Virus record (IMG/VR): IMGVR_UViG_3300042525_000524
Span: 1-45,522 of that record
Origin: a virus
DNA length: 45,522 nt
Direction: 5' to 3' (one strand)
The notes below the pieces were generated by a model. That model saw nothing but the letters and a program-made list of their open reading frames with translations, made no database searches and was not told the origin of the DNA. Positions 1 to 45,522 of the stretch are shown here, piece by piece; positions within the stretch are counted from its first letter, which is position 1; each line of letters opens with the position of its first letter. The position numbers and the translations under genes are program-made.

Positions 1-1
1 A

Positions 2-346
2 ATTGCTGCACCAGTGAGGCAGCCGGTGCCTGCAGATCGAGTGCAGGAAATCGCCAGCCTGAATGGCATGTGGGGCATGTTGAAAATCGCTGCTCTCAAT
101 ACGCAACTGAGCAATCCGCCACGAGGCGCGGCGGTGTCGTTCATCGACTGGATTGAAGCTGGGCGACCACTCAATCCGGACAACGCAGCAGTGCAGCAGA
201 TGGCCGGTGTGCTGGTTTCGTACAGCCTCGCGACGGCAGAGCAGATCGCACAGATAAGCGACGCGGCGAACACTCCGCAGGTGATTACATTTCACGATGT
301 CGGGGCAGCCCGTCAGGCAGGAGTAGCAAGCAATGGCACCACCTGA
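2..346 (+). CDS. 3' part of a gene cut by the window edge; unknown protein of the fibre region
   Basis: The window opens inside this frame (first full codon at 2, stop 344-346). The missing N-terminus is visible at 45139-45522, where the same protein is read with identical residues over the 94 shared codons, so on a circular map the whole protein would have about 148 residues. It is mostly helical in appearance, with a segment IDWIEAGRPLNPDNAAVQQ and no membrane segment, Cys cluster or known motif that I recognise. It sits directly upstream of adhesin-like genes and overlaps the next gene by 14 bases, so a structural or assembly role is likely but inferred. Confidence 0.65.
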   Translation: MAAPVRQPVPADRVQEIASLNGMWGMLKIAALNTQLSNPPRGAAVSFIDWIEAGRPLNPDNAAVQQMAGVLVSYSLATAEQIAQISDAANTPQVITFHDVGAARQAGVASNGTT

Positions 347-863
347 TTACATTCAGTTGACGCAAGGGACTGCGATTGTCTGGGGTGAATCCGGAGCCTC
401 TGGCGTGACTGCTGTTTGCTCACTGAACAACCTCGCCGGTGGTTCTGCGCAGCAGGGCGCGTCTGTTGACCTCGGGGCAAACTGGGAAGACGAATACACA
501 GCGATCCTCGCAATTGAAACAGGGACCGCGCCAACCGCTGGGAACACTTACGAGCTTTACTTCGGTTTCTCGCACGATAACACCAACTGGCCCGCAAAAA
601 TGACGGGCAGCAATGGTGCGTACACGCTCGGGACAAGCGATGCAAACCTACGCCAGATCGGAACACCAGCAGTTGTTTTGGCGGTCACAAACGACGGTAA
701 TACACTGTTGATTCAGGCTGGAAGCATCATCCGCCCACGGGCTCGATATGTCGCGCCGTTAGTGGACAATAACAGCGGACAGGCAACGCGAAATCAGGCG
801 ACGGCATCGAACAACCTAAGTCGTGTTTATCTCGTTCCTCGAAGGCTGATCATCAATGACTAA
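333..863 (+). CDS. Putative virion protein, beta-rich
   Basis: 176 residues. ATG at 333 follows AGGAG at 319-323 with 9 bases of spacing and lies inside the end of the preceding gene. The protein is rich in Gly, Ala, Thr and Asn, has alternating hydrophobic/polar stretches typical of beta-sandwich phage structural proteins, and has no signal peptide or membrane segment. It overlaps the LamG-like gene downstream by 8 bases, so the two are probably co-translated. I do not recognise the family; tail-fibre or capsid-decoration roles are equally possible. Confidence 0.6.
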   Translation: MAPPDYIQLTQGTAIVWGESGASGVTAVCSLNNLAGGSAQQGASVDLGANWEDEYTAILAIETGTAPTAGNTYELYFGFSHDNTNWPAKMTGSNGAYTLGTSDANLRQIGTPAVVLAVTNDGNTLLIQAGSIIRPRARYVAPLVDNNSGQATRNQATASNNLSRVYLVPRRLIIND

Positions 864-1638
864 GCCGTCATGGCAGGACTTCGGGACGCACGACGAATCC
901 GCCTATCCCGAGTTGTGGGATGGGGTGGCATTCGCTGCGGCGCCGTGTCTAGGTCCGACCGGGTTGCGGCTGCATGACCACAGCCGGAGGGTGAACTGGG
1001 GCACGCTGACGAATCTTGTGCCGTCCACAGATTACGTCGTGCAGTCTGGCCAGTATGCACTAAGATTCGACGGCGCGAACAAGAGCGTGCAATTTTCATC
1101 GCTACCTCTGGTAACATTTGCGCGTAGTTTTTCGATGTCGTGTTGGGTGCGAAATATCACGACCCCGAATTCAGACGGCTCACCGTTCTCCTATCGTCTG
1201 TCTCCGATGATATGGATTGATGGCGGCACGGTAAAAGCGTTTTGGAATGGCGTCAAAGCGAGCGGCTCAACGACAGTGACATCACGGTCAGCGTGGTCAA
1301 TGCTGTCAATCGCGTGGACGGGGAGCAGAGCCGAAGTGTATGTTGACGGCAGGCTCGACGGTAGCGGAGCGACAACCTCGGCACCGGTGCCGGACGTGTT
1401 ACCATTTGCAATCGGGCTGTACGCAGAATCACCGCTGCGAAATGTTGCCGGTGACGTTGATGACGCTGTTATCTGGAGTCGGTCGCTTTCGCCGAACGAA
1501 TGGCGGCAACTCTACCAACTCGGCCGCGGCGGCATGTATCAACGCAGACGACGGCGGGCAATCTATCTGCCGCAGGCTGGCTTTCAGGCGGCATGGGCAC
1601 GCGGGTCAAATGTCATGTTAGGATTCAATCAACCATGA
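856..1638 (+). CDS. LamG / concanavalin A-like lectin domain protein, probable adhesin
   Basis: 260 residues. Residues about 30-230 show the LamG jelly-roll pattern: a lead motif GLRLHDHSRRVNWGTLTN, then YALRFDGANKSVQFSS, a WVRN strand, the WTGSRAEVYVDGRLDG hairpin and a closing DDAVIWSRSLSPNEWRQLYQLG helix. This order is the usual one for concanavalin-A-like glucanase/lectin folds, and the lead motif resembles sequences that recur in phage-like proteins of planctomycetes. Such domains bind glycans, so this is a candidate receptor-binding protein on the tail. A basic run RRRRRR lies near residue 235. ATG 856 overlaps the previous gene by 8 bases. Confidence 0.7.
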   Translation: MTKPSWQDFGTHDESAYPELWDGVAFAAAPCLGPTGLRLHDHSRRVNWGTLTNLVPSTDYVVQSGQYALRFDGANKSVQFSSLPLVTFARSFSMSCWVRNITTPNSDGSPFSYRLSPMIWIDGGTVKAFWNGVKASGSTTVTSRSAWSMLSIAWTGSRAEVYVDGRLDGSGATTSAPVPDVLPFAIGLYAESPLRNVAGDVDDAVIWSRSLSPNEWRQLYQLGRGGMYQRRRRRAIYLPQAGFQAAWARGSNVMLGFNQP

Positions 1639-2447
1639 AACGAAACGTGGCAGGGCAGAAAATCGGTGCTCAAATCGTATCGGCGACCGATGGCAGCGCG
1701 TTCACTGGAGCCGTTACAGTCTATGTGACGAAAGACGCAGGCACACAGGCTATCGGTACAGTGGGCAGCGGCGCAGCAACGCACGAAGGCAACGGCTATC
1801 ACACCTACGCACCGAGTCAAACGGAGACCGACGGCAACCTAGTGGCGTTCACTTTCGTCGGCAGTGGTGCGGTGCCGGTGACTGTGCAGGTTACCATGTC
1901 GTCTGAGGTGTGGGATGTCGCATATGCGAACCACACGACTGCCGGCACGTTCGGCAAACTGATGGATATTTTGCGGAAGAGCAACACCGTCTTAGAGGGT
2001 ACGATCCTCGCGAGCCCAACACCAACGACGACCGTGTTTCGCTTGAGCGGCATTGACTACCCGACTGGAGCTTTGACTGGATCTGTTTTGTGGCTGAATT
2101 CAGGGGCATCACAGGAGCAAAACAGCCCGATTCTGACGACTGTAAATAACGGCGATGGCACTGTGACTGTGACGCTGGAAAACGCTTTGGTGACTGCTCC
2201 GACGGCTGGCGATACGGTGCTGATCGACCCAACGTCACACGTTCATTCGGTGGCTGAAATTCAGGCTGGCCTCGGGACGATCGACAATCAGCGGTATCTG
2301 CTGTCGATCTTGGCGGGTGCTACCAGCAGCGCAGGGACGGCTGGCGAGACTTACACGATCACGATCAGCGGCAGCACGTATACTGTCACATTTGCAGGGC
2401 TGGATTCAGTGGGTAATCGTGGGACGACGGCATTCGCGAAAACGTGA
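1635..2447 (+). CDS. Probable tail fibre / baseplate-associated protein with Ig-like N-terminus
   Basis: 270 residues. ATG at 1635 overlaps the LamG-like gene by 4 bases. The first 85 residues look like an Ig-like or carboxypeptidase-regulatory-like sandwich of the type found in phage fibre proteins (SATDGSAFTGAVTVYVT, then GNGYHTYAPSQTETDGNLVAFTF). The middle (about 110-210) is a repetitive Thr/Gly-rich beta region and the end (about 225-270) is another Gly/Ser/Thr-rich strand pattern. No catalytic motif is visible. Its place between adhesin-like and BppU-like genes supports a fibre role; the exact part is inferred. Confidence 0.6.
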   Translation: MKRNVAGQKIGAQIVSATDGSAFTGAVTVYVTKDAGTQAIGTVGSGAATHEGNGYHTYAPSQTETDGNLVAFTFVGSGAVPVTVQVTMSSEVWDVAYANHTTAGTFGKLMDILRKSNTVLEGTILASPTPTTTVFRLSGIDYPTGALTGSVLWLNSGASQEQNSPILTTVNNGDGTVTVTLENALVTAPTAGDTVLIDPTSHVHSVAEIQAGLGTIDNQRYLLSILAGATSSAGTAGETYTITISGSTYTVTFAGLDSVGNRGTTAFAKT

Positions 2448-2455
2448 GGTGAGGG

Positions 2456-2686
2456 ATGAGTGTTGGCAGATGGATAATGCGAGGCAGGGTGTTTCAGGGG
2501 CGAGTATTCGCGGGCTGGGCGCTGGCGAACTCTGGGGCTGTCGTGGTAGTGGCTGAGCAGACTCGACGCCAGCGACTGATCGGCACCAGTTCGGGGCGGT
2601 CCATGCTCACGGCGGCATCAGCAGACGAAACGCGAATGACAGGCACTTCAGGGCAACGATACACGTTGACAGGGACCACACGATGA
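2456..2686 (+). CDS. Small unknown protein of the fibre operon
   Basis: 76 residues, strongly basic, with a hydrophobic stretch GWALANSGAVVVVAE near residues 20-34 that is too short and weak to call a membrane segment with confidence. ATG at 2456 is preceded by GAGGTGAGGG, a good ribosome site, and the stop overlaps the next start by 4 bases, which is the main support for it being a real gene. Function unknown. Confidence 0.5.
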   Translation: MSVGRWIMRGRVFQGRVFAGWALANSGAVVVVAEQTRRQRLIGTSSGRSMLTAASADETRMTGTSGQRYTLTGTTR

Positions 2687-3069
2687 GCACGGCAAACCCT
2701 CCACATGAGCGACGCGTAGGCGACACGGCAACAACCTATTCGGCAATTCTGCAGGCAAAGAACACCAGCGGTGTCATGGTGCCCAAAGACCTTACCGGGC
2801 TGTCTGTGACGTTCGCAATGGTGGACGCTGCAACTGGTGCGGTGAAGATCAGCAGCGCGGCGGCTACGGTTGTGACAGCAGCCAGCGGGATTGTCAGTTA
2901 CGATTTTCAGGCTGCAGACGTGGACACTCCAGGCGTCTACTGGGGCAGCTTTACGGTCAGTCAGAGCGGCGAAACTAACACGTATCCAGCAGCTCCAAAG
3001 GACGGTTTAATCTGGATTCACGGGGACAACAAAACCGCACTGGAAGCCTATGCGGAAGCAGTGGGTTAA
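2683..3069 (+). CDS. BppU-N-like Ig-fold baseplate/fibre protein
   Basis: 128 residues forming one beta-sandwich. The pattern (GDTATTYSAILQ, a DLTGLSVTFAMVDAATG turn, GIVSYDFQAADVDTPGVYWG, and a final strand leading to LIWIHGD) matches what is usual for the N-terminal domain of phage upper baseplate proteins and similar fibre modules: a short Ig-like domain that sits between a host-binding part and the tail. It is the last gene before the 251-base gap and its terminator. Start ATG 2683 overlaps the previous stop by 4 bases. Confidence 0.6.
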   Translation: MSTANPPHERRVGDTATTYSAILQAKNTSGVMVPKDLTGLSVTFAMVDAATGAVKISSAAATVVTAASGIVSYDFQAADVDTPGVYWGSFTVSQSGETNTYPAAPKDGLIWIHGDNKTALEAYAEAVG

Positions 3070-3320
3070 AAGGTACGTATAGGGTGGGCGTAGACGGCCC
3101 CCCCTAGGGGGCGATGGTTGTCAAAAGTGAGAATGCAAAAACCTAATGTTTTACCTAGTGAAAAAGTGGGCAATGATGCGAAAAAGCGGCAAAAAGACTG
3201 GGTTTTTGAGGCTTTTTTGGGTCCTCCCCGGCACCCGGGGGAGCGGCGCGGGTCCCTTACTGCTGACTTTTTTTGCGCATAAGAAAAAATTTGGGCATGA
3301 TACTACTACAGGGGGGCGAG
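3070..3320. other. 251-base noncoding gap, candidate late/early junction and packaging-site region
   Basis: No gene is credible here. The gap holds a 12-base palindrome CCCCCTAGGGGG at 3100-3111, an AT-rich terminator hairpin at 3181-3218, a G/C hairpin (CTCCCC 3224-3229 with GGGGAG 3238-3243) and a GATACT box at 3299-3304 just upstream of the ParB gene. It is the largest gap near the terminase genes, so a cos/pac site could lie here, but I see no sequence that identifies one. Confidence 0.4.
3181..3218 (+). terminator. Rho-independent terminator after the fibre operon
   Basis: A two-part inverted repeat: AAAAAGC (3181-3187) with GCTTTTT (3211-3217), a symmetric 2-base internal loop, then CAAAAA (3190-3195) with TTTTTG (3203-3208), ending in a T run. 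It lies 110 bases after the BppU-like gene and would end late transcripts. Confidence 0.6.
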
Positions 3321-3953
3321 ATGAAAAACAGCAAGGGGAAGGGGGCAGACGTGGGGGCGTCAGCAGGCCCGCAGAAGCCCGGGGCGCAGCAGATTGAACT
3401 GATCCCAGTGGTGGACCTGATCCCATACGCACGCAACGCCAGAACGCACTCAGAGCAGCAAGTCGGACAGATCGCCGGAAGCATCCAGGAATTCGGCTTT
3501 AACGTGCCTGTGCTGATCGACGGACAAAACAGCATCATCGCCGGACACGGCCGCGTACTGGCGGCGCAGCGGCTGAAGCTCGACACGGTCCCTTGCATCC
3601 GTCTGACACACCTCACGGACGCCCAGCGGCGAGCCTACATTCTCGCGGATAATCGGATTGCCCTCAATTCCGGCTGGGATGAAAGCATTCTGGCTGAGGA
3701 GTTGGCAAAACTTGTGCAAGACGAATTCGACGTTGGCAATTTAGGGTTCGATGAAACCGAGTTGCTCAAGGCCCTTGGGTTTGAGGATGACGACGCCGGA
3801 CAGTTAAAGACAATGAGCGTGCGGCCAGCGCCTAAAATGACATGGGTTCTTGTCGGCATTCCGACAGTACGCTTCGGGGAAATTAACACACAAGTCGAAG
3901 CAATAGCAGCCGTTGACGGTTCGTTCGTCGAAACGACGGTGAACGATGACTAA
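3321..3953 (+). CDS. ParB/Srx-domain protein with short C-terminal extension
   Basis: 210 residues from ATG 3321, which follows a G-rich ribosome site. Residues about 25-140 are a ParB N-terminal domain: LIPYARNARTHSEQQVGQIA, then PVLIDGQNSIIAGHGRVLAA with the GHGR signature, and the AQRRAYILADNRIAL segment. In phages this domain is often the N-terminal half of a ParB-methyltransferase fusion; here the methylase half is absent and is replaced by about 45 residues ending FVETTVNDD. The next gene is methyltransferase-like and overlaps by 8 bases, so the usual fusion may be split into two proteins. ParB-like domains can bind or cut DNA or hydrolyse CTP; which applies is not visible. Confidence 0.75.
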   Translation: MKNSKGKGADVGASAGPQKPGAQQIELIPVVDLIPYARNARTHSEQQVGQIAGSIQEFGFNVPVLIDGQNSIIAGHGRVLAAQRLKLDTVPCIRLTHLTDAQRRAYILADNRIALNSGWDESILAEELAKLVQDEFDVGNLGFDETELLKALGFEDDDAGQLKTMSVRPAPKMTWVLVGIPTVRFGEINTQVEAIAAVDGSFVETTVNDD

Positions 3954-4569
3954 GAAAACAGACAATCACAACCCCGCCGTTAAGCTGCGGCTGCGGCAAT
4001 ACTTTTTGAACAAGTACCACGCAAACGGCTCGGCGAAGGTGCTGGATTGCTGCCAAGCTGGCGGCGTCATGTGGACCACGCTCAGAAGAACGCACCCGGT
4101 GACTTCATATTGGGGCGTCGATATGAAGCCGAAGAAAGGCCGATTGCAGATAGACTCAGTGCGAATTTTGCAGCAGCCAGGGCTGAGCCAAAACATTATC
4201 GACATCGACACCTATGGCAGCCCGTGGAAACACTGGTTTGCCGTGCTGCCGAACATTCATCAACCAACGACAATTTTCCTGACAATTGGCAGCACAATGT
4301 TTAAGGGAGCCACGGACGGGGCGGCGCTGGCTGCTCTTGGCTGCACATTTCAGCAGCAAAAATTACCGGATGCATTCCGGGGTAAGCTGGATGAAATTGG
4401 CGTAAGTCACAGCTTGGCAAGGGGTTGCGACTTTGTTACAATGATTGAGGCTGTCGAGGCAGTCTCGACAGGCAACGCCCGCTATATCGGTTTGCGGGTG
4501 GCACCAAAAAAAGACGGCCAGCAGGTTGCAACTGCTGACCGTCCGACACCATCAGTTGAAAGGAACTGA
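3946..4569 (+). CDS. Class I methyltransferase-like protein, possible partner of the DUF5131 protein
   Basis: 207 residues. A Rossmann methyltransferase layout is visible: VLDCCQAGGVMW (motif I), YWGVDMKPKKG (acidic end of strand 2), NIIDIDTYGSPWKHW (motif IV, close to the DxDPYGSP loop of Trm1-type enzymes) and TIFLTIGS (strand 5). Motif I lacks the full GxGxG, so SAM binding is uncertain. It overlaps the ParB gene by 8 bases and is followed after 2 bases by the DUF5131 gene. DUF5131 proteins are often encoded next to a three-Cys-motif partner protein (TcmP); this gene occupies that place, but I cannot confirm family membership. Confidence 0.55.
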   Translation: MTKKTDNHNPAVKLRLRQYFLNKYHANGSAKVLDCCQAGGVMWTTLRRTHPVTSYWGVDMKPKKGRLQIDSVRILQQPGLSQNIIDIDTYGSPWKHWFAVLPNIHQPTTIFLTIGSTMFKGATDGAALAALGCTFQQQKLPDAFRGKLDEIGVSHSLARGCDFVTMIEAVEAVSTGNARYIGLRVAPKKDGQQVATADRPTPSVERN

Positions 4570-4571
4570 CA

Positions 4572-5330
4572 ATGTCACAAGAAACGATTATCGCGTGGAC
4601 AGACCACACGTTCAACCCGTGGATGGGCTGCGAAAAGGTTTCGGCCGGATGCGCAAACTGTTACGCTGAACTGCTGACAAAAAACCGGATGGGCTTGAGT
4701 CTCTGGGGTCCGGCAGCATCGACAAAGCGGCAGGTCACAAAAACCCCGTGGCAAAACGTCCGGCAGTGGAACGCAGACGCCAAGACCGACGGTGTTCGTC
4801 GCCGGGTTTTTTGCGCTTCACTGTGTGATGTTTTCGAGGATCACCCGACCGCAAATGATACGCGGCCTCGCCTGTGGAATCTGATCCGCGAATGCACTTC
4901 GCTCGATTGGCAGTTGCTGACAAAGCGGCCGCAGCGTATCGTAGATAACCTTCCGGCTGATTGGGGCTCGGGCGGCTGGCCGCATGTCTGGCTTGGCACC
5001 TCAGTGGAGGATATGCGCGTAGCGTGGCGTGTGGATGAACTGCGCGATATTCCGGCGGTCGTCAGGTTCATTAGTTACGAGCCAGCAATCGGCCCGCTTG
5101 ACGATCTGGACATCACGGGCATTGACTGGATCATTTACGGTGGTGAGTCCGGCCCAAAGCATCGCGCAGAAAACAAAGACTGGGCACGCGTCATGCACCG
5201 CAAGTGCTCAGAGAATGGCACGGCATTTTTTCACAAGCAGTCCGCAGGCTGGCGAACAGAACTTGGCATCGAGCTAGACGGCAAGATTGTTCGTGAATAC
5301 CCAGTGCCACGGTCGGCAATGCTTGTTTGA
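4572..5330 (+). CDS. DUF5131 (phage Gp37/Gp68) family protein with three-Cys motif
   Basis: 252 residues. ATG 4572 has AAAGGA upstream. The family hallmark is near the N-terminus: W-T-D-H-T-F-N-P-W-x-G-C20 ... GC27ANC30YAE, a CX6CX2C cluster resembling the iron-sulfur cluster site of radical-SAM proteins. It continues with LTKRPQRI, WLGTSVED, FISYEPAIGPL and WIIYGGESGPKHR, all typical of the family. The reaction is not established for this family as far as I know; a redox or radical-SAM-like modification of DNA or nucleotides is a common suggestion. It lies between a methyltransferase-like gene and the terminase genes. Confidence 0.85.
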   Translation: MSQETIIAWTDHTFNPWMGCEKVSAGCANCYAELLTKNRMGLSLWGPAASTKRQVTKTPWQNVRQWNADAKTDGVRRRVFCASLCDVFEDHPTANDTRPRLWNLIRECTSLDWQLLTKRPQRIVDNLPADWGSGGWPHVWLGTSVEDMRVAWRVDELRDIPAVVRFISYEPAIGPLDDLDITGIDWIIYGGESGPKHRAENKDWARVMHRKCSENGTAFFHKQSAGWRTELGIELDGKIVREYPVPRSAMLV

Positions 5331-5346
5331 TTCAAAGCAGAAAGGC

Positions 5347-5364
5347 GAGGGTCGAAAGACCCTC
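5347..5364 (+). promoter_or_regulatory. GAAA-tetraloop hairpin just upstream of a start codon
   Basis: GAGGGTC (5347-5353), loop GAAA, GACCCTC (5358-5364): a perfect 7-bp stem ending 9 bases before ATG 5374. No ribosome site is visible between it and the ATG, so it may control translation of the next gene, or bring a more distant site close. Confidence 0.5.
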
Positions 5365-5373
5365 GGCCCTATT

Positions 5374-5712
5374 ATGGCTACAACCGAAATCCTAACCGAC
5401 CCGCAGCGAGTCCGCGGCGACCTCCGAAAAATTGAGCAGGGCATCCGCCAGGGCTGGAGCATCCCGGACGCCGTGTTTCAGAAGGCGGCTCTCATCATCG
5501 CGGGCATTTTGCAGAACGGCACGAACCGCGAAAAGATCGCGGCCGCTCGCGCGTTGGTGGCAATGAACGAGCAGAACAACCCGGATCCCGTGATAATCGC
5601 GCACCAGCACCAGCATTTGCATCAGCACGTACAGCCTGTTGCGGCACTGCAGGAGACCGACATTGAGCGAAAGCGACGCGAGCTGTCTGGCCGAATTGCT
5701 CGCCTCCGCTGA
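5374..5712 (+). CDS. Unknown protein preceding the small terminase gene; His-rich tail
   Basis: 112 residues from ATG 5374. The body is helical (RGDLRKIEQGIRQGWSIPDAV, then REKIAAARALVAMNEQNN), followed by a striking run HQHQHLHQHVQP near residues 80-91 that could bind metal, and a basic C-terminus. No ribosome site precedes ATG 5374; a start inside the previous gene at 5287 would give an unlikely N-terminus. It overlaps the small terminase gene, so a DNA-binding or terminase-accessory role is possible but inferred. Confidence 0.6.
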   Translation: MATTEILTDPQRVRGDLRKIEQGIRQGWSIPDAVFQKAALIIAGILQNGTNREKIAAARALVAMNEQNNPDPVIIAHQHQHLHQHVQPVAALQETDIERKRRELSGRIARLR

Positions 5713-6238
5713 ATCGCCAGACGATTTGCAAGCGGTCGAACAACTGCTGGCAGAACAGGAGGCACGATGGGCGCGGCAGCCAAAATGGACCGCGGCAACA
5801 CTGGCGGAGGTGGCAGACTTTTTCGGGCTGGCATTGCAGACCGTCAAGCAATGGCGGACTGAATCGCCACCCATGCCGGGCGGTGAGGGCGGCTATCCGT
5901 TGAAGGAAGTCGTGGCCTGGCGACTGGCAAAGTTGCAAAGCAACAGCACCAGCGACGCGAAGAAACTGGCAGAGGTGGAGGCCATCAGGTTGGTGAACGA
6001 ACGCCGAACAATGGAGAACGCACACAAGCGCGGTCTGCTGATCGAGCGGGAGGAAATTGAGCGTGATATGTCTTTGCTGTGGTCCCGATTGTCGGCACGC
6101 CTGCAGGGCATTGGCGAACGAATCGCGGCGCTCGTACCAGCCGAAATGAAGGCCACAACAAAGCAGCGCGTTGAGCAGGAAGTGAGAGTGATTCAAAAGG
6201 AATTCACCGACGGGCTGGAGGAGTTGGTAAGTGAGTAG
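5663..6238 (+). CDS. Terminase small subunit, Nu1-like
   Basis: 191 residues if the TTG at 5663 is used; AGGAGA at 5651-5656 is well placed for it, and the frame is open further upstream without a better site. Residues about 40-85 are a winged-helix DNA-recognition part (TLAEVADFFGLALQTVKQWR and PLKEVVAWRLAKL), followed by a long helix and a C-terminal helical part (RDMSLLWSRLSARLQGIGERIAALVP) as in Nu1-type small subunits. It would bind the packaging site and recruit the large subunit, whose gene it overlaps by 8 bases. It overlaps the previous gene by 50 bases. Confidence 0.75.
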   Translation: MSESDASCLAELLASAESPDDLQAVEQLLAEQEARWARQPKWTAATLAEVADFFGLALQTVKQWRTESPPMPGGEGGYPLKEVVAWRLAKLQSNSTSDAKKLAEVEAIRLVNERRTMENAHKRGLLIEREEIERDMSLLWSRLSARLQGIGERIAALVPAEMKATTKQRVEQEVRVIQKEFTDGLEELVSE

Positions 6239-8144
6239 GTTATGTGTGGAAGTCTGCCGCGAAATGATGCGGCCGCGGATTCTTCAATCCGCTGGCGACT
6301 GGCTTCGCACGTCGTTCTATGACATCACCGGCCGGGCATTCGACGAATCGATGGTGCCGTGGGTTACCGCTCCGCAAGGCCCATGCTGGGCTTACGATTC
6401 AATCCAGTTCAGAACAATCTGGCTACAATGGGCGGCTCGAATGTTCAAAACCAACTTCGGGCTGGCAATGCTCATGCGGTCAATGGACCAGCGGCCCGAA
6501 GAGACGATGTTCGCGACGCCGGACGAAACCAACTGTAAGAGCGTGTTTGGCCGTCTATGGCAGATGCTGGAGAATTGCCCACGACTGCGGGATCAAGTGC
6601 CGATCCGCCAGCGGCAATCGAAGACGCGAATTCAGCTTCGCCGGTCGGTCTGTCATGGTGCCTGGCCTCGGGGTAAGTCTCGACTGGCGGACAAGTCGAT
6701 CCGCGTCGCACACGGAAACGAAATTGACAAATGGGTGATGGAATCGTCGAGCACTGAAGGTGACCCGCAGGAGCGTTTCCGCAAACGCGGGGCGGAGTAC
6801 CCGGACAGAAAATTCGTGATGGAGTCAACGCCGTCTGTTCGCGGCAAGTCGAACGTGGAAACCGGGCTGCTGGGATCAACACACCACCGCTACCACGTCC
6901 CCTGCCCGCACTGTTACAAATTCCAGGCGATCGAATTTGGCGACGGCAGCAGCCCTGGCGGCATTTTCTTTGAGAAGCTCCCTTCCGGGCAGTCCGATAA
7001 GGAACTGGCCCGCAAAACGGCTCACTATGTCTGCCGCTTCTGTGAGGGTCGCATCGACGATATGCACCGGCCGGAAATGATGATGCGCGGCGTGTGGGTT
7101 CCGGCTGGCTGCGAGGTAGATCACGAACGGGCAATGGAAGCCCGCGACCTCCCGCCAGATGATATGTCGTGGTTGCGTGGTGAGCCTCGCAATTGGGGGC
7201 AGGATTACGGCTGCCAGATCAGCGTTTTCTATGCCCTATTTCATGGCTGGGGCTCGATTGCGGCAGACTTCGTTTCCAAATGCAAAAACCCGGCAAAGCT
7301 CCGCCAGTGGATCAACGAAGACAAAGGCGAAACGTGGGAACCGCGGCGCACGAAATCAACGCCGGAGCGAGTCGGCGAGCGGCTGAAAACGCAGTTGCCC
7401 CGCGGCATCGTGCCAGTCTGGGGGCGGCTGCTCACTGTGACCATCGACCAGCAGGCGGCAGAGGGTGGCTACCGGCTCTGGGTTGTCATAGCTCATGGCG
7501 CGGACTGGCGGTCTCATGTTGTAGATTACGGCCTCACGCAGACGCTCGATGAAATTTGGCAGGCGACAATCTGCAGGGCTTACGAGCACGAGGACGGTGG
7601 CAACTCCATGCGGCCACATGCTGCAGCGGCAGACTCCGGCTGGGATACCAAGGCTACATACGATTTCGCCAACCGTCACGATGGCTTTCTTGCTATTAAA
7701 GGCGCCAACCATGACCTCGGCGGCAAGCCTTACCGGCTGTCTTCGGTGCAGGAAGGCGACCACGCAGGGCAGACGCTGCTGACGGTGGCCACAGACTTCT
7801 GGGAGACTGACCTGCAAGCCCGTTTGGACGACCGAACGCCAGTAGATCCCGAAAGCCTGAGCATCTGCGCCGGGGCGGATCGAGACATGGAATTCCTCGA
7901 ACAACTCTGCAACGCCACGCTGGGCGACAAAGTGGACACGCGAGGAAACGCCAAACTGCTCTGGGTGAAGAAAAACGAATCGGCCCCAAACGACTTTCGT
8001 GACGCGATTCGCTACGGGCTGGCCTTGGCGGTATGCTACGCGGAAGAAAACGGCGGGTTTCCAGCACGATCAGAGATTAAGACTCAAAGGACCGTAGTCA
8101 ATGCAGGCGAGACACGAAGCGACGGGAGGCCCTGGATTGAATAA
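6231..8144 (+). CDS. terL: Terminase large subunit, GpA-like ATPase/nuclease
   Basis: 637 residues, GTG start at 6231 with GGAGGAG at 6217-6223. It follows the lambda GpA pattern: an N-terminal ATPase part with EIDKW, EGDPQERFRKR and KFVMESTP, a double zinc-binding site (CPHC at 225-228 and CRFC at 268-271), and a C-terminal nuclease part with DSGWDTKATYDF and an ending FRDAIRYGLALAV. It should cut the concatemer and drive DNA into the prohead with the Nu1-like subunit. Its length matches lambda GpA (641). The next gene starts inside its 3' end. Confidence 0.9.
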   Translation: MSRLCVEVCREMMRPRILQSAGDWLRTSFYDITGRAFDESMVPWVTAPQGPCWAYDSIQFRTIWLQWAARMFKTNFGLAMLMRSMDQRPEETMFATPDETNCKSVFGRLWQMLENCPRLRDQVPIRQRQSKTRIQLRRSVCHGAWPRGKSRLADKSIRVAHGNEIDKWVMESSSTEGDPQERFRKRGAEYPDRKFVMESTPSVRGKSNVETGLLGSTHHRYHVPCPHCYKFQAIEFGDGSSPGGIFFEKLPSGQSDKELARKTAHYVCRFCEGRIDDMHRPEMMMRGVWVPAGCEVDHERAMEARDLPPDDMSWLRGEPRNWGQDYGCQISVFYALFHGWGSIAADFVSKCKNPAKLRQWINEDKGETWEPRRTKSTPERVGERLKTQLPRGIVPVWGRLLTVTIDQQAAEGGYRLWVVIAHGADWRSHVVDYGLTQTLDEIWQATICRAYEHEDGGNSMRPHAAAADSGWDTKATYDFANRHDGFLAIKGANHDLGGKPYRLSSVQEGDHAGQTLLTVATDFWETDLQARLDDRTPVDPESLSICAGADRDMEFLEQLCNATLGDKVDTRGNAKLLWVKKNESAPNDFRDAIRYGLALAVCYAEENGGFPARSEIKTQRTVVNAGETRSDGRPWIE

Positions 8145-8445
8145 GCCATCAAAGCATCGGCCAGCAGCCGCGACCACACAACCACAACAGCAACGGCCTG
8201 TTGTCGAGTTACCACCGACCACGCAGGGCGAGGAGATTGAGATCCACCGACGCTGTCCCATTTGCTGGGAAGGCCGTGGCGGCTACGGGCTGGCATATTC
8301 CACGCAGGGCAAGACCAGATATTACCGCTGCTGCAAGTCGGCAAAGCCAGGGCTTGGGCCGTGCGGTCACACGTGGACCGTTCGCGTGCAACTGGAAACC
8401 ATCGTGATACAACACCGGGTGGTGAGTCTCGACGGTCAGCGGTGA
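8101..8445 (+). CDS. Small zinc-ribbon protein
   Basis: 114 residues. ATG 8101 has AAAGGA about 9 bases upstream and lies in another frame inside the terL 3' end. After a Pro/Gln-rich N-terminal half, residues about 50-90 hold a zinc ribbon: RCPIC ... RYYRCCKSA ... CGHTWTV. The layout resembles Ogr/Delta-type phage activators (CPxC ... C ... CGHxF), which control late genes, but the match is limited to the metal ligands. Its position between terL and the joiner gene is unusual for an activator, so a packaging accessory is also possible. Confidence 0.55.
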   Translation: MQARHEATGGPGLNKPSKHRPAAATTQPQQQRPVVELPPTTQGEEIEIHRRCPICWEGRGGYGLAYSTQGKTRYYRCCKSAKPGLGPCGHTWTVRVQLETIVIQHRVVSLDGQR

Positions 8446-8498
8446 CCACTGGTAAAGCTGGTATGTAATTTGGCGCGCACTGCCGCACAATTGGCGGC

Positions 8499-8714
8499 AT
8501 GGCATCACCGCAAGAAATCTTAGAGGCAACTGAGCAGGCTATCTTAGACTGCCTGAAGGCGCAGGATTATTCCATCGCCGGACGCAGGAAGCAGATGGCG
8601 CAGCTGCGCGACCTACGTGAATTGCGCCAGCAACTCAAAGACGAGATCAGTGCTGGCAGTACCAGCAGCGGCGGCATGGCTACCCTTCTTTCGCTTGGGG
8701 AGCCATCGCTGTGA
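8499..8714 (+). CDS. gpW-like head-tail joining protein
   Basis: 71 residues, ATG 8499. Two helices separated by a turn (PQEILEATEQAILDCLKAQ and RRKQMAQLRDLRELRQQLKDEIS) match the size and helical layout of lambda gpW, and the place between the GpA-like terminase and the lambda-type portal is exactly that of W in lambda. It would sit under the portal and prepare the head for tail joining. Its stop overlaps the portal GTG by 4 bases. Confidence 0.65.
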   Translation: MASPQEILEATEQAILDCLKAQDYSIAGRRKQMAQLRDLRELRQQLKDEISAGSTSSGGMATLLSLGEPSL

Positions 8715-10393
8715 ACATCCTTGACCGCGTGATCGGATTTTTCAGCCCTGAGGCTGGCGTCAGGCGTGCAGCAGCCCGGGCAAGTCTGCAGCAAATCAAC
8801 CAACTGATCGGCACGCCGAACGGCCCATACGCGGCTGCAAATCGTCACCGACTCAACGCACGCAACCGGATCGTCTGGCGAGAAAACGACGTTGACACGT
8901 CGCGAGCGCAAAGCCTGCGTGCGGATTCCTGGCAGCTTTACCGGGACAACCCAAACGCTCGCAAGGTGGTACGCACAATCGTCGCGAAAACCATCGGGCG
9001 CCACGGAATGCAGCCCGAATCCTTGGCGATGAATGCCGACGGAACAGCCAACATCGCCTTCCGCGAAAAGGCACAGGAGCTGTGGGCGCGGATTCAATCC
9101 GGCTTCGACCTTCGCGGTTTGCCGGGCAAGGGGGGTCAGACGTTCGCGGGATTGCAGAAGCTGGCCCTGCGCAATGTCATTCTCAGCGGCGACATTCTTT
9201 ACCGGCTGCAGCCGATCAGCGAGCAAAAACAGCAGGCGCATGATCTTCCCGTGCCGGTTGCCCTGCAACTGATCGACACTTGCCGACTGGCTGACGAATC
9301 GGAACTCGTGGCCGAAGCAGTCACCGAAGGTAACACTGTTTTCCGTGGCGTAGAGTTGACCGAACTTGGCGAGCGTGTGGCCTATCACATTCGCGTTCAG
9401 CCGCCCTACGCCTCGGCAAATCAGACGGGCGCCGTGAAGCGATTCGGCATCGCAGAGATCGGGCACTTGTTCATTGAGGATGACATCGACCAGCTTCGCG
9501 GATTGCCGTGGTTTGCTGCCGCACTCATCAACATGCGGGACACGTCGGACCTTAACTACAACGTCCTCAAAGCCTCGGCAATGGCTGCGTGTATCGTTGG
9601 CAGTTACAGCAAGCCCACCGGAGCAACTCGCGTGGGACTTTCGCAGTCTGCAACGCCAGTTCACACATCCGCGGACGGCTCGGACCTCACCGACGCGGAT
9701 GGCAACACGATCACCAAGATCCAGCCCGCCATGCTGATCAACACGGGCAAGGATGGGAAGTTTGAACTGCATTCGCCAAATCAACCAAACATGAACCCAG
9801 AGGGGTTCGTCCAGCATCTGCAGCGGCAAACAGCTGGAGCAATGCCCGGCGTCAAGTCTTCGACGATTACGGGCGACTATCGCAACAGCTCATTCAGCAG
9901 CGAGCGGTCAGCAGATAACGACGCATGGCCGGAATTGCATGACGTGCAGGAGTGGTTCGCCAGCTCATTCTGCCAGCCGATCTACGAGACGCTCATTCGC
10001 GAAGCAGTGTTGGCTGGATTCTTTGACGGCATTGTTTCGGCGGCGGAGTTTCAAGCCAATCCCGGGCGGTTTTCGGCTGCCAACTGGCAAGGCCCGGTCG
10101 CTCTTTCTATCAATCCAACAGACGATGCCAAAGCCGCTTCGCTTCGCATTAAAGGCGGCCTCAGCTCGCTGCAGATGGAGTGCGCAAAACAAAACGTGAA
10201 TTGGCGAACTGTCATCGACAACATCGCTGAAATGCGCGAAGTGGCAGCGGCCAGAGGCATTCCAGAAGTTGTGGTAAACAACATTCTCGGCGTCGATCCG
10301 CAGGCACTCACGGCGATGGCCACAATCGAACAAATGGAAGACGTTGGTAGCGAAACAGCCGACGAAAACGAAGAGGAAACAGCCGATGTCTAA
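8711..10393 (+). CDS. Portal protein, lambda gpB family
   Basis: 560 residues, GTG start at 8711. Family features in order: ARNRIVWREND, RAQSLRADSWQLYRDNPNARKVVRTIVAKTIGRHG, the FAGLQKLALRNVILSGDILYRL core, LPWFAAALINMRDTSDLNYNVLKASAMAA, and the C-terminal KSSTITGDYRNSSFSSERSADNDAW and FCQPIYETLI segments. It would form the dodecameric ring at the head vertex through which DNA passes. The C-terminus is acidic (DENEEETADV) and overlaps the protease/capsid gene by 8 bases. Confidence 0.9.
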   Translation: MNILDRVIGFFSPEAGVRRAAARASLQQINQLIGTPNGPYAAANRHRLNARNRIVWRENDVDTSRAQSLRADSWQLYRDNPNARKVVRTIVAKTIGRHGMQPESLAMNADGTANIAFREKAQELWARIQSGFDLRGLPGKGGQTFAGLQKLALRNVILSGDILYRLQPISEQKQQAHDLPVPVALQLIDTCRLADESELVAEAVTEGNTVFRGVELTELGERVAYHIRVQPPYASANQTGAVKRFGIAEIGHLFIEDDIDQLRGLPWFAAALINMRDTSDLNYNVLKASAMAACIVGSYSKPTGATRVGLSQSATPVHTSADGSDLTDADGNTITKIQPAMLINTGKDGKFELHSPNQPNMNPEGFVQHLQRQTAGAMPGVKSSTITGDYRNSSFSSERSADNDAWPELHDVQEWFASSFCQPIYETLIREAVLAGFFDGIVSAAEFQANPGRFSAANWQGPVALSINPTDDAKAASLRIKGGLSSLQMECAKQNVNWRTVIDNIAEMREVAAARGIPEVVVNNILGVDPQALTAMATIEQMEDVGSETADENEEETADV

Positions 10394-12581
10394 GCGATCA
10401 CAGGCACTTGCAAGACCGATGGCAGATTCCGGTTTTCGCTCGCTTGAAGTCCGCGCAAAGTCATTCCGCGAGGATGAAAGATCTGTCGAGGCAGTCATTA
10501 GCACTGAGGCCCCGGTGCTTATGCCGGACTGGTCTCGCGGCGAGATGGTTCCGGAGGTTTTGCTGGCCCGTGGTGCAGAGTTTCCGAAGAGTCGGCAGAT
10601 CCCGTTTCTCGACTCGCACAACCGATCCAGCATCAAAGACCAGCTGGGCAGCGCCCGAAACATCACTGTAGGCGATGGCAACATCACCGCGACGCTGATG
10701 TTCTCTAAAGCCGCTCAGGCTGAAGACGCAATGGCAGGCGTTCGCGAGGGACACATCACGGACGTGAGTGTGGGCTATGACGTCCTGAAGCGAACATACA
10801 TCGCCGAAGGGCAGACCAAAACAATTTCCGGCCGTGAATTTACTGGCCCGGTAAACGTCGTGACGAAGTGGCGGCTGCGGGAAGTCTCGTTGACTCCCAT
10901 CGGTGCAGACGCTCAGGCAAAGCTGCGAGGGCTCGACCTGGCAGCGGTCAGGTTTTCGCAAGAGGAATTTAAGATGAATCAGGAACTCCGAGCTTTGCTG
11001 GTGTCGCGTGGCATGCCAGCCGACTTTTCCGATGAGCAGGCCCAGCGGTGGCTTGTGGACAACGCCGACAAACTGGCAACGCTTCAGCAGCCGCCTCCGG
11101 AGCCAGCCCGTGCGGCTCCTGTGCAGCAGGCTGCTCCAGCCCTCACCGCTGACGATGTCGCTCGCATGATCGCTGACGGCACCCGCAAGGCGCTCGAGGC
11201 ACAGCATCAGGCCCGCACGGCGTTTGAGGCTGAAGCCCGTGGCCTCTGCGAACTGGCCGACATGGCTGACGAGTTTGACGCCGTTCGTAACCTTGGTGAC
11301 GTGGCAGCCGTCCGCGAACACCTGAAGAAGACGAAGGCCGAACGCGCCGCCTCAATTCCATTCGGCAGCACGATCAGTATCGGCAAGACCGGACAGGAAC
11401 GCCTCAGCGGTGACCTTCGTGCAGCAATGATCGTGAACGCTGTCCGCTTTGCGGCCAACGGCGACCACAGCAAGATTGAAAAGCACACGACCGACGCCGA
11501 ACGCAAAGCGGCTGCCCCGTTCACTCACGCGACCCTCATGGACATGGCAACCGAGTACGTGCGTGGCATGGGTGTTTCGACGTTCGGCCTGTCCCGCGAA
11601 AAGATCGCTCAGGCGGCAATGTTTGGCCCCGAAAAGGCTGGTCTGTCCGGCCGTTCGGTAACCCCTTACCACACCACGGGCAACTTTGCCAATTTGACGC
11701 TCGACGCGATCAATAAGTCCATGATGATTGGTTACACCGAAGTTCCGGCAACGTGGCGCGGCCCAATGCGTCAGGGGCTGAGTGTGGCCGACTTTAAGAC
11801 GATTCACCGACTGCGGCACGGCGGCATTCCAAACCTGCCTGCCTGGAACGACGTCGATCGGCCGAATCGCGTCTCGTTTGCAGACGCCAAAGAATCCTAT
11901 GCCGTCGAATGCTACAGCGAGGGCATCGACTTCAGTTACAAGCTGATCGTCAATGACGACATGGACGCCCTCACCCGCGTTCCGCTGGGCCTCGGTGATG
12001 CTGCAGCCCGCACGGTCAACGCTGTGGCGTGGTCGCAGATTACGAGCAACCCGCTGATGAGTGACAGCGTGGCTCTGTTCTCCGACGTGAGCGGCAACCG
12101 CAAGCAAAAGAACCTGGAAACCGGCTCGGTTTCCAACTACACCACCGCCATCAACCTGCTGACGCAGAACATGATGGTAATGCGTGGCGAGAACACGCCA
12201 GAGGGCGGCGCAGGACCGGACATCCTCGGGCTCATGCCAGCATACATCTGCGTACCCGCTGCTCTGCGTGCAACTATCCTTACGCTCCTGCAGTCCACCG
12301 CAGACCCGTACGCCTCGCAAAGCGGCGTGGCAAACATCAACCGCAATCTGCAGTTGATTGTTGAGCCACTGCTGGACGCCAACAGTGTTACCGCCTGGTA
12401 TTTGTTCGCCGAACCCCGTCGAATTGACACCGTCGAGGTGACCTTCTTGCAGGGTCAGGAGACGCCGCAGATTCGCACGGTGCCAGACGAGCACAATCTT
12501 TCCATTACCTATTACGTGCTGCAGACGTTCGGGGCAAAAGCCCTGAATCATCGCGGCATTCAGAAGCACGCCGGAGCCTGA
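10386..12581 (+). CDS. Prohead protease - scaffold - major capsid fusion
   Basis: 731 residues from ATG 10386 (AGAGGA at 10372-10377). Residues about 15-190 are an HK97-type (U35) prohead protease: FLDSH with His78 and DVSVGY with Ser128, the expected catalytic pair. Residues about 197-325 are helical, Ala/Gln/Glu-rich and scaffold-like (delta domain). Residues about 330-731 look like an HK97-fold capsid protein (ATWRGPMRQGLSVADFKTIHR, SYKLIVNDDMDAL, ending FGAKALNHRGIQ). An in-frame ATG at 10974 with AGAGGA at 10961-10966 could make scaffold-capsid alone, giving many capsid copies per protease copy. Confidence 0.85.
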   Translation: MSKRSQALARPMADSGFRSLEVRAKSFREDERSVEAVISTEAPVLMPDWSRGEMVPEVLLARGAEFPKSRQIPFLDSHNRSSIKDQLGSARNITVGDGNITATLMFSKAAQAEDAMAGVREGHITDVSVGYDVLKRTYIAEGQTKTISGREFTGPVNVVTKWRLREVSLTPIGADAQAKLRGLDLAAVRFSQEEFKMNQELRALLVSRGMPADFSDEQAQRWLVDNADKLATLQQPPPEPARAAPVQQAAPALTADDVARMIADGTRKALEAQHQARTAFEAEARGLCELADMADEFDAVRNLGDVAAVREHLKKTKAERAASIPFGSTISIGKTGQERLSGDLRAAMIVNAVRFAANGDHSKIEKHTTDAERKAAAPFTHATLMDMATEYVRGMGVSTFGLSREKIAQAAMFGPEKAGLSGRSVTPYHTTGNFANLTLDAINKSMMIGYTEVPATWRGPMRQGLSVADFKTIHRLRHGGIPNLPAWNDVDRPNRVSFADAKESYAVECYSEGIDFSYKLIVNDDMDALTRVPLGLGDAAARTVNAVAWSQITSNPLMSDSVALFSDVSGNRKQKNLETGSVSNYTTAINLLTQNMMVMRGENTPEGGAGPDILGLMPAYICVPAALRATILTLLQSTADPYASQSGVANINRNLQLIVEPLLDANSVTAWYLFAEPRRIDTVEVTFLQGQETPQIRTVPDEHNLSITYYVLQTFGAKALNHRGIQKHAGA
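10961..10976 (+). promoter_or_regulatory. Internal ribosome site and in-frame start within the protease/capsid gene
   Basis: AGAGGA at 10961-10966 followed after 7 bases by ATG at 10974, codon 197 of the long frame. It falls exactly at the end of the protease domain, as expected for nested translation of the scaffold-capsid part. Confidence 0.55.
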
Positions 12582-12602
12582 TCGGGCACCGGCTGACGAA
12601 CG

Positions 12603-12634
12603 CGGGGGCGGCGCTGTGCTGCCCCCGATTTTGC
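12603..12634 (+). terminator. Hairpin after the capsid gene, probable terminator or attenuator
   Basis: GGGGGC at 12604-12609 pairs with GCCCCC at 12621-12626 with further inner pairs, followed by a short T run (gatttt). It lies 20 bases after the capsid stop and may lower transcription into the tail genes relative to the capsid gene. Confidence 0.5.
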
Positions 12635-12690
12635 CGAACTGATCGGCGAATAGCACAGTCCCCGAATAGGGGCATCAGAAAGGCTCTCAA

Positions 12691-13368
12691 ATGGTCACTC
12701 GTGGAACCAAAGTCTGGCAGGATCTTTTTGACCGCGCGCAGGAATTTTCCGCAACGCCCGGCATGAACGGATGGACGGTCAGCGACACCAGCGCGGCCGG
12801 CGGTCCGACCTATCTGGCGATCACTGAAGACGGCGGTGCAGCAAAGCTCACGCTGGCTGCAACCAGCGAAGCGGAAGAAGTTACCCTCTTTCATAACGAC
12901 GTGCTGGCCTTTGACATTCGCAACATCAAGCACGCGAAATTTGTCGCTCAGGTGTCCGGCATCGACTCTGTCACCACGCTGTGTTTCGGGCTGGCCTCGG
13001 CTCGCAACGCAACGCCTGACAGCGTGGCAGTCAACGCATGGTTCAGGATGCAGGGCAGCGCCTCACTCACTGCAGTGGTTGCCGAAACTGACGACGCGAC
13101 CACCGACAATGACGACAAGGCCACCGGCTACACGCTGGCCAACGTTTACAAGACGTTTCTTATCGACTTTACAAACGGCCTGAGCGACGTTCGATTTTAC
13201 ATCGAAGGCGAGCGCGTGGCTGCTGGCACCACGTTCAACCTGTCAGCCGTCGCGGCCGGTCAGAACGTGCAGCCTTACGTCACTCTTCAGAAGGCCAGCG
13301 GCACCGGCACCCCGTCGGTTACGATTGCCCTTGTCGAAATCGCCTACAATTACGCCTACGGTGTCTGA
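12691..13368 (+). CDS. Putative capsid decoration / structural protein
   Basis: 225 residues, ATG 12691 with GAAAGG upstream. It is beta-rich throughout (KFVAQVSGIDSVTTLCFGLAS, TFLIDFTNGLSDVRFYIEGER, VTIALVEIAYNYAYGV) and resembles a jelly-roll sandwich; no enzyme motif is seen. The place directly after the capsid gene is where decoration or head-stabilising proteins usually lie. The family is not recognised. Confidence 0.55.
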   Translation: MVTRGTKVWQDLFDRAQEFSATPGMNGWTVSDTSAAGGPTYLAITEDGGAAKLTLAATSEAEEVTLFHNDVLAFDIRNIKHAKFVAQVSGIDSVTTLCFGLASARNATPDSVAVNAWFRMQGSASLTAVVAETDDATTDNDDKATGYTLANVYKTFLIDFTNGLSDVRFYIEGERVAAGTTFNLSAVAAGQNVQPYVTLQKASGTGTPSVTIALVEIAYNYAYGV

Positions 13369-13370
13369 GC

Positions 13371-13733
13371 ATGTCTCTGCGTGACCTCATTGCCAGCGAT
13401 GTTGCCGACGTGTTTCTGGACCTCGACGATTTCGCGGTCCAAGTGCGGCGGTACGTCAACGGCAATGAGTCAGAGCAGCAGATTTTGACGGGCGTCGTGA
13501 CGTGGTTCCCGACGGAACCAACCGAAGAGCGTGGCCGCGGCACTCGACGCCGTGGCGAAATTATTTTGAGCAGCTCCGCGACCGTGACGGTACATGATGC
13601 GTTCCGGATCGGCGCGGACCTCGCTCAGGTTGAGGCAGTCAGTCAAAAGCAGGATGGGGCTGTGGTTGTCAGCATCAGTCAGACCATTCCAGAAATGCGT
13701 GGCGGCAAGACGCTGCGTACGGGGGATCTGTGA
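13371..13733 (+). CDS. Probable neck / head-closure protein
   Basis: 120 residues. ATG 13371 starts 2 bases after the previous stop. The N-terminus is helical (SLRDLIASDVADVFLDLDDFA) and the rest a small beta-barrel-like region with a basic loop RGRGTRRRGEI, as in head-completion or head-closure proteins of siphophages. The assignment rests mainly on gene order: capsid, decoration, this gene, two tail-completion-like genes, then tail tube. Confidence 0.5.
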   Translation: MSLRDLIASDVADVFLDLDDFAVQVRRYVNGNESEQQILTGVVTWFPTEPTEERGRGTRRRGEIILSSSATVTVHDAFRIGADLAQVEAVSQKQDGAVVVSISQTIPEMRGGKTLRTGDL

Positions 13734-14206
13734 TGGCTCGACTCGACGTGATTGGGCTGCTAACAAACGCTCGCGCGATGCTGTCCGGACTTGCTGCGTG
13801 GCAGTCGATCTGCGGTGTGGCAACATCTGCAGAAGCATCAGAACGAATCTATTTGGGCGGCGTCGTGGCAGCGCCTGAGGAGTCGCTGGCTCCTATTTGC
13901 TGGCTGGACATCGACCCGGCAAATTTTGATTGGCAGAGTACAGCCCGTGGTCGCGTGACCGTTGAGGCGCGGTTTGAAATCGCGGTGCCGGAGGACAAAA
14001 TCGCGGATTACGGAACACAGTTTTCATGGGTTTGGCAGCAGGTCTCAGCACTGTTGGCAGACATCAATGGCGCGGTAAATGGCAGTGGGCAGCTGATGCT
14101 GCGGAATATAACCATGCCCATGCGGCCGGGACCGATTGACCCAGACGACAACGACGGGCGGACGGATTGGATGCTCCAGGTGGGGCTGGTGGTTGAGGTA
14201 GTTTAA
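13733..14206 (+). CDS. Probable tail-completion / minor tail protein
   Basis: 157 residues from ATG 13733, chosen over the GTG at 13730 because GGGGGA at 13721-13726 is then 6 bases away. An N-terminal helix (DVIGLLTNARAMLSGLAAWQSI) is followed by beta strands and the acidic loop PIDPDDNDGRTDW, ending VGLVVEVV. This layout fits tail-terminator or completion proteins that cap the tail tube at the neck. The stop TAA shares a base with the next ATG. Confidence 0.5.
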   Translation: MARLDVIGLLTNARAMLSGLAAWQSICGVATSAEASERIYLGGVVAAPEESLAPICWLDIDPANFDWQSTARGRVTVEARFEIAVPEDKIADYGTQFSWVWQQVSALLADINGAVNGSGQLMLRNITMPMRPGPIDPDDNDGRTDWMLQVGLVVEVV

Positions 14207-14733
14207 TGTTAAAGCTGGAACTGCAAATCACGAGGGCAAATCTAACCTCGCGAATGCACGCAAAGCTCATGCGGGAAATCAATCGGACGATAGCACAATC
14301 ACACGCAGACAAACGGATCGAGTGGCACTTTGAGGAGCGAGCCTATCAGCGGTACAGGGCACGCCCCCGCAAAAAACAATACAACAAACGGAAGCAAAAG
14401 AAATTCGGCCACAAGCGGCCCAATTATCGAACGGGTACACTGTACAGAAACCTGCGAAAGAAAGTGACGGCGACGCAGTACGGTTCACGGTTGGTAATGC
14501 GAAGCCGATTGAATAAATTCATCCCTCAGGATGAGCTTAAAAAGATGACGCCGAAACGGCGGGCAAGAGTGTCAGCAGAGCGAAACCGACGATTGGCAAA
14601 CTGGCAGAAAGACGAAATTGCAAAGGTGACAAAAGGCGAGATTCGTGAGGACCGCATGACGATGGCTCGCATGTACAAAAAGGGGGCCGGGAGCCCCGAA
14701 TACAAACACAAACGCAACCGAAAGGCAAAGTGA
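14206..14733 (+). CDS. Basic neck/tail protein, possibly HK97 gp10-like
   Basis: 175 residues and extremely basic (RARPRKKQYNKRKQKKFGHK and a Lys/Arg-rich C-terminus HKRNRKAK). A central PNYRTGTLYRNLRKKV resembles the RTGxLxxS segment of gp10-type tail-completion proteins, which bridge the connector and tail. The strong charge suggests contact with DNA or the acidic tube. The call comes from that segment and from gene order. Confidence 0.5.
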   Translation: MLKLELQITRANLTSRMHAKLMREINRTIAQSHADKRIEWHFEERAYQRYRARPRKKQYNKRKQKKFGHKRPNYRTGTLYRNLRKKVTATQYGSRLVMRSRLNKFIPQDELKKMTPKRRARVSAERNRRLANWQKDEIAKVTKGEIREDRMTMARMYKKGAGSPEYKHKRNRKAK

Positions 14734-14736
14734 GTC

Positions 14737-15627
14737 ATGGCTGTTTTTACTCTCGCAGATTTTATCTTCGGTGCTGCCACGATTCGGCAAATCACTGCGG
14801 CCGATCATCGGACAAATCAGGAGCACCGGAAGGCAATGACGTCTGGCGGTGCGACCATTTCGCAGGTGTCAGGTAAGGCCGCTGGTGAAGTCGCACAGCT
14901 TACCAGCGGTGACCTCGCGGGATTGCTGGCGTTGAATGGCGGAGCGTTCATTTCGGCCGGATCACTGGCCGCAAGCAGTACGATCACGCTCGCGCTGAAA
15001 GCCCGTGCGAACGGTGGCACGTTCGCCGCTGGAAGTAACCACGATGCAATTACCGGGGCAAACGCGTTTCTCGTGCCGACGCTGATTGAGGCAACACAGG
15101 ATGGCGATTTTGCAACCTGTCAGTGTGACCTGCACTGGCTATCTGCCGACGGCGTGACGAAAGGCGCAGACGACGCCACCGGGCAAGCGCTGGGTGGGCA
15201 GTCGTTTAATGCAGAGTTTGCGCTGGGGCCTGTCTACATTAATGGCACATTGATCGCCGGTGTGCAATCCGTGCGAGTAACTCCCGGGCTTGAAGTCGAA
15301 AAGCCTCCGCTCGGATCTGGAGCGGTGTGGCCAACGCGGGCAATGATTAAGGCTATCATGCCGACCATCGAAATCACGGTGAACGACTTTGCGGCAGTTG
15401 CTGGAACGGTCGGCGACTGGACCGCGATGACCTCAGCAAATGCCTATCTGCGCAGGCGTGCAGACAGTGGGGTTTACAGCGTCGGCAGCGACAACATCCG
15501 ACTCACGTTTGCCGCTGGATTGTCTGACACAGGCAACGTCAGCATCAGCAACAACGACGACGGCTCGGCAGTCATCACGCTTCACGGCAAGACCTTAACC
15601 AGCTCGACCACTGTTGCCATTCCATGA
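14737..15627 (+). CDS. Probable major tail (tube) protein
   Basis: 296 residues, ATG 14737 three bases after the previous stop with GGCAAAGTGAG-type upstream sequence. It is beta-rich with a Gly/Ala/Thr-rich N-terminal half and the features usual in tail-tube proteins: an inserted-domain-like middle (QVSGKAAGEVAQLTSGDLAG), FALGPVYINGTLIAGVQSVRVTPG, and a closing GNVSISNNDDGSAVITLHG. Its position directly before the putative chaperone and tape-measure genes supports this. Confidence 0.65.
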   Translation: MAVFTLADFIFGAATIRQITAADHRTNQEHRKAMTSGGATISQVSGKAAGEVAQLTSGDLAGLLALNGGAFISAGSLAASSTITLALKARANGGTFAAGSNHDAITGANAFLVPTLIEATQDGDFATCQCDLHWLSADGVTKGADDATGQALGGQSFNAEFALGPVYINGTLIAGVQSVRVTPGLEVEKPPLGSGAVWPTRAMIKAIMPTIEITVNDFAAVAGTVGDWTAMTSANAYLRRRADSGVYSVGSDNIRLTFAAGLSDTGNVSISNNDDGSAVITLHGKTLTSSTTVAIP

Positions 15628-15636
15628 TGGGTTCCC

Positions 15637-16299
15637 ATGCACTTTCTTGTTCATTTTCCGAACTGTACACCGCAGGAACTTGAAAGCCGCTGCCGCGTGG
15701 CTGGGCTGTCTCATTTGCTCGGTGGGCACGATCTCCTGCCGGTTCATCCGGGGCCACGTGAAACCACCGGACTAATGGTCGGCTGGCTGTCACCACAAGC
15801 CCCGCTGATGCACTTTGACGCAACCGCACAGGACTGGTTTCCGGGCATCGTTAAGGGCGATAGTGGCCCACTCTATAGCGTTGGCGTTTGGCGAGACAAG
15901 CCACCACAGGAAGGGGAACTTCGCAGGCATTACACGCAGGCTGGACCGCTGATCGAACTTGGCAGCCAGCGATGGAAACTGCCAACCCCAGACACTGTGG
16001 ACAGTCGAGCAATGTACAGCGATGACGGCTCGATGCGGTGGGAGGTTGTTCGGCAATTTGCGTGGATGGTGGACGAGGCAGCAACGCTCCGCCAAACGTA
16101 CCTCGAAGAATTTGGGATGCGGCAAATCGTGTTTTCGGTTGATCCTTCCGCGCAGGTCAATTGGTTGCTCAAACTGCTGCAGGTGAACTACCGCATCACG
16201 CCGGAAATCGCGGTGGCACTTGACTTGTGGGTGGGCAAGGAAAAGCTACTCGACATTTTCCTAACTACGCTCGGACTGCAGAGGAAGCAACATGGCTGA
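15637..16299 (+). CDS. Unknown protein at the tail-assembly chaperone position
   Basis: 220 residues, ATG 15637. Helical C-terminal half (EVVRQFAWMVDEAATLRQTYLEEFG, WLLKLLQVNYRITPEIAVALDLWVGKEKLLDIFLTTLGLQ). It lies between the tube and tape-measure genes, where siphophages encode tail-assembly chaperones, and overlaps the tape-measure start by 8 bases. I see no clear slippery site for the frameshift usual in such genes, so the role is inferred from place only. Confidence 0.45.
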   Translation: MHFLVHFPNCTPQELESRCRVAGLSHLLGGHDLLPVHPGPRETTGLMVGWLSPQAPLMHFDATAQDWFPGIVKGDSGPLYSVGVWRDKPPQEGELRRHYTQAGPLIELGSQRWKLPTPDTVDSRAMYSDDGSMRWEVVRQFAWMVDEAATLRQTYLEEFGMRQIVFSVDPSAQVNWLLKLLQVNYRITPEIAVALDLWVGKEKLLDIFLTTLGLQRKQHG

Positions 16300-18013
16300 C
16301 GAGCGAATCGAGGTTGAGTGGATTGCAACGTCTACCAGAATGATACAGATTCTGGACAAGATCGACACGCGACTGGACAAGCAAGATCAGAAGCTTGACA
16401 AGATCGGCAAGACATCCGAGAAGGCAGCAGAAGCCGCGGCTGGTTCGTTCAATCACATGGAAGCCGAGCTAAAGCAGGCAGAAGTCGCACTGAATAAGCT
16501 GACCGTAGGGACCGCTGCGTTTGCCGCACAAAAGGCCAAGGTCGATCAGTTGCGAGCCAGCCTCACACAAGCCCGCACGTCGCTGCAGCAGGCCCCGAGC
16601 GCATTGACTTCCGCACTCAATACGGGCATGACAAAACTAACGTCGTTTGCTGCTGGATTTGTCGGGCTGCAGCAGGCGATCACAGTTATCGTTAATGAAC
16701 TGAGCCGCGTGCGAGAAATCAAAATTGGAGCAGCAGAAACAACGCGAGGGTTTGAGTCGGCAATGGCTGATCTTGCCCTGAACATCGGTGCGGCAAACGT
16801 GCCTGCAGCCCGGGAAATGATTCTGCAGGCGGCACCGCAGGCCGGAGTCTCTCCAAGTGGACTAGCGGATCTTGTGGGCGGTGCGGTTTCAGGCGGCGCT
16901 GCAGACCTGAGCGAGGCCGTCAGTTTGTCGGCAAAGGCTCTGAAGCTGACCGCTGGCAATGTGGAAAAGGCGGCGCCTATTATGTCTGGGATGCTGTCTT
17001 TGGCGGGAGCAACGGGCAACCGCAATTTTGATGCAATGATTGGGCAGCTTTCGCAATTTCAGACAGCAGCGCGTGGCGAGGATTTGGCGGTATCGATCAA
17101 CAACATCGCCAGCTCACTTGCGGCGGCAAACGTGCCTGGCGAGCGAATCGCGGCGCTGGGTGGTGAGCGATCGCTGGAAATTGCATCAACACTGTCGCAG
17201 GTATTGCAAGATCCGCGAATGGACAAAACGGGAACGGCCGTCAGAAATCTTTTCATGCGGATGGATGCGTTCGCGGCGAAGGGGGAAACAAAGCTTGACG
17301 ACGGAAGCATCAGTAGGCTGACGAAGGAGCAGGTGGAGGGGTTCAATAAACTGGGCACATTAGACCAGCGACTCGCAGCAATGCGGGCAACACCGGAAAT
17401 TGGACGCCAGTTTATGGCCACGATTGAAATGAACGAAACGAAATCGGCAATTCGTGCGTTTGTGCTGGGCGGTGAGGCAGTGCAGGAGCTGGAGGCTCGG
17501 TCGAATGCGTTGATTACACCACTGGATCAGGCAAAGCAGGAATTCACGGATTTGACCCAGGTCATTACAGAAAGCACACCACTAACACAGGCAGCAAACA
17601 AAGCGGAAGCGGAACGCACTGTGGCCACGCTACGCGATCCGCAGCGGTCGTTTGAAGGGCAGATGTTTGCTGAAATGGACAAGGCGTTAGCGGAGGTTGA
17701 ACTATCCGGTCTCGACGCACCGCGAAAAATGTTGGCGAGATCAATGGTAGAGCTGCGGCAGGGCACCGGCGAATCCGTGGCAAAAGCAACGATTGAAGAA
17801 CTGCGAATGCTACAACAGAACGTACCATTCGGCGGGCAGACATCACTGGACACAGGCAACCGGCTGGCAGCCGCGATTGATGCAATCCAGAAACTGGAAC
17901 GCGACCGATTGGCAGCCGAACGCCAGCAACCTCCGGGCGTGCTGCGCGTGAATGTCCAGGCTCCCGCAGCGCGACCGAAGGAAGCACCCTTGCCAGCGGC
18001 AACAGCACCATGA
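16292..18013 (+). CDS. Tape measure protein
   Basis: 573 residues, ATG 16292. N-terminal coiled coil (TRMIQILDKIDTRLDKQDQK, then AAEAAAGSFNHMEAELKQAEVALNKL), a hydrophobic segment around residues 108-130 (LTSFAAGFVGLQQAITVIV), a long Ala/Gly-rich helical body and a Pro/Ala-rich end. Such length, helicity and position are diagnostic. At about 0.15 nm per residue the tail would be roughly 85 nm, short for a siphophage. It would guide tube length and be ejected with the DNA. Confidence 0.8.
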   Translation: MADERIEVEWIATSTRMIQILDKIDTRLDKQDQKLDKIGKTSEKAAEAAAGSFNHMEAELKQAEVALNKLTVGTAAFAAQKAKVDQLRASLTQARTSLQQAPSALTSALNTGMTKLTSFAAGFVGLQQAITVIVNELSRVREIKIGAAETTRGFESAMADLALNIGAANVPAAREMILQAAPQAGVSPSGLADLVGGAVSGGAADLSEAVSLSAKALKLTAGNVEKAAPIMSGMLSLAGATGNRNFDAMIGQLSQFQTAARGEDLAVSINNIASSLAAANVPGERIAALGGERSLEIASTLSQVLQDPRMDKTGTAVRNLFMRMDAFAAKGETKLDDGSISRLTKEQVEGFNKLGTLDQRLAAMRATPEIGRQFMATIEMNETKSAIRAFVLGGEAVQELEARSNALITPLDQAKQEFTDLTQVITESTPLTQAANKAEAERTVATLRDPQRSFEGQMFAEMDKALAEVELSGLDAPRKMLARSMVELRQGTGESVAKATIEELRMLQQNVPFGGQTSLDTGNRLAAAIDAIQKLERDRLAAERQQPPGVLRVNVQAPAARPKEAPLPAATAP

Positions 18014-18399
18014 CAATTTCGATGACGACACTCACGACCGGCAGCAACTTACACGGCACGATGCAGGTGGGGCCGTGGGAGTACGCACGTGCGACGCAAT
18101 CGTTTTTTGGAACGGTCGGCGAATATCATCTACTGGGTGGCGCTCGCGGCCGTGAAATATCGGCATGGCTGCAATTCACCGGCTACGGTAGCCACTCACT
18201 GCTGCAGTCCGCAGTCAGCACGCTGCAGCAAAACATCGGCGAAGCCGGAACAGTGACAATGACAATCGGCGCAAACTCGGTTACATTCACGAACTGCACG
18301 TTCGAGGGCTTTGCACCCGAAGAGGATCCGTGGCTGGATGGCTCAGGCATTAACGGCTGGAATTTGAGAGGGCGATTGAAATGGCGACAGAGAGCGTAG
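18010..18399 (+). CDS. Putative distal tail protein
   Basis: 129 residues, overlapping the tape-measure stop by 4 bases. It starts with a beta region (MTISMTTLTTGSNLHG) and has AWLQFTGYGSHSLLQSAVSTLQQNIGEAGTVTMTIG and a C-terminus GWNLRGRLKWRQRA. No motif defines it, but order (tape measure, this gene, hub) fits a distal-tail or baseplate adaptor protein. Confidence 0.5.
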   Translation: MTISMTTLTTGSNLHGTMQVGPWEYARATQSFFGTVGEYHLLGGARGREISAWLQFTGYGSHSLLQSAVSTLQQNIGEAGTVTMTIGANSVTFTNCTFEGFAPEEDPWLDGSGINGWNLRGRLKWRQRA

Positions 18400-18542
18400 A
18401 AGCACAGGACATTGACAAGGGCTTCGACCCGAGCGGCACCGAAACCCTCGACGAATATCGCCAGCGAATCCTGCAGACGCTGCAGCAGTCGGGATTTGGC
18501 AACGCAGGCAAGCAGACGACAGGTAATGACGCCACAAAATGA
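18381..18542 (+). CDS. 53-residue protein between tail genes
   Basis: ATG 18381 lies 19 bases inside the previous gene, with GAGGG at 18368-18372 as a plausible ribosome site, and its stop overlaps the hub gene ATG by 4 bases. The peptide is acidic at first (DIDKGFDPSGTETLDEYR) with one amphipathic helix RQRILQTLQQSGFG and a polar end. The tight overlaps on both sides support it as a real gene; function unknown. Confidence 0.55.
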   Translation: MATESVEAQDIDKGFDPSGTETLDEYRQRILQTLQQSGFGNAGKQTTGNDATK

Positions 18543-20536
18543 GCACCGACGCGGTCAACACATCGGGGCAACTGGCGTATGTGTATCCGGCGCTGAAGGT
18601 TTACCTCGGCGACAGTAGTGGTGCTGCGCCTCCGGATAGCAGCCCATCGGCATTCGCTGGCGTGTGGTGTGAGCGTGTGGTTCAGTCTGCCAGTGGCAGT
18701 CGGCTTGACTACGCGGAACTGAGATACAATCTTTCCGCGCCTTTGCAGAATCGCGCGCAGCCCGCAAACTTCGCTCGAATGGTGGACGTTCGCCTTCCGT
18801 CGTCTCCGGAAATCAAAATTGCTCGCGGCGATTACGTCACGGAAAAGGCTGACGTACAAATGCAGGGTGACTCACTGAGCGCGCAAATTCAGCTGCGCCC
18901 GTATCACTTCGGCGGGCCACTGACGGGCACGTTCATACTGTCGGCGCCAGCCTTTGTAGACAACCCCTCAACAGCAGAGGGCTGGCTCAGGGATGACATC
19001 GTTTTTAATCCGATCATTGATGGGCGACTGTTAGGCAACCGATCGGATATCACGATTCCCGCTAGCGTGTCAGCATCGCGAACAGCGTACTATTTTACGC
19101 ACCCAGAAGCGCTGGATAGCACGTTGGCGATGACACAGACAAACGAAACGCGCAACCTGTGGACGATGAGACAGGCACTGGCCTATCTGTTGTGGGATTT
19201 AGCGTGGGACTACGGCCACAGCAACAGAGCGCGATTCGTCGACACGCCAGACGCTGCGGGCATCACGCTTGTCAATGACTCGCTGGTCACCGGCCCTCAG
19301 GTGCGGGACTTGCGAATTCCGATCGGCACGTATCTTCCTCAGGCCCTTGACCTGCTGCTGATTCCGCTTGGCTATAACTGGTACGTGGATTACGATCGGG
19401 CGACAAAGCCGATCATTAAAATCTTTCAAATCGGCACTGGCACACAAAAGGAATTGAAGCTGCAGGCTGTGGGCGCCACGCTCAATTTAGCTAACAGCAA
19501 CTGCAATCAGTTCAGCGTGGAAAACGCAATTGCGGATTCGTTTAACGAGGTGCTCATTTTCGGCGACTACGACCGGCGGGAGGTAACGGTTCCGCTGTTT
19601 GCTGGTTGGGACGAACTGAAGGACAACATCGACGCGTGGACGGTCCAAAAAGACGGCGATCAATACACGAACAATGAGGACGTGTGGAGACTGTGGATTG
19701 CAAATGAGGGAGCCGACCTCGACATCACGCCAACGAATCCGCGGCCGGGCGGCACGGTCAAAATACCATACTTTGGCACGTTATCAGGTGCGGTGACAGG
19801 GTACACCAGCGGCAGTGTGTTTAACGTACCGCAAGCGATTCGACATCGCGTGATGGAGCCGCCGATCACCGGAGCAAAGGACATCAGCACAGGCCGTATT
19901 CAGCCGCTGCCGCATCTGCTGGAATACTCGACGGACAGCGGAGCGACGTGGAAGCCAGCGGAGCCGGACTGGTCTTTTCAGCTGCTGCCAGATCAGATTG
20001 GCGTATTGTTCGACGGGCACGAAATCCCTTCGGAGTTGTATGAGGCAAAGGCCGCAGCCCGACTTAGGCTCACAGGTACAATCGCAAGCGATCACCGCAT
20101 CGCAGACATAGCCACGCAGGTAACAGCCGATTGCGTGAACGCACGCGAGTTTTTGCAGGTATTGGTCCAGCCAGACAAATACCGCAAGGTGACCCGCCAA
20201 ACAACAGGACCGTTTGCCACTCGTTACGACGCAACCAACTACCCACACTCATTCACCGTAGATGACACGTCACTGATCAGCGTGCAGGCTGAAGCCCTGC
20301 GCAACCAAAACCACTTTGCTGACGTATCCTGTGAATTCCGTTTGCCTGGCTGGCATACTGAATACAAGATCGGGGACCTGATTACCAAAATTGCAGGCCG
20401 TGAAATTTCGCTGAATGCTGCCCCGGCCGGAGCGTCACAAAACCGTTACGTGCAGATTGTCGAGAGGCGATTCGAAAACAGCGACAACGGTGGACCGTCA
20501 ACGGTGCTAATAGTGGATCGCGGGGTGGCGCAGTGA
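18539..20536 (+). CDS. Probable tail hub / baseplate hub protein
   Basis: 665 residues, ATG 18539. Beta-rich with repeated sandwich-like segments: an N-terminal domain (VWCERVVQSASGSRLDYAELRYNLS), a middle with AYLLWDLAWDYGH and LPQALDLLLIPLGYNWYVDYD, and a C-terminal region with FRLPGWHTEYKIGDLITKIAGREISL followed by VQIVERRFENSD. The last part (strand, GDLI, loop, VERR) is like hub proteins of the gpD/gp44 and siphophage tail-tip type. It would anchor fibres and close the tube end. Confidence 0.6.
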   Translation: MSTDAVNTSGQLAYVYPALKVYLGDSSGAAPPDSSPSAFAGVWCERVVQSASGSRLDYAELRYNLSAPLQNRAQPANFARMVDVRLPSSPEIKIARGDYVTEKADVQMQGDSLSAQIQLRPYHFGGPLTGTFILSAPAFVDNPSTAEGWLRDDIVFNPIIDGRLLGNRSDITIPASVSASRTAYYFTHPEALDSTLAMTQTNETRNLWTMRQALAYLLWDLAWDYGHSNRARFVDTPDAAGITLVNDSLVTGPQVRDLRIPIGTYLPQALDLLLIPLGYNWYVDYDRATKPIIKIFQIGTGTQKELKLQAVGATLNLANSNCNQFSVENAIADSFNEVLIFGDYDRREVTVPLFAGWDELKDNIDAWTVQKDGDQYTNNEDVWRLWIANEGADLDITPTNPRPGGTVKIPYFGTLSGAVTGYTSGSVFNVPQAIRHRVMEPPITGAKDISTGRIQPLPHLLEYSTDSGATWKPAEPDWSFQLLPDQIGVLFDGHEIPSELYEAKAAARLRLTGTIASDHRIADIATQVTADCVNAREFLQVLVQPDKYRKVTRQTTGPFATRYDATNYPHSFTVDDTSLISVQAEALRNQNHFADVSCEFRLPGWHTEYKIGDLITKIAGREISLNAAPAGASQNRYVQIVERRFENSDNGGPSTVLIVDRGVAQ

Positions 20537-20916
20537 GGCAGCAGCCAAACGTCCGGCGAGTAATGAAGATATTGCAAGGCGGAACGCCGCGGCGGCATTT
20601 GCTCGCGGTGTTGCTGGAGGATCTATATGCTGCCGTTGACTGGAAAACAGACCGCAGCTCGGCGACGGTTGCCGTAGTTCAGCGAGACGCCAGCGGGGAT
20701 TTTTACATCACGACGCGACGCTTGACGGTGTGGAATCCGTTTGAAAATATCAGCTTGGACTCGGGGACGCTGATCAAGATTGAGTGGATTGAAGGCGAGT
20801 GGCAACCATACGCGGCAGACTGTATCGCTGGCAGCGACTCGGTTCCCAGTGCTGGCGGCAGTGCGGTCGGTAGCCTGCTCGAAAATCAACCGCCTGGCGG
20901 TCCATCCCCTCCGTGA
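20533..20916 (+). CDS. Unknown small tail-region protein
   Basis: 127 residues, GTG 20533 overlapping the hub stop by 4 bases. A beta region with SSATVAVVQRDASGDFYITTRRLTVWNPFENISLDSGTLIKIEWIEGEWQPY is followed by a Gly/Ser/Pro-rich, flexible end GGPSPP. It may be a tail-tip accessory; no family recognised. Confidence 0.5.
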   Translation: MRQQPNVRRVMKILQGGTPRRHLLAVLLEDLYAAVDWKTDRSSATVAVVQRDASGDFYITTRRLTVWNPFENISLDSGTLIKIEWIEGEWQPYAADCIAGSDSVPSAGGSAVGSLLENQPPGGPSPP

Positions 20917-20925
20917 GGTGACAGC

Positions 20926-21654
20926 ATGTTATTAGGCTGCGGCTGTCAATGCACTGGAGACAGTAACGACACACCAAGCCAGTCAGAACCACCGTCTGCG
21001 ATAGCGAGCGGCTCGGGAAGCAATCCGCCTGTTATTGAGAGCAGCGGCTGCCTGTCTTGCGTTGCTGGGGTTGGGCCGACTGTTTATCAGTGCACATGGG
21101 CATATGGCGGCACTACACAGGGCGGCGTTTTTCCGTGTTGCGGTTTGTATTCCGGGCAATCGTCCTTTCGGCTGTATCGCAGGCTAAATCTGCCACCGTA
21201 CACAAGCGATTGTTGTATTTGGGGCAGTAATGAGCAATCAGGCCGCGGGGCAACGGTGAACGGCCAGCCTGTGTGTCTGTTGACGCCAGCCGCGCCACCG
21301 TTCTACGCATCGCGCGTTGTTCTGTATATGGGCAACATCGCAACATGCATACCCTCCGGCGGGGTGGCTACTAATCTGAAACTGCGCGTTTACTACGAGT
21401 TTCGTGTAAACCAGTTTACGTGGGTAGAGTATGTTTTGCCGATAGCGCAGAGGACTCCGCCCTACAATTGCCTCGGCTCGATGACTCTGGATGTCGTGAA
21501 GGTGCCGCACAAGATTTTTGGGGCGCCTTTAGTTAAAATGTGGTCCGCGTCGAACTCCCGCGATTATGGCATTGGCCCGTGTTGGAGCAATCCTTTTAGT
21601 GGAGAGGATCCGGGCATTCCCGACACAGTCACGCTAACTCCGGTGTCGCTATGA
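20926..21654 (+). CDS. Cysteine-rich protein, possible tail tip or surface protein
   Basis: 242 residues with 14 Cys: the start MLLGCGCQC, then C42 and C45, CTW, PCC, DCC, VC, TC, NC and PCW. The middle and end are beta-rich (RLYRRLNLPPY, LRVYYEFRVNQFTWVEYVLP). The Cys pairs suggest disulfides or metal sites, which would need to form outside the reducing cytoplasm. There is no proper signal peptide. GTGAGGTGA upstream gives the ribosome site. It starts a set of genes for proteins acting on surfaces; planctomycete phages and cells carry similar Cys-rich proteins, but this is inference. Confidence 0.55.
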   Translation: MLLGCGCQCTGDSNDTPSQSEPPSAIASGSGSNPPVIESSGCLSCVAGVGPTVYQCTWAYGGTTQGGVFPCCGLYSGQSSFRLYRRLNLPPYTSDCCIWGSNEQSGRGATVNGQPVCLLTPAAPPFYASRVVLYMGNIATCIPSGGVATNLKLRVYYEFRVNQFTWVEYVLPIAQRTPPYNCLGSMTLDVVKVPHKIFGAPLVKMWSASNSRDYGIGPCWSNPFSGEDPGIPDTVTLTPVSL

Positions 21655-22718
21655 AGGGCTGTGTGTATCGTGGGCAGACAACGGGCGAAAGTTGCGTGTG
21701 TCATAATCGCAGAGACCTCTGCCACAGCGGCACAGTGCCTTTGGCGATTTGCCAGATTTGCCCCTTTCGTCGCGAGCCGGATTTTTTCGCGCAAACCGAG
21801 CGGCTGCAGGTGGTCAAATATCATCGCGGTGAATACACCCCGCAGCCCCGCGCCTGTGGCGGGTGCGGCACATTCAAGGCCCGGGAATCCGCCGTCCAGT
21901 TTGTCTGGCCGTACTGGCATGCCGGAGCCTCAGGCGATGAACTGCGATTCTCAATTCGGTCAGTCGAAACCAACTACCGCGGCACGGCGAAAATCACGAT
22001 CGTTGGGGACCGCCCGGACTGGTTTCGCGGCCACGTGATTCCCTGTCCACGTATCGGCCCGAATCACAGCAACCGACCATATCGGGACATGCTGAACAAA
22101 ATGTGGGTGATGGCGACTCATGCAGAGATTGACAGCGAATTCGTCTGGATGATGGACGACGTTTATTTCTTGAAGCCCGTCGCATGGGACGACCTTGACA
22201 CGCCGCGAGCATGGCGGTGGCATGAGTCCCGGGGCAACTCATGGCAGCGCCGGAAGACAAATACAATGCGAGCGCTGGCAGGCCGCGGAAAAACTCAATA
22301 CGACTTCGCCACACATCTCCCGCATACCGTCGAAAAACAGAAACTGCGCGACCTGTTCGGCACGTATAACCTGCACGCCAACACAATGCTTTGGGAGGTT
22401 CTCTACGGCAACGAATACCGAGCGAAGCCCTGGGGCACGCGGCCGTTCTTTGCCCGCCTGAGCGACGCTCGCAACCCTCAGGACATCGAACGAGCAACCG
22501 CAGGGGCAAGCGTGATGAATCACATCGCGCAGGCGTGGACCCCGGCGATGCGGCAGTTCTTGGAAAACCGCTTGCCGAACGCAGCGAGCGGGGAGACAAT
22601 CACGAGCGGCTACCGACCGCAATTCAAGCGAGTGGCCAGAGGCAATCCAGGGCGAGCAGTGAAGCGCAGACCGCGACACACACACCGGGCAGTTATGGAG
22701 GCGAAGGGCAGGCAATGA
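21651..22718 (+). CDS. Stealth-like sugar-phosphotransferase/glycosyltransferase with Cys-rich N-terminus
   Basis: 355 residues, ATG 21651 overlapping the previous stop by 4 bases. Residues 1-75 hold eight Cys (4, 15, 17, 24, 34, 37, 69, 72) that look like zinc or Fe-S sites. Residues about 95-300 follow the Stealth plan: RFSIRSVETNYRGTAKITIVGDRPDW (CR1-like), FVWMMDDVYFLKP with Asp169-Asp170 (CR2-like), and DFATHLPHTVEKQKLRDL (CR3-like). Stealth proteins transfer sugar phosphates in capsule synthesis. Here it would modify a host or virion glycan. The basic C-terminus RRPRHTH is odd. Confidence 0.6.
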   Translation: MKGCVYRGQTTGESCVCHNRRDLCHSGTVPLAICQICPFRREPDFFAQTERLQVVKYHRGEYTPQPRACGGCGTFKARESAVQFVWPYWHAGASGDELRFSIRSVETNYRGTAKITIVGDRPDWFRGHVIPCPRIGPNHSNRPYRDMLNKMWVMATHAEIDSEFVWMMDDVYFLKPVAWDDLDTPRAWRWHESRGNSWQRRKTNTMRALAGRGKTQYDFATHLPHTVEKQKLRDLFGTYNLHANTMLWEVLYGNEYRAKPWGTRPFFARLSDARNPQDIERATAGASVMNHIAQAWTPAMRQFLENRLPNAASGETITSGYRPQFKRVARGNPGRAVKRRPRHTHRAVMEAKGRQ

Positions 22719-23455
22719 AACATATCATGATCATTCAATCCGCGTATCCGCCGGATCGGGCGGAGCTGTCAGCGAGGCGGCTGGAAATAACGCGCCACAC
22801 CTGCGCGGTGGCATTGCGGACGCAGCGACTGAAACCCATTGTCCACGTGGCTGTCTGCCCTGATGATGTCCACATTGACGCGAGGCGGGAGGTGTTTCAG
22901 TCAACGGGCTGCGAAGTCCGGTTTATCGAACGGCCGGAATGGCGGCTGTACAAAGAGAATTGGGAGCTGCCGGACGGGTGGAAGTTGGTGGGCCGAATGG
23001 ACGATGATGACGTTCTGGGCGTGGACTTTTGCGAACTGCTGCAGGCAACCGCGAGGGAGCAGCGTGAGGCCCTCCTCTGGCCCGTGGGCTACACGTTTTG
23101 GCGCCAACAAATCCACCTGTTGCGACACCCAGGCAACCAATTTCCAACGCTGTGCACCGACCGCAACGAAGACCCACACCAGATACGGCATTGGGAAATC
23201 CCGACGACGTGGCCCAGTCGAATCGTCAGCGAGTCCCCAGGTTGGATCTGGGTGCGCCACGGCGACGCGGCAACATCGACCTTGCCCCGATACCGTCGCA
23301 AACTCCTGAAGCGAATCGACAGCGACCGCTTCGCTTGCAACCTCCGAGCAATTGTTCGGGCCTGTGAACCATCCGGCGTTCCGAGTGGCAACTATCAGGA
23401 GCATCGAAGCCCGCACATCAAGTACGTTTTGCAGGAGAACGAACGTGCACGCTGA
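22715..23455 (+). CDS. Putative glycosyltransferase, rhamnosyltransferase-like
   Basis: 246 residues from ATG 22715, overlapping the previous stop by 4 bases. The core GWKLVGRMDDDDVLGVDFCELLQ (Asp96-99) is the metal- and sugar-nucleotide-binding stretch of GT-A enzymes and matches the putative rhamnosyl transferase family pattern RxDxDD. The start MKHIMIIQSAYPP and the segment WPVGYTFWRQQIHLLRHPGNQFPTL are also consistent. It forms a unit with the Stealth-like gene before and the methyltransferase after. Confidence 0.6.
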   Translation: MKHIMIIQSAYPPDRAELSARRLEITRHTCAVALRTQRLKPIVHVAVCPDDVHIDARREVFQSTGCEVRFIERPEWRLYKENWELPDGWKLVGRMDDDDVLGVDFCELLQATAREQREALLWPVGYTFWRQQIHLLRHPGNQFPTLCTDRNEDPHQIRHWEIPTTWPSRIVSESPGWIWVRHGDAATSTLPRYRRKLLKRIDSDRFACNLRAIVRACEPSGVPSGNYQEHRSPHIKYVLQENERAR

Positions 23456-23924
23456 GGCGGCTAAGTGGCTGGAGCGATACGGCAACGCCGATCCGGTGGC
23501 GGTGCTGGAGATCGGCTCCCTGAATATCAACGGGACCGCGCGAGTGCACTTCCCGAACGCCCGCTGGCTGGGTATTGACCGGCAACGCGGCCCAGGGGTG
23601 GATGTCGTCTGTGATTTCCTCGACTGGGATTCGGACTCAGCATGGGATGTTGTCGTGTGCTGTGAGGTGCTGGAGCACTCGAGCGCGTGGCGGGATATTG
23701 TTGGCAGGGTGCGTCCACTGCTGATGGCTGACGGGTTTTTCGTTGGCACGTGTGCGGGGCCGCTGCGAGCGCCTCACAGTGCCGTTGACGGTGGACCATT
23801 GCGGCAGGGCGAGTATTACGGCAACATTACCGCGGACGACCTTCTCAGTGAACTCCAGGCGGCTGGGTTCCTGCGCGTCCTGGTGCACGATACGGGCGCG
23901 GATTTGCGATGGTGGGCAGCGTGA
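23445..23924 (+). CDS. Class I SAM-dependent methyltransferase
   Basis: 159 residues if GTG 23445 is used (AGGAGA at 23433-23438). Motifs: VLEIGSLNINGTAR (motif I, residues 20-33), WLGIDRQRGPGVDVVCDF (strands 2-3), AWDVVVCCEVLEHS (motif IV region), VRPLLMADGFFVGTCAG (strand 5). This is the small methyltransferase type 11 pattern. Next to two glycan-transferase-like genes it probably methylates a sugar or other small substrate. The next gene starts at its stop. Confidence 0.75.
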   Translation: MHAEAAKWLERYGNADPVAVLEIGSLNINGTARVHFPNARWLGIDRQRGPGVDVVCDFLDWDSDSAWDVVVCCEVLEHSSAWRDIVGRVRPLLMADGFFVGTCAGPLRAPHSAVDGGPLRQGEYYGNITADDLLSELQAAGFLRVLVHDTGADLRWWAA

Positions 23925-24115
23925 GGCTGGTGATGGCGGTCATTGTGATGGCGGTTGCAATCTCCATCCTGATCGACAGCCCCCGTCGCGAGTTGGCCGC
24001 ACAGCTTGAGCGCGACTGGCTGGAGTACCGGCAGCACGTTGGCCGACCCTGTGTTTCCGCGACTTCTAAAAATCTTCCAGATTCTTTTCAGCTTACGCTG
24101 GACACAAAACGATAA
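23921..24115 (+). CDS. Small single-span membrane peptide
   Basis: 64 residues from GTG 23921, which overlaps the methyltransferase stop by 4 bases; an in-frame ATG at 23909 is an alternative. Residues 3-20 (LVMAVIVMAVAISILID) form a membrane helix, followed by an amphipathic charged part RRELAAQLERDWLEYRQH. The size and plan fit a holin-like or inner-spanin-like protein, but its end runs into the promoter of the next gene, so the annotation is tentative. Confidence 0.4.
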   Translation: MRLVMAVIVMAVAISILIDSPRRELAAQLERDWLEYRQHVGRPCVSATSKNLPDSFQLTLDTKR

Positions 24116-24181
24116 GGTGCTATACTTCACCCGTCAGACGCAAGGTGCGAACGACAGAACAACGAAAAGCAAGGGGCTGAG
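24099..24181 (+). promoter_or_regulatory. Repeat promoter-leader, copy 1
   Basis: TGGACA (24099-24104), 16-base spacer, TATACT (24121-24126), then the shared leader: GCAAGGTGC (24140-24148) and AGCAAGGGGCTGAG (24168-24181) carrying the ribosome site for ATG 24184. The 26 bases at 24089-24114 are identical to copy 4 at 35455-35480. Confidence 0.75.
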
Positions 24182-24183
24182 CA

Positions 24184-24756
24184 ATGGCAACCGTCAAAAG
24201 CATTATCGAAACCGCTCGTAACAATCGCAACGAAAATGGCGTAGCATATCTGGCAGCAAAAGACGTGGCTGTTCTGGTGCGAGCCGCACTGAAAAAGGCG
24301 TTTCCTGGAATCAAGTTCAGCGTCCGCAGCGACTACAGCGGAATTGATGTTTCATGGGTGGATGGTGCTGTCTGCAGCGAAGTAAGTAGAATCATCGGCC
24401 AGTTTTCATTCGGCGGCTTTGATGGCAGCATCGACATGGCATACAGCAGCCGCAACTGGCTTCTGCCGTCTGGCGAAATGATACCGGCTGAGAGCCGTGG
24501 CACTTGCGGATCAATGGGCTGCGTTGAAGGCTACGCTACCGACTGCCCACAGGCGGGAGCTGTGCTGGTTGGCAGCAGCGTTAAGTACATGAGCACGCAT
24601 CGCGACATGTCCGCCGAATACTTTGAGAAGCTGCGAAAACGGACGGTTGAGCACTACGGAATCAAAGACAATGGCGAAAGCAGTTGGCGATTGTACCACA
24701 ATGGCGAAACGCTTGACTTTTGGATGGATCGCTTGGAAAAACAGACCGTGAACTGA
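24184..24756 (+). CDS. LPD29-domain protein
   Basis: 190 residues, ATG 24184. Residues about 20-95 match the large polyvalent protein-associated domain 29 pattern: AKDVAVLVRAALKKAFPG-IKFSVRSDYSGIDVSWVDG, then a helix and GGFDGSIDMAY. This domain is common in phage and plasmid proteins, alone or in polyvalent early-injected proteins; its function is not established. The C-terminal half has Cys at about 102, 107 and 115 (GTCGSMGCVEGYATDCP). It has its own promoter-leader and is followed by a G/C hairpin, so it is a free-standing transcription unit. Confidence 0.75.
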   Translation: MATVKSIIETARNNRNENGVAYLAAKDVAVLVRAALKKAFPGIKFSVRSDYSGIDVSWVDGAVCSEVSRIIGQFSFGGFDGSIDMAYSSRNWLLPSGEMIPAESRGTCGSMGCVEGYATDCPQAGAVLVGSSVKYMSTHRDMSAEYFEKLRKRTVEHYGIKDNGESSWRLYHNGETLDFWMDRLEKQTVN

Positions 24757-24770
24757 CTCGCAACAACACA

Positions 24771-24792
24771 GCCCCGGGAGACCGGCCCGGGC
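24771..24792 (+). terminator. Terminator-like hairpin, family 1 copy 1
   Basis: GCCCCGGG and CCCGGGC flank AGACCGG; same core as the copies at 25231 and 25634 but followed by only a weak T run, so it may be a degenerate terminator. Confidence 0.55.
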
Positions 24793-24829
24793 AATCTTCC
24801 AAAATCTCAAAATTCTTTCCCGTTTACAC

Positions 24830-24910
24830 TGGACACAAACGGGAAAACAAACGATACTACTGCCATGCCGAACGCAAGGTGCGAGAGGCGAACACAAGCA
24901 AGGGGCTGAG
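24830..24910 (+). promoter_or_regulatory. Repeat promoter-leader, copy 2
   Basis: TGGACA (24830-24835), 17-base spacer, GATACT (24853-24858), GCAAGGTGC (24874-24882), AGCAAGGGGCTGAG (24897-24910), then ATG 24913. Confidence 0.75.
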
Positions 24911-24912
24911 AG

Positions 24913-25212
24913 ATGAAGACTGTTACCGAAGCACAGGTTGGCGACGCTTTGTTTTGCACACGCTGCGTGGAAGACCACATCGACTTTGTTCTGGATGTTA
25001 TGGCAGCGACGGACAAGGCAATCAAGGTTCACAACGCTGATCGAAACCTGACAGTGTGGATTCCACGAAGCGCCCTGCGGGTGAACACTGAATTCAATCA
25101 GATGGCAAAGGACAGTCATGGCGTGAGCTGCTGTTGGCACTGTGTGGCTGGCTGGTTCTGGATTAAAGCGAACCGCCAGCAGAAACTGGCACTGCATCTG
25201 ATTTGCGAGTAA
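24913..25212 (+). CDS. Unknown early-type protein
   Basis: 99 residues. A small beta-like body (VGDALFCTRCVEDHIDFVLDVM, AIKVHNADRNLTVWIPRSAL) with Cys pairs at 15/18 and SCCWHC near residue 73, which might hold a metal. It is flanked by its own promoter-leader and by a terminator, so it is a single-gene unit. No family recognised. Confidence 0.6.
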   Translation: MKTVTEAQVGDALFCTRCVEDHIDFVLDVMAATDKAIKVHNADRNLTVWIPRSALRVNTEFNQMAKDSHGVSCCWHCVAGWFWIKANRQQKLALHLICE

Positions 25213-25230
25213 CAAGCCCTGGTAAGGCCA

Positions 25231-25260
25231 CCCCGGGAGACCGGCCCGGGGTTTTCTTTC
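25231..25260 (+). terminator. Rho-independent terminator, family 1 copy 2
   Basis: CCCCGGG (25231-25237), loop AGACCGG, CCCGGGG (25245-25251), then TTTTCTTTCC. Perfect 7-bp stem. Confidence 0.8.
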
Positions 25261-25285
25261 CTTATTCTTTCCTGGAATCTGGATC

Positions 25286-25618
25286 ATGCCAAAACGAATC
25301 ATTGACCTGCCGAAAGCTGAATGGCGTGCCCGCTGCCTGTCGGACGCAAATGCGATACGCGAACTGTCGCTGCATCTCGATATGTGCCGTGAGGACGGCG
25401 ACCCGCCAGAACAAATGAGCGTTCGCCGTATTGTTGAAGAAGCTAGGGATTGCCTTAGTTACTTTTCCGACGGCACGGCAGCAGACGCCTGCGAAGACGG
25501 CGACAGGCAGGCATTGAAGGACCGCAGGGAATTGCGAGCGTTTCTCCGCAAGTGGATACCGCGGCTTGAAACACGGGCGGCGGCCTTTCACGCTGTACGC
25601 GCGACGGCAGGCAAGTAA
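25286..25618 (+). CDS. Unknown helical protein
   Basis: 110 residues, ATG 25286. Mixed charge and mostly helical (AEWRARCLSDANAIRELSLHLDMCRED, RRIVEEARDCLSYF, RRELRAFLRKWIPRLETRAAAFHA). It lies between two copies of the same terminator and lacks an obvious copy of the repeat promoter, so expression may need read-through or antitermination. The ribosome site is weak (GGAATCTGGATC). Confidence 0.5.
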   Translation: MPKRIIDLPKAEWRARCLSDANAIRELSLHLDMCREDGDPPEQMSVRRIVEEARDCLSYFSDGTAADACEDGDRQALKDRRELRAFLRKWIPRLETRAAAFHAVRATAGK

Positions 25619-25633
25619 ACCCGACACACGCAG

Positions 25634-25663
25634 CCCCGGGAGACCGGCCCGGGGTTTTCTTCC
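25634..25663 (+). terminator. Rho-independent terminator, family 1 copy 3
   Basis: CCCCGGG (25634-25640), loop AGACCGG, CCCGGGG (25648-25654), then TTTTCTTCC; the same 21 bases as copy 2. Confidence 0.8.
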
Positions 25664-25685
25664 ACAATTTTTTGGAGTGATGGCG

Positions 25686-26009
25686 ATGAAGACAATCGAA
25701 CAAGCCCGCCTGATCGGGCACAAAGACGCGTTGTTCGAATGCTGGGAGTACGGCAATGCAACCACCCCAGAGGGCGGCTGGCACGCGATGCTCATTCTGC
25801 GCGTCGGTGTCTACGGCGTCTGTCGCATCCTCGGCGGTGACCCAACAGTTGAAAGGCACGGCTGGTCAGAGCAGATGCGAGCGAAATTTGCGGCGTACGA
25901 TGAGGGAGCACTGCGGGGAGCTGCGGAGTACCTGCAGGCGGTTGCAGACGCAGACGCGGGCGCCGGTACAGACAGGACCGATTCTAAAAATCCGGCCGAT
26001 TCCTCTTGA
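25686..26009 (+). CDS. Unknown protein ending at a promoter
   Basis: 107 residues from ATG 25686, preferred over ATG 25680 because GGAG at 25674-25677 is then 8 bases away. The N-terminal part (ARLIGHKDALFECWEYGNATTPEGGWHAMLILRVGVYGVCRIL) is mixed alpha/beta; the C-terminus is an Ala/Asp-rich low-complexity tail ADADAGAGTDRTDS. The last codons encode ADSS-stop, and the TGA stop is part of the -35 box of the next promoter. Confidence 0.55.
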   Translation: MKTIEQARLIGHKDALFECWEYGNATTPEGGWHAMLILRVGVYGVCRILGGDPTVERHGWSEQMRAKFAAYDEGALRGAAEYLQAVADADAGAGTDRTDSKNPADSS

Positions 26010-26086
26010 CTCTGCCAGCGGTCTCCGGCTATCGTCTTACCATCGGCCCGCAAGGTGCAGGCCAGCAACAAACGCAAGGAGGCAAA
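26006..26086 (+). promoter_or_regulatory. Promoter and leader, variant copy 3 of the repeat
   Basis: TTGACT (26006-26011) with the upstream motif GATTCCTCTTGAC, an 18-base spacer and TATCGT (26030-26035); leader GCAAGGTGC at 26050-26058 and a strong ribosome site AAGGAGG at 26076-26082 before ATG 26087. Confidence 0.65.
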
Positions 26087-26158
26087 ATGGACATCGCAGC
26101 AGCAGCAGCAGCAATCGCAATCGTTATCATCGCAGTCGGTGCGTACTTCGCACAATGA
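26087..26158 (+). CDS. 23-residue membrane peptide
   Basis: ATG 26087 with a perfect AAGGAGG site 4 bases upstream and its own promoter. After Met-Asp the peptide is one hydrophobic helix (six Ala, then IAIVIIAVGAYFAQ), long enough to cross a membrane. It could be a small toxin or holin-like peptide, or a leader peptide whose translation controls the structured RNA that follows. Its stop overlaps an ATG at 26155 that opens a further 26-codon frame (to 26235), which I do not trust. Confidence 0.5.
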   Translation: MDIAAAAAAIAIVIIAVGAYFAQ

Positions 26159-26236
26159 AGCGTTCGCCGGGGCTGGTCACTCCCGGCAACAGTCACCCGG
26201 TTGGCAACACGTTTGGGACTCCGGCAGGCACCTAGT

Positions 26237-26360
26237 GGGGCTGCGGATACCCGATCCGGAGGCAAACCGTCAGAGCCTCGGCAAGTTAAGCATGACACTA
26301 TCGGCTGCAGCCCCTGTCTGCAGTGCCAATCGACGGGAACAGGGATTTCTTCTTTTTCTT
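26237..26360 (+). ncRNA. Structured leader with two exclusive folds (attenuator or riboswitch candidate)
   Basis: Fold 1: GGGGCTGC (26237-26244) with GCAGCCCC (26307-26314), inside it CCGAT (26251-26255) with ATCGG (26300-26304), inside that CCGGAGGC (26256-26263) with GCCTCGG (26275-26281). Fold 2: CCCTGT (26312-26317) with ACAGGG (26339-26344) followed by a pyrimidine run TTTCTTCTTTTTCTT, a terminator-like element. The two share bases 26312-26314, so they compete. It separates a 23-codon membrane peptide from the gene at 26372. Confidence 0.5.
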
Positions 26361-26371
26361 GGAGTAAGGCT

Positions 26372-26644
26372 ATGTCAGCAGATACGTTTCTTGTGATCGC
26401 ACGTTTCCCGATGGACGACGTTGTGATCGAATGTAAAAAAGACTTTGACGCCGCAAAGGAACTGGCCCGCGTGATCGTTGCGGAGCCGGATGTTTTGCGC
26501 GGCAACGTGGGTGAGTCGTTTTCGTTCTGGTTCGGCGGCAGCAAACACAAACCCGACATTTCCGAGCTGGACTCAGTCGGCATCGTGCGGCTATTGGGCG
26601 GCGTGGTGTCGCTCGGCTTTGTCGAGATCATTGAAGCCAACTGA
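26372..26644 (+). CDS. Unknown small protein controlled by a structured leader
   Basis: 90 residues, ATG 26372 with GGAG at 26361-26364. Alternating strands and helices (FLVIARFPMDDVVIECKKDFDAAKELARVIVAE, SFSFWFGGSKHKPDISELDSVGIVRLLGGVVSLGFVEIIEAN) suggest a compact alpha/beta fold. No cysteine, signal peptide or known motif. The preceding leader is the main point of interest. Confidence 0.6.
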   Translation: MSADTFLVIARFPMDDVVIECKKDFDAAKELARVIVAEPDVLRGNVGESFSFWFGGSKHKPDISELDSVGIVRLLGGVVSLGFVEIIEAN

Positions 26645-26652
26645 ACAACAAA

Positions 26653-26734
26653 CCCCCGCAGCACAGGGACCGCGTGCAATGATCGGCTGAGCTGGTCTGA
26701 ATGGCTGATCCCCATTGCAGATGATTGCCGGGGG
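26653..26734 (+). ncRNA. Long nested hairpin RNA element
   Basis: Outer pair CCCCCG (26653-26658) with CGGGGG (26729-26734). Inside, TGCAATG (26675-26681) with CATTGCA (26713-26719), continuing as ATCGGCT (26682-26688) with GGCTGAT (26703-26709, two G-U pairs), a CCC bulge and a 14-base loop. No T run follows directly, so it is either an RNA gene, a processing site or an operator. Two copies of GCAAGGTGC (26756-26764 and 26778-26786) follow before the next gene. Confidence 0.45.
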
Positions 26735-26805
26735 TGGTTTGATAAATGAAGCCTCGCAAGGTGCGGGGCGGTCTTTGGCAAGGTGCAAGTTTTCTGGAGT
26801 GAGTG

Positions 26806-27219
26806 ATGAAGTGGATTGAACCAAAAAACAAATGCGGCGGTCGTAAGATTTCTGGCCCAGATGCCCCGGCCGTTGGTGTGCGAATTTATCTGCATCACAA
26901 GGATGGGCAGCGCGTTTGCTTCCTGTTGAACTCGGCGTTCATTAAGGCGTCGCGGCTGCAGCCGGGCGACAGGCTGGCAATTGGGATTGACGAAGTCCGT
27001 GGCGTGATTGGGCTGAAGCGCAGCGACCGTGGAAATGCAATCAGTGGAAATGGTTGGTCGGTTACTCGGGAAGGCAAACCAACAAAGGGTAATCACGCGA
27101 CACCATATGTCAGCTTTGGTTGCAAGGCCTATCCGGGAGTCGACAAATGGGCAGAGCAGCGAGTCGGGAAATGGGTTGTCATGCACGATAAACAGACGCA
27201 CTGGGAATCAATTGAATGA
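26806..27219 (+). CDS. Unknown protein upstream of the first csrA-like gene
   Basis: 137 residues from ATG 26806 (GGAG at 26796-26799). A beta-rich N-terminal half (VGVRIYLHHKDGQRVCFLLNSAFIKASRLQPGDRLAIGIDEVRGVIGLKR) resembles small barrel or AbrB/SpoVT-like DNA-binding proteins in its LQPGD turn, but this is weak; the end has WSVTREGKP and WVVMHDKQTHW. The stop overlaps the csrA-like start by 4 bases, so the two are co-translated. The leader carries two GCAAGGTGC copies. Confidence 0.55.
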   Translation: MKWIEPKNKCGGRKISGPDAPAVGVRIYLHHKDGQRVCFLLNSAFIKASRLQPGDRLAIGIDEVRGVIGLKRSDRGNAISGNGWSVTREGKPTKGNHATPYVSFGCKAYPGVDKWAEQRVGKWVVMHDKQTHWESIE

Positions 27220-27407
27220 GACTAACCCGCAAGCCCGGCGAATCCGTGGAACTGTTCCGCGGCTCCGAGACCGTGGCAAAAATCACAATTCGCGAAATTA
27301 GTCAGGGGCGTGTGTCAATCGACATCGTCGCCCCGCTGACCGTGGATATAGTCCGCTCCGAATTGATTAACAGGGAGACAAGCAAAGATGCAATTGAAGT
27401 CGATTAA
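27216..27407 (+). CDS. csrA: CsrA-like RNA-binding regulator, copy A
   Basis: 63 residues. It aligns along the full CsrA length: start RLTRKPGESVEL (CsrA LTRRVGETLMI), strands TVAKITIREISQGRVSIDIVAP, then VDIVRSELINRE where the Arg matches CsrA Arg44 that contacts RNA GGA. CsrA dimers bind GGA in leader hairpins to block or help translation and stabilise mRNA. A phage copy could redirect host or phage mRNAs; the repeated leaders and structured RNAs nearby are possible targets. It overlaps genes on both sides. Confidence 0.8.
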   Translation: MRLTRKPGESVELFRGSETVAKITIREISQGRVSIDIVAPLTVDIVRSELINRETSKDAIEVD

Positions 27408-27585
27408 ACCGCTTCCACCACCGCCCTACGGCGGCGACCGCAAACCTAACGACCCAACGCCCGAAGAGATCGCGGAAGCCTGCCGCAACATGGCGGGCGT
27501 ACCGGCAAGCAGCGCCAAAGACGGCCAGCGGCGGGCACGCGTGCAGACCTACGGCAGCAGTTACAGGACGCATCGCGATGGCTAA
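27388..27585 (+). CDS. Small Pro-rich protein
   Basis: 65 residues, ATG 27388 inside the 3' end of the csrA-like gene with GGGAG upstream. Pro/charged N-terminus (PLPPPPYGGDRKPNDPTPEEIAEACRN) and a basic end; likely flexible. Overlaps the nuclease gene by 8 bases. Function unknown. Confidence 0.5.
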   Translation: MQLKSIKPLPPPPYGGDRKPNDPTPEEIAEACRNMAGVPASSAKDGQRRARVQTYGSSYRTHRDG

Positions 27586-27904
27586 GCGTGGGCTACCGCG
27601 ACTGACAGAATCGCAGTTCACATCGCAGGTGGTCCGGCTGGCTATTCTTTACGGCTGGCAGGTGTGTCACTTTCGGCCAGCAAAAACTGCGAAAGGCTGG
27701 CGGACTGCAATACAGGGGCACGCAGGGGCGCCCGACATTATCGCAGCCCGCAATGGCCGCGTGGTTGGGGCTGAACTAAAGGTCGGCAACAACAAGCCCA
27801 CCGAAGATCAGTTGCTCTGGCTCAACCACTGGGGTAAAGATGCCTATCTGTGGTATCCGTCAGACTGGCAACAAATCGAGGACGTTTTTTCAGGGAGAGC
27901 ATGA
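27578..27904 (+). CDS. VRR-NUC nuclease (resolvase-type)
   Basis: 108 residues, ATG 27578. The VRR-NUC core is complete: TESQFTSQVVRLAILYGWQVCHF, GHAGAPDIIAARNGRVVGAELKVGNNKPTEDQLLWLNHW, with the PD-(D/E)xK residues Asp in GAPD, Glu and Lys in AELK. Stand-alone phage VRR-NUC proteins are thought to act on branched DNA such as Holliday junctions, which would resolve replication or recombination products before packaging. It lies between two csrA-like genes, overlapping the second by 4 bases. Confidence 0.85.
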   Translation: MAKRGLPRLTESQFTSQVVRLAILYGWQVCHFRPAKTAKGWRTAIQGHAGAPDIIAARNGRVVGAELKVGNNKPTEDQLLWLNHWGKDAYLWYPSDWQQIEDVFSGRA

Positions 27905-28089
27905 TGGCTCTGGCGCTCAAGCGCAAGGCCGGTGAGGCAATCAGGATCGGCGAAAACATCGTCGTGACAATCGGCGAAACGCGTGGCAGGTACACCACGG
28001 TGCTTGTGGATGCACCGCGGGAAATTTCAATTCAACGAATCGAAGGAGAAAAGGGCAATGCGAGTAAAGCTCGAAGAGTTCGGAAGTGA
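27901..28089 (+). CDS. csrA: CsrA-like RNA-binding regulator, copy B
   Basis: 62 residues from ATG 27901. Full-length CsrA pattern: LALKRKAGEAIRIGENIVVTIGETRGRYTTVLVDAP, then REISIQRIEGEK where Arg fits Arg44 and Glu fits Glu46. The C-terminal tail KASKARRVRK-type is more basic than usual. It differs clearly from copy A, so the pair is not a recent duplication; two different CsrA-like proteins could form heterodimers or serve different targets. It overlaps the VRR-NUC gene by 4 bases and the next gene starts inside its end. Confidence 0.8.
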   Translation: MMALALKRKAGEAIRIGENIVVTIGETRGRYTTVLVDAPREISIQRIEGEKGNASKARRVRK

Positions 28090-28285
28090 TGCGCAACCGC
28101 GAGTGTATTACACATACGACGCGCCGCGAATCGGCGAAACTGTCGTTGTGTCACCAGACGGCTTTGAGGCGCGAATCATTGACATTAAGCACGCGCTGTT
28201 CTGCGAGCACGGCAACCTTCCGGAGCCGATTTTGATCGTCGCGCGAATTGATGAGGACATGGGCAGTGACACTCAAAACCAATGA
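28058..28285 (+). CDS. Unknown small protein downstream of csrA copy B
   Basis: 75 residues from ATG 28058, with AAGGAGAAAAGGG upstream. A short alpha/beta fold is likely (RVYYTYDAPRIGETVVVSPDGFEARIIDIKHALF, PILIVARIDED). It overlaps csrA copy B by 32 bases and the next gene by 20. No family recognised. Confidence 0.5.
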   Translation: MRVKLEEFGSDAQPRVYYTYDAPRIGETVVVSPDGFEARIIDIKHALFCEHGNLPEPILIVARIDEDMGSDTQNQ

Positions 28286-28637
28286 CCTGATTTTCCTCGC
28301 GATGGACTCGCCCGATTACGCGTGTCTGCCATCCGACCCTATGCGGCCGGGCGTTCGACTCGATTACTCCGAGCCGATTCAATCGCCGTGGATGCGAGGT
28401 GTGGGGCAGCCGCTGGCCTCGGCGAATCCATCGACTCGCCCAACGTCGATGGTTGAACTGCAAAAGCTGTGGAGAGAAGAACGCAACCTAATGAGCAATG
28501 ACGCTTACGATGCGATGGTGGAATCCGCAGCACAGCAGCGGGCGGCAGTGGAAGCGGCAGCCGCGTTGGCTCCGTTTGTTAGTGATGATGTTTTGAAAAC
28601 GATCTTGGAGGAAATTGAAGCATGTCAACGGCAGTAA
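28266..28637 (+). CDS. Unknown protein of the recombination/replication run
   Basis: 123 residues if GTG 28266 is used (GAGG at 28253-28256); ATG 28251 is an alternative. The N-terminal half is Pro-rich (DSPDYACLPSDPMRPGVRLDYSEPIQSPWMRG); the C-terminal half is helical and Ala-rich (MVESAAQQRAAVEAAAALAPFVSDDVLKTILEEIEA). It overlaps the next gene by 16 bases. Function unknown. Confidence 0.5.
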   Translation: MTLKTNDLIFLAMDSPDYACLPSDPMRPGVRLDYSEPIQSPWMRGVGQPLASANPSTRPTSMVELQKLWREERNLMSNDAYDAMVESAAQQRAAVEAAAALAPFVSDDVLKTILEEIEACQRQ

Positions 28638-29599
28638 TTAAAACGCCCGTGACCGCACTGGTGCAACTTTGCAAAGCCGGACGGAACGCATACCTCGAAG
28701 CCATTCAACGTCGCGATGAAATGGAAGCGGCGATGGTGCGGGCTGATGGGCTTTTGCAGGCTATCGACGCGGCACGTACCGAGCAGGTGGCGGCGGTGTT
28801 GCTCAGAATGGCACACCAGGACGCTGGCCTTGTGGAGATCGTGGGTGAGGGCAGCAACAACGAGACCGTGCGAGTGATGGCAATGGCGTTGTTCTGCGGG
28901 TTCACGCCGGGCAAGGGTGAGTTCGCTATCTTTCACGGGCGCGTGAAATCGTCTCTGTATTTGAAAGATGCGGGCATCCGCAAACTACTGGTTCAGCAGG
29001 GATGCGAGCCTCCGCAGGTGTCGGCACATTTTCCCGTGCAGACGCAGCTGAAATCCGGGCTGACGGTGTGGTCAGTCGAGGGCGAAGCCAGCACAGTGTA
29101 CGACGGCAAGACGTATCGGGTTCAGTTTAGCGGCGCGGGTTCCGTCAAGTTGCCCTGCAAGTTTTTCAAGAACTCGTCAGACACCAGCGACAACATTGAC
29201 GGCATCATCGCGAAGGCGAGGCGGCGAATGCTGCTGGAGCTGATGCGGGTGGTTCAGTCAGCCGCTGGCATGGTGGCGGAGGACAGTAACGAAGGTGATG
29301 AAACCGCCATTGAGGGTAAGGTGCAGATTATCGACGCGGGACCGGCAGTCGTTCAGGCAGCCCCTGAAATCGACCTTATTGACGAAGTCGCAGCACTGCA
29401 AACAAAGCTGAGCACAGAGCACGCGGGCATTCTCAGTGACGCACACGCAGACATTGCCGGGGCTGTCTCTGAGCAGCAACTGCGAACAGTCTGGGAAGCC
29501 GTGAATGCGGTGGCACGTGAGGCCAAACTGGACAAGCGGGCATTAGATCTGCTGATCCGCATTAAAGACGCACGCAAAGGAGAACTGACCAGTGTCTGA
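28622..29599 (+). CDS. Unknown protein, possible ssDNA-annealing / recombination protein
   Basis: 325 residues, ATG 28622 with GGAGG upstream. N-terminal helices (1-60), a middle alpha/beta region (FTPGKGEFAIFHGRVKSSLYLKDAGIRKLLVQQG ... LTVWSVEGEASTVYDGKTYRVQFSGAGS ... GIIAKARRRMLLELMRVVQSAAG) and a helical C-terminal part. The size, the basic helix KARRRMLLELMR after a beta sheet and the nearby VRR-NUC gene recall phage annealing proteins (RecT/Erf/Rad52 types), but I see no decisive signature. Confidence 0.5.
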   Translation: MSTAVIKTPVTALVQLCKAGRNAYLEAIQRRDEMEAAMVRADGLLQAIDAARTEQVAAVLLRMAHQDAGLVEIVGEGSNNETVRVMAMALFCGFTPGKGEFAIFHGRVKSSLYLKDAGIRKLLVQQGCEPPQVSAHFPVQTQLKSGLTVWSVEGEASTVYDGKTYRVQFSGAGSVKLPCKFFKNSSDTSDNIDGIIAKARRRMLLELMRVVQSAAGMVAEDSNEGDETAIEGKVQIIDAGPAVVQAAPEIDLIDEVAALQTKLSTEHAGILSDAHADIAGAVSEQQLRTVWEAVNAVAREAKLDKRALDLLIRIKDARKGELTSV

Positions 29600-29672
29600 A
29601 CAGACAATCACCGGCTTCGAGTGGCGACACATCGAACAGCACCACTACGAATGTAATTGGCACGGCTACTGA
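29592..29672 (+). CDS. 26-residue His/Trp/Cys peptide
   Basis: GTG 29592 overlaps the previous stop by 8 bases and has an excellent ribosome site AAGGAGA 8-9 bases upstream. The peptide contains GFEWRHIEQHHYECNWHGY, with four His, one Cys and two Trp, so it may bind metal. The strong ribosome site favours a real gene despite its size. Confidence 0.45.
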   Translation: MSEQTITGFEWRHIEQHHYECNWHGY

Positions 29673-29706
29673 TTGACAGCAAATCAAGACATCTGGAAGG
29701 TGGAGC

Positions 29707-30612
29707 ATGACGGACTCGAACGACGCGGCACGCCACGACTTGCCCGAGGTGTGCGAGCATCAGCAGCCACACGGTCAGAGATCGCACGCAGTAACGCAGA
29801 GGGTTACGCATTTCGGCATTTTTACAGGAGCGAGAAACATGAGTGAGCGAGAGCGAATTGCATGCGAGGAATTGCAGGCTGATGACATAGTCCAGGAGGG
29901 CGACGAGTGGCTAAACCCAGACGGCCGATGGCAAGCGTTGGTGCTCACGCCTGGAGAGTTTATGGAAATGGGCGACGGCGTGAGGGCACGGCGACCACAC
30001 AACATCACGAGGATGCTGCGAGAATTCGCCAGCCAAACGGAGCGGCTGGCGGAGGCGCGTGCAGTCGAAAAGCAATTGTGCGACTCGCTGGATCTGCTGC
30101 GCTGTGAGTACAGTAAATCGCTGGTGGAACGCGACCAAGCCCGCGCAGAGGCCACAAAACTGTCAACCGACCTCTGGGCACGCAAGCCGCTTGAAGACCG
30201 CGTGACATCACTGACGGACGAGGTGGCACAATTGCAACTGGAGCGGCAGGAGCAAATCGATCGGTATAACGCCGAAGTCGTCAACGCACTGCAGGTGTCA
30301 GAGCAATTGACTGAAGCAAAGGCCGCTCTCAAATCCGTACAGCGTGCACGCGACGAACTGCAGTTGCAGGTGGACGAGTTGCGGTCGGAGCGCGACCGGC
30401 TGCAAGGGCTGATCGATGATTTACTGGACGAGCCGACAGCCCGACAGGTGCAGGACATGCTCCGCACCTGGGCAAACGAACTGGACTGGTCAGCAGGCTG
30501 TTTCGACAGCGCAGGCCGCGATAACGTTTCTGCCGCGCAAAGGGTGCTGGTAGTGGCCATTGAGCGAATCGGCAGCATGATCGACCCGGAGGACAGTTAT
30601 GCAAACGATTGA
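29707..30612 (+). CDS. Long coiled-coil protein
   Basis: 301 residues from ATG 29707 (GGAAGG at 29695-29700); an in-frame ATG at 29839 with AGGAG upstream gives 257 residues and drops an N-terminus of odd composition, so either start may be used. Residues about 95-255 are a nearly unbroken heptad coiled coil (LREFASQTERLAEARAVEKQL through LQVDELRSERDRLQGLIDDLL), like SMC-type or bacterial filament scaffolds. The C-terminal 45 residues are a helical cap. Role unknown; structural or host-takeover roles are possible. Confidence 0.6.
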   Translation: MTDSNDAARHDLPEVCEHQQPHGQRSHAVTQRVTHFGIFTGARNMSERERIACEELQADDIVQEGDEWLNPDGRWQALVLTPGEFMEMGDGVRARRPHNITRMLREFASQTERLAEARAVEKQLCDSLDLLRCEYSKSLVERDQARAEATKLSTDLWARKPLEDRVTSLTDEVAQLQLERQEQIDRYNAEVVNALQVSEQLTEAKAALKSVQRARDELQLQVDELRSERDRLQGLIDDLLDEPTARQVQDMLRTWANELDWSAGCFDSAGRDNVSAAQRVLVVAIERIGSMIDPEDSYAND

Positions 30613-30889
30613 ACAATCCCCAGCAACCACCTACCAGCGAGCCGAACGACTTACAGCAGAGGCTCAGGACGCTATCCGCAACCTGCGGCTGTCTCTGCGT
30701 ATGATGATGCTGCAACTGCGGGCTCGGGGTGTTACACAAAAAACCTTGGCCGACCGCGTTGGTGTGTCACAATCACGACTGAGTCAGTGGATTGGACGAG
30801 AGGCACAGACGCTCGACGCACGGGCAGTGTTGCGGAAGTTCCCTGCGGTTGAGCAGGTCTGGCGGGAGGTGTGCGGTGAGTGCGAGTGA
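30599..30889 (+). CDS. XRE/Cro-type HTH regulator
   Basis: 96 residues, ATG 30599 overlapping the coiled-coil gene. The helix-turn-helix is clear: LRARGVTQKTLADRVGVSQSRLSQWIGRE (residues about 40-68). An N-terminal helix precedes it. It would bind DNA as a dimer; with no integrase seen it need not be a lysogeny repressor and may set early/late timing. The next gene overlaps it by 14 bases. Confidence 0.75.
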   Translation: MQTIEQSPATTYQRAERLTAEAQDAIRNLRLSLRMMMLQLRARGVTQKTLADRVGVSQSRLSQWIGREAQTLDARAVLRKFPAVEQVWREVCGECE

Positions 30890-31157
30890 GGCAGTAAAGC
30901 GGTACTGGCTATTTGGCGGCGAATGTTATTATGCGGCTGGTGGCTGGCATGACCGACGCGGCATGTATGACACGATCACCGAGGCAGTTGCGGAGGGCGC
31001 GCGACAGCAGACCGGAGAGTGGTGCGATGGGCTATTTGACGTCTACGAATGGTATCACGTCGTGGACATTGCGACTGGTGAAATTGTGGCAGGCTCAGAG
31101 TCGCAGGCGTACGGCGCGGCAGACCTGACGCCGGAACAGACTGGAGGTGAGTCGTGA
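30876..31157 (+). CDS. Unknown small protein
   Basis: 93 residues from GTG 30876 with GGGAGG upstream, within the XRE gene end. Tyr/Trp/Gly-rich and acidic (YWLFGGECYYAAGGWHDRRGMYDTITEAVAEGARQQ, WYHVVDIATGEIVAGSES), with a two-repeat look reminiscent of small beta/alpha phage proteins. Four-base overlap with the next gene. Function unknown. Confidence 0.6.
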   Translation: MSASEAVKRYWLFGGECYYAAGGWHDRRGMYDTITEAVAEGARQQTGEWCDGLFDVYEWYHVVDIATGEIVAGSESQAYGAADLTPEQTGGES

Positions 31158-31342
31158 GCAAAACACACAACGCAGCTGAGGCCTTGGTGTCGCTGGCAGA
31201 AGCGCTTAAGTCTATGCTGGATCCTGAGCACGACGGCACGCACGCAATCCGCGCGGCTGAGTTCATTGTTCTCAACGCGAGAGTGGTGGAAGCGCTGACG
31301 CGGCCAGAGATTGCAGGCGAGGATAGTGGAGGTGAGCCGTGA
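31154..31342 (+). CDS. Small helical protein
   Basis: 62 residues, GTG 31154 overlapping the previous stop by 4 bases (GGAGGT upstream). Two amphipathic helices (NAAEALVSLAEALKSMLDPE, AIRAAEFIVLNARVVEALTRPE). Likely a helical bundle protein; no known family. Confidence 0.55.
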   Translation: MSKTHNAAEALVSLAEALKSMLDPEHDGTHAIRAAEFIVLNARVVEALTRPEIAGEDSGGEP

Positions 31343-31578
31343 GCACATCGACGCTATTCTGGGTTGACTACGGGCATCACTGGGAAGCCGTTAGCAATCA
31401 TTATACACACAGGGGCTGTCTCATTTGGCGTGTCACTGGCACGGCAACCGGCGCGTCTGTGTCGCGTTCTACACCGTACCTACTCACGCTCTTGAATCTG
31501 ACAAGCTGGCCGCAGTTCGAAACGGTTAAAGCCGCAAAGCTGTGGTGTCAGCAGCAGAATACGGTATTGACAGATTGA
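31339..31578 (+). CDS. Small unknown protein ending in a promoter
   Basis: 79 residues, GTG 31339 overlapping the previous stop by 4 bases. Trp/Tyr/Thr-rich (LFWVDYGHHWEAVSNHYTHRGCLIWRV), ending QQQNTVLTD-stop. The last codons contain TTGACA, the -35 box of the promoter at 31567. Confidence 0.55.
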   Translation: MSTSTLFWVDYGHHWEAVSNHYTHRGCLIWRVTGTATGASVSRSTPYLLTLLNLTSWPQFETVKAAKLWCQQQNTVLTD

Positions 31579-31594
31579 TCTAACCTGCTACCCT
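31567..31594 (+). promoter_or_regulatory. Promoter overlapping the end of the preceding gene
   Basis: TTGACA (31567-31572), 16-base spacer, TACCCT (31589-31594). The -35 lies in coding sequence. It would start a short transcript near 31601. Confidence 0.6.
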
Positions 31595-31600
31595 AAACAC

Positions 31601-31700
31601 GTCGGCTTGTAGCGAGGGCTGACGCAAAATCAGAACTATCAGGCTAACGCCTGTTCAACCCGCCGGGGTGTGTCGCTACCACACTTCGAGCGGGTTTTTT
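31601..31700 (+). ncRNA. Candidate small RNA ending in a Rho-independent terminator
   Basis: About 100 bases between a promoter and a terminator with no gene. Hairpin 1: GTCGGC (31601-31606) with GCTGAC (31618-31623). Hairpin 2: CAGGC (31640-31644), loop TAAC, GCCTG (31649-31653). Terminator: ACCCGC (31658-31663) with GCGGGT (31690-31695), inner GTGTG (31668-31672) with CACAC (31680-31684), then T6. It may be a phage sRNA or the leader of the gene at 31715. Confidence 0.5.
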
Positions 31701-31714
31701 CATGGACTGACGAA

Positions 31715-31939
31715 ATGCAACGACTTGACTGGAAGATAGTCTCTGCGAGCACGCTCAGCGCTTTGCATGACGGGTGGGCCTACGCAATTACGCCTGCTCA
31801 ACAGGATGGCTGGTGGCGATTGTGCGCCGAGCCGATTCAGGACCGCGGCCCGGACTGGCGGAAGTGGTTCACGACAGCGCATCTGCAGGACGCAATGGCA
31901 ATCGCGGAGGCGCTGGCCGCTGGCGCGTATTTGAGCTGA
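31715..31939 (+). CDS. Small unknown protein
   Basis: 74 residues from ATG 31715; the ribosome site is poor and the start follows a terminator T run closely. Trp-rich with a helical C-terminus (GWAYAITPAQQDGWWRLCAEP, AHLQDAMAIAEALAAGAYLS). Expression probably depends on read-through of the upstream hairpin. Function unknown. Confidence 0.45.
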   Translation: MQRLDWKIVSASTLSALHDGWAYAITPAQQDGWWRLCAEPIQDRGPDWRKWFTTAHLQDAMAIAEALAAGAYLS

Positions 31940-31940
31940 C

Positions 31941-32097
31941 AGAGACGGGCAATTGAAACAATGCGATGCACTTCAGCCACTTTTTGAAGTAGCGCCGAGA
32001 CCAGTGGCTTACATCGGCGCCATCTACCGCGGGTGGCAACCAGTGAACGGTGGTTACGATGCGCGGCGACCGTGACAGCCCGGAGAGACGGGCAATT
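31941..32097 (+). repeat. Direct repeat AGAGACGGGCAATT at two gene junctions
   Basis: AGAGACGGGCAATT at 31941-31954 and 32084-32097, each a few bases after a TGA followed by CAG and each running into TTGA. The spacing is 143 bases. The copies suggest duplication of a gene junction. Confidence 0.55.
31953..32075 (+). CDS. Tentative 40-residue protein
   Basis: TTG 31953 to TGA 32073-32075. The peptide (CDALQPLFEVAPRPVAYIGA, then YRGWQPVNGGYDARRP) has plausible protein composition, and its two ends coincide with the two copies of the AGAGACGGGCAATT repeat, but the start codon is rare and no strong ribosome site is seen. A second frame of 26 basic residues (32097-32177) follows the second repeat copy and is weaker still. 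Confidence 0.3.
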   Translation: MKQCDALQPLFEVAPRPVAYIGAIYRGWQPVNGGYDARRP

Positions 32098-32282
32098 TGA
32101 CATCCCGCTGCGGAGTTAATAGGCCCGCGGCGGAAGCGTCCTGGAGGCGGCGGAAACGCTGGAGCGGGAGGACGTAAAACAGGACCGCAGACACGGGTGA
32201 TCGGGCTGGCTCCGGCGCGGCAAATCACTGGCCTCTCCCGTTATCCTTCTCTGCAACGCAGAGGGGGATAATAGGGGGAGGC

Positions 32283-32363
32283 ATGGGTTCCTGGGCTTCA
32301 CCAGCGCAGCAACTCTCTGAATTTCTTGGAGAGTTGAAGTTTCCGGAAACTCCGGAAGGTTGA
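32283..32363 (+). CDS. Tentative 26-residue peptide
   Basis: ATG 32283 directly after GGGGGAGG (32273-32280). The peptide (SWASPAQQLSEFLGELKFP in its middle) has an amphipathic helix. It lies 49 bases before the replication gene. The rest of 31940-32411 holds no convincing gene. Confidence 0.35.
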   Translation: MGSWASPAQQLSEFLGELKFPETPEG

Positions 32364-32411
32364 ACGGTAAACGATTTCTTGACAGTTGATCGACAGGAAG
32401 CGAGGCGAAGC

Positions 32412-33437
32412 ATGAGCGATTTGATTCAGTTGGACTCCTTGCCAGTGGAGACGCTGGCGGAGATGGCAAACGAAGCCGCAGCGGCGTGCGAGGCGAGCGG
32501 ACGGAAGACTGTGGAGCACGCAGCGACCTGTGGGCGGGCACTACTGGCGGCGAAAGCGCAAATTCAGCATGGCGAGTGGGCAAGCTGGCTGACGGACAAT
32601 TTCGACCACAGCGACAGGCTGGCTCGGCAGTATATGGAAATTGCAAATTGGCAGCGCGCTGCCAATTTGGACGACGCAACATCCGTGCGAGGTGCTCTTC
32701 GCATTATCGCAGACAGCCCCGAAAAGCAGGCTAAAAAACAGGATCGCGAGGCCAAAAAGCAGGAGCAGCAGCCGCAAAAAGCAGAAGCCCCACCGAAGCC
32801 ACCGGCACCAGCAGCAGCAACCCCGGCACCGCCCGCGAGCCTCGAGCGCCCCGAATGGCTTGCCGATCCGGACGAGATTGACCGCCCTGAAGAGGACAAC
32901 CTGCCACCACTCCCGCGAACCAACACCCACCACACAGCAGCCAACCGACGCACGCCAGACGCACGGGAGACGGATCGGGCTGGGCTGGTATCCCCCGATG
33001 ATCCGCGAGGGCTGCAGGACGGCTGCTGGTACGTTTGGAGCGAGGAACGCAACAGGCTATTGCCGGTGAGCGATGAGGAGATCCTGCGACGTGCCGATGA
33101 GATCCGCAGTCAAATGGTTGTGGATCTTGCAGTCACCACAAGCCCCGTTGTGGAGCCCGTAAAGCAATCTGTGAGTAACAAGCGATTCACCCCGCCAACC
33201 GCGGACGAGGTGGCATCCTATTCCGACGAAATCAACGCAGGTGTTGACGGTCAGCAGTTCGTTGACTTCTACGAATCGAAGGGCTGGATGATTGGCAAAA
33301 ACAAAATGAAGGACTGGAAAGCAGCAGTCCGAACGTGGAAACGATCTGAGAACCAGCGTGGCTCTAAGATCACAACAGCAGTCCGCAGTAACCGCAATTG
33401 GGATGAGGAGATACCCGAGTGGAAACCGACCGAGTGA
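32412..33437 (+). CDS. Replication initiator-like protein
   Basis: 341 residues from ATG 32412 (GAGGCG upstream). The N-terminal part (CGRALLAAKAQIQHGEWASWLTDNFDHSDRLARQYMEIA) is a DUF3102-like helical domain found in phage replication and partition proteins. A Lys/Gln/Pro/Ala linker covers about 105-150. The C-terminal part RFTPPTADEVASYSDEINAGVDGQQFVDFYESKGWMIGKNKMKDWKAAVRTW is the ending typical of phage replication initiators that work with a DnaC-like loader, which is encoded next. It should bind the phage origin and recruit host helicase. Confidence 0.75.
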   Translation: MSDLIQLDSLPVETLAEMANEAAAACEASGRKTVEHAATCGRALLAAKAQIQHGEWASWLTDNFDHSDRLARQYMEIANWQRAANLDDATSVRGALRIIADSPEKQAKKQDREAKKQEQQPQKAEAPPKPPAPAAATPAPPASLERPEWLADPDEIDRPEEDNLPPLPRTNTHHTAANRRTPDARETDRAGLVSPDDPRGLQDGCWYVWSEERNRLLPVSDEEILRRADEIRSQMVVDLAVTTSPVVEPVKQSVSNKRFTPPTADEVASYSDEINAGVDGQQFVDFYESKGWMIGKNKMKDWKAAVRTWKRSENQRGSKITTAVRSNRNWDEEIPEWKPTE

Positions 33438-34054
33438 ATACGATGGCTGACGTCCTCGCCGAACGAGTCCGGATCGCAGCTGAAAAAGCCCGCGAGTCGC
33501 TGACACGACGGTCAGACATGCAAGCAACATCGAAGCCAGTGCGGCGACTGCCGAAAGGCTACGAGTTCGCGGATTGGTCACAGGTGCGGCAAGCTGATCA
33601 GGTGCGGCAGATGCTCAGGGCAGTGCAGCGAGAATCAGCCTGGCCACTCTACATCTACGGCAATCCGGGTTCCGGCAAAACGTGTATTGCAGCGCTGATC
33701 TACGAGGCATTTACCAGACGCCCAATGTGGTCACGGGCTGATGATTTTCTCTTGGAATACGTGGACCGCGGCGATGGGCGGAAGGCGCTGCAATCGAAGG
33801 TGGAGGGCACGCCGTGTTTATTTCTGGACGACCTTGGAGTGAGACCACCAACGCCGCCCATGCTGCAGGCAATCTTTGACGTGCTCGAAATGCGGAAGGG
33901 GCGTCCGGTTGTGATCGTCAGCAACCACGACCTCCGCAAGCTCAGTGAGATCTACGACGAGCGTATTGTCAGCCGACTGTCGGCTGGAACAGTGCTGGAA
34001 ATCCGCGGACAGGACCGCAGGAAAAACACAGGACGAAAGATGAGGATTGAATGA
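33419..34054 (+). CDS. DnaC/IstB-type AAA+ helicase loader
   Basis: 211 residues from GTG 33419 (AGGAGAT at 33406-33412). Walker A GNPGSGKT at residues 81-88, Walker B LFLDDLG at 134-140, sensor IVSNHDL and an arginine-finger-like SRLSAGTVLEIRGQDRR. It should load the host replicative helicase on DNA opened by the initiator, whose gene it overlaps by 19 bases. No phage helicase or polymerase is seen, which fits dependence on the host replisome. Confidence 0.85.
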   Translation: METDRVNTMADVLAERVRIAAEKARESLTRRSDMQATSKPVRRLPKGYEFADWSQVRQADQVRQMLRAVQRESAWPLYIYGNPGSGKTCIAALIYEAFTRRPMWSRADDFLLEYVDRGDGRKALQSKVEGTPCLFLDDLGVRPPTPPMLQAIFDVLEMRKGRPVVIVSNHDLRKLSEIYDERIVSRLSAGTVLEIRGQDRRKNTGRKMRIE

Positions 34055-34518
34055 GCACAACAGCAACCAAAAACCGCAAACCGACAGCATATGAAAACTA
34101 CTGGCAGGAGATCATTACGATCCTGTCCTACGGTGAGCCTGTGATAGTCCGCGGCTACAGCCGAATGTCTATTGTGAAGGGACTGACAGACGCCAAGCTG
34201 GCTCTGTCGGCAGAGGGGAAGCGAAGCTATGAAAACGGCATTAACACAAGCGTGCTCGACGGCGGCGGAATCCGCGTCATGCCGAAGGGCTGGCAATACC
34301 GCCCGGTGAGTGATGAGCAGCGACAATCGTTGATGCACTTCGCATCATCAGACATGCCGGAAGTGTTCGTGCCTGGGCTGGCTGTGATGGACATCGAAGC
34401 GACGCTGCAAGAGTTGTCGATTCAATACGGCATTGAACTCCGCGGCGAATATGCGGTCCACCATTTGCCGGGCGGTGTGACTGACCGAGCATGTTGGATT
34501 TGCAAAGGGGGTGCGTGA
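34051..34518 (+). CDS. Unknown protein after the helicase loader
   Basis: 155 residues, ATG 34051 overlapping the loader stop by 4 bases. Mixed alpha/beta (YENYWQEIITILSYGEPVIVRGYSRMSIVKGLTDAKLAL, IRVMPKGWQYRPVSDEQ), ending with a CX2C pair (CWICKGG). The pattern around SYGEPVIV and the DAKL helix suggests a small DNA- or nucleotide-binding protein, but I do not recognise it. Confidence 0.55.
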   Translation: MSTTATKNRKPTAYENYWQEIITILSYGEPVIVRGYSRMSIVKGLTDAKLALSAEGKRSYENGINTSVLDGGGIRVMPKGWQYRPVSDEQRQSLMHFASSDMPEVFVPGLAVMDIEATLQELSIQYGIELRGEYAVHHLPGGVTDRACWICKGGA

Positions 34519-34997
34519 TGAACATTGACAAAAAACACTGGCCGACGGACGGCGCGGAGCTGGTGCAGTCCGGCGACCGCGTGCGATTCCTTGGCGATGA
34601 CGGCGAGTGGGGCGAATGGGCATCGGCCGACCATTTGGCCGGATCGCGGGCCGACTCGTTCGCGAAGTGGTACGGGATGGGTATTCAGTTCTGCCGACCG
34701 GCGAAGCCAGTAGTCGAACCAGCCCCCGAGCAGCCACCAGCCACCACCCCTGACCGCGGCAGCAAATACCACCGCACGCTGACGCAGACGCTCCCGGGCG
34801 ACACCCACGGCCTGAGCGTAACTGTGGATGTCTACGACGTCCTGCAAGCGTTCGGCGTCTCGTGTCCGGCAGTGCAGCACGCAGTAAAAAAGCTGCTGTG
34901 TGCGGGGATGAGGGGCAGCAAAAGCGCGGAGCAAGACATCGACGAGGCCGCAAATTCCTGCCGACGGGCGATTGAGTTGCTGGAGTGCGACCAGTGA
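34518..34997 (+). CDS. Unknown two-part phage protein
   Basis: 159 residues from ATG 34518, sharing one base with the previous stop. The N-terminal part is a small beta region (GDRVRFLGDDGEWGEWASADHLAG) and the C-terminal 50 residues form a helical module (VDVYDVLQAFGVSCPAVQHAVKKLL, then QDIDEAANSCRRAIELLE) that, in my recollection, recurs in unrelated phage proteins. A Pro/Thr linker joins them. Function unknown. Confidence 0.6.
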   Translation: MNIDKKHWPTDGAELVQSGDRVRFLGDDGEWGEWASADHLAGSRADSFAKWYGMGIQFCRPAKPVVEPAPEQPPATTPDRGSKYHRTLTQTLPGDTHGLSVTVDVYDVLQAFGVSCPAVQHAVKKLLCAGMRGSKSAEQDIDEAANSCRRAIELLECDQ

Positions 34998-35053
34998 TTT
35001 TCCTAGTCTGGTCACAATCCGGAAAACTTTTTGGAATTCTGGCCGATTGACTA

Positions 35054-35128
35054 TGGACACAAACCGCAAACGTCGATAGTATTAACGCACCGGCAGCAAG
35101 GTGCAGCCGACAAACAATCAGCAAGGGG
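35054..35128 (+). promoter_or_regulatory. Repeat promoter-leader, copy 4 (variant)
   Basis: TGGACA (35054-35059), 17-base spacer, TAGTAT (35077-35082), GCAAGGTGC (35096-35104), AGCAAGGGG (35120-35128), then ATG 35136. The AAACTTTTTGGAATTCTGG stretch upstream matches the AT-rich region before the other copies. Confidence 0.75.
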
Positions 35129-35135
35129 TCGAACG

Positions 35136-35435
35136 ATGAAATCCACACGTCTGACAATCGACGCCAGCAAATTTCGCAACGCAGTCTCCGACCTGATCGG
35201 ATACGTTCAGCCGCTCGACGCTGCCGACATCCGCAATCCTCCGATCGTGGAAATCTGCGGCGACCGCGTTGAGATTTGCGACGGCTACCACCGGATTGCC
35301 GCACTGATCGCAGGTGGTGCTGAGTCAATCGAGTGCGTGACCTGTGACGTTCCGCGGTGGCTGTCGTACGCTGCTGACAACGGCCAGCAGACAATGCACC
35401 GGTTCGCAATTGGCCGCATTTACGCGGGTCTCTGA
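35136..35435 (+). CDS. Small ParB-like (DGYHR) domain protein
   Basis: 99 residues, ATG 35136. The centre PPIVEICGDRVEICDGYHRIAALIAGGAESIECVTCDVP is the core of the ParB/sulfiredoxin fold (DGYHR in place of GHGR). Such single-domain proteins occur in phages and may bind nucleotides or DNA. It is distinct from the larger ParB-domain protein at 3321. It is a single-gene unit with its own promoter-leader. Confidence 0.6.
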   Translation: MKSTRLTIDASKFRNAVSDLIGYVQPLDAADIRNPPIVEICGDRVEICDGYHRIAALIAGGAESIECVTCDVPRWLSYAADNGQQTMHRFAIGRIYAGL

Positions 35436-35464
35436 AAATTTTCCAAAAATAGTCCAGCTTACGC

Positions 35465-35548
35465 TGGACACAAAACGATACAGAATCTAGACTTCACCAA
35501 CCGGGACGCAAGGTGCGACACCGGACAAACAATCAGCAAGGGGCTAAG
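35465..35548 (+). promoter_or_regulatory. Repeat promoter-leader, copy 5
   Basis: TGGACA (35465-35470), 17-base spacer, TAGACT (35488-35493), GCAAGGTGC (35508-35516), AGCAAGGGGCTAAG (35535-35548), then ATG 35552. 26 bases at 35455-35480 are identical to copy 1. Confidence 0.8.
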
Positions 35549-35551
35549 ACA

Positions 35552-35758
35552 ATGAACAGCACAAAAAACAACAACGTTGCAATCGTCTGCGGAAAGACCA
35601 TTCAGATTGACCGCTCTGGCGTGGGTCACAACTGGCGAAACCTGCCAGCCGCTGACCTGACTGACGATCTTGCAGACACCATTGCCGCTGAGATTATCGA
35701 CGGTGCCGCAGAATACGGACGCGTTAACGTCGGCGGCCTGTGGTATCGCTGGCAGTAA
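35552..35758 (+). CDS. Small unknown protein
   Basis: 68 residues, ATG 35552. Small alpha/beta appearance (NVAIVCGKTIQIDRSGVGHNW, DDLADTIAAEIIDGAAEYG, GGLWYRWQ). A complete unit: repeat promoter-leader before it and a family-2 terminator after it. Function unknown. Confidence 0.6.
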   Translation: MNSTKNNNVAIVCGKTIQIDRSGVGHNWRNLPAADLTDDLADTIAAEIIDGAAEYGRVNVGGLWYRWQ

Positions 35759-35782
35759 TCACAGCACCGCAGCAGATCCTAT

Positions 35783-35808
35783 CCCCGGCAGCGTTTGCCG
35801 GGGGTTTT
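35783..35808 (+). terminator. Rho-independent terminator, family 2 copy 1
   Basis: CCCCGGCA (35783-35790), loop GCGTT, TGCCGGGG (35796-35803), then GTTTTCC. Perfect 8-bp stem. Confidence 0.85.
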
Positions 35809-35836
35809 CCAAGGCAATCAATCTGGAGTTTATGCA

Positions 35837-36004
35837 ATGTTTCGTCTTATCATTACCACCGGATCGTTTCTCACCGACGGCACGCCAGAAACACATCGCG
35901 TCATCAGCCGACACCGGACGCTGCAGGCAGCAGAACGAGCACTGGCAGCGTTCCGGCGCGATTGTCCGCTGGCGGCACTGCAGGCAATTATCGTCAGCGA
36001 GTGA
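35837..36004 (+). CDS. 55-residue unknown protein between two identical terminators
   Basis: ATG 35837 with GGAG about 10 bases upstream, inside an ATGCAATG motif that is repeated before the gene at 36075. The peptide (FRLIITTGSFLTD, HRTLQAAERALAAFRRDCPLAALQAIIVSE) looks like a strand followed by a helix and strand, a compact fold. It has no promoter of its own that I can see. Confidence 0.55.
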   Translation: MFRLIITTGSFLTDGTPETHRVISRHRTLQAAERALAAFRRDCPLAALQAIIVSE

Positions 36005-36018
36005 TCTTGCAAATACAC

Positions 36019-36047
36019 GCCCCGGCAGCGTTTGCCGGGGCTTTCTT
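36019..36047 (+). terminator. Rho-independent terminator, family 2 copy 2
   Basis: GCCCCGGCA (36019-36027), loop GCGTT, TGCCGGGGC (36033-36041), then TTTCTTT. Perfect 9-bp stem. Confidence 0.85.
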
Positions 36048-36074
36048 TCGAGGCAATCAACAGGAGATCATGCA

Positions 36075-36341
36075 ATGACCACAGCAACAGCAAAACCAGC
36101 GCAGCGAGTGACTGCCAGTGTCGATGATAACCGACTGCCACCCGGTGATAGCCGGCGCGCTCTTGGATTGCACGCAACCGGCACGGTTGTTTGGCGTGAC
36201 GAAGCGTGGTACTGCGACGAAATGAAGGTGTTTTCGTTGTATGACGCGGGAACAGATCCGATGGTGGAGGATGTTGAGTTTCTCCGCTCAGAGCTGGAGC
36301 GGATCGCGGCAGAGAATTGCCCGATGACCGACGCGGAGTAG
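36075..36341 (+). CDS. Small unknown protein
   Basis: 88 residues, ATG 36075 with AGGAGA at 36062-36067. The GGCAATCAA...ATGCAATG sequence before it repeats that before the gene at 35837. The protein is acidic toward the end (DPMVEDVEFLRSELERIAAENC) with a beta-like middle (GTVVWRDEAWYCDEMKVFSLY). No family recognised. Confidence 0.55.
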   Translation: MTTATAKPAQRVTASVDDNRLPPGDSRRALGLHATGTVVWRDEAWYCDEMKVFSLYDAGTDPMVEDVEFLRSELERIAAENCPMTDAE

Positions 36342-36356
36342 ACACCCCACACCACA

Positions 36357-36384
36357 CCCCGGCAGCGTTTGCCGGGGGTTTTGT
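36357..36384 (+). terminator. Rho-independent terminator, family 2 copy 3
   Basis: CCCCGGCA (36357-36364), loop GCGTT, TGCCGGGG (36370-36377), then GTTTTG. The same 21 bases as copy 1. Confidence 0.85.
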
Positions 36385-36402
36385 ATCCTTGGAGAACTTT
36401 TA

Positions 36403-36666
36403 ATGCCTAAGCCCCGCACGCCACTAAGCGACACCATCAGCGGCCTACGCCGAATCGAAGCCACCCTACGCACAGCCGGCAGCGACGGTTGCACGATGTC
36501 AGACCTGACCGGCGCAACCGGGCTGGTCAGACGGACGATTGACCGCAACCTTCGAGCGTTGATCGAACTCGGCTGCGAGATCACACACGACGACGCAACC
36601 GGCAGTACTCCGCGAACGTGGCGGCTGACGGGGCGGACGGTTTTTTCCGGAGGGGAGCGACGATGA
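36403..36666 (+). CDS. Winged-helix / HTH protein
   Basis: 87 residues, ATG 36403. A winged-helix pattern is visible: ISGLRRIEATLRTAGSDGCTMSDLTGATGLVRRTIDRNLRALIELGCEITHDDATGSTPRTWRLT, like small IclR/MarR-type DNA-binding domains. It may regulate the cluster of small genes that follows. Its end overlaps the next gene by 4 bases. Confidence 0.65.
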   Translation: MPKPRTPLSDTISGLRRIEATLRTAGSDGCTMSDLTGATGLVRRTIDRNLRALIELGCEITHDDATGSTPRTWRLTGRTVFSGGERR

Positions 36667-36878
36667 CACAGTGGCAATACATACCAGACCAGCACTGTTA
36701 CAGTGCGATGCGCGGACAGTTCGGCTTGCGCGTCCAGAAGCGGAACGGCGTGTGGCAGTGGTTCGCCGAGCGGCTAGCGGTCGAAGGCGGCTGTGAGATT
36801 ATCTCGGGAAGCAGCGACACGCGAGCAGCGGCACAGTCGGCGGCAATAGACGCGGCGGACAGATCGGGGGGCAAATGA
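36663..36878 (+). CDS. Small unknown protein
   Basis: 71 residues, ATG 36663 with GGAGGGG upstream. Trp-rich N-terminal half (QWQYIPDQHCY, NGVWQWFAERL) and an Ala/Ser-rich helix at the end. Overlaps both neighbours by 4 bases. Confidence 0.55.
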   Translation: MTQWQYIPDQHCYSAMRGQFGLRVQKRNGVWQWFAERLAVEGGCEIISGSSDTRAAAQSAAIDAADRSGGK

Positions 36879-37132
36879 CCATCAGCCCGACATCAGGAAT
36901 ATGGTCCAAAAAAGGAAAAAACGGCAAGCGGTGGGAGGCCACTTACCGCGTTGATGAACGGCAGTCGCTCGAAGAGTGCAACACGTCATTCGTTGCGGTA
37001 ATCCACTGGCGGTGTGAGGGACACGCGGAGCAGCAGTCGCCGATTTCGCCTTGGCCGACGCGAGAATGCGCAGCGTGGGCGGCAGAGCGGATTTTAGCGC
37101 AGTTGGGGTATCAGAGGGAGGGTGCACTGTGA
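36875..37132 (+). CDS. Small unknown protein
   Basis: 85 residues, ATG 36875. Beta-like first half (GKRWEATYRVDE, FVAVIHWRCEGHAEQ) and a helical end (TRECAAWAAERILAQLGY). Overlaps both neighbours by 4 bases; function unknown. Confidence 0.55.
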   Translation: MTISPTSGIWSKKGKNGKRWEATYRVDERQSLEECNTSFVAVIHWRCEGHAEQQSPISPWPTRECAAWAAERILAQLGYQREGAL

Positions 37133-37428
37133 GCGAAAAACTGATCGTATTCTTCATCAACACCGACCGAGCCGGACTCGAAGAAGCTATCGTCCTGCAT
37201 GCAGAGGGCGAGCACTTTGAGGAGCTGCTTTTTGCGTGCGAACACGACGCCACAAAGTTCCCAGTCCAGGAGACCGTACCTGCTGGCTGCCGGATTATGG
37301 TGTGGGAGGGCCAGCGGTGCTTAGGTGATAAATGGGACGCGGATGACGACCCGTTTTTTCGCGGCACGTGGCGTGCGGCAACGGCTCTCGATCTAATCGA
37401 CGCGGGTTTGCTGGAAGGGATCGAGTGA
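37129..37428 (+). CDS. Unknown acidic protein
   Basis: 99 residues from GTG 37129. It begins MSEKLIVFFINTD and is acidic with aromatic and Cys residues (GEHFEELLFACEHDATKFPV, GDKWDADDDPFF). A small alpha/beta fold is likely. The next short frame begins with a similar MSEKFIV, which hints at a duplicated start region. Confidence 0.6.
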   Translation: MSEKLIVFFINTDRAGLEEAIVLHAEGEHFEELLFACEHDATKFPVQETVPAGCRIMVWEGQRCLGDKWDADDDPFFRGTWRAATALDLIDAGLLEGIE

Positions 37429-37523
37429 GCGAAAAATTCATCGTATGGCAGGAAGTCGCTGCCATCCGCGAGCAGCTGCAATTCCCGTCTCCGACGATCG
37501 GACCTGCGGGTTGTTTTTTTTGA
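37425..37523 (+). CDS. 32-residue frame overlapping a terminator; possible duplicate remnant
   Basis: GTG 37425 overlaps the previous stop by 4 bases, and the peptide (SEKFIVWQEVAAIREQLQF) starts like the gene before it. Its last 14 codons encode a terminator (CCCG 37484-37487 with CGGG 37507-37510, TCCGA 37490-37494 with TCGGA 37498-37502, then a T run), so it may be a truncated copy whose end was replaced by the terminator. Confidence 0.4.
   Translation: MSEKFIVWQEVAAIREQLQFPSPTIGPAGCFF
37484..37521 (+). terminator. Rho-independent terminator inside a short frame
   Basis: CCCG/CGGG outer and TCCGA/TCGGA inner pairs with a CGA loop, followed by TTGTTTTTTTT. Confidence 0.65.
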
Positions 37524-37535
37524 GAGGTGATGAAG

Positions 37536-37805
37536 ATGACAACCGAATTTCGAATTGACAGGCCAGGCGTGTATCGCAGACGCGACGGCGAGCATGTTTG
37601 TTTGTGGCCGACGTTTTCAACTGGTGTGATGCAGTGGGTCGCGGTGAGCACAGGGAATCCGTTGACTTACAGGGATGACGGATGCTATTGGGCAAGTTGT
37701 CGAATTTCGGAATATGACATCGTCGCCTACGTCAGCCCGCTCCCCACCGAAATCCTGGCGCGAATGCGTGAGGCGCTGGCACTGGCAGAGGAGCCAAGAC
37801 AATGA
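37536..37805 (+). CDS. Small unknown protein
   Basis: 89 residues from ATG 37536 (GAGAGG at 37522-37527, 8 bases away). Beta-rich (TEFRIDRPGVYRRRDGEHVCLWPTF, QWVAVSTGNPLTYRDDGCYW) with a helical end (TEILARMREALALAEE). No known family. Confidence 0.55.
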   Translation: MTTEFRIDRPGVYRRRDGEHVCLWPTFSTGVMQWVAVSTGNPLTYRDDGCYWASCRISEYDIVAYVSPLPTEILARMREALALAEEPRQ

Positions 37806-38113
37806 CCTTCTCCAGTCACACACACGTCAAACGCACACGCAAATCTTTCCGCTGCGTTTGGTGCGGCGAGCAGATCGACGCCGGCCAACCATGCGACGTG
37901 CTCAACGGACTTACAGAGGGCGATGACATGGCCTCAAATCGATATCATCCAGAATGCTTCGCAGCCCTGAAGACACTGACGCTGGACGAATGCGATTCAT
38001 GGGATTTCGGCGACTTCCTTCGCGGCTGCACATGTGAGGCTGGGACGGAATGCAAGTGCAAAACACGGGACACCGAAACAGCAATGAGGCATCTGCGGGA
38101 GTACATGCAATGA
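37802..38113 (+). CDS. Zinc-finger-like protein
   Basis: 103 residues, ATG 37802. A treble-clef or PARP/LIM-type site is suggested by FRCVWCGEQIDAGQPCDVL ... NRYHPECFAAL (CX2C then HX2C with Trp and Phe), and the C-terminus has a further Cys set CTCEAGTECKC. Such small zinc proteins often bind DNA or inhibit host enzymes. Overlaps both neighbours by 4 bases. Confidence 0.6.
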   Translation: MTFSSHTHVKRTRKSFRCVWCGEQIDAGQPCDVLNGLTEGDDMASNRYHPECFAALKTLTLDECDSWDFGDFLRGCTCEAGTECKCKTRDTETAMRHLREYMQ

Positions 38114-38277
38114 AACTTTCAAAATCATACCTGATTACCGCCGTTGTCGGCATTTTCATTTTGCTGTGCCTCTGGCTCGGAGGATTCGACTTCACGACTC
38201 GGCGGCCGGAGCTTGGATGTCTGTTGTTTGGCTACGGAATTTTGTTGAGGGTGATTTGGATTTGGCTTGAACAATGA
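38110..38277 (+). CDS. Two-span membrane protein
   Basis: 55 residues, ATG 38110. Helix 1 about residues 8-25 (LITAVVGIFILLCLWLGG), helix 2 about 35-52 (LGCLLFGYGILLRVIWIW) with a basic turn FTTRRPE. The size and plan resemble class II holins, but it is in the accessory cluster, away from the putative lysis module; superinfection exclusion is an alternative. Much like the protein at 39014. Confidence 0.55.
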   Translation: MKLSKSYLITAVVGIFILLCLWLGGFDFTTRRPELGCLLFGYGILLRVIWIWLEQ

Positions 38278-38299
38278 GCGAAACGCAGGAGTACATGAG

Positions 38300-38551
38300 A
38301 TGACACCACCGAACGGACCACCGCCGCCATTCCCGGACTACCCCGACGACACCCCACGACCTACGTCACCGCCACCGCCGAGACGCACAGACCGCCCGCG
38401 AATGATTTACGAACCAAAACATGCCGTGCAGGTTCACGAAGCCCTACGCAAAATCGCTCAGGCTATTCATGAACTTAAACGAGCGGGGCTGTCGGATGAT
38501 AAAATTGAGTTGGCGTTTTGGGCTGAGATGCAGGATAGTTGGGACAACTGA
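38300..38551 (+). CDS. Pro-rich small protein
   Basis: 83 residues, ATG 38300 with AGGAG at 38287-38291. A Pro/Asp/Arg-rich N-terminal 40 residues (many PPP repeats) and a helical C-terminal half (VQVHEALRKIAQAIHELKRAGLSDDKIELAFWAEMQ). It may bind a partner through the Pro-rich part. Function unknown. Confidence 0.5.
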   Translation: MTPPNGPPPPFPDYPDDTPRPTSPPPPRRTDRPRMIYEPKHAVQVHEALRKIAQAIHELKRAGLSDDKIELAFWAEMQDSWDN

Positions 38552-38593
38552 AGCAGATTCGTGACGGTTTGTAATCATTCACAGGAGACAGTT

Positions 38594-38986
38594 ATGAGCG
38601 AAAATGACAGTGATAACACAACCTTAGACACCAGCAAACCCGCGACACTCTCTGATCCACCAACAATGGCGTCGGTTGTCTTGCATGACTACAACCGGGC
38701 AATGTTTTTGGCAGAGTTGGCGATTGACATGATGGTGCGGCTCGCTCGCAATATTGACGGCCTGAAGCGGCTGAAGCCCAGTGAGACGATTGAGATGCTG
38801 GAGCAGGCGGGGTTGACACCAATGGATTGCAAATCGCTTTCCCGCCTAATGGCTGACTGTGAGCGAAAATATGACGATGACAACGCGAGCGACGCTATTA
38901 ATAAACCGTTATGTTTTGACAGAATAGCGACCGGCTGCCTGCACATTGGCAGTATGGCAAACGCACGGCGCGGATCAGCTCAGTGA
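38594..38986 (+). CDS. Helical unknown protein
   Basis: 130 residues, ATG 38594 with AGGAGA upstream. Low-complexity polar start (NDSDNTTLDTSKPATLSDPP), then three helices (NRAMFLAELAIDMMVRLARNI, SETIEMLEQAGLTP, CKSLSRLMADCERKYDDD). No motif recognised. Confidence 0.55.
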   Translation: MSENDSDNTTLDTSKPATLSDPPTMASVVLHDYNRAMFLAELAIDMMVRLARNIDGLKRLKPSETIEMLEQAGLTPMDCKSLSRLMADCERKYDDDNASDAINKPLCFDRIATGCLHIGSMANARRGSAQ

Positions 38987-39013
38987 ATTACTACAAGGCC
39001 ACAGGAGGCACTC

Positions 39014-39331
39014 ATGAATCAGAATCAACAAAACACACGCAATCGCGATGAGGCTCAGCAAATCTACCGCAAGGCATTGGTGATTGCGTTTGCCGGTCTG
39101 GCTGTGCAGGAATTGCTGTTTGCGTTCTTTCTCTGGATCATGGCGGTCGATTTTGCAACCCGCAGGCTGGAGTTGGCTCTCGCTGTGGTTTTCGCTGTAG
39201 TGATGGGAGTGTTCGTTTTTGCCTTCACCTTTGGATCGCTGGTGAGGCTGTTCACGTTTGAGACAGCAACGAAAAGGCATTTGGCGAGAAAGTACGGAGC
39301 CCCAACAACGAAGCCGCCAACCTGCGAATAG
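39014..39331 (+). CDS. Two-span membrane protein
   Basis: 105 residues, ATG 39014 with AGGAGG upstream. Charged N-terminus, helix 1 about 23-45 (VIAFAGLAVQELLFAFFLWIM), an FATRR turn, helix 2 about 55-75 (ALAVVFAVVMGVFVFAFTFGS) and a basic tail. The FxxxTRRxE turn resembles the protein at 38110, so the two may be paralogs. Holin or exclusion protein are possible roles. Confidence 0.6.
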   Translation: MNQNQQNTRNRDEAQQIYRKALVIAFAGLAVQELLFAFFLWIMAVDFATRRLELALAVVFAVVMGVFVFAFTFGSLVRLFTFETATKRHLARKYGAPTTKPPTCE

Positions 39332-39356
39332 GACTTGAAACAGGAAACACGACCCA

Positions 39357-39647
39357 ATGACCATTCTACCAATCAACCGCGTCACAATCCACGAGGGCGA
39401 CTGCCTGCCACAATTCGACGTCATGCCAGACGGCTGGAGGCTCGACAGCACTTGGGGCAGTCCGGTCCCCGGATACGTGGACAGCCAGGGACTATCCTCG
39501 CATCACTGGCATGATGAGTGCCACGCGGCAGCGGCGCGAATGAGCAAATCAGACCGCGAGGATTGCTTCGATGGGTGGGATGAAGGGGACTTTGATCGAG
39601 GCATGACACCTACTGAAACAGGCACGAAACGGAGGGCGAGCGAATGA
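39357..39647 (+). CDS. Small unknown protein
   Basis: 96 residues, ATG 39357. A possible metal-binding stretch SSHHWHDECHAAAARM in the middle and an acidic, Trp-rich segment DREDCFDGWDEGDFDRG. Overlaps the next gene by 4 bases. Function unknown. Confidence 0.5.
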   Translation: MTILPINRVTIHEGDCLPQFDVMPDGWRLDSTWGSPVPGYVDSQGLSSHHWHDECHAAAARMSKSDREDCFDGWDEGDFDRGMTPTETGTKRRASE

Positions 39648-39835
39648 CCTCAAAGCCCCCGAAAATCGGCGTGACAGTGCTGACTACCTCAGGCCTCGAC
39701 GGCTACGGTGTTTGGCGGAAACTTCGGCCCGGCAAGCGGCCTGTTGAGCGACTGCTAAGAGTCCTGCGATATGGCGTACAGCGTGGGTGTTGGCTTGACT
39801 GGCGGATTACACTTTATGATGAGGTGAGAAGATGA
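39644..39835 (+). CDS. Small basic protein
   Basis: 63 residues, ATG 39644. Basic and Trp-rich (YGVWRKLRPGKRPVERLLRVLRYGVQRGCWLDWR). Could bind nucleic acid. Four-base overlaps on both sides. Confidence 0.5.
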   Translation: MTSKPPKIGVTVLTTSGLDGYGVWRKLRPGKRPVERLLRVLRYGVQRGCWLDWRITLYDEVRR

Positions 39836-40062
39836 CCCCCGAACAAATCCAATTTACCCGCGAACTGCTCGCATCACTACCAGAGGATGAGCGACCAATC
39901 CTTGCCCGTGCAGCCGCGGAGTTTATCCGCCTGCACGATGCTTTGGAACGTCTCTACAGAATGACTCCTGCAGACGTGCATCGCGAGGCGGATTTCGTCG
40001 GTTGGCGTGCGGCGTTTCTGGCTGACACCGTGGAGCAGATCGTTCGGAGGTTTTTGGAATGA
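39832..40062 (+). CDS. Small helical protein preceding the DNA methylase
   Basis: 76 residues, ATG 39832. All-helical (PEQIQFTRELLASLPEDERPILARAAAEFIRLHDALERLYR, FLADTVEQIVRRFLE). Overlaps the methylase start by 4 bases, so co-translation with it is likely; a regulatory or partner role is only a guess. Confidence 0.55.
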   Translation: MTPEQIQFTRELLASLPEDERPILARAAAEFIRLHDALERLYRMTPADVHREADFVGWRAAFLADTVEQIVRRFLE

Positions 40063-40685
40063 CCCCATATCACGAATCCGACGGCGTTGTGTTGTATCAC
40101 GGCGACTGCCGAGAAATCCTGCCGCAACTGGGGCGGTTTGATTTGCTGCTGACTGATCCGCCGTATGGGCTGGGGGATAAATGGAACGGCGGAGGCGGCG
40201 GAGTGAAAAGCTCCTGGGCTTTCAGTGCGGCAGACGCAAAGGCCTGGGATATGAGCACAAGTGATGCGCTACCCTCTGCCGTCAGTATAGCGGATGACGC
40301 TATTGTTTGGGGTGGCAATTACTACTCACTCCCGCCAATGCGGTGTTGGCTGATTTGGGACAAAAAACAGCCGGACACATGGAGCACAGGGCAAGCTGAA
40401 ATGGCATGGACAACACTGGATAAGCCAATTCGCGTCTACAGGTTGGCTCAGTGTGAAGCGCATGCTGAAATGGAAAGCAAAATGCACCCAACACAAAAGC
40501 CATTGTCGCTAATGCGATGGTGCTTGAAGTGGACTGACGCCCAAACCATCATCGACCCATTCGCCGGATCCGGCACGACCCTGTTGGCAGCCAAACTCGA
40601 AGGCCGCAAAGCCGTCGGAATCGAGATCAGTGAGGAGTACTGTGAGATCGCGGCGAATCGACTGAGGCAGCGGCTGTTGTTCTGA
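40059..40685 (+). CDS. DNA N6-adenine or N4-cytosine methyltransferase
   Basis: 208 residues, ATG 40059. Motif IV DPPYG at 33-37, motif near HPTQKP at 143-148, motif I DPFAGSGTT at 166-174, and EISEEYCEIAANRL at the end. The order (IV before I) is that of beta-class amino-methyltransferases. It probably protects phage DNA from restriction or marks it; no partner nuclease is seen nearby, so it is a solitary methylase. It ends 7 bases before the -35 of the promoter at 40692. Confidence 0.85.
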   Translation: MTPYHESDGVVLYHGDCREILPQLGRFDLLLTDPPYGLGDKWNGGGGGVKSSWAFSAADAKAWDMSTSDALPSAVSIADDAIVWGGNYYSLPPMRCWLIWDKKQPDTWSTGQAEMAWTTLDKPIRVYRLAQCEAHAEMESKMHPTQKPLSLMRWCLKWTDAQTIIDPFAGSGTTLLAAKLEGRKAVGIEISEEYCEIAANRLRQRLLF

Positions 40686-40691
40686 TTCTTC

Positions 40692-40719
40692 TTGACACCC
40701 GAGCGGAGGCGGGTACGAT
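40692..40719 (+). promoter_or_regulatory. Strong promoter for the structured RNA
   Basis: TTGACA (40692-40697), 16-base spacer, TACGAT (40714-40719), with the upstream motif GATTCTTCTTGACA similar to the promoters at 26006 and 41311. Confidence 0.7.
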
Positions 40720-40726
40720 ACCTTCG

Positions 40727-40870
40727 CCGTCAGCGTGGAAAACTGACAGCGACCAGCAAACCAATTGAAAACAGGAGGAACCCGCCCTGCGCGGGTGCTC
40801 GCATGAATTGCGGCTTGCTGGTCGCATTTCCACGAAAACGGCCCGGCGAAAGCTGAGGCCGTTTTTGTTT
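40727..40870 (+). ncRNA. Highly structured RNA with own promoter and terminator (sRNA or attenuator)
   Basis: Stem 1: CGTGGAAA (40734-40741) with TTTCCACG (40827-40834). Stem 2: GCGACCAGCAA (40749-40759) with TTGCTGGTCGC (40815-40825), 11 perfect pairs. Stem 3: CAATT (40762-40766) with AATTG (40806-40810). Hairpin 4: ACCCGC, loop CCTGC, GCGGGT (40780-40796). Terminator: AAACGGCC (40836-40843) with GGCCGTTT (40857-40864) and a T run. An unpaired AGGAGGA (40773-40779) precedes hairpin 4. A 17-codon frame starts at ATG 40803 and ends inside the terminator, so attenuation by a leader peptide is an alternative. Confidence 0.65.
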
Positions 40871-41098
40871 GGAGGTGCCAAAAGTCGTTGGTTGTGGTCA
40901 GCGGGAAGGGTTCGCTACCCTAAGTCGATACATACTGCAGCACCGAAATCCGGGCAATGTCTCACCTGACAACCCGGCCGCTCCCGAGGTGCCGGTCACT
41001 GGAATTCGAGCCACACGCCAAAGGCGAATCCGAAACGCTCCGAAGGCAGAGGAGCGGGAAAAGGCAGCGAAGCGCGCAGGCAATTTGTGGAGGCAGAT
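40871..41098 (+). other. 228-base stretch between the structured RNA and the next gene; doubtful frame
   Basis: A frame is open from GTG 40875 to TGA 41100-41102 and would overlap the next start by ATGA, but it has no ribosome site and its first half has unconvincing composition; the last third (RRIRNAPKAEEREKAAKRAGNLWRQI-type, basic) is more gene-like. A small hairpin AGGGT/ACCCT lies near 40907-40921. I see no tRNA. Confidence 0.3.
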
Positions 41099-41314
41099 AT
41101 GACACAAAAACAAGACCTACCCGACTACGTCACGATCTACCGCACAGCACAGGAGATGTTGCAAAGCGCGAACGCGTGGCACCCCGACGCAAGGCTGATG
41201 GGCAACGCCAGAGCCGGAGACATTGCGGCGGTGTGCGCGTTTCTGATTCGGTCCATCGAGTCGTTTCATCCAATGAGCGACGCAGGCAGCGGCGGTTGTG
41301 CTGATTCCTCTTGA
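41099..41314 (+). CDS. Small helical protein ending in a promoter
   Basis: 71 residues from ATG 41099 (GGAGG at 41089-41093). Helical (YVTIYRTAQEMLQSANAW, NARAGDIAAVCAFLIRSIESF), ending GGCADSS-stop. The last codons and stop form the -35 box of the next promoter, exactly as in the gene ending at 26009. Function unknown. Confidence 0.6.
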   Translation: MTQKQDLPDYVTIYRTAQEMLQSANAWHPDARLMGNARAGDIAAVCAFLIRSIESFHPMSDAGSGGCADSS

Positions 41315-41339
41315 CATCCCGCCTCGCGCCTGCTATCAC
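41311..41339 (+). promoter_or_regulatory. Promoter for the membrane/lysis module
   Basis: TTGACA (41311-41316), 17-base spacer, TATCAC (41334-41339), preceded by GATTCCTC as in the promoter at 26006. The TGA of the preceding gene is inside the -35. Confidence 0.7.
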
Positions 41340-41359
41340 AACCCCCGGAGGTGGCGAAA

Positions 41360-41602
41360 ATGGGCGATTTACCAGCAGGCATGACGTGGGCGCAGGCAAT
41401 CGGCGGGCTGATGATTCTGCTCGGAATCGGCGGCGCCGTGATCATCTTGGCTGAGTTGCTGTGCCGTATGGTGGACCTGCCGCGACGCAAGCCGGACGCA
41501 GACGCGAGCGAATCCGAGTCAGACGCTGAGTTCCGGCGGATCTGTGAAGGAGTCGAGGCTGAAGCCCGAGAGGCAGCAAAGCGGTGCGAGGTGCGGCGAT
41601 GA
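41360..41602 (+). CDS. Membrane protein with charged tail, possible inner spanin
   Basis: 80 residues from ATG 41360 (GGAGG at 41346-41350). One N-terminal membrane helix (about 12-35, AIGGLMILLGIGGAVIILAELL) and an acidic/basic helical tail (DADASESESDAEFRRICEGVEAEAREAAKRCEVRR). This plan resembles inner spanins, and the next gene, overlapping by 4 bases, encodes a short Pro-rich membrane-anchored protein as an outer spanin would be; no lipobox is seen, so the call is weak. Confidence 0.45.
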   Translation: MGDLPAGMTWAQAIGGLMILLGIGGAVIILAELLCRMVDLPRRKPDADASESESDAEFRRICEGVEAEAREAAKRCEVRR

Positions 41603-41793
41603 CATGCCTGATCGCGCTGATTCCGGTGGTGGCAGTTCTGGTAACCGTTGGCGGTGTCGTGTACATCGCTAGCGTCACAGAGCAGCCCCCTGAGCTACCG
41701 AACAAATGGGGGCGGATGACCGGCAAGCCGTGCCAGCCACCAGATCGCACCGGACTGCCAACGTCTCCACCACCACCTCGGAGGCGACCATAG
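41599..41793 (+). CDS. Small membrane-anchored Pro-rich protein
   Basis: 64 residues, ATG 41599. N-terminal hydrophobic helix (CLIALIPVVAVLVTVGGVVYIAS) then a Pro-rich tail ending PPPPRRRP. Cys3 lies before the helix, not in a normal lipobox. It could be an outer-spanin-like partner of the preceding protein, or a simple membrane anchor. Confidence 0.45.
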   Translation: MTCLIALIPVVAVLVTVGGVVYIASVTEQPPELPNKWGRMTGKPCQPPDRTGLPTSPPPPRRRP

Positions 41794-41847
41794 AGCATTC
41801 CCGCGGCCGTGGTGGCTGCGGATTTTCATTACGTGGAGAGGGCGAAA

Positions 41848-42297
41848 ATGAACACAAAACAATACGCGCAAGCAGTCGCAAACAAATGCGGTGCACGGCT
41901 GACATCGATCAACGACAGTGGCAAGGTGGTGGCAATTGAGCCTGTGACCATCATCACGTTGATTACCACCATTCTGCCGGTAATTCTCGGGTGGGTGAAG
42001 CAGTGCCGCGAACTCCGCGGTAATCGCGACGTTCAGCCGTCAGTAGCACAGCACCACGCAAGCCCGCGGACCTCGGCGAAGCAGCACAAGGCCTTGTGTG
42101 TGCGGATCAAAAAATGCTGCCGCGACGGCATTCAGGAAGAGAAGCGGCGGGCGAAGCAGTCCGGCATTCCCGCGGACTTGGGACGTTATCAAATCGACGA
42201 TGCGTCAATCGAGCGGCTGGCTGATCACAGTATCGCGCAAATGGTCAGCCTGCCTGCAGCCGCTGCGGAGCTGTTGGTAGCCTCCGCAGGAGCCTAA
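41848..42297 (+). CDS. Unknown protein with one membrane helix
   Basis: 149 residues from ATG 41848 (GGAGAGG upstream). A short N-terminal domain, one hydrophobic helix about 31-50 (PVTIITLITTILPVILGWV), then a basic Cys-containing region (CVRIKKCCRDGIQEEKRRAKQSG) and a helical end. It lies 4 bases before the exported-protein gene. Holin-like or envelope roles are possible. Confidence 0.5.
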   Translation: MNTKQYAQAVANKCGARLTSINDSGKVVAIEPVTIITLITTILPVILGWVKQCRELRGNRDVQPSVAQHHASPRTSAKQHKALCVRIKKCCRDGIQEEKRRAKQSGIPADLGRYQIDDASIERLADHSIAQMVSLPAAAAELLVASAGA

Positions 42298-42300
42298 GCC

Positions 42301-42987
42301 GTGAAAACGCTTCTGCTGTTGCTGCTGCTGTTGCAAGATGGCCCGATCGTCTTTCCCGATCTGACGCGGCCAGTGCCACCACCACCGCCACCAGTACGGC
42401 CGGAGCGGGTGGACTCGTTCTCAGTCGAGGATATCTACCTGATCGAAAGCGACCTTCCACTGCATGTGCTCGCGTCGCCCTCAGGTGTTGTCGAGGTCGA
42501 GCAGGAGCAGCAGGGGACAGTCATCCGAGGCAAATTCGCGGGCGGCAATGGATTGCTGGAGCGGCGAAAAATCAGCCGCGCGAACGGCTACCTTGTCACC
42601 GCTGCAGCCCCCGGGCAAGTGGAACTAATCGTCCTTCCGGCAGCAGCGACCGAAACTCTTGAAGTCCGACGGGTGGCCCTGCGTGTGGTGGGGCGCTCAG
42701 ATCCATCCCCGGAGCCTGAGCGACCGCAAGACGCTGTCGCCCAGGCTTTTCGTCAATATGAAGCGGCATGGCGACAGGCCCAGGCAGACCTGGCCGACCG
42801 GCTCGATTCTGGGCTGGTCACCAGTGAAAACGCCGCGGCGGATTGGTTCGCGACCGCGAACGCGGAGGCGCGAAAACAGGCATTCACTCCGTTGCTGCTA
42901 TCCGAACAGGGAGCATTCGGCGGCATTAAATGGACCGCAGTGGGGCACGCGCAGTTCATTCGGAGGTACGCCACAAATGCCAAGTGA
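42301..42987 (+). CDS. Exported protein of unknown function
   Basis: 228 residues, GTG 42301. The first 12 residues (KTLLLLLLLLQ) are a short hydrophobic export signal, followed by a Pro-rich stretch. A beta region (YLIESDLPLHVLASPSGVVEVEQ, GQVELIVLPAAATETLEVRRVALRVVG) is followed by a long helix pair (QAFRQYEAAWRQAQADLADRLD) and an end with FTPLLLSEQGAFGGIKWTAVGHAQFIRRYA. It overlaps the protease gene by 11 bases, so it may be its chaperone, inhibitor or partner. Confidence 0.55.
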   Translation: MKTLLLLLLLLQDGPIVFPDLTRPVPPPPPPVRPERVDSFSVEDIYLIESDLPLHVLASPSGVVEVEQEQQGTVIRGKFAGGNGLLERRKISRANGYLVTAAAPGQVELIVLPAAATETLEVRRVALRVVGRSDPSPEPERPQDAVAQAFRQYEAAWRQAQADLADRLDSGLVTSENAAADWFATANAEARKQAFTPLLLSEQGAFGGIKWTAVGHAQFIRRYATNAK

Positions 42988-43825
42988 GCTGCTGACACCG
43001 ACCGCAGATGAAATAGCCTGGGCAGGGCAGAGTCAGACCGTGCGAGTCTCTGCGGGCGACTTCGAGGATTACGAGCGGATCTTAAAAGACCCGCGAAACA
43101 GTCCGCTAAGTGTAATGCAGGTTGAACGACAACAGCGGAACGACTGCCAGGGTAACGCAACTGCGAATTGCCTGGAATGTATGTCGTGGGTGGTGAGTGG
43201 CAGGCGAGTTATGCCAGTGCTCTCGGAGACCTACGCGTACAACGCGTCGGAATATCTCATGTCGCCGCAATACGTCGGGCGTGACAGTGGAACATCGATG
43301 CACAGCGGTGTTCGGCTGCTGACCGAGGGCATTCCGAGGCTTGGGGTTAAGCCTGGAGTCGCTGCAGAATCGAACTGGCCTTACGCTCAATACTATCGCA
43401 GTGCCAGCCAGTTTGAGGCGGCAGCGCGTAGAGTTGAGATCGCCCCTTCGCACGTAACCGAACATGGCCCACTACCTTCATTCGAGGGGATGTTGGCGGC
43501 TGTTGCTGCGGGTGGTACGGGACACATCGGCACATTCTGGTCAGTCCGCTGGAGCAACCTAAACGGGCGGCGACTGATGGACACGCTACCGACCGGCGGC
43601 GGTGGCCACGCCACCGAAATTATCTGGGCTGAGCAGGTTCAATCGCGTTGGTATCTCTGCGTGTGGAATTCGCACGGTGACGGGTATTACTACATGTCAC
43701 AGCGATGCTATGAGCAGCTTTTGGCCCGACGCGGTGAGCCGTTCGGTTGCTTCGTGCTGATGCCAGATCGGGCTCAAGAGCGTTACTATGATCGACAGTC
43801 ACAGGGAGGGGGTTATTTCGCATGA
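42977..43825 (+). CDS. Papain-like cysteine peptidase
   Basis: 282 residues from ATG 42977 (GGAGG at 42962-42966). A papain-type triad is visible: Cys57 in ERQQRNDCQGNATAN (with Gln52/53 as oxyanion helper), His211 in GGGGHATEIIW, and Asn231 in YLCVWNSHGDGYYYMS, which mirrors papain NSWGxxWG. Spacing suits a C1-like fold. It may cut host envelope proteins during lysis or entry; peptidoglycan hydrolysis by a related fold is an alternative. No export signal is seen on this protein, so it needs a holin or its partner to reach the envelope. Overlaps both neighbours. Confidence 0.65.
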   Translation: MPSELLTPTADEIAWAGQSQTVRVSAGDFEDYERILKDPRNSPLSVMQVERQQRNDCQGNATANCLECMSWVVSGRRVMPVLSETYAYNASEYLMSPQYVGRDSGTSMHSGVRLLTEGIPRLGVKPGVAAESNWPYAQYYRSASQFEAAARRVEIAPSHVTEHGPLPSFEGMLAAVAAGGTGHIGTFWSVRWSNLNGRRLMDTLPTGGGGHATEIIWAEQVQSRWYLCVWNSHGDGYYYMSQRCYEQLLARRGEPFGCFVLMPDRAQERYYDRQSQGGGYFA

Positions 43826-44229
43826 AATGGCACATTGGAATGGCGATGGCGGCGCTGCTGGCACTGCCGATGATCGATGAAAAACCACCTGCTGAGTCTG
43901 CAGACCTGCAGTTATTGATCAAGCGGCTGGAGTCACTCGAAGCACGAGTGGCAGCGCTGGAAGCCGCAAAGCCAGAGCCACCCAAAGAACAGGCGGCAAA
44001 GACTAAGCCCGTGCTGTACGTGCACAGTGAGACGTGGTGCGGACCATGCCAGGTCTTCAGGGCTGACGTGGCGGCAGCCGGTGAACTTCCTGTTGAGATC
44101 GTCTACCAGCGGTTTTCATCGTATGTCCCGGCTTTCAGGTGGACAGATGCAGCTGGAAAGACTATCACCCGCACAGGATACGCGAAGGGATCACTCGACA
44201 GTCTCCTAAGGGAGGTTGCTGAGAGGTAA
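43822..44229 (+). CDS. Exported thioredoxin-like protein
   Basis: 135 residues, ATG 43822. Residues 1-17 (KWHIGMAMAALLALP) are an export signal or anchor, 28-50 a short coiled coil (LQLLIKRLESLEARVAALEAA), and 62-135 a thioredoxin-like fold with the active site SETWCGPCQVFR (Cys73, Cys76), ADVAAAG, and a C-terminal GKTITRTGYAKGSLDSLLREV. A WCGPC site is reducing in thioredoxins. The place right after the protease suggests joint work on disulfide-bonded envelope proteins, or folding of the phage's Cys-rich proteins. Confidence 0.75.
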   Translation: MKWHIGMAMAALLALPMIDEKPPAESADLQLLIKRLESLEARVAALEAAKPEPPKEQAAKTKPVLYVHSETWCGPCQVFRADVAAAGELPVEIVYQRFSSYVPAFRWTDAAGKTITRTGYAKGSLDSLLREVAER

Positions 44230-44239
44230 TCTTCGCCCG

Positions 44240-44298
44240 CCTGGCTGGCGGCGAGCCTCCACCGCCACACCCTGCAGGGGCCAGCCAGGCACCTTTTT
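44240..44298 (+). terminator. Terminator after the thioredoxin-like gene
   Basis: CCTGGCTGGC (44240-44249) with GCCAGCCAGG (44280-44289), 10 perfect pairs with a 30-base loop, then CACC and T5. It would end the protease/thioredoxin transcript. Confidence 0.65.
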
Positions 44299-44323
44299 CA
44301 ATTCAGTTTGCTGACCTGCTACA

Positions 44324-44527
44324 ATGACAGACACGCCAGACAACGACAGAGATTCGGAGATCGAGGGCAACCTCGGTAACAGTCGTTTTCGCGCGTCTGG
44401 TGATGCTGTTGAGCAGCTCCTGAAATACATCGGCCCGGCCTTAGTTTGGCCGGTAATCGCTTCAGCCGCGGCGATTGTGATAATTGCGGTCGGCTTTGTT
44501 CTTTCGTGGACGGTCTTTCAGCAATGA
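44324..44527 (+). CDS. Single-span membrane protein, possible holin
   Basis: 67 residues, ATG 44324. Acidic cytoplasmic start (TDTPDNDRDSEIEGN), then one helix about 42-63 (VWPVIASAAAIVIIAVGFVLSW). The size suits a class III holin or accessory. Stop overlaps the next start by 4 bases. Confidence 0.5.
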   Translation: MTDTPDNDRDSEIEGNLGNSRFRASGDAVEQLLKYIGPALVWPVIASAAAIVIIAVGFVLSWTVFQQ

Positions 44528-45081
44528 TCAATCTACCAATCGAGACACAAGCGGCACTGGCGATTACTGTCGGCATCTGCGCGTGGCTGATCGGGGCTTT
44601 GGCCTGGGAGATGGCGCAGCAGCCTTGGCATCGGTGGGTGGGCCGTGCGGCGATTGGTGCGGGCGTGTTGCAGCTGGCGGCGTTCGCCAATTTTGCAGCG
44701 GGGCAAGTGGAGTTTCTTCAGTTTGTACAGCGAGGCGAGAGGGCGCATGACACAGGAAGCGAAGTTATCGAGTACACCACAGACGGAGGGCAGCCATTCC
44801 GTTTTGACGGCGGCAAGCATGGACGATCCGCGACCGGGATCGGATATACCTCCGCAGTGCTCGCTACAGTGGGACGCGTTGCAGGAAGCGGGACGCGGTG
44901 TGGATGCTGCAGTCGCGATTCTGGAAGAACGTGCAATTGCAATGAGGGATTGTGTGCTGAGCCTCAACAAACCAGTCCAGCCCTGGCCAGCACCAGCCCC
45001 CGGCGGCGAGTATGTCAATGTGAGCGGTGCACCTGCCAGCCCTGCCTCTGTGGTGAGTTACAAGCGGCGGCAAATCGATGA
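44524..45081 (+). CDS. Two-span membrane protein with an overlapping, Cys-rich C-terminal reading
   Basis: 185 residues from ATG 44524. Residues 1-75 have two helices (ALAITVGICAWLIGALAWEM and AIGAGVLQLAAFANFAAGQ) as in class II holins. After about residue 80 the frame is covered by the gene at 44747 in another frame for 335 bases; that part reads as a Cys-rich, low-credibility tail (RCGCC, CQCERCTCQPCLCG). Either this is a true overprinted C-terminus or the real gene ends early and a sequencing or evolutionary frameshift removed its stop. Confidence 0.45.
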   Translation: MINLPIETQAALAITVGICAWLIGALAWEMAQQPWHRWVGRAAIGAGVLQLAAFANFAAGQVEFLQFVQRGERAHDTGSEVIEYTTDGGQPFRFDGGKHGRSATGIGYTSAVLATVGRVAGSGTRCGCCSRDSGRTCNCNEGLCAEPQQTSPALASTSPRRRVCQCERCTCQPCLCGELQAAANR

Positions 45082-45142
45082 TACGATTGAATTGATTGCC
45101 GGGGCACGACGGCGGCTCAAAGACCTTCTGAGGACACCATGA
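44747..45142 (+). CDS. Unknown protein upstream of the fibre-region gene
   Basis: 131 residues from ATG 44747 (GAGAGGG upstream). A polar start, then a helical core (WDALQEAGRGVDAAVAILEERAIAMRDCVLSLNKP), a Pro-rich segment QPWPAPAPGG and a final helix (SYKRRQIDDTIELIAGARRRLKDLLRTP). It has better protein composition than the frame it overlaps, so it is likely real. Overlaps the next gene by 4 bases. Confidence 0.6.
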   Translation: MTQEAKLSSTPQTEGSHSVLTAASMDDPRPGSDIPPQCSLQWDALQEAGRGVDAAVAILEERAIAMRDCVLSLNKPVQPWPAPAPGGEYVNVSGAPASPASVVSYKRRQIDDTIELIAGARRRLKDLLRTP

Positions 45143-45522
45143 CACCAACTGAACTACTCACACTGATTGCCAGCGACACGCAAGCCGCTGCCTATTTTCA
45201 GCAGGGCAACGACGAAGCCTGTGCGGCTCGATGCACTGCAATTGCTGCACCAGTGAGGCAGCCGGTGCCTGCAGATCGAGTGCAGGAAATCGCCAGCCTG
45301 AATGGCATGTGGGGCATGTTGAAAATCGCTGCTCTCAATACGCAACTGAGCAATCCGCCACGGGGTGCAGCTGTTTCGTTCATTGACTGGATTGAAGCTG
45401 GACGGCCTTTGAATCCGGACAACGCAGCAGTGCAGCAGATGGCTGGCGTTCTGGTCAGTTACAGTCTTGCGACGGCAGAGCAGATCGCACAAATCAGCGA
45501 CGCGGCGAACACTCCGCAAGTG
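45139..45522 (+). CDS. 5' part of the gene that continues at window position 2
   Basis: 128 codons from ATG 45139, open to the window end. The first 34 residues (PTELLTLIASDTQAAAYFQQ and so on) are unique to this end; the next 94 are identical in protein sequence to residues encoded from position 2. With that part the protein would have about 148 residues. Confidence 0.65.
   Translation, partial: MTPTELLTLIASDTQAAAYFQQGNDEACAARCTAIAAPVRQPVPADRVQEIASLNGMWGMLKIAALNTQLSNPPRGAAVSFIDWIEAGRPLNPDNAAVQQMAGVLVSYSLATAEQIAQISDAANTPQV
45240..45522 (+). repeat. Terminal overlap with window positions 1-283
   Basis: Bases 45240-45522 match 1-283. The first 123 are identical; the remaining 160 have about 23 differences by hand count, all synonymous. 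It indicates circular or circularly permuted DNA assembled from at least two alleles, or a diverged tandem copy. Confidence 0.8.

Follow-up and report, generated by a model that had tools for sequence, protein, structure and literature searches.

Layout of the cassette

Positions 42301–44229 of the window (the whole stretch of DNA that was analysed, a single virus record of 45,522 bp) hold three overlapping genes, for an exported or anchored protein (F1), a papain-like cysteine peptidase (F2, the protease) and an exported thioredoxin-like protein (F3). The three genes belong to a run of genes for small membrane proteins, with the following features.

41360–41602, + strand: small protein, 80 aa, one hydrophobic segment; begins the membrane-protein run; among relatives present only in the closest, L001
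41599–41793, + strand: small protein, 64 aa, one N-terminal hydrophobic segment; likewise present only in L001
41848–42297, + strand: F4, 149 aa, one hydrophobic segment; candidate holin-equivalent
42301–42987, + strand: F1, exported or anchored protein, 228 aa; GTG start; hydrophobic N-terminus MKTLLLLLLLL
42977–43825, + strand: F2, papain-like (C1A fold) cysteine peptidase, 282 aa; ATG start; Q52/C57/H211/N231
43822–44229, + strand: F3, exported coiled-coil protein with a C-terminal minimal thioredoxin domain, 135 aa; WCGPC, cis-Pro 103
44239–44298, + strand: intrinsic-terminator-like hairpin and U-run (z = -3.65), closing the cassette
44324–44527, + strand: F5, 67 aa, one C-terminal hydrophobic segment; directly 3' of the trio in most relatives; possibly an additional lysis-membrane protein

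The overlap is 11 bp between F1 and the protease and 4 bp (ATGA) between the protease and F3; the overall span and the overlaps agree with the first-pass annotation, which had described an exported protein, a peptidase and a thioredoxin-like protein in three overlapping genes. The terminator that it had placed near 44240 is also found, as a stem at 44239–44290 followed by a U-run (-34.4 kcal/mol, z = -3.65). The promoter proposed at 41311 was rejected, as the scan gave sites at chance level and none at this position.

In the comparison with L001, the dN/dS ratios are 0.08–0.12 across the trio (dS 0.4–0.56), which indicates that all three genes are under purifying selection. Together with the invariant active-site residues described below, these ratios exclude that the trio is coding by chance.

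All called genes of the window are on the + strand. The trio region is preceded by a DNA methylase gene (40059–40685), one of the last early-type genes, and the trio itself sits directly before tail-fibre/LamG-type genes, in a run that continues across the contig ends to ParB, terminase, portal and the head protein. The latter is encoded by a single gene (10419–12581, phrog_4523, E 1.8e-111) comprising a head-maturation protease and the major head protein. A virion-processing role of F2 is unlikely, because the genome has this maturation protease of its own, fused to the major head protein.

A direct repeat of 283 bp is present at the termini (1–283 and 45240–45522). The two copies are 92% identical, with the first 123 nt exact, and differ mainly in steps of three, matching synonymous strain variation. 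Such a repeat with two strain variants means that the contig closes on itself, and the window is thus effectively a complete or nearly complete genome. Self-closing contigs with a diverged terminal repeat, like this one, may get classed as linear.

Fold and active site of the protease

The AlphaFold model of the protease (from 28 sequences) has a pLDDT of 91.6 and a pTM of 0.91 and shows the C1A papain fold. In Foldseek searches of the PDB, the model matches plant and animal papain-family enzymes with E 1e-8, probability 1.00 and target TM of 0.64–0.66. Residues Q52, C57, H211 and N231 occur unchanged in 28/28 proteases, in the order Q-C-H-N. In the model C57 begins a long helix (57–74), H211 begins a strand (210–221), and N231 follows directly after another strand (224–230), so the predicted placement of C57, H211 and N231 is that of papain. 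The catalytic Cys57 is the sole cysteine universal among the proteases, and H183 is an additional invariant residue of the family. The first-pass annotation had named the triad C57-H211-N231 in a papain-like peptidase and proposed structure prediction as the test; the confident model and the 28/28 invariance bear this out.

The fold was revealed by the structure and not by sequence searches. Searches of Pfam, PHROGs, NCBIfam and the PDB sequences detected no relative of the protease, no PF00112 match was found anywhere in the genome, and none of the 28 protease members has a relevant Pfam match. An hhalign comparison with papain gave a probability of 0.2%. Membership of MEROPS C1 by sequence was not recovered, as no family C1 profile matched; the protease shares the papain fold, yet it is not a sequence-detectable member of C1. 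Its likeness to the C1A papain family comprises the fold, the Q-C-H-N order and an N-S motif after the last catalytic strand. The differences, besides the missing sequence relationship, are the position of the glutamine (-5 in most members and not -6, although L044, with the textbook form NQGNWGSCQG, has it at -6), the lack of a long propeptide, and the invariant H183. Proteins of uncultured Caudovirales annotated as 'Peptidase C1A' (BFVD A0A6J5QDM8 and A0A6J7XQB9) have the same predicted fold (target-normalised TM 0.57–0.67) but are just 16–17% identical to F2. Weak structural matches were also obtained to the phage lysins ct3lF2 (annotated as an N-acetylmuramidase, E 7e-8) and LysA (E about 3e-3 to 2e-2).

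The protease lacks a signal peptide, and its N-terminal extension is short, with no classical long propeptide, as would be expected if the enzyme waits in the cytoplasm for a holin. Residues 64–72 (43166–43192), within the helix starting at the catalytic cysteine, read NCLECMSW in the window and NGEExRSW in nearly all relatives; the window phage alone differs here, and the 94% identical L001 also reads NGEExRSW.

The F3 and F1 partner proteins

The thioredoxin domain of F3 is minimal (about 75 aa), with the WCGPC motif (C73/C76) and cis-Pro P103. C73, P75, C76 and P103 are invariant in 13/13 F3 proteins, in agreement with the first-pass description of WCGPC in a signal-bearing thioredoxin-like protein, and the motif of the family is of the reducing type (WCGPC/WCAPC). 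F3 matches Pfam Thioredoxin_7 with E 7e-5 and 23.3 bits, below the gathering cut-off of 27, while its homologue in L041 matches Pfam Thioredoxin with 28.5 bits (cut-off 23.5), and the F3 family profile matches thioredoxins in the PDB (E 6e-5). The F3 proteins begin with a hydrophobic signal or anchor, after which comes a coiled-coil-like stretch. A lipobox is found in the F3-position proteins of L002, L022, L035, L041 and L113; the window F3 has none. F3 therefore resembles exported thioredoxin-like proteins (Thioredoxin_7 and the thioredoxin clan) in the CxxC motif, the cis-proline and the Pfam and PDB matches, but differs from them in its minimal, sub-gathering domain, fused to an exported or lipoprotein coiled coil and always found beside the protease.

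Some loci depart from this arrangement. A tandem second exported thioredoxin-like gene follows the protease in L012 (745–1128 and 1271–1705) and, in the same place, in L087. The trio of L051 (6841–9209) has broken frames and has lost the thioredoxin CxxC, and this contig is either decayed or error-rich. In L002 (10867–11478) and L113 (3014–3592) a lipoprotein with an uncharacterised small domain (RWNIEGNWNPTILETSAHLTSDHGI...) replaces the thioredoxin protein; its C-terminal CPxGxC/RRGLFG tail is partly common to the thioredoxin lipoproteins of L022 and L035.

The constant part of F1 is only its C-terminal helical domain (145–225 in the window), preceded by a signal or anchor; this domain has no sequence match in the PDB. 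Most loci have in addition an Ig-like domain (about residues 39–130), which is absent in L002, L022, L035, L041 and L113. The weak structural neighbours of the Ig-like domain in the PDB (E 2.5e-3 to 4e-2) are enriched in chagasin-type inhibitors of papain-family peptidases, with amebosin at rank 1 and EhICP2 and chagasin also present. These chagasin-type (I42) inhibitors rank among its best PDB matches, but the target TM is only 0.37–0.47, no sequence match to them was found, and the domain is missing in several relatives. We regard an inhibitor function of the Ig-like domain as no more than a lead and do not claim it.

Conservation and coupling of the genes

A first scan of viral contigs with the protease yielded 17 loci and a later one 41, with identities as low as 43%, and five more contigs came from the thioredoxin and holin searches. 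The order F1-protease-thioredoxin recurs in about 45 viral contigs. Profiles were run over 46 loci for the coupling counts, and as some contigs are near-copies, the counts are of loci and not of independent lineages. Wherever a locus extends far enough upstream, F1 lies ahead of the protease. The thioredoxin gene lies downstream of the protease in 41/42 loci with room for it, or 41/44 when L113 and L114 are counted; the gene pair seen at first in the window, for which a search of related phages had been proposed, thus recurs. Starting from the thioredoxin, the protease is directly upstream in 31/33 loci; in the remaining two, the contig of L105 stops short, and the second thioredoxin copy of L087 lies in between. 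All testable loci with the thioredoxin (32/32) also have the protease. L002, L113 and L114 keep F1 and the protease, with the thioredoxin domain replaced by another domain inside the coiled-coil lipoprotein. The thioredoxin is always accompanied by the protease and the protease sometimes lacks the thioredoxin, which makes the protease the core and the thioredoxin a strongly coupled, replaceable partner. The tree of the proteases, rooted at the midpoint and with some long branches, places the thioredoxin-less loci inside the thioredoxin-bearing set.

In 13 near-whole contigs, F1 and the protease are both present in 13/13 (a count informative for F1 only, since the contigs were selected by the protease) and the terminase and portal families in 9/13. 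The cassette stays while the terminase and portal families vary; it outlives the exchange of the head module, as lysis cassettes do. F4 lies directly upstream of F1 in most relatives and is absent exactly where another small membrane protein fills its slot, in some loci a member of Phage_holin_10. This replacement in the slot makes F4 the candidate holin-equivalent of the window. F4 and the first tail-side gene, used as queries, recovered close relatives only.

Holin synteny and the search for other lysis enzymes

A holin is the protein that opens the inner membrane when a phage bursts its host. In L022 a gene for 57 aa (7219–7389), two genes upstream of F1, matches PF23987 Phage_holin_10 with 63.7 bits (cut-off 27, E 1.6e-17), and L035 carries a homologue of it. 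In L113 and L114 a homologous holin (59% identical) overlaps F1, which in turn overlaps the protease. In the otherwise unrelated phage L115, a member of this holin family (40–44% identical) comes directly after a GH24 lysozyme (PDB lysozyme, E 1e-15), so the protease occupies the place of an ordinary endolysin. The window itself has small uncharacterised membrane proteins in this gene string, and none of them matches a holin family model. Just upstream of the Phage_holin_10 gene of L022 (6835–7140) lies a membrane protein with a CPIC motif and weak PHROG matches to families of unknown function.

No peptidoglycan hydrolase was detected among the window genes at Pfam/PHROG sensitivity, which agrees with the first-pass remark that no ordinary endolysin is visible elsewhere. 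None was found among 110 representative genes of seven relatives (proteins of up to 480 aa; all 21 matching families were inspected), and Amidase_2 was found in 0/19 records. An endolysin of an undescribed family, or one lying within a large virion protein (over 480 aa), may have escaped these searches.

The gene order makes a lysis function of the cassette likely. Of the two roles first proposed for it, lysis or entry, it is the lysis role that is now better supported than when proposed, by the holin synteny in the relatives. The cassette would work like an endolysin cassette, but without the peptidoglycan hydrolase domain by which an endolysin is recognised.

Proposed mechanism and alternative readings

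We consider that the trio probably forms the central part of a cassette for lysis, in which a papain-fold endopeptidase takes the place of the endolysin and the thioredoxin protein acts as a periplasmic accessory. The folds, motifs, synteny, conservation and lack of a detectable peptidoglycan hydrolase are observed; the lysis function, the order of events, the targets and the role of F1 are what we infer. A small membrane protein (F4 or another flanking one in the window, the Phage_holin_10 protein in some relatives) would act as the holin and release the signal-less endopeptidase from the cytoplasm. The peptidase would then cut peptide bonds of the host envelope and so take over what an endolysin usually does. 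F1, exported or anchored, and F3, exported or lipid-anchored, would be waiting in the periplasm; the conserved helical domain of F1 presumably lies outside the membrane, and its Ig-like domain may restrain the protease. The thioredoxin domain of F3 would most likely supply reducing power in the periplasm, either by keeping the catalytic Cys57 reduced in an oxidising compartment, as may be the case because Cys57 is the only universal cysteine of the protease, or by opening disulfides in the envelope target.

Within lysis, what the enzyme cuts separates the readings. It is possible, if tentative, that the papain-fold enzyme cuts the stem or cross-link peptides of peptidoglycan, as an endolysin by function with an unfamiliar sequence, and that the thioredoxin only keeps the catalytic thiol reduced. 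The protease shares its slot and its holin family with the GH24 lysozyme, the weak structural matches include the phage lysins ct3lF2 and LysA, and the universal Cys57 offers a target for a reductant; against this, the strongest structural matches are protein-cutting C1A peptidases, the oxyanion Gln and the Cys-His-Asn of endoproteases are present, and no NlpC/P60- or CHAP-type relatives are among the best matches listed. The two-step attack, in which the thioredoxin reduces the disulfide cross-links of a cysteine-rich protein envelope that the protease then digests, appears unlikely. It would account for a thioredoxin that never occurs without the protease (32/32 testable loci), is translationally coupled to it (ATGA), is exported or lipid-anchored, and has a reducing-type WCGPC/WCAPC with cis-Pro, but L002, L113 and L114, which keep F1 and the protease with no thioredoxin domain, argue against an obligatory two-step attack, and a planctomycete host is only a guess. 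We are equally doubtful of its fullest form, a proteolytic-reductive lysis without any peptidoglycan hydrolase, combining a holin-released papain-type endoprotease, an inhibitor-like anchored F1 and a periplasmic thioredoxin breaking the disulfides of a protein-based envelope.

Outside lysis, a tail-borne protease that opens a surface protein layer (S-layer-like) during infection would fit the position of the cassette directly before the LamG/tail-fibre-like genes. This entry or virion role is nevertheless quite improbable, as F1 and F3 have export or lipoprotein signals, unlike virion proteins, and their genes overlap in one string with a member of a curated holin family. Superinfection exclusion or envelope remodelling by anchored F1 and F3 and a regulatory protease, with no lysis, is the least probable of these readings and very unlikely: the membrane-anchored partners and the purifying selection on all three genes suit it, but the coupling to a holin family does not, nor does the fact that no other lysis enzyme was detected.

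Comparison with known lysis systems

Tailed phages are understood to lyse double-membrane hosts by the combined action of a holin, a peptidoglycan hydrolase and a spanin. The cassette resembles the holin-endolysin-spanin cassettes of tailed phages of Gram-negative hosts in its small membrane proteins (including PF23987 Phage_holin_10 in relatives), its single overlapping string, its signal-less hydrolase, and its coiled-coil protein, exported or a lipoprotein, at the place where a spanin usually lies. It differs from them in that the hydrolase is a papain-fold, C1A-like peptidase and not a muramidase, an amidase or an NlpC/P60-CHAP enzyme, the coiled-coil protein carries a thioredoxin domain, and a membrane-anchored F1 stands before the enzyme. 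In comparison with two-component spanins (an inner-membrane protein and an outer-membrane lipoprotein, with periplasmic coiled coils), F1 is anchored at its N-terminus and F3 is coiled-coil-like, with a lipobox in some relatives and none in the window. SAR endolysins such as P1 Lyz are activated by thiol-disulfide exchange. The likeness to them lies in the idea of periplasmic redox chemistry controlling a lytic enzyme, but the protease has no SAR segment and the thioredoxin is a separate gene. No paper on planctomycete phage endolysins, papain-type phage lysis or thioredoxin-bearing spanins was found among the papers searched.

Host and implications

No relatives were recovered from GTDB genomes, from isolate phages or from plasmids. 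The terminase and the Gp37/Gp68-family protein of the window match many unrelated hosts at <60% identity and are uninformative on the host. A planctomycete host is a guess. A 2009 paper still described the planctomycete envelope as a proteinaceous wall lacking peptidoglycan (PMC2754498). The argument from a proteinaceous planctomycete envelope is by now historical. Later work reported peptidoglycan in planctomycetes.

An uncultured phage family with no detectable wall-dissolving enzyme may thus burst its hosts by an unusual route. If this is true in a widespread phage family, either the papain fold was independently recruited as an endolysin or the load-bearing layer of the host is protein. 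The exported thioredoxin that accompanies the protease offers a definite starting point for studying the redox control of lysis, and the cassette makes the host question testable and can serve as a marker for annotating lysis in phages where none has been found.

Other features of the genome

Two CsrA-like genes are present at 27216–27407 and 27904–28089 (Pfam CsrA in 2 members, best E 3.8e-12), and the family of the gene at 27904 is also found in 7/13 related contigs. A 50-nt repeat with the core CAGCTTACGCTGGACACAAAACGATA occurs in three roughly intergenic copies (24065–24114, 24796–24845 and 35431–35480) and is a possible regulatory element. The sequence CCCCGGGAGACCGGCCCGGGG occurs twice (25231–25270 and 25634–25673), each copy followed by T-rich sequence, and these are likely repeated terminators.
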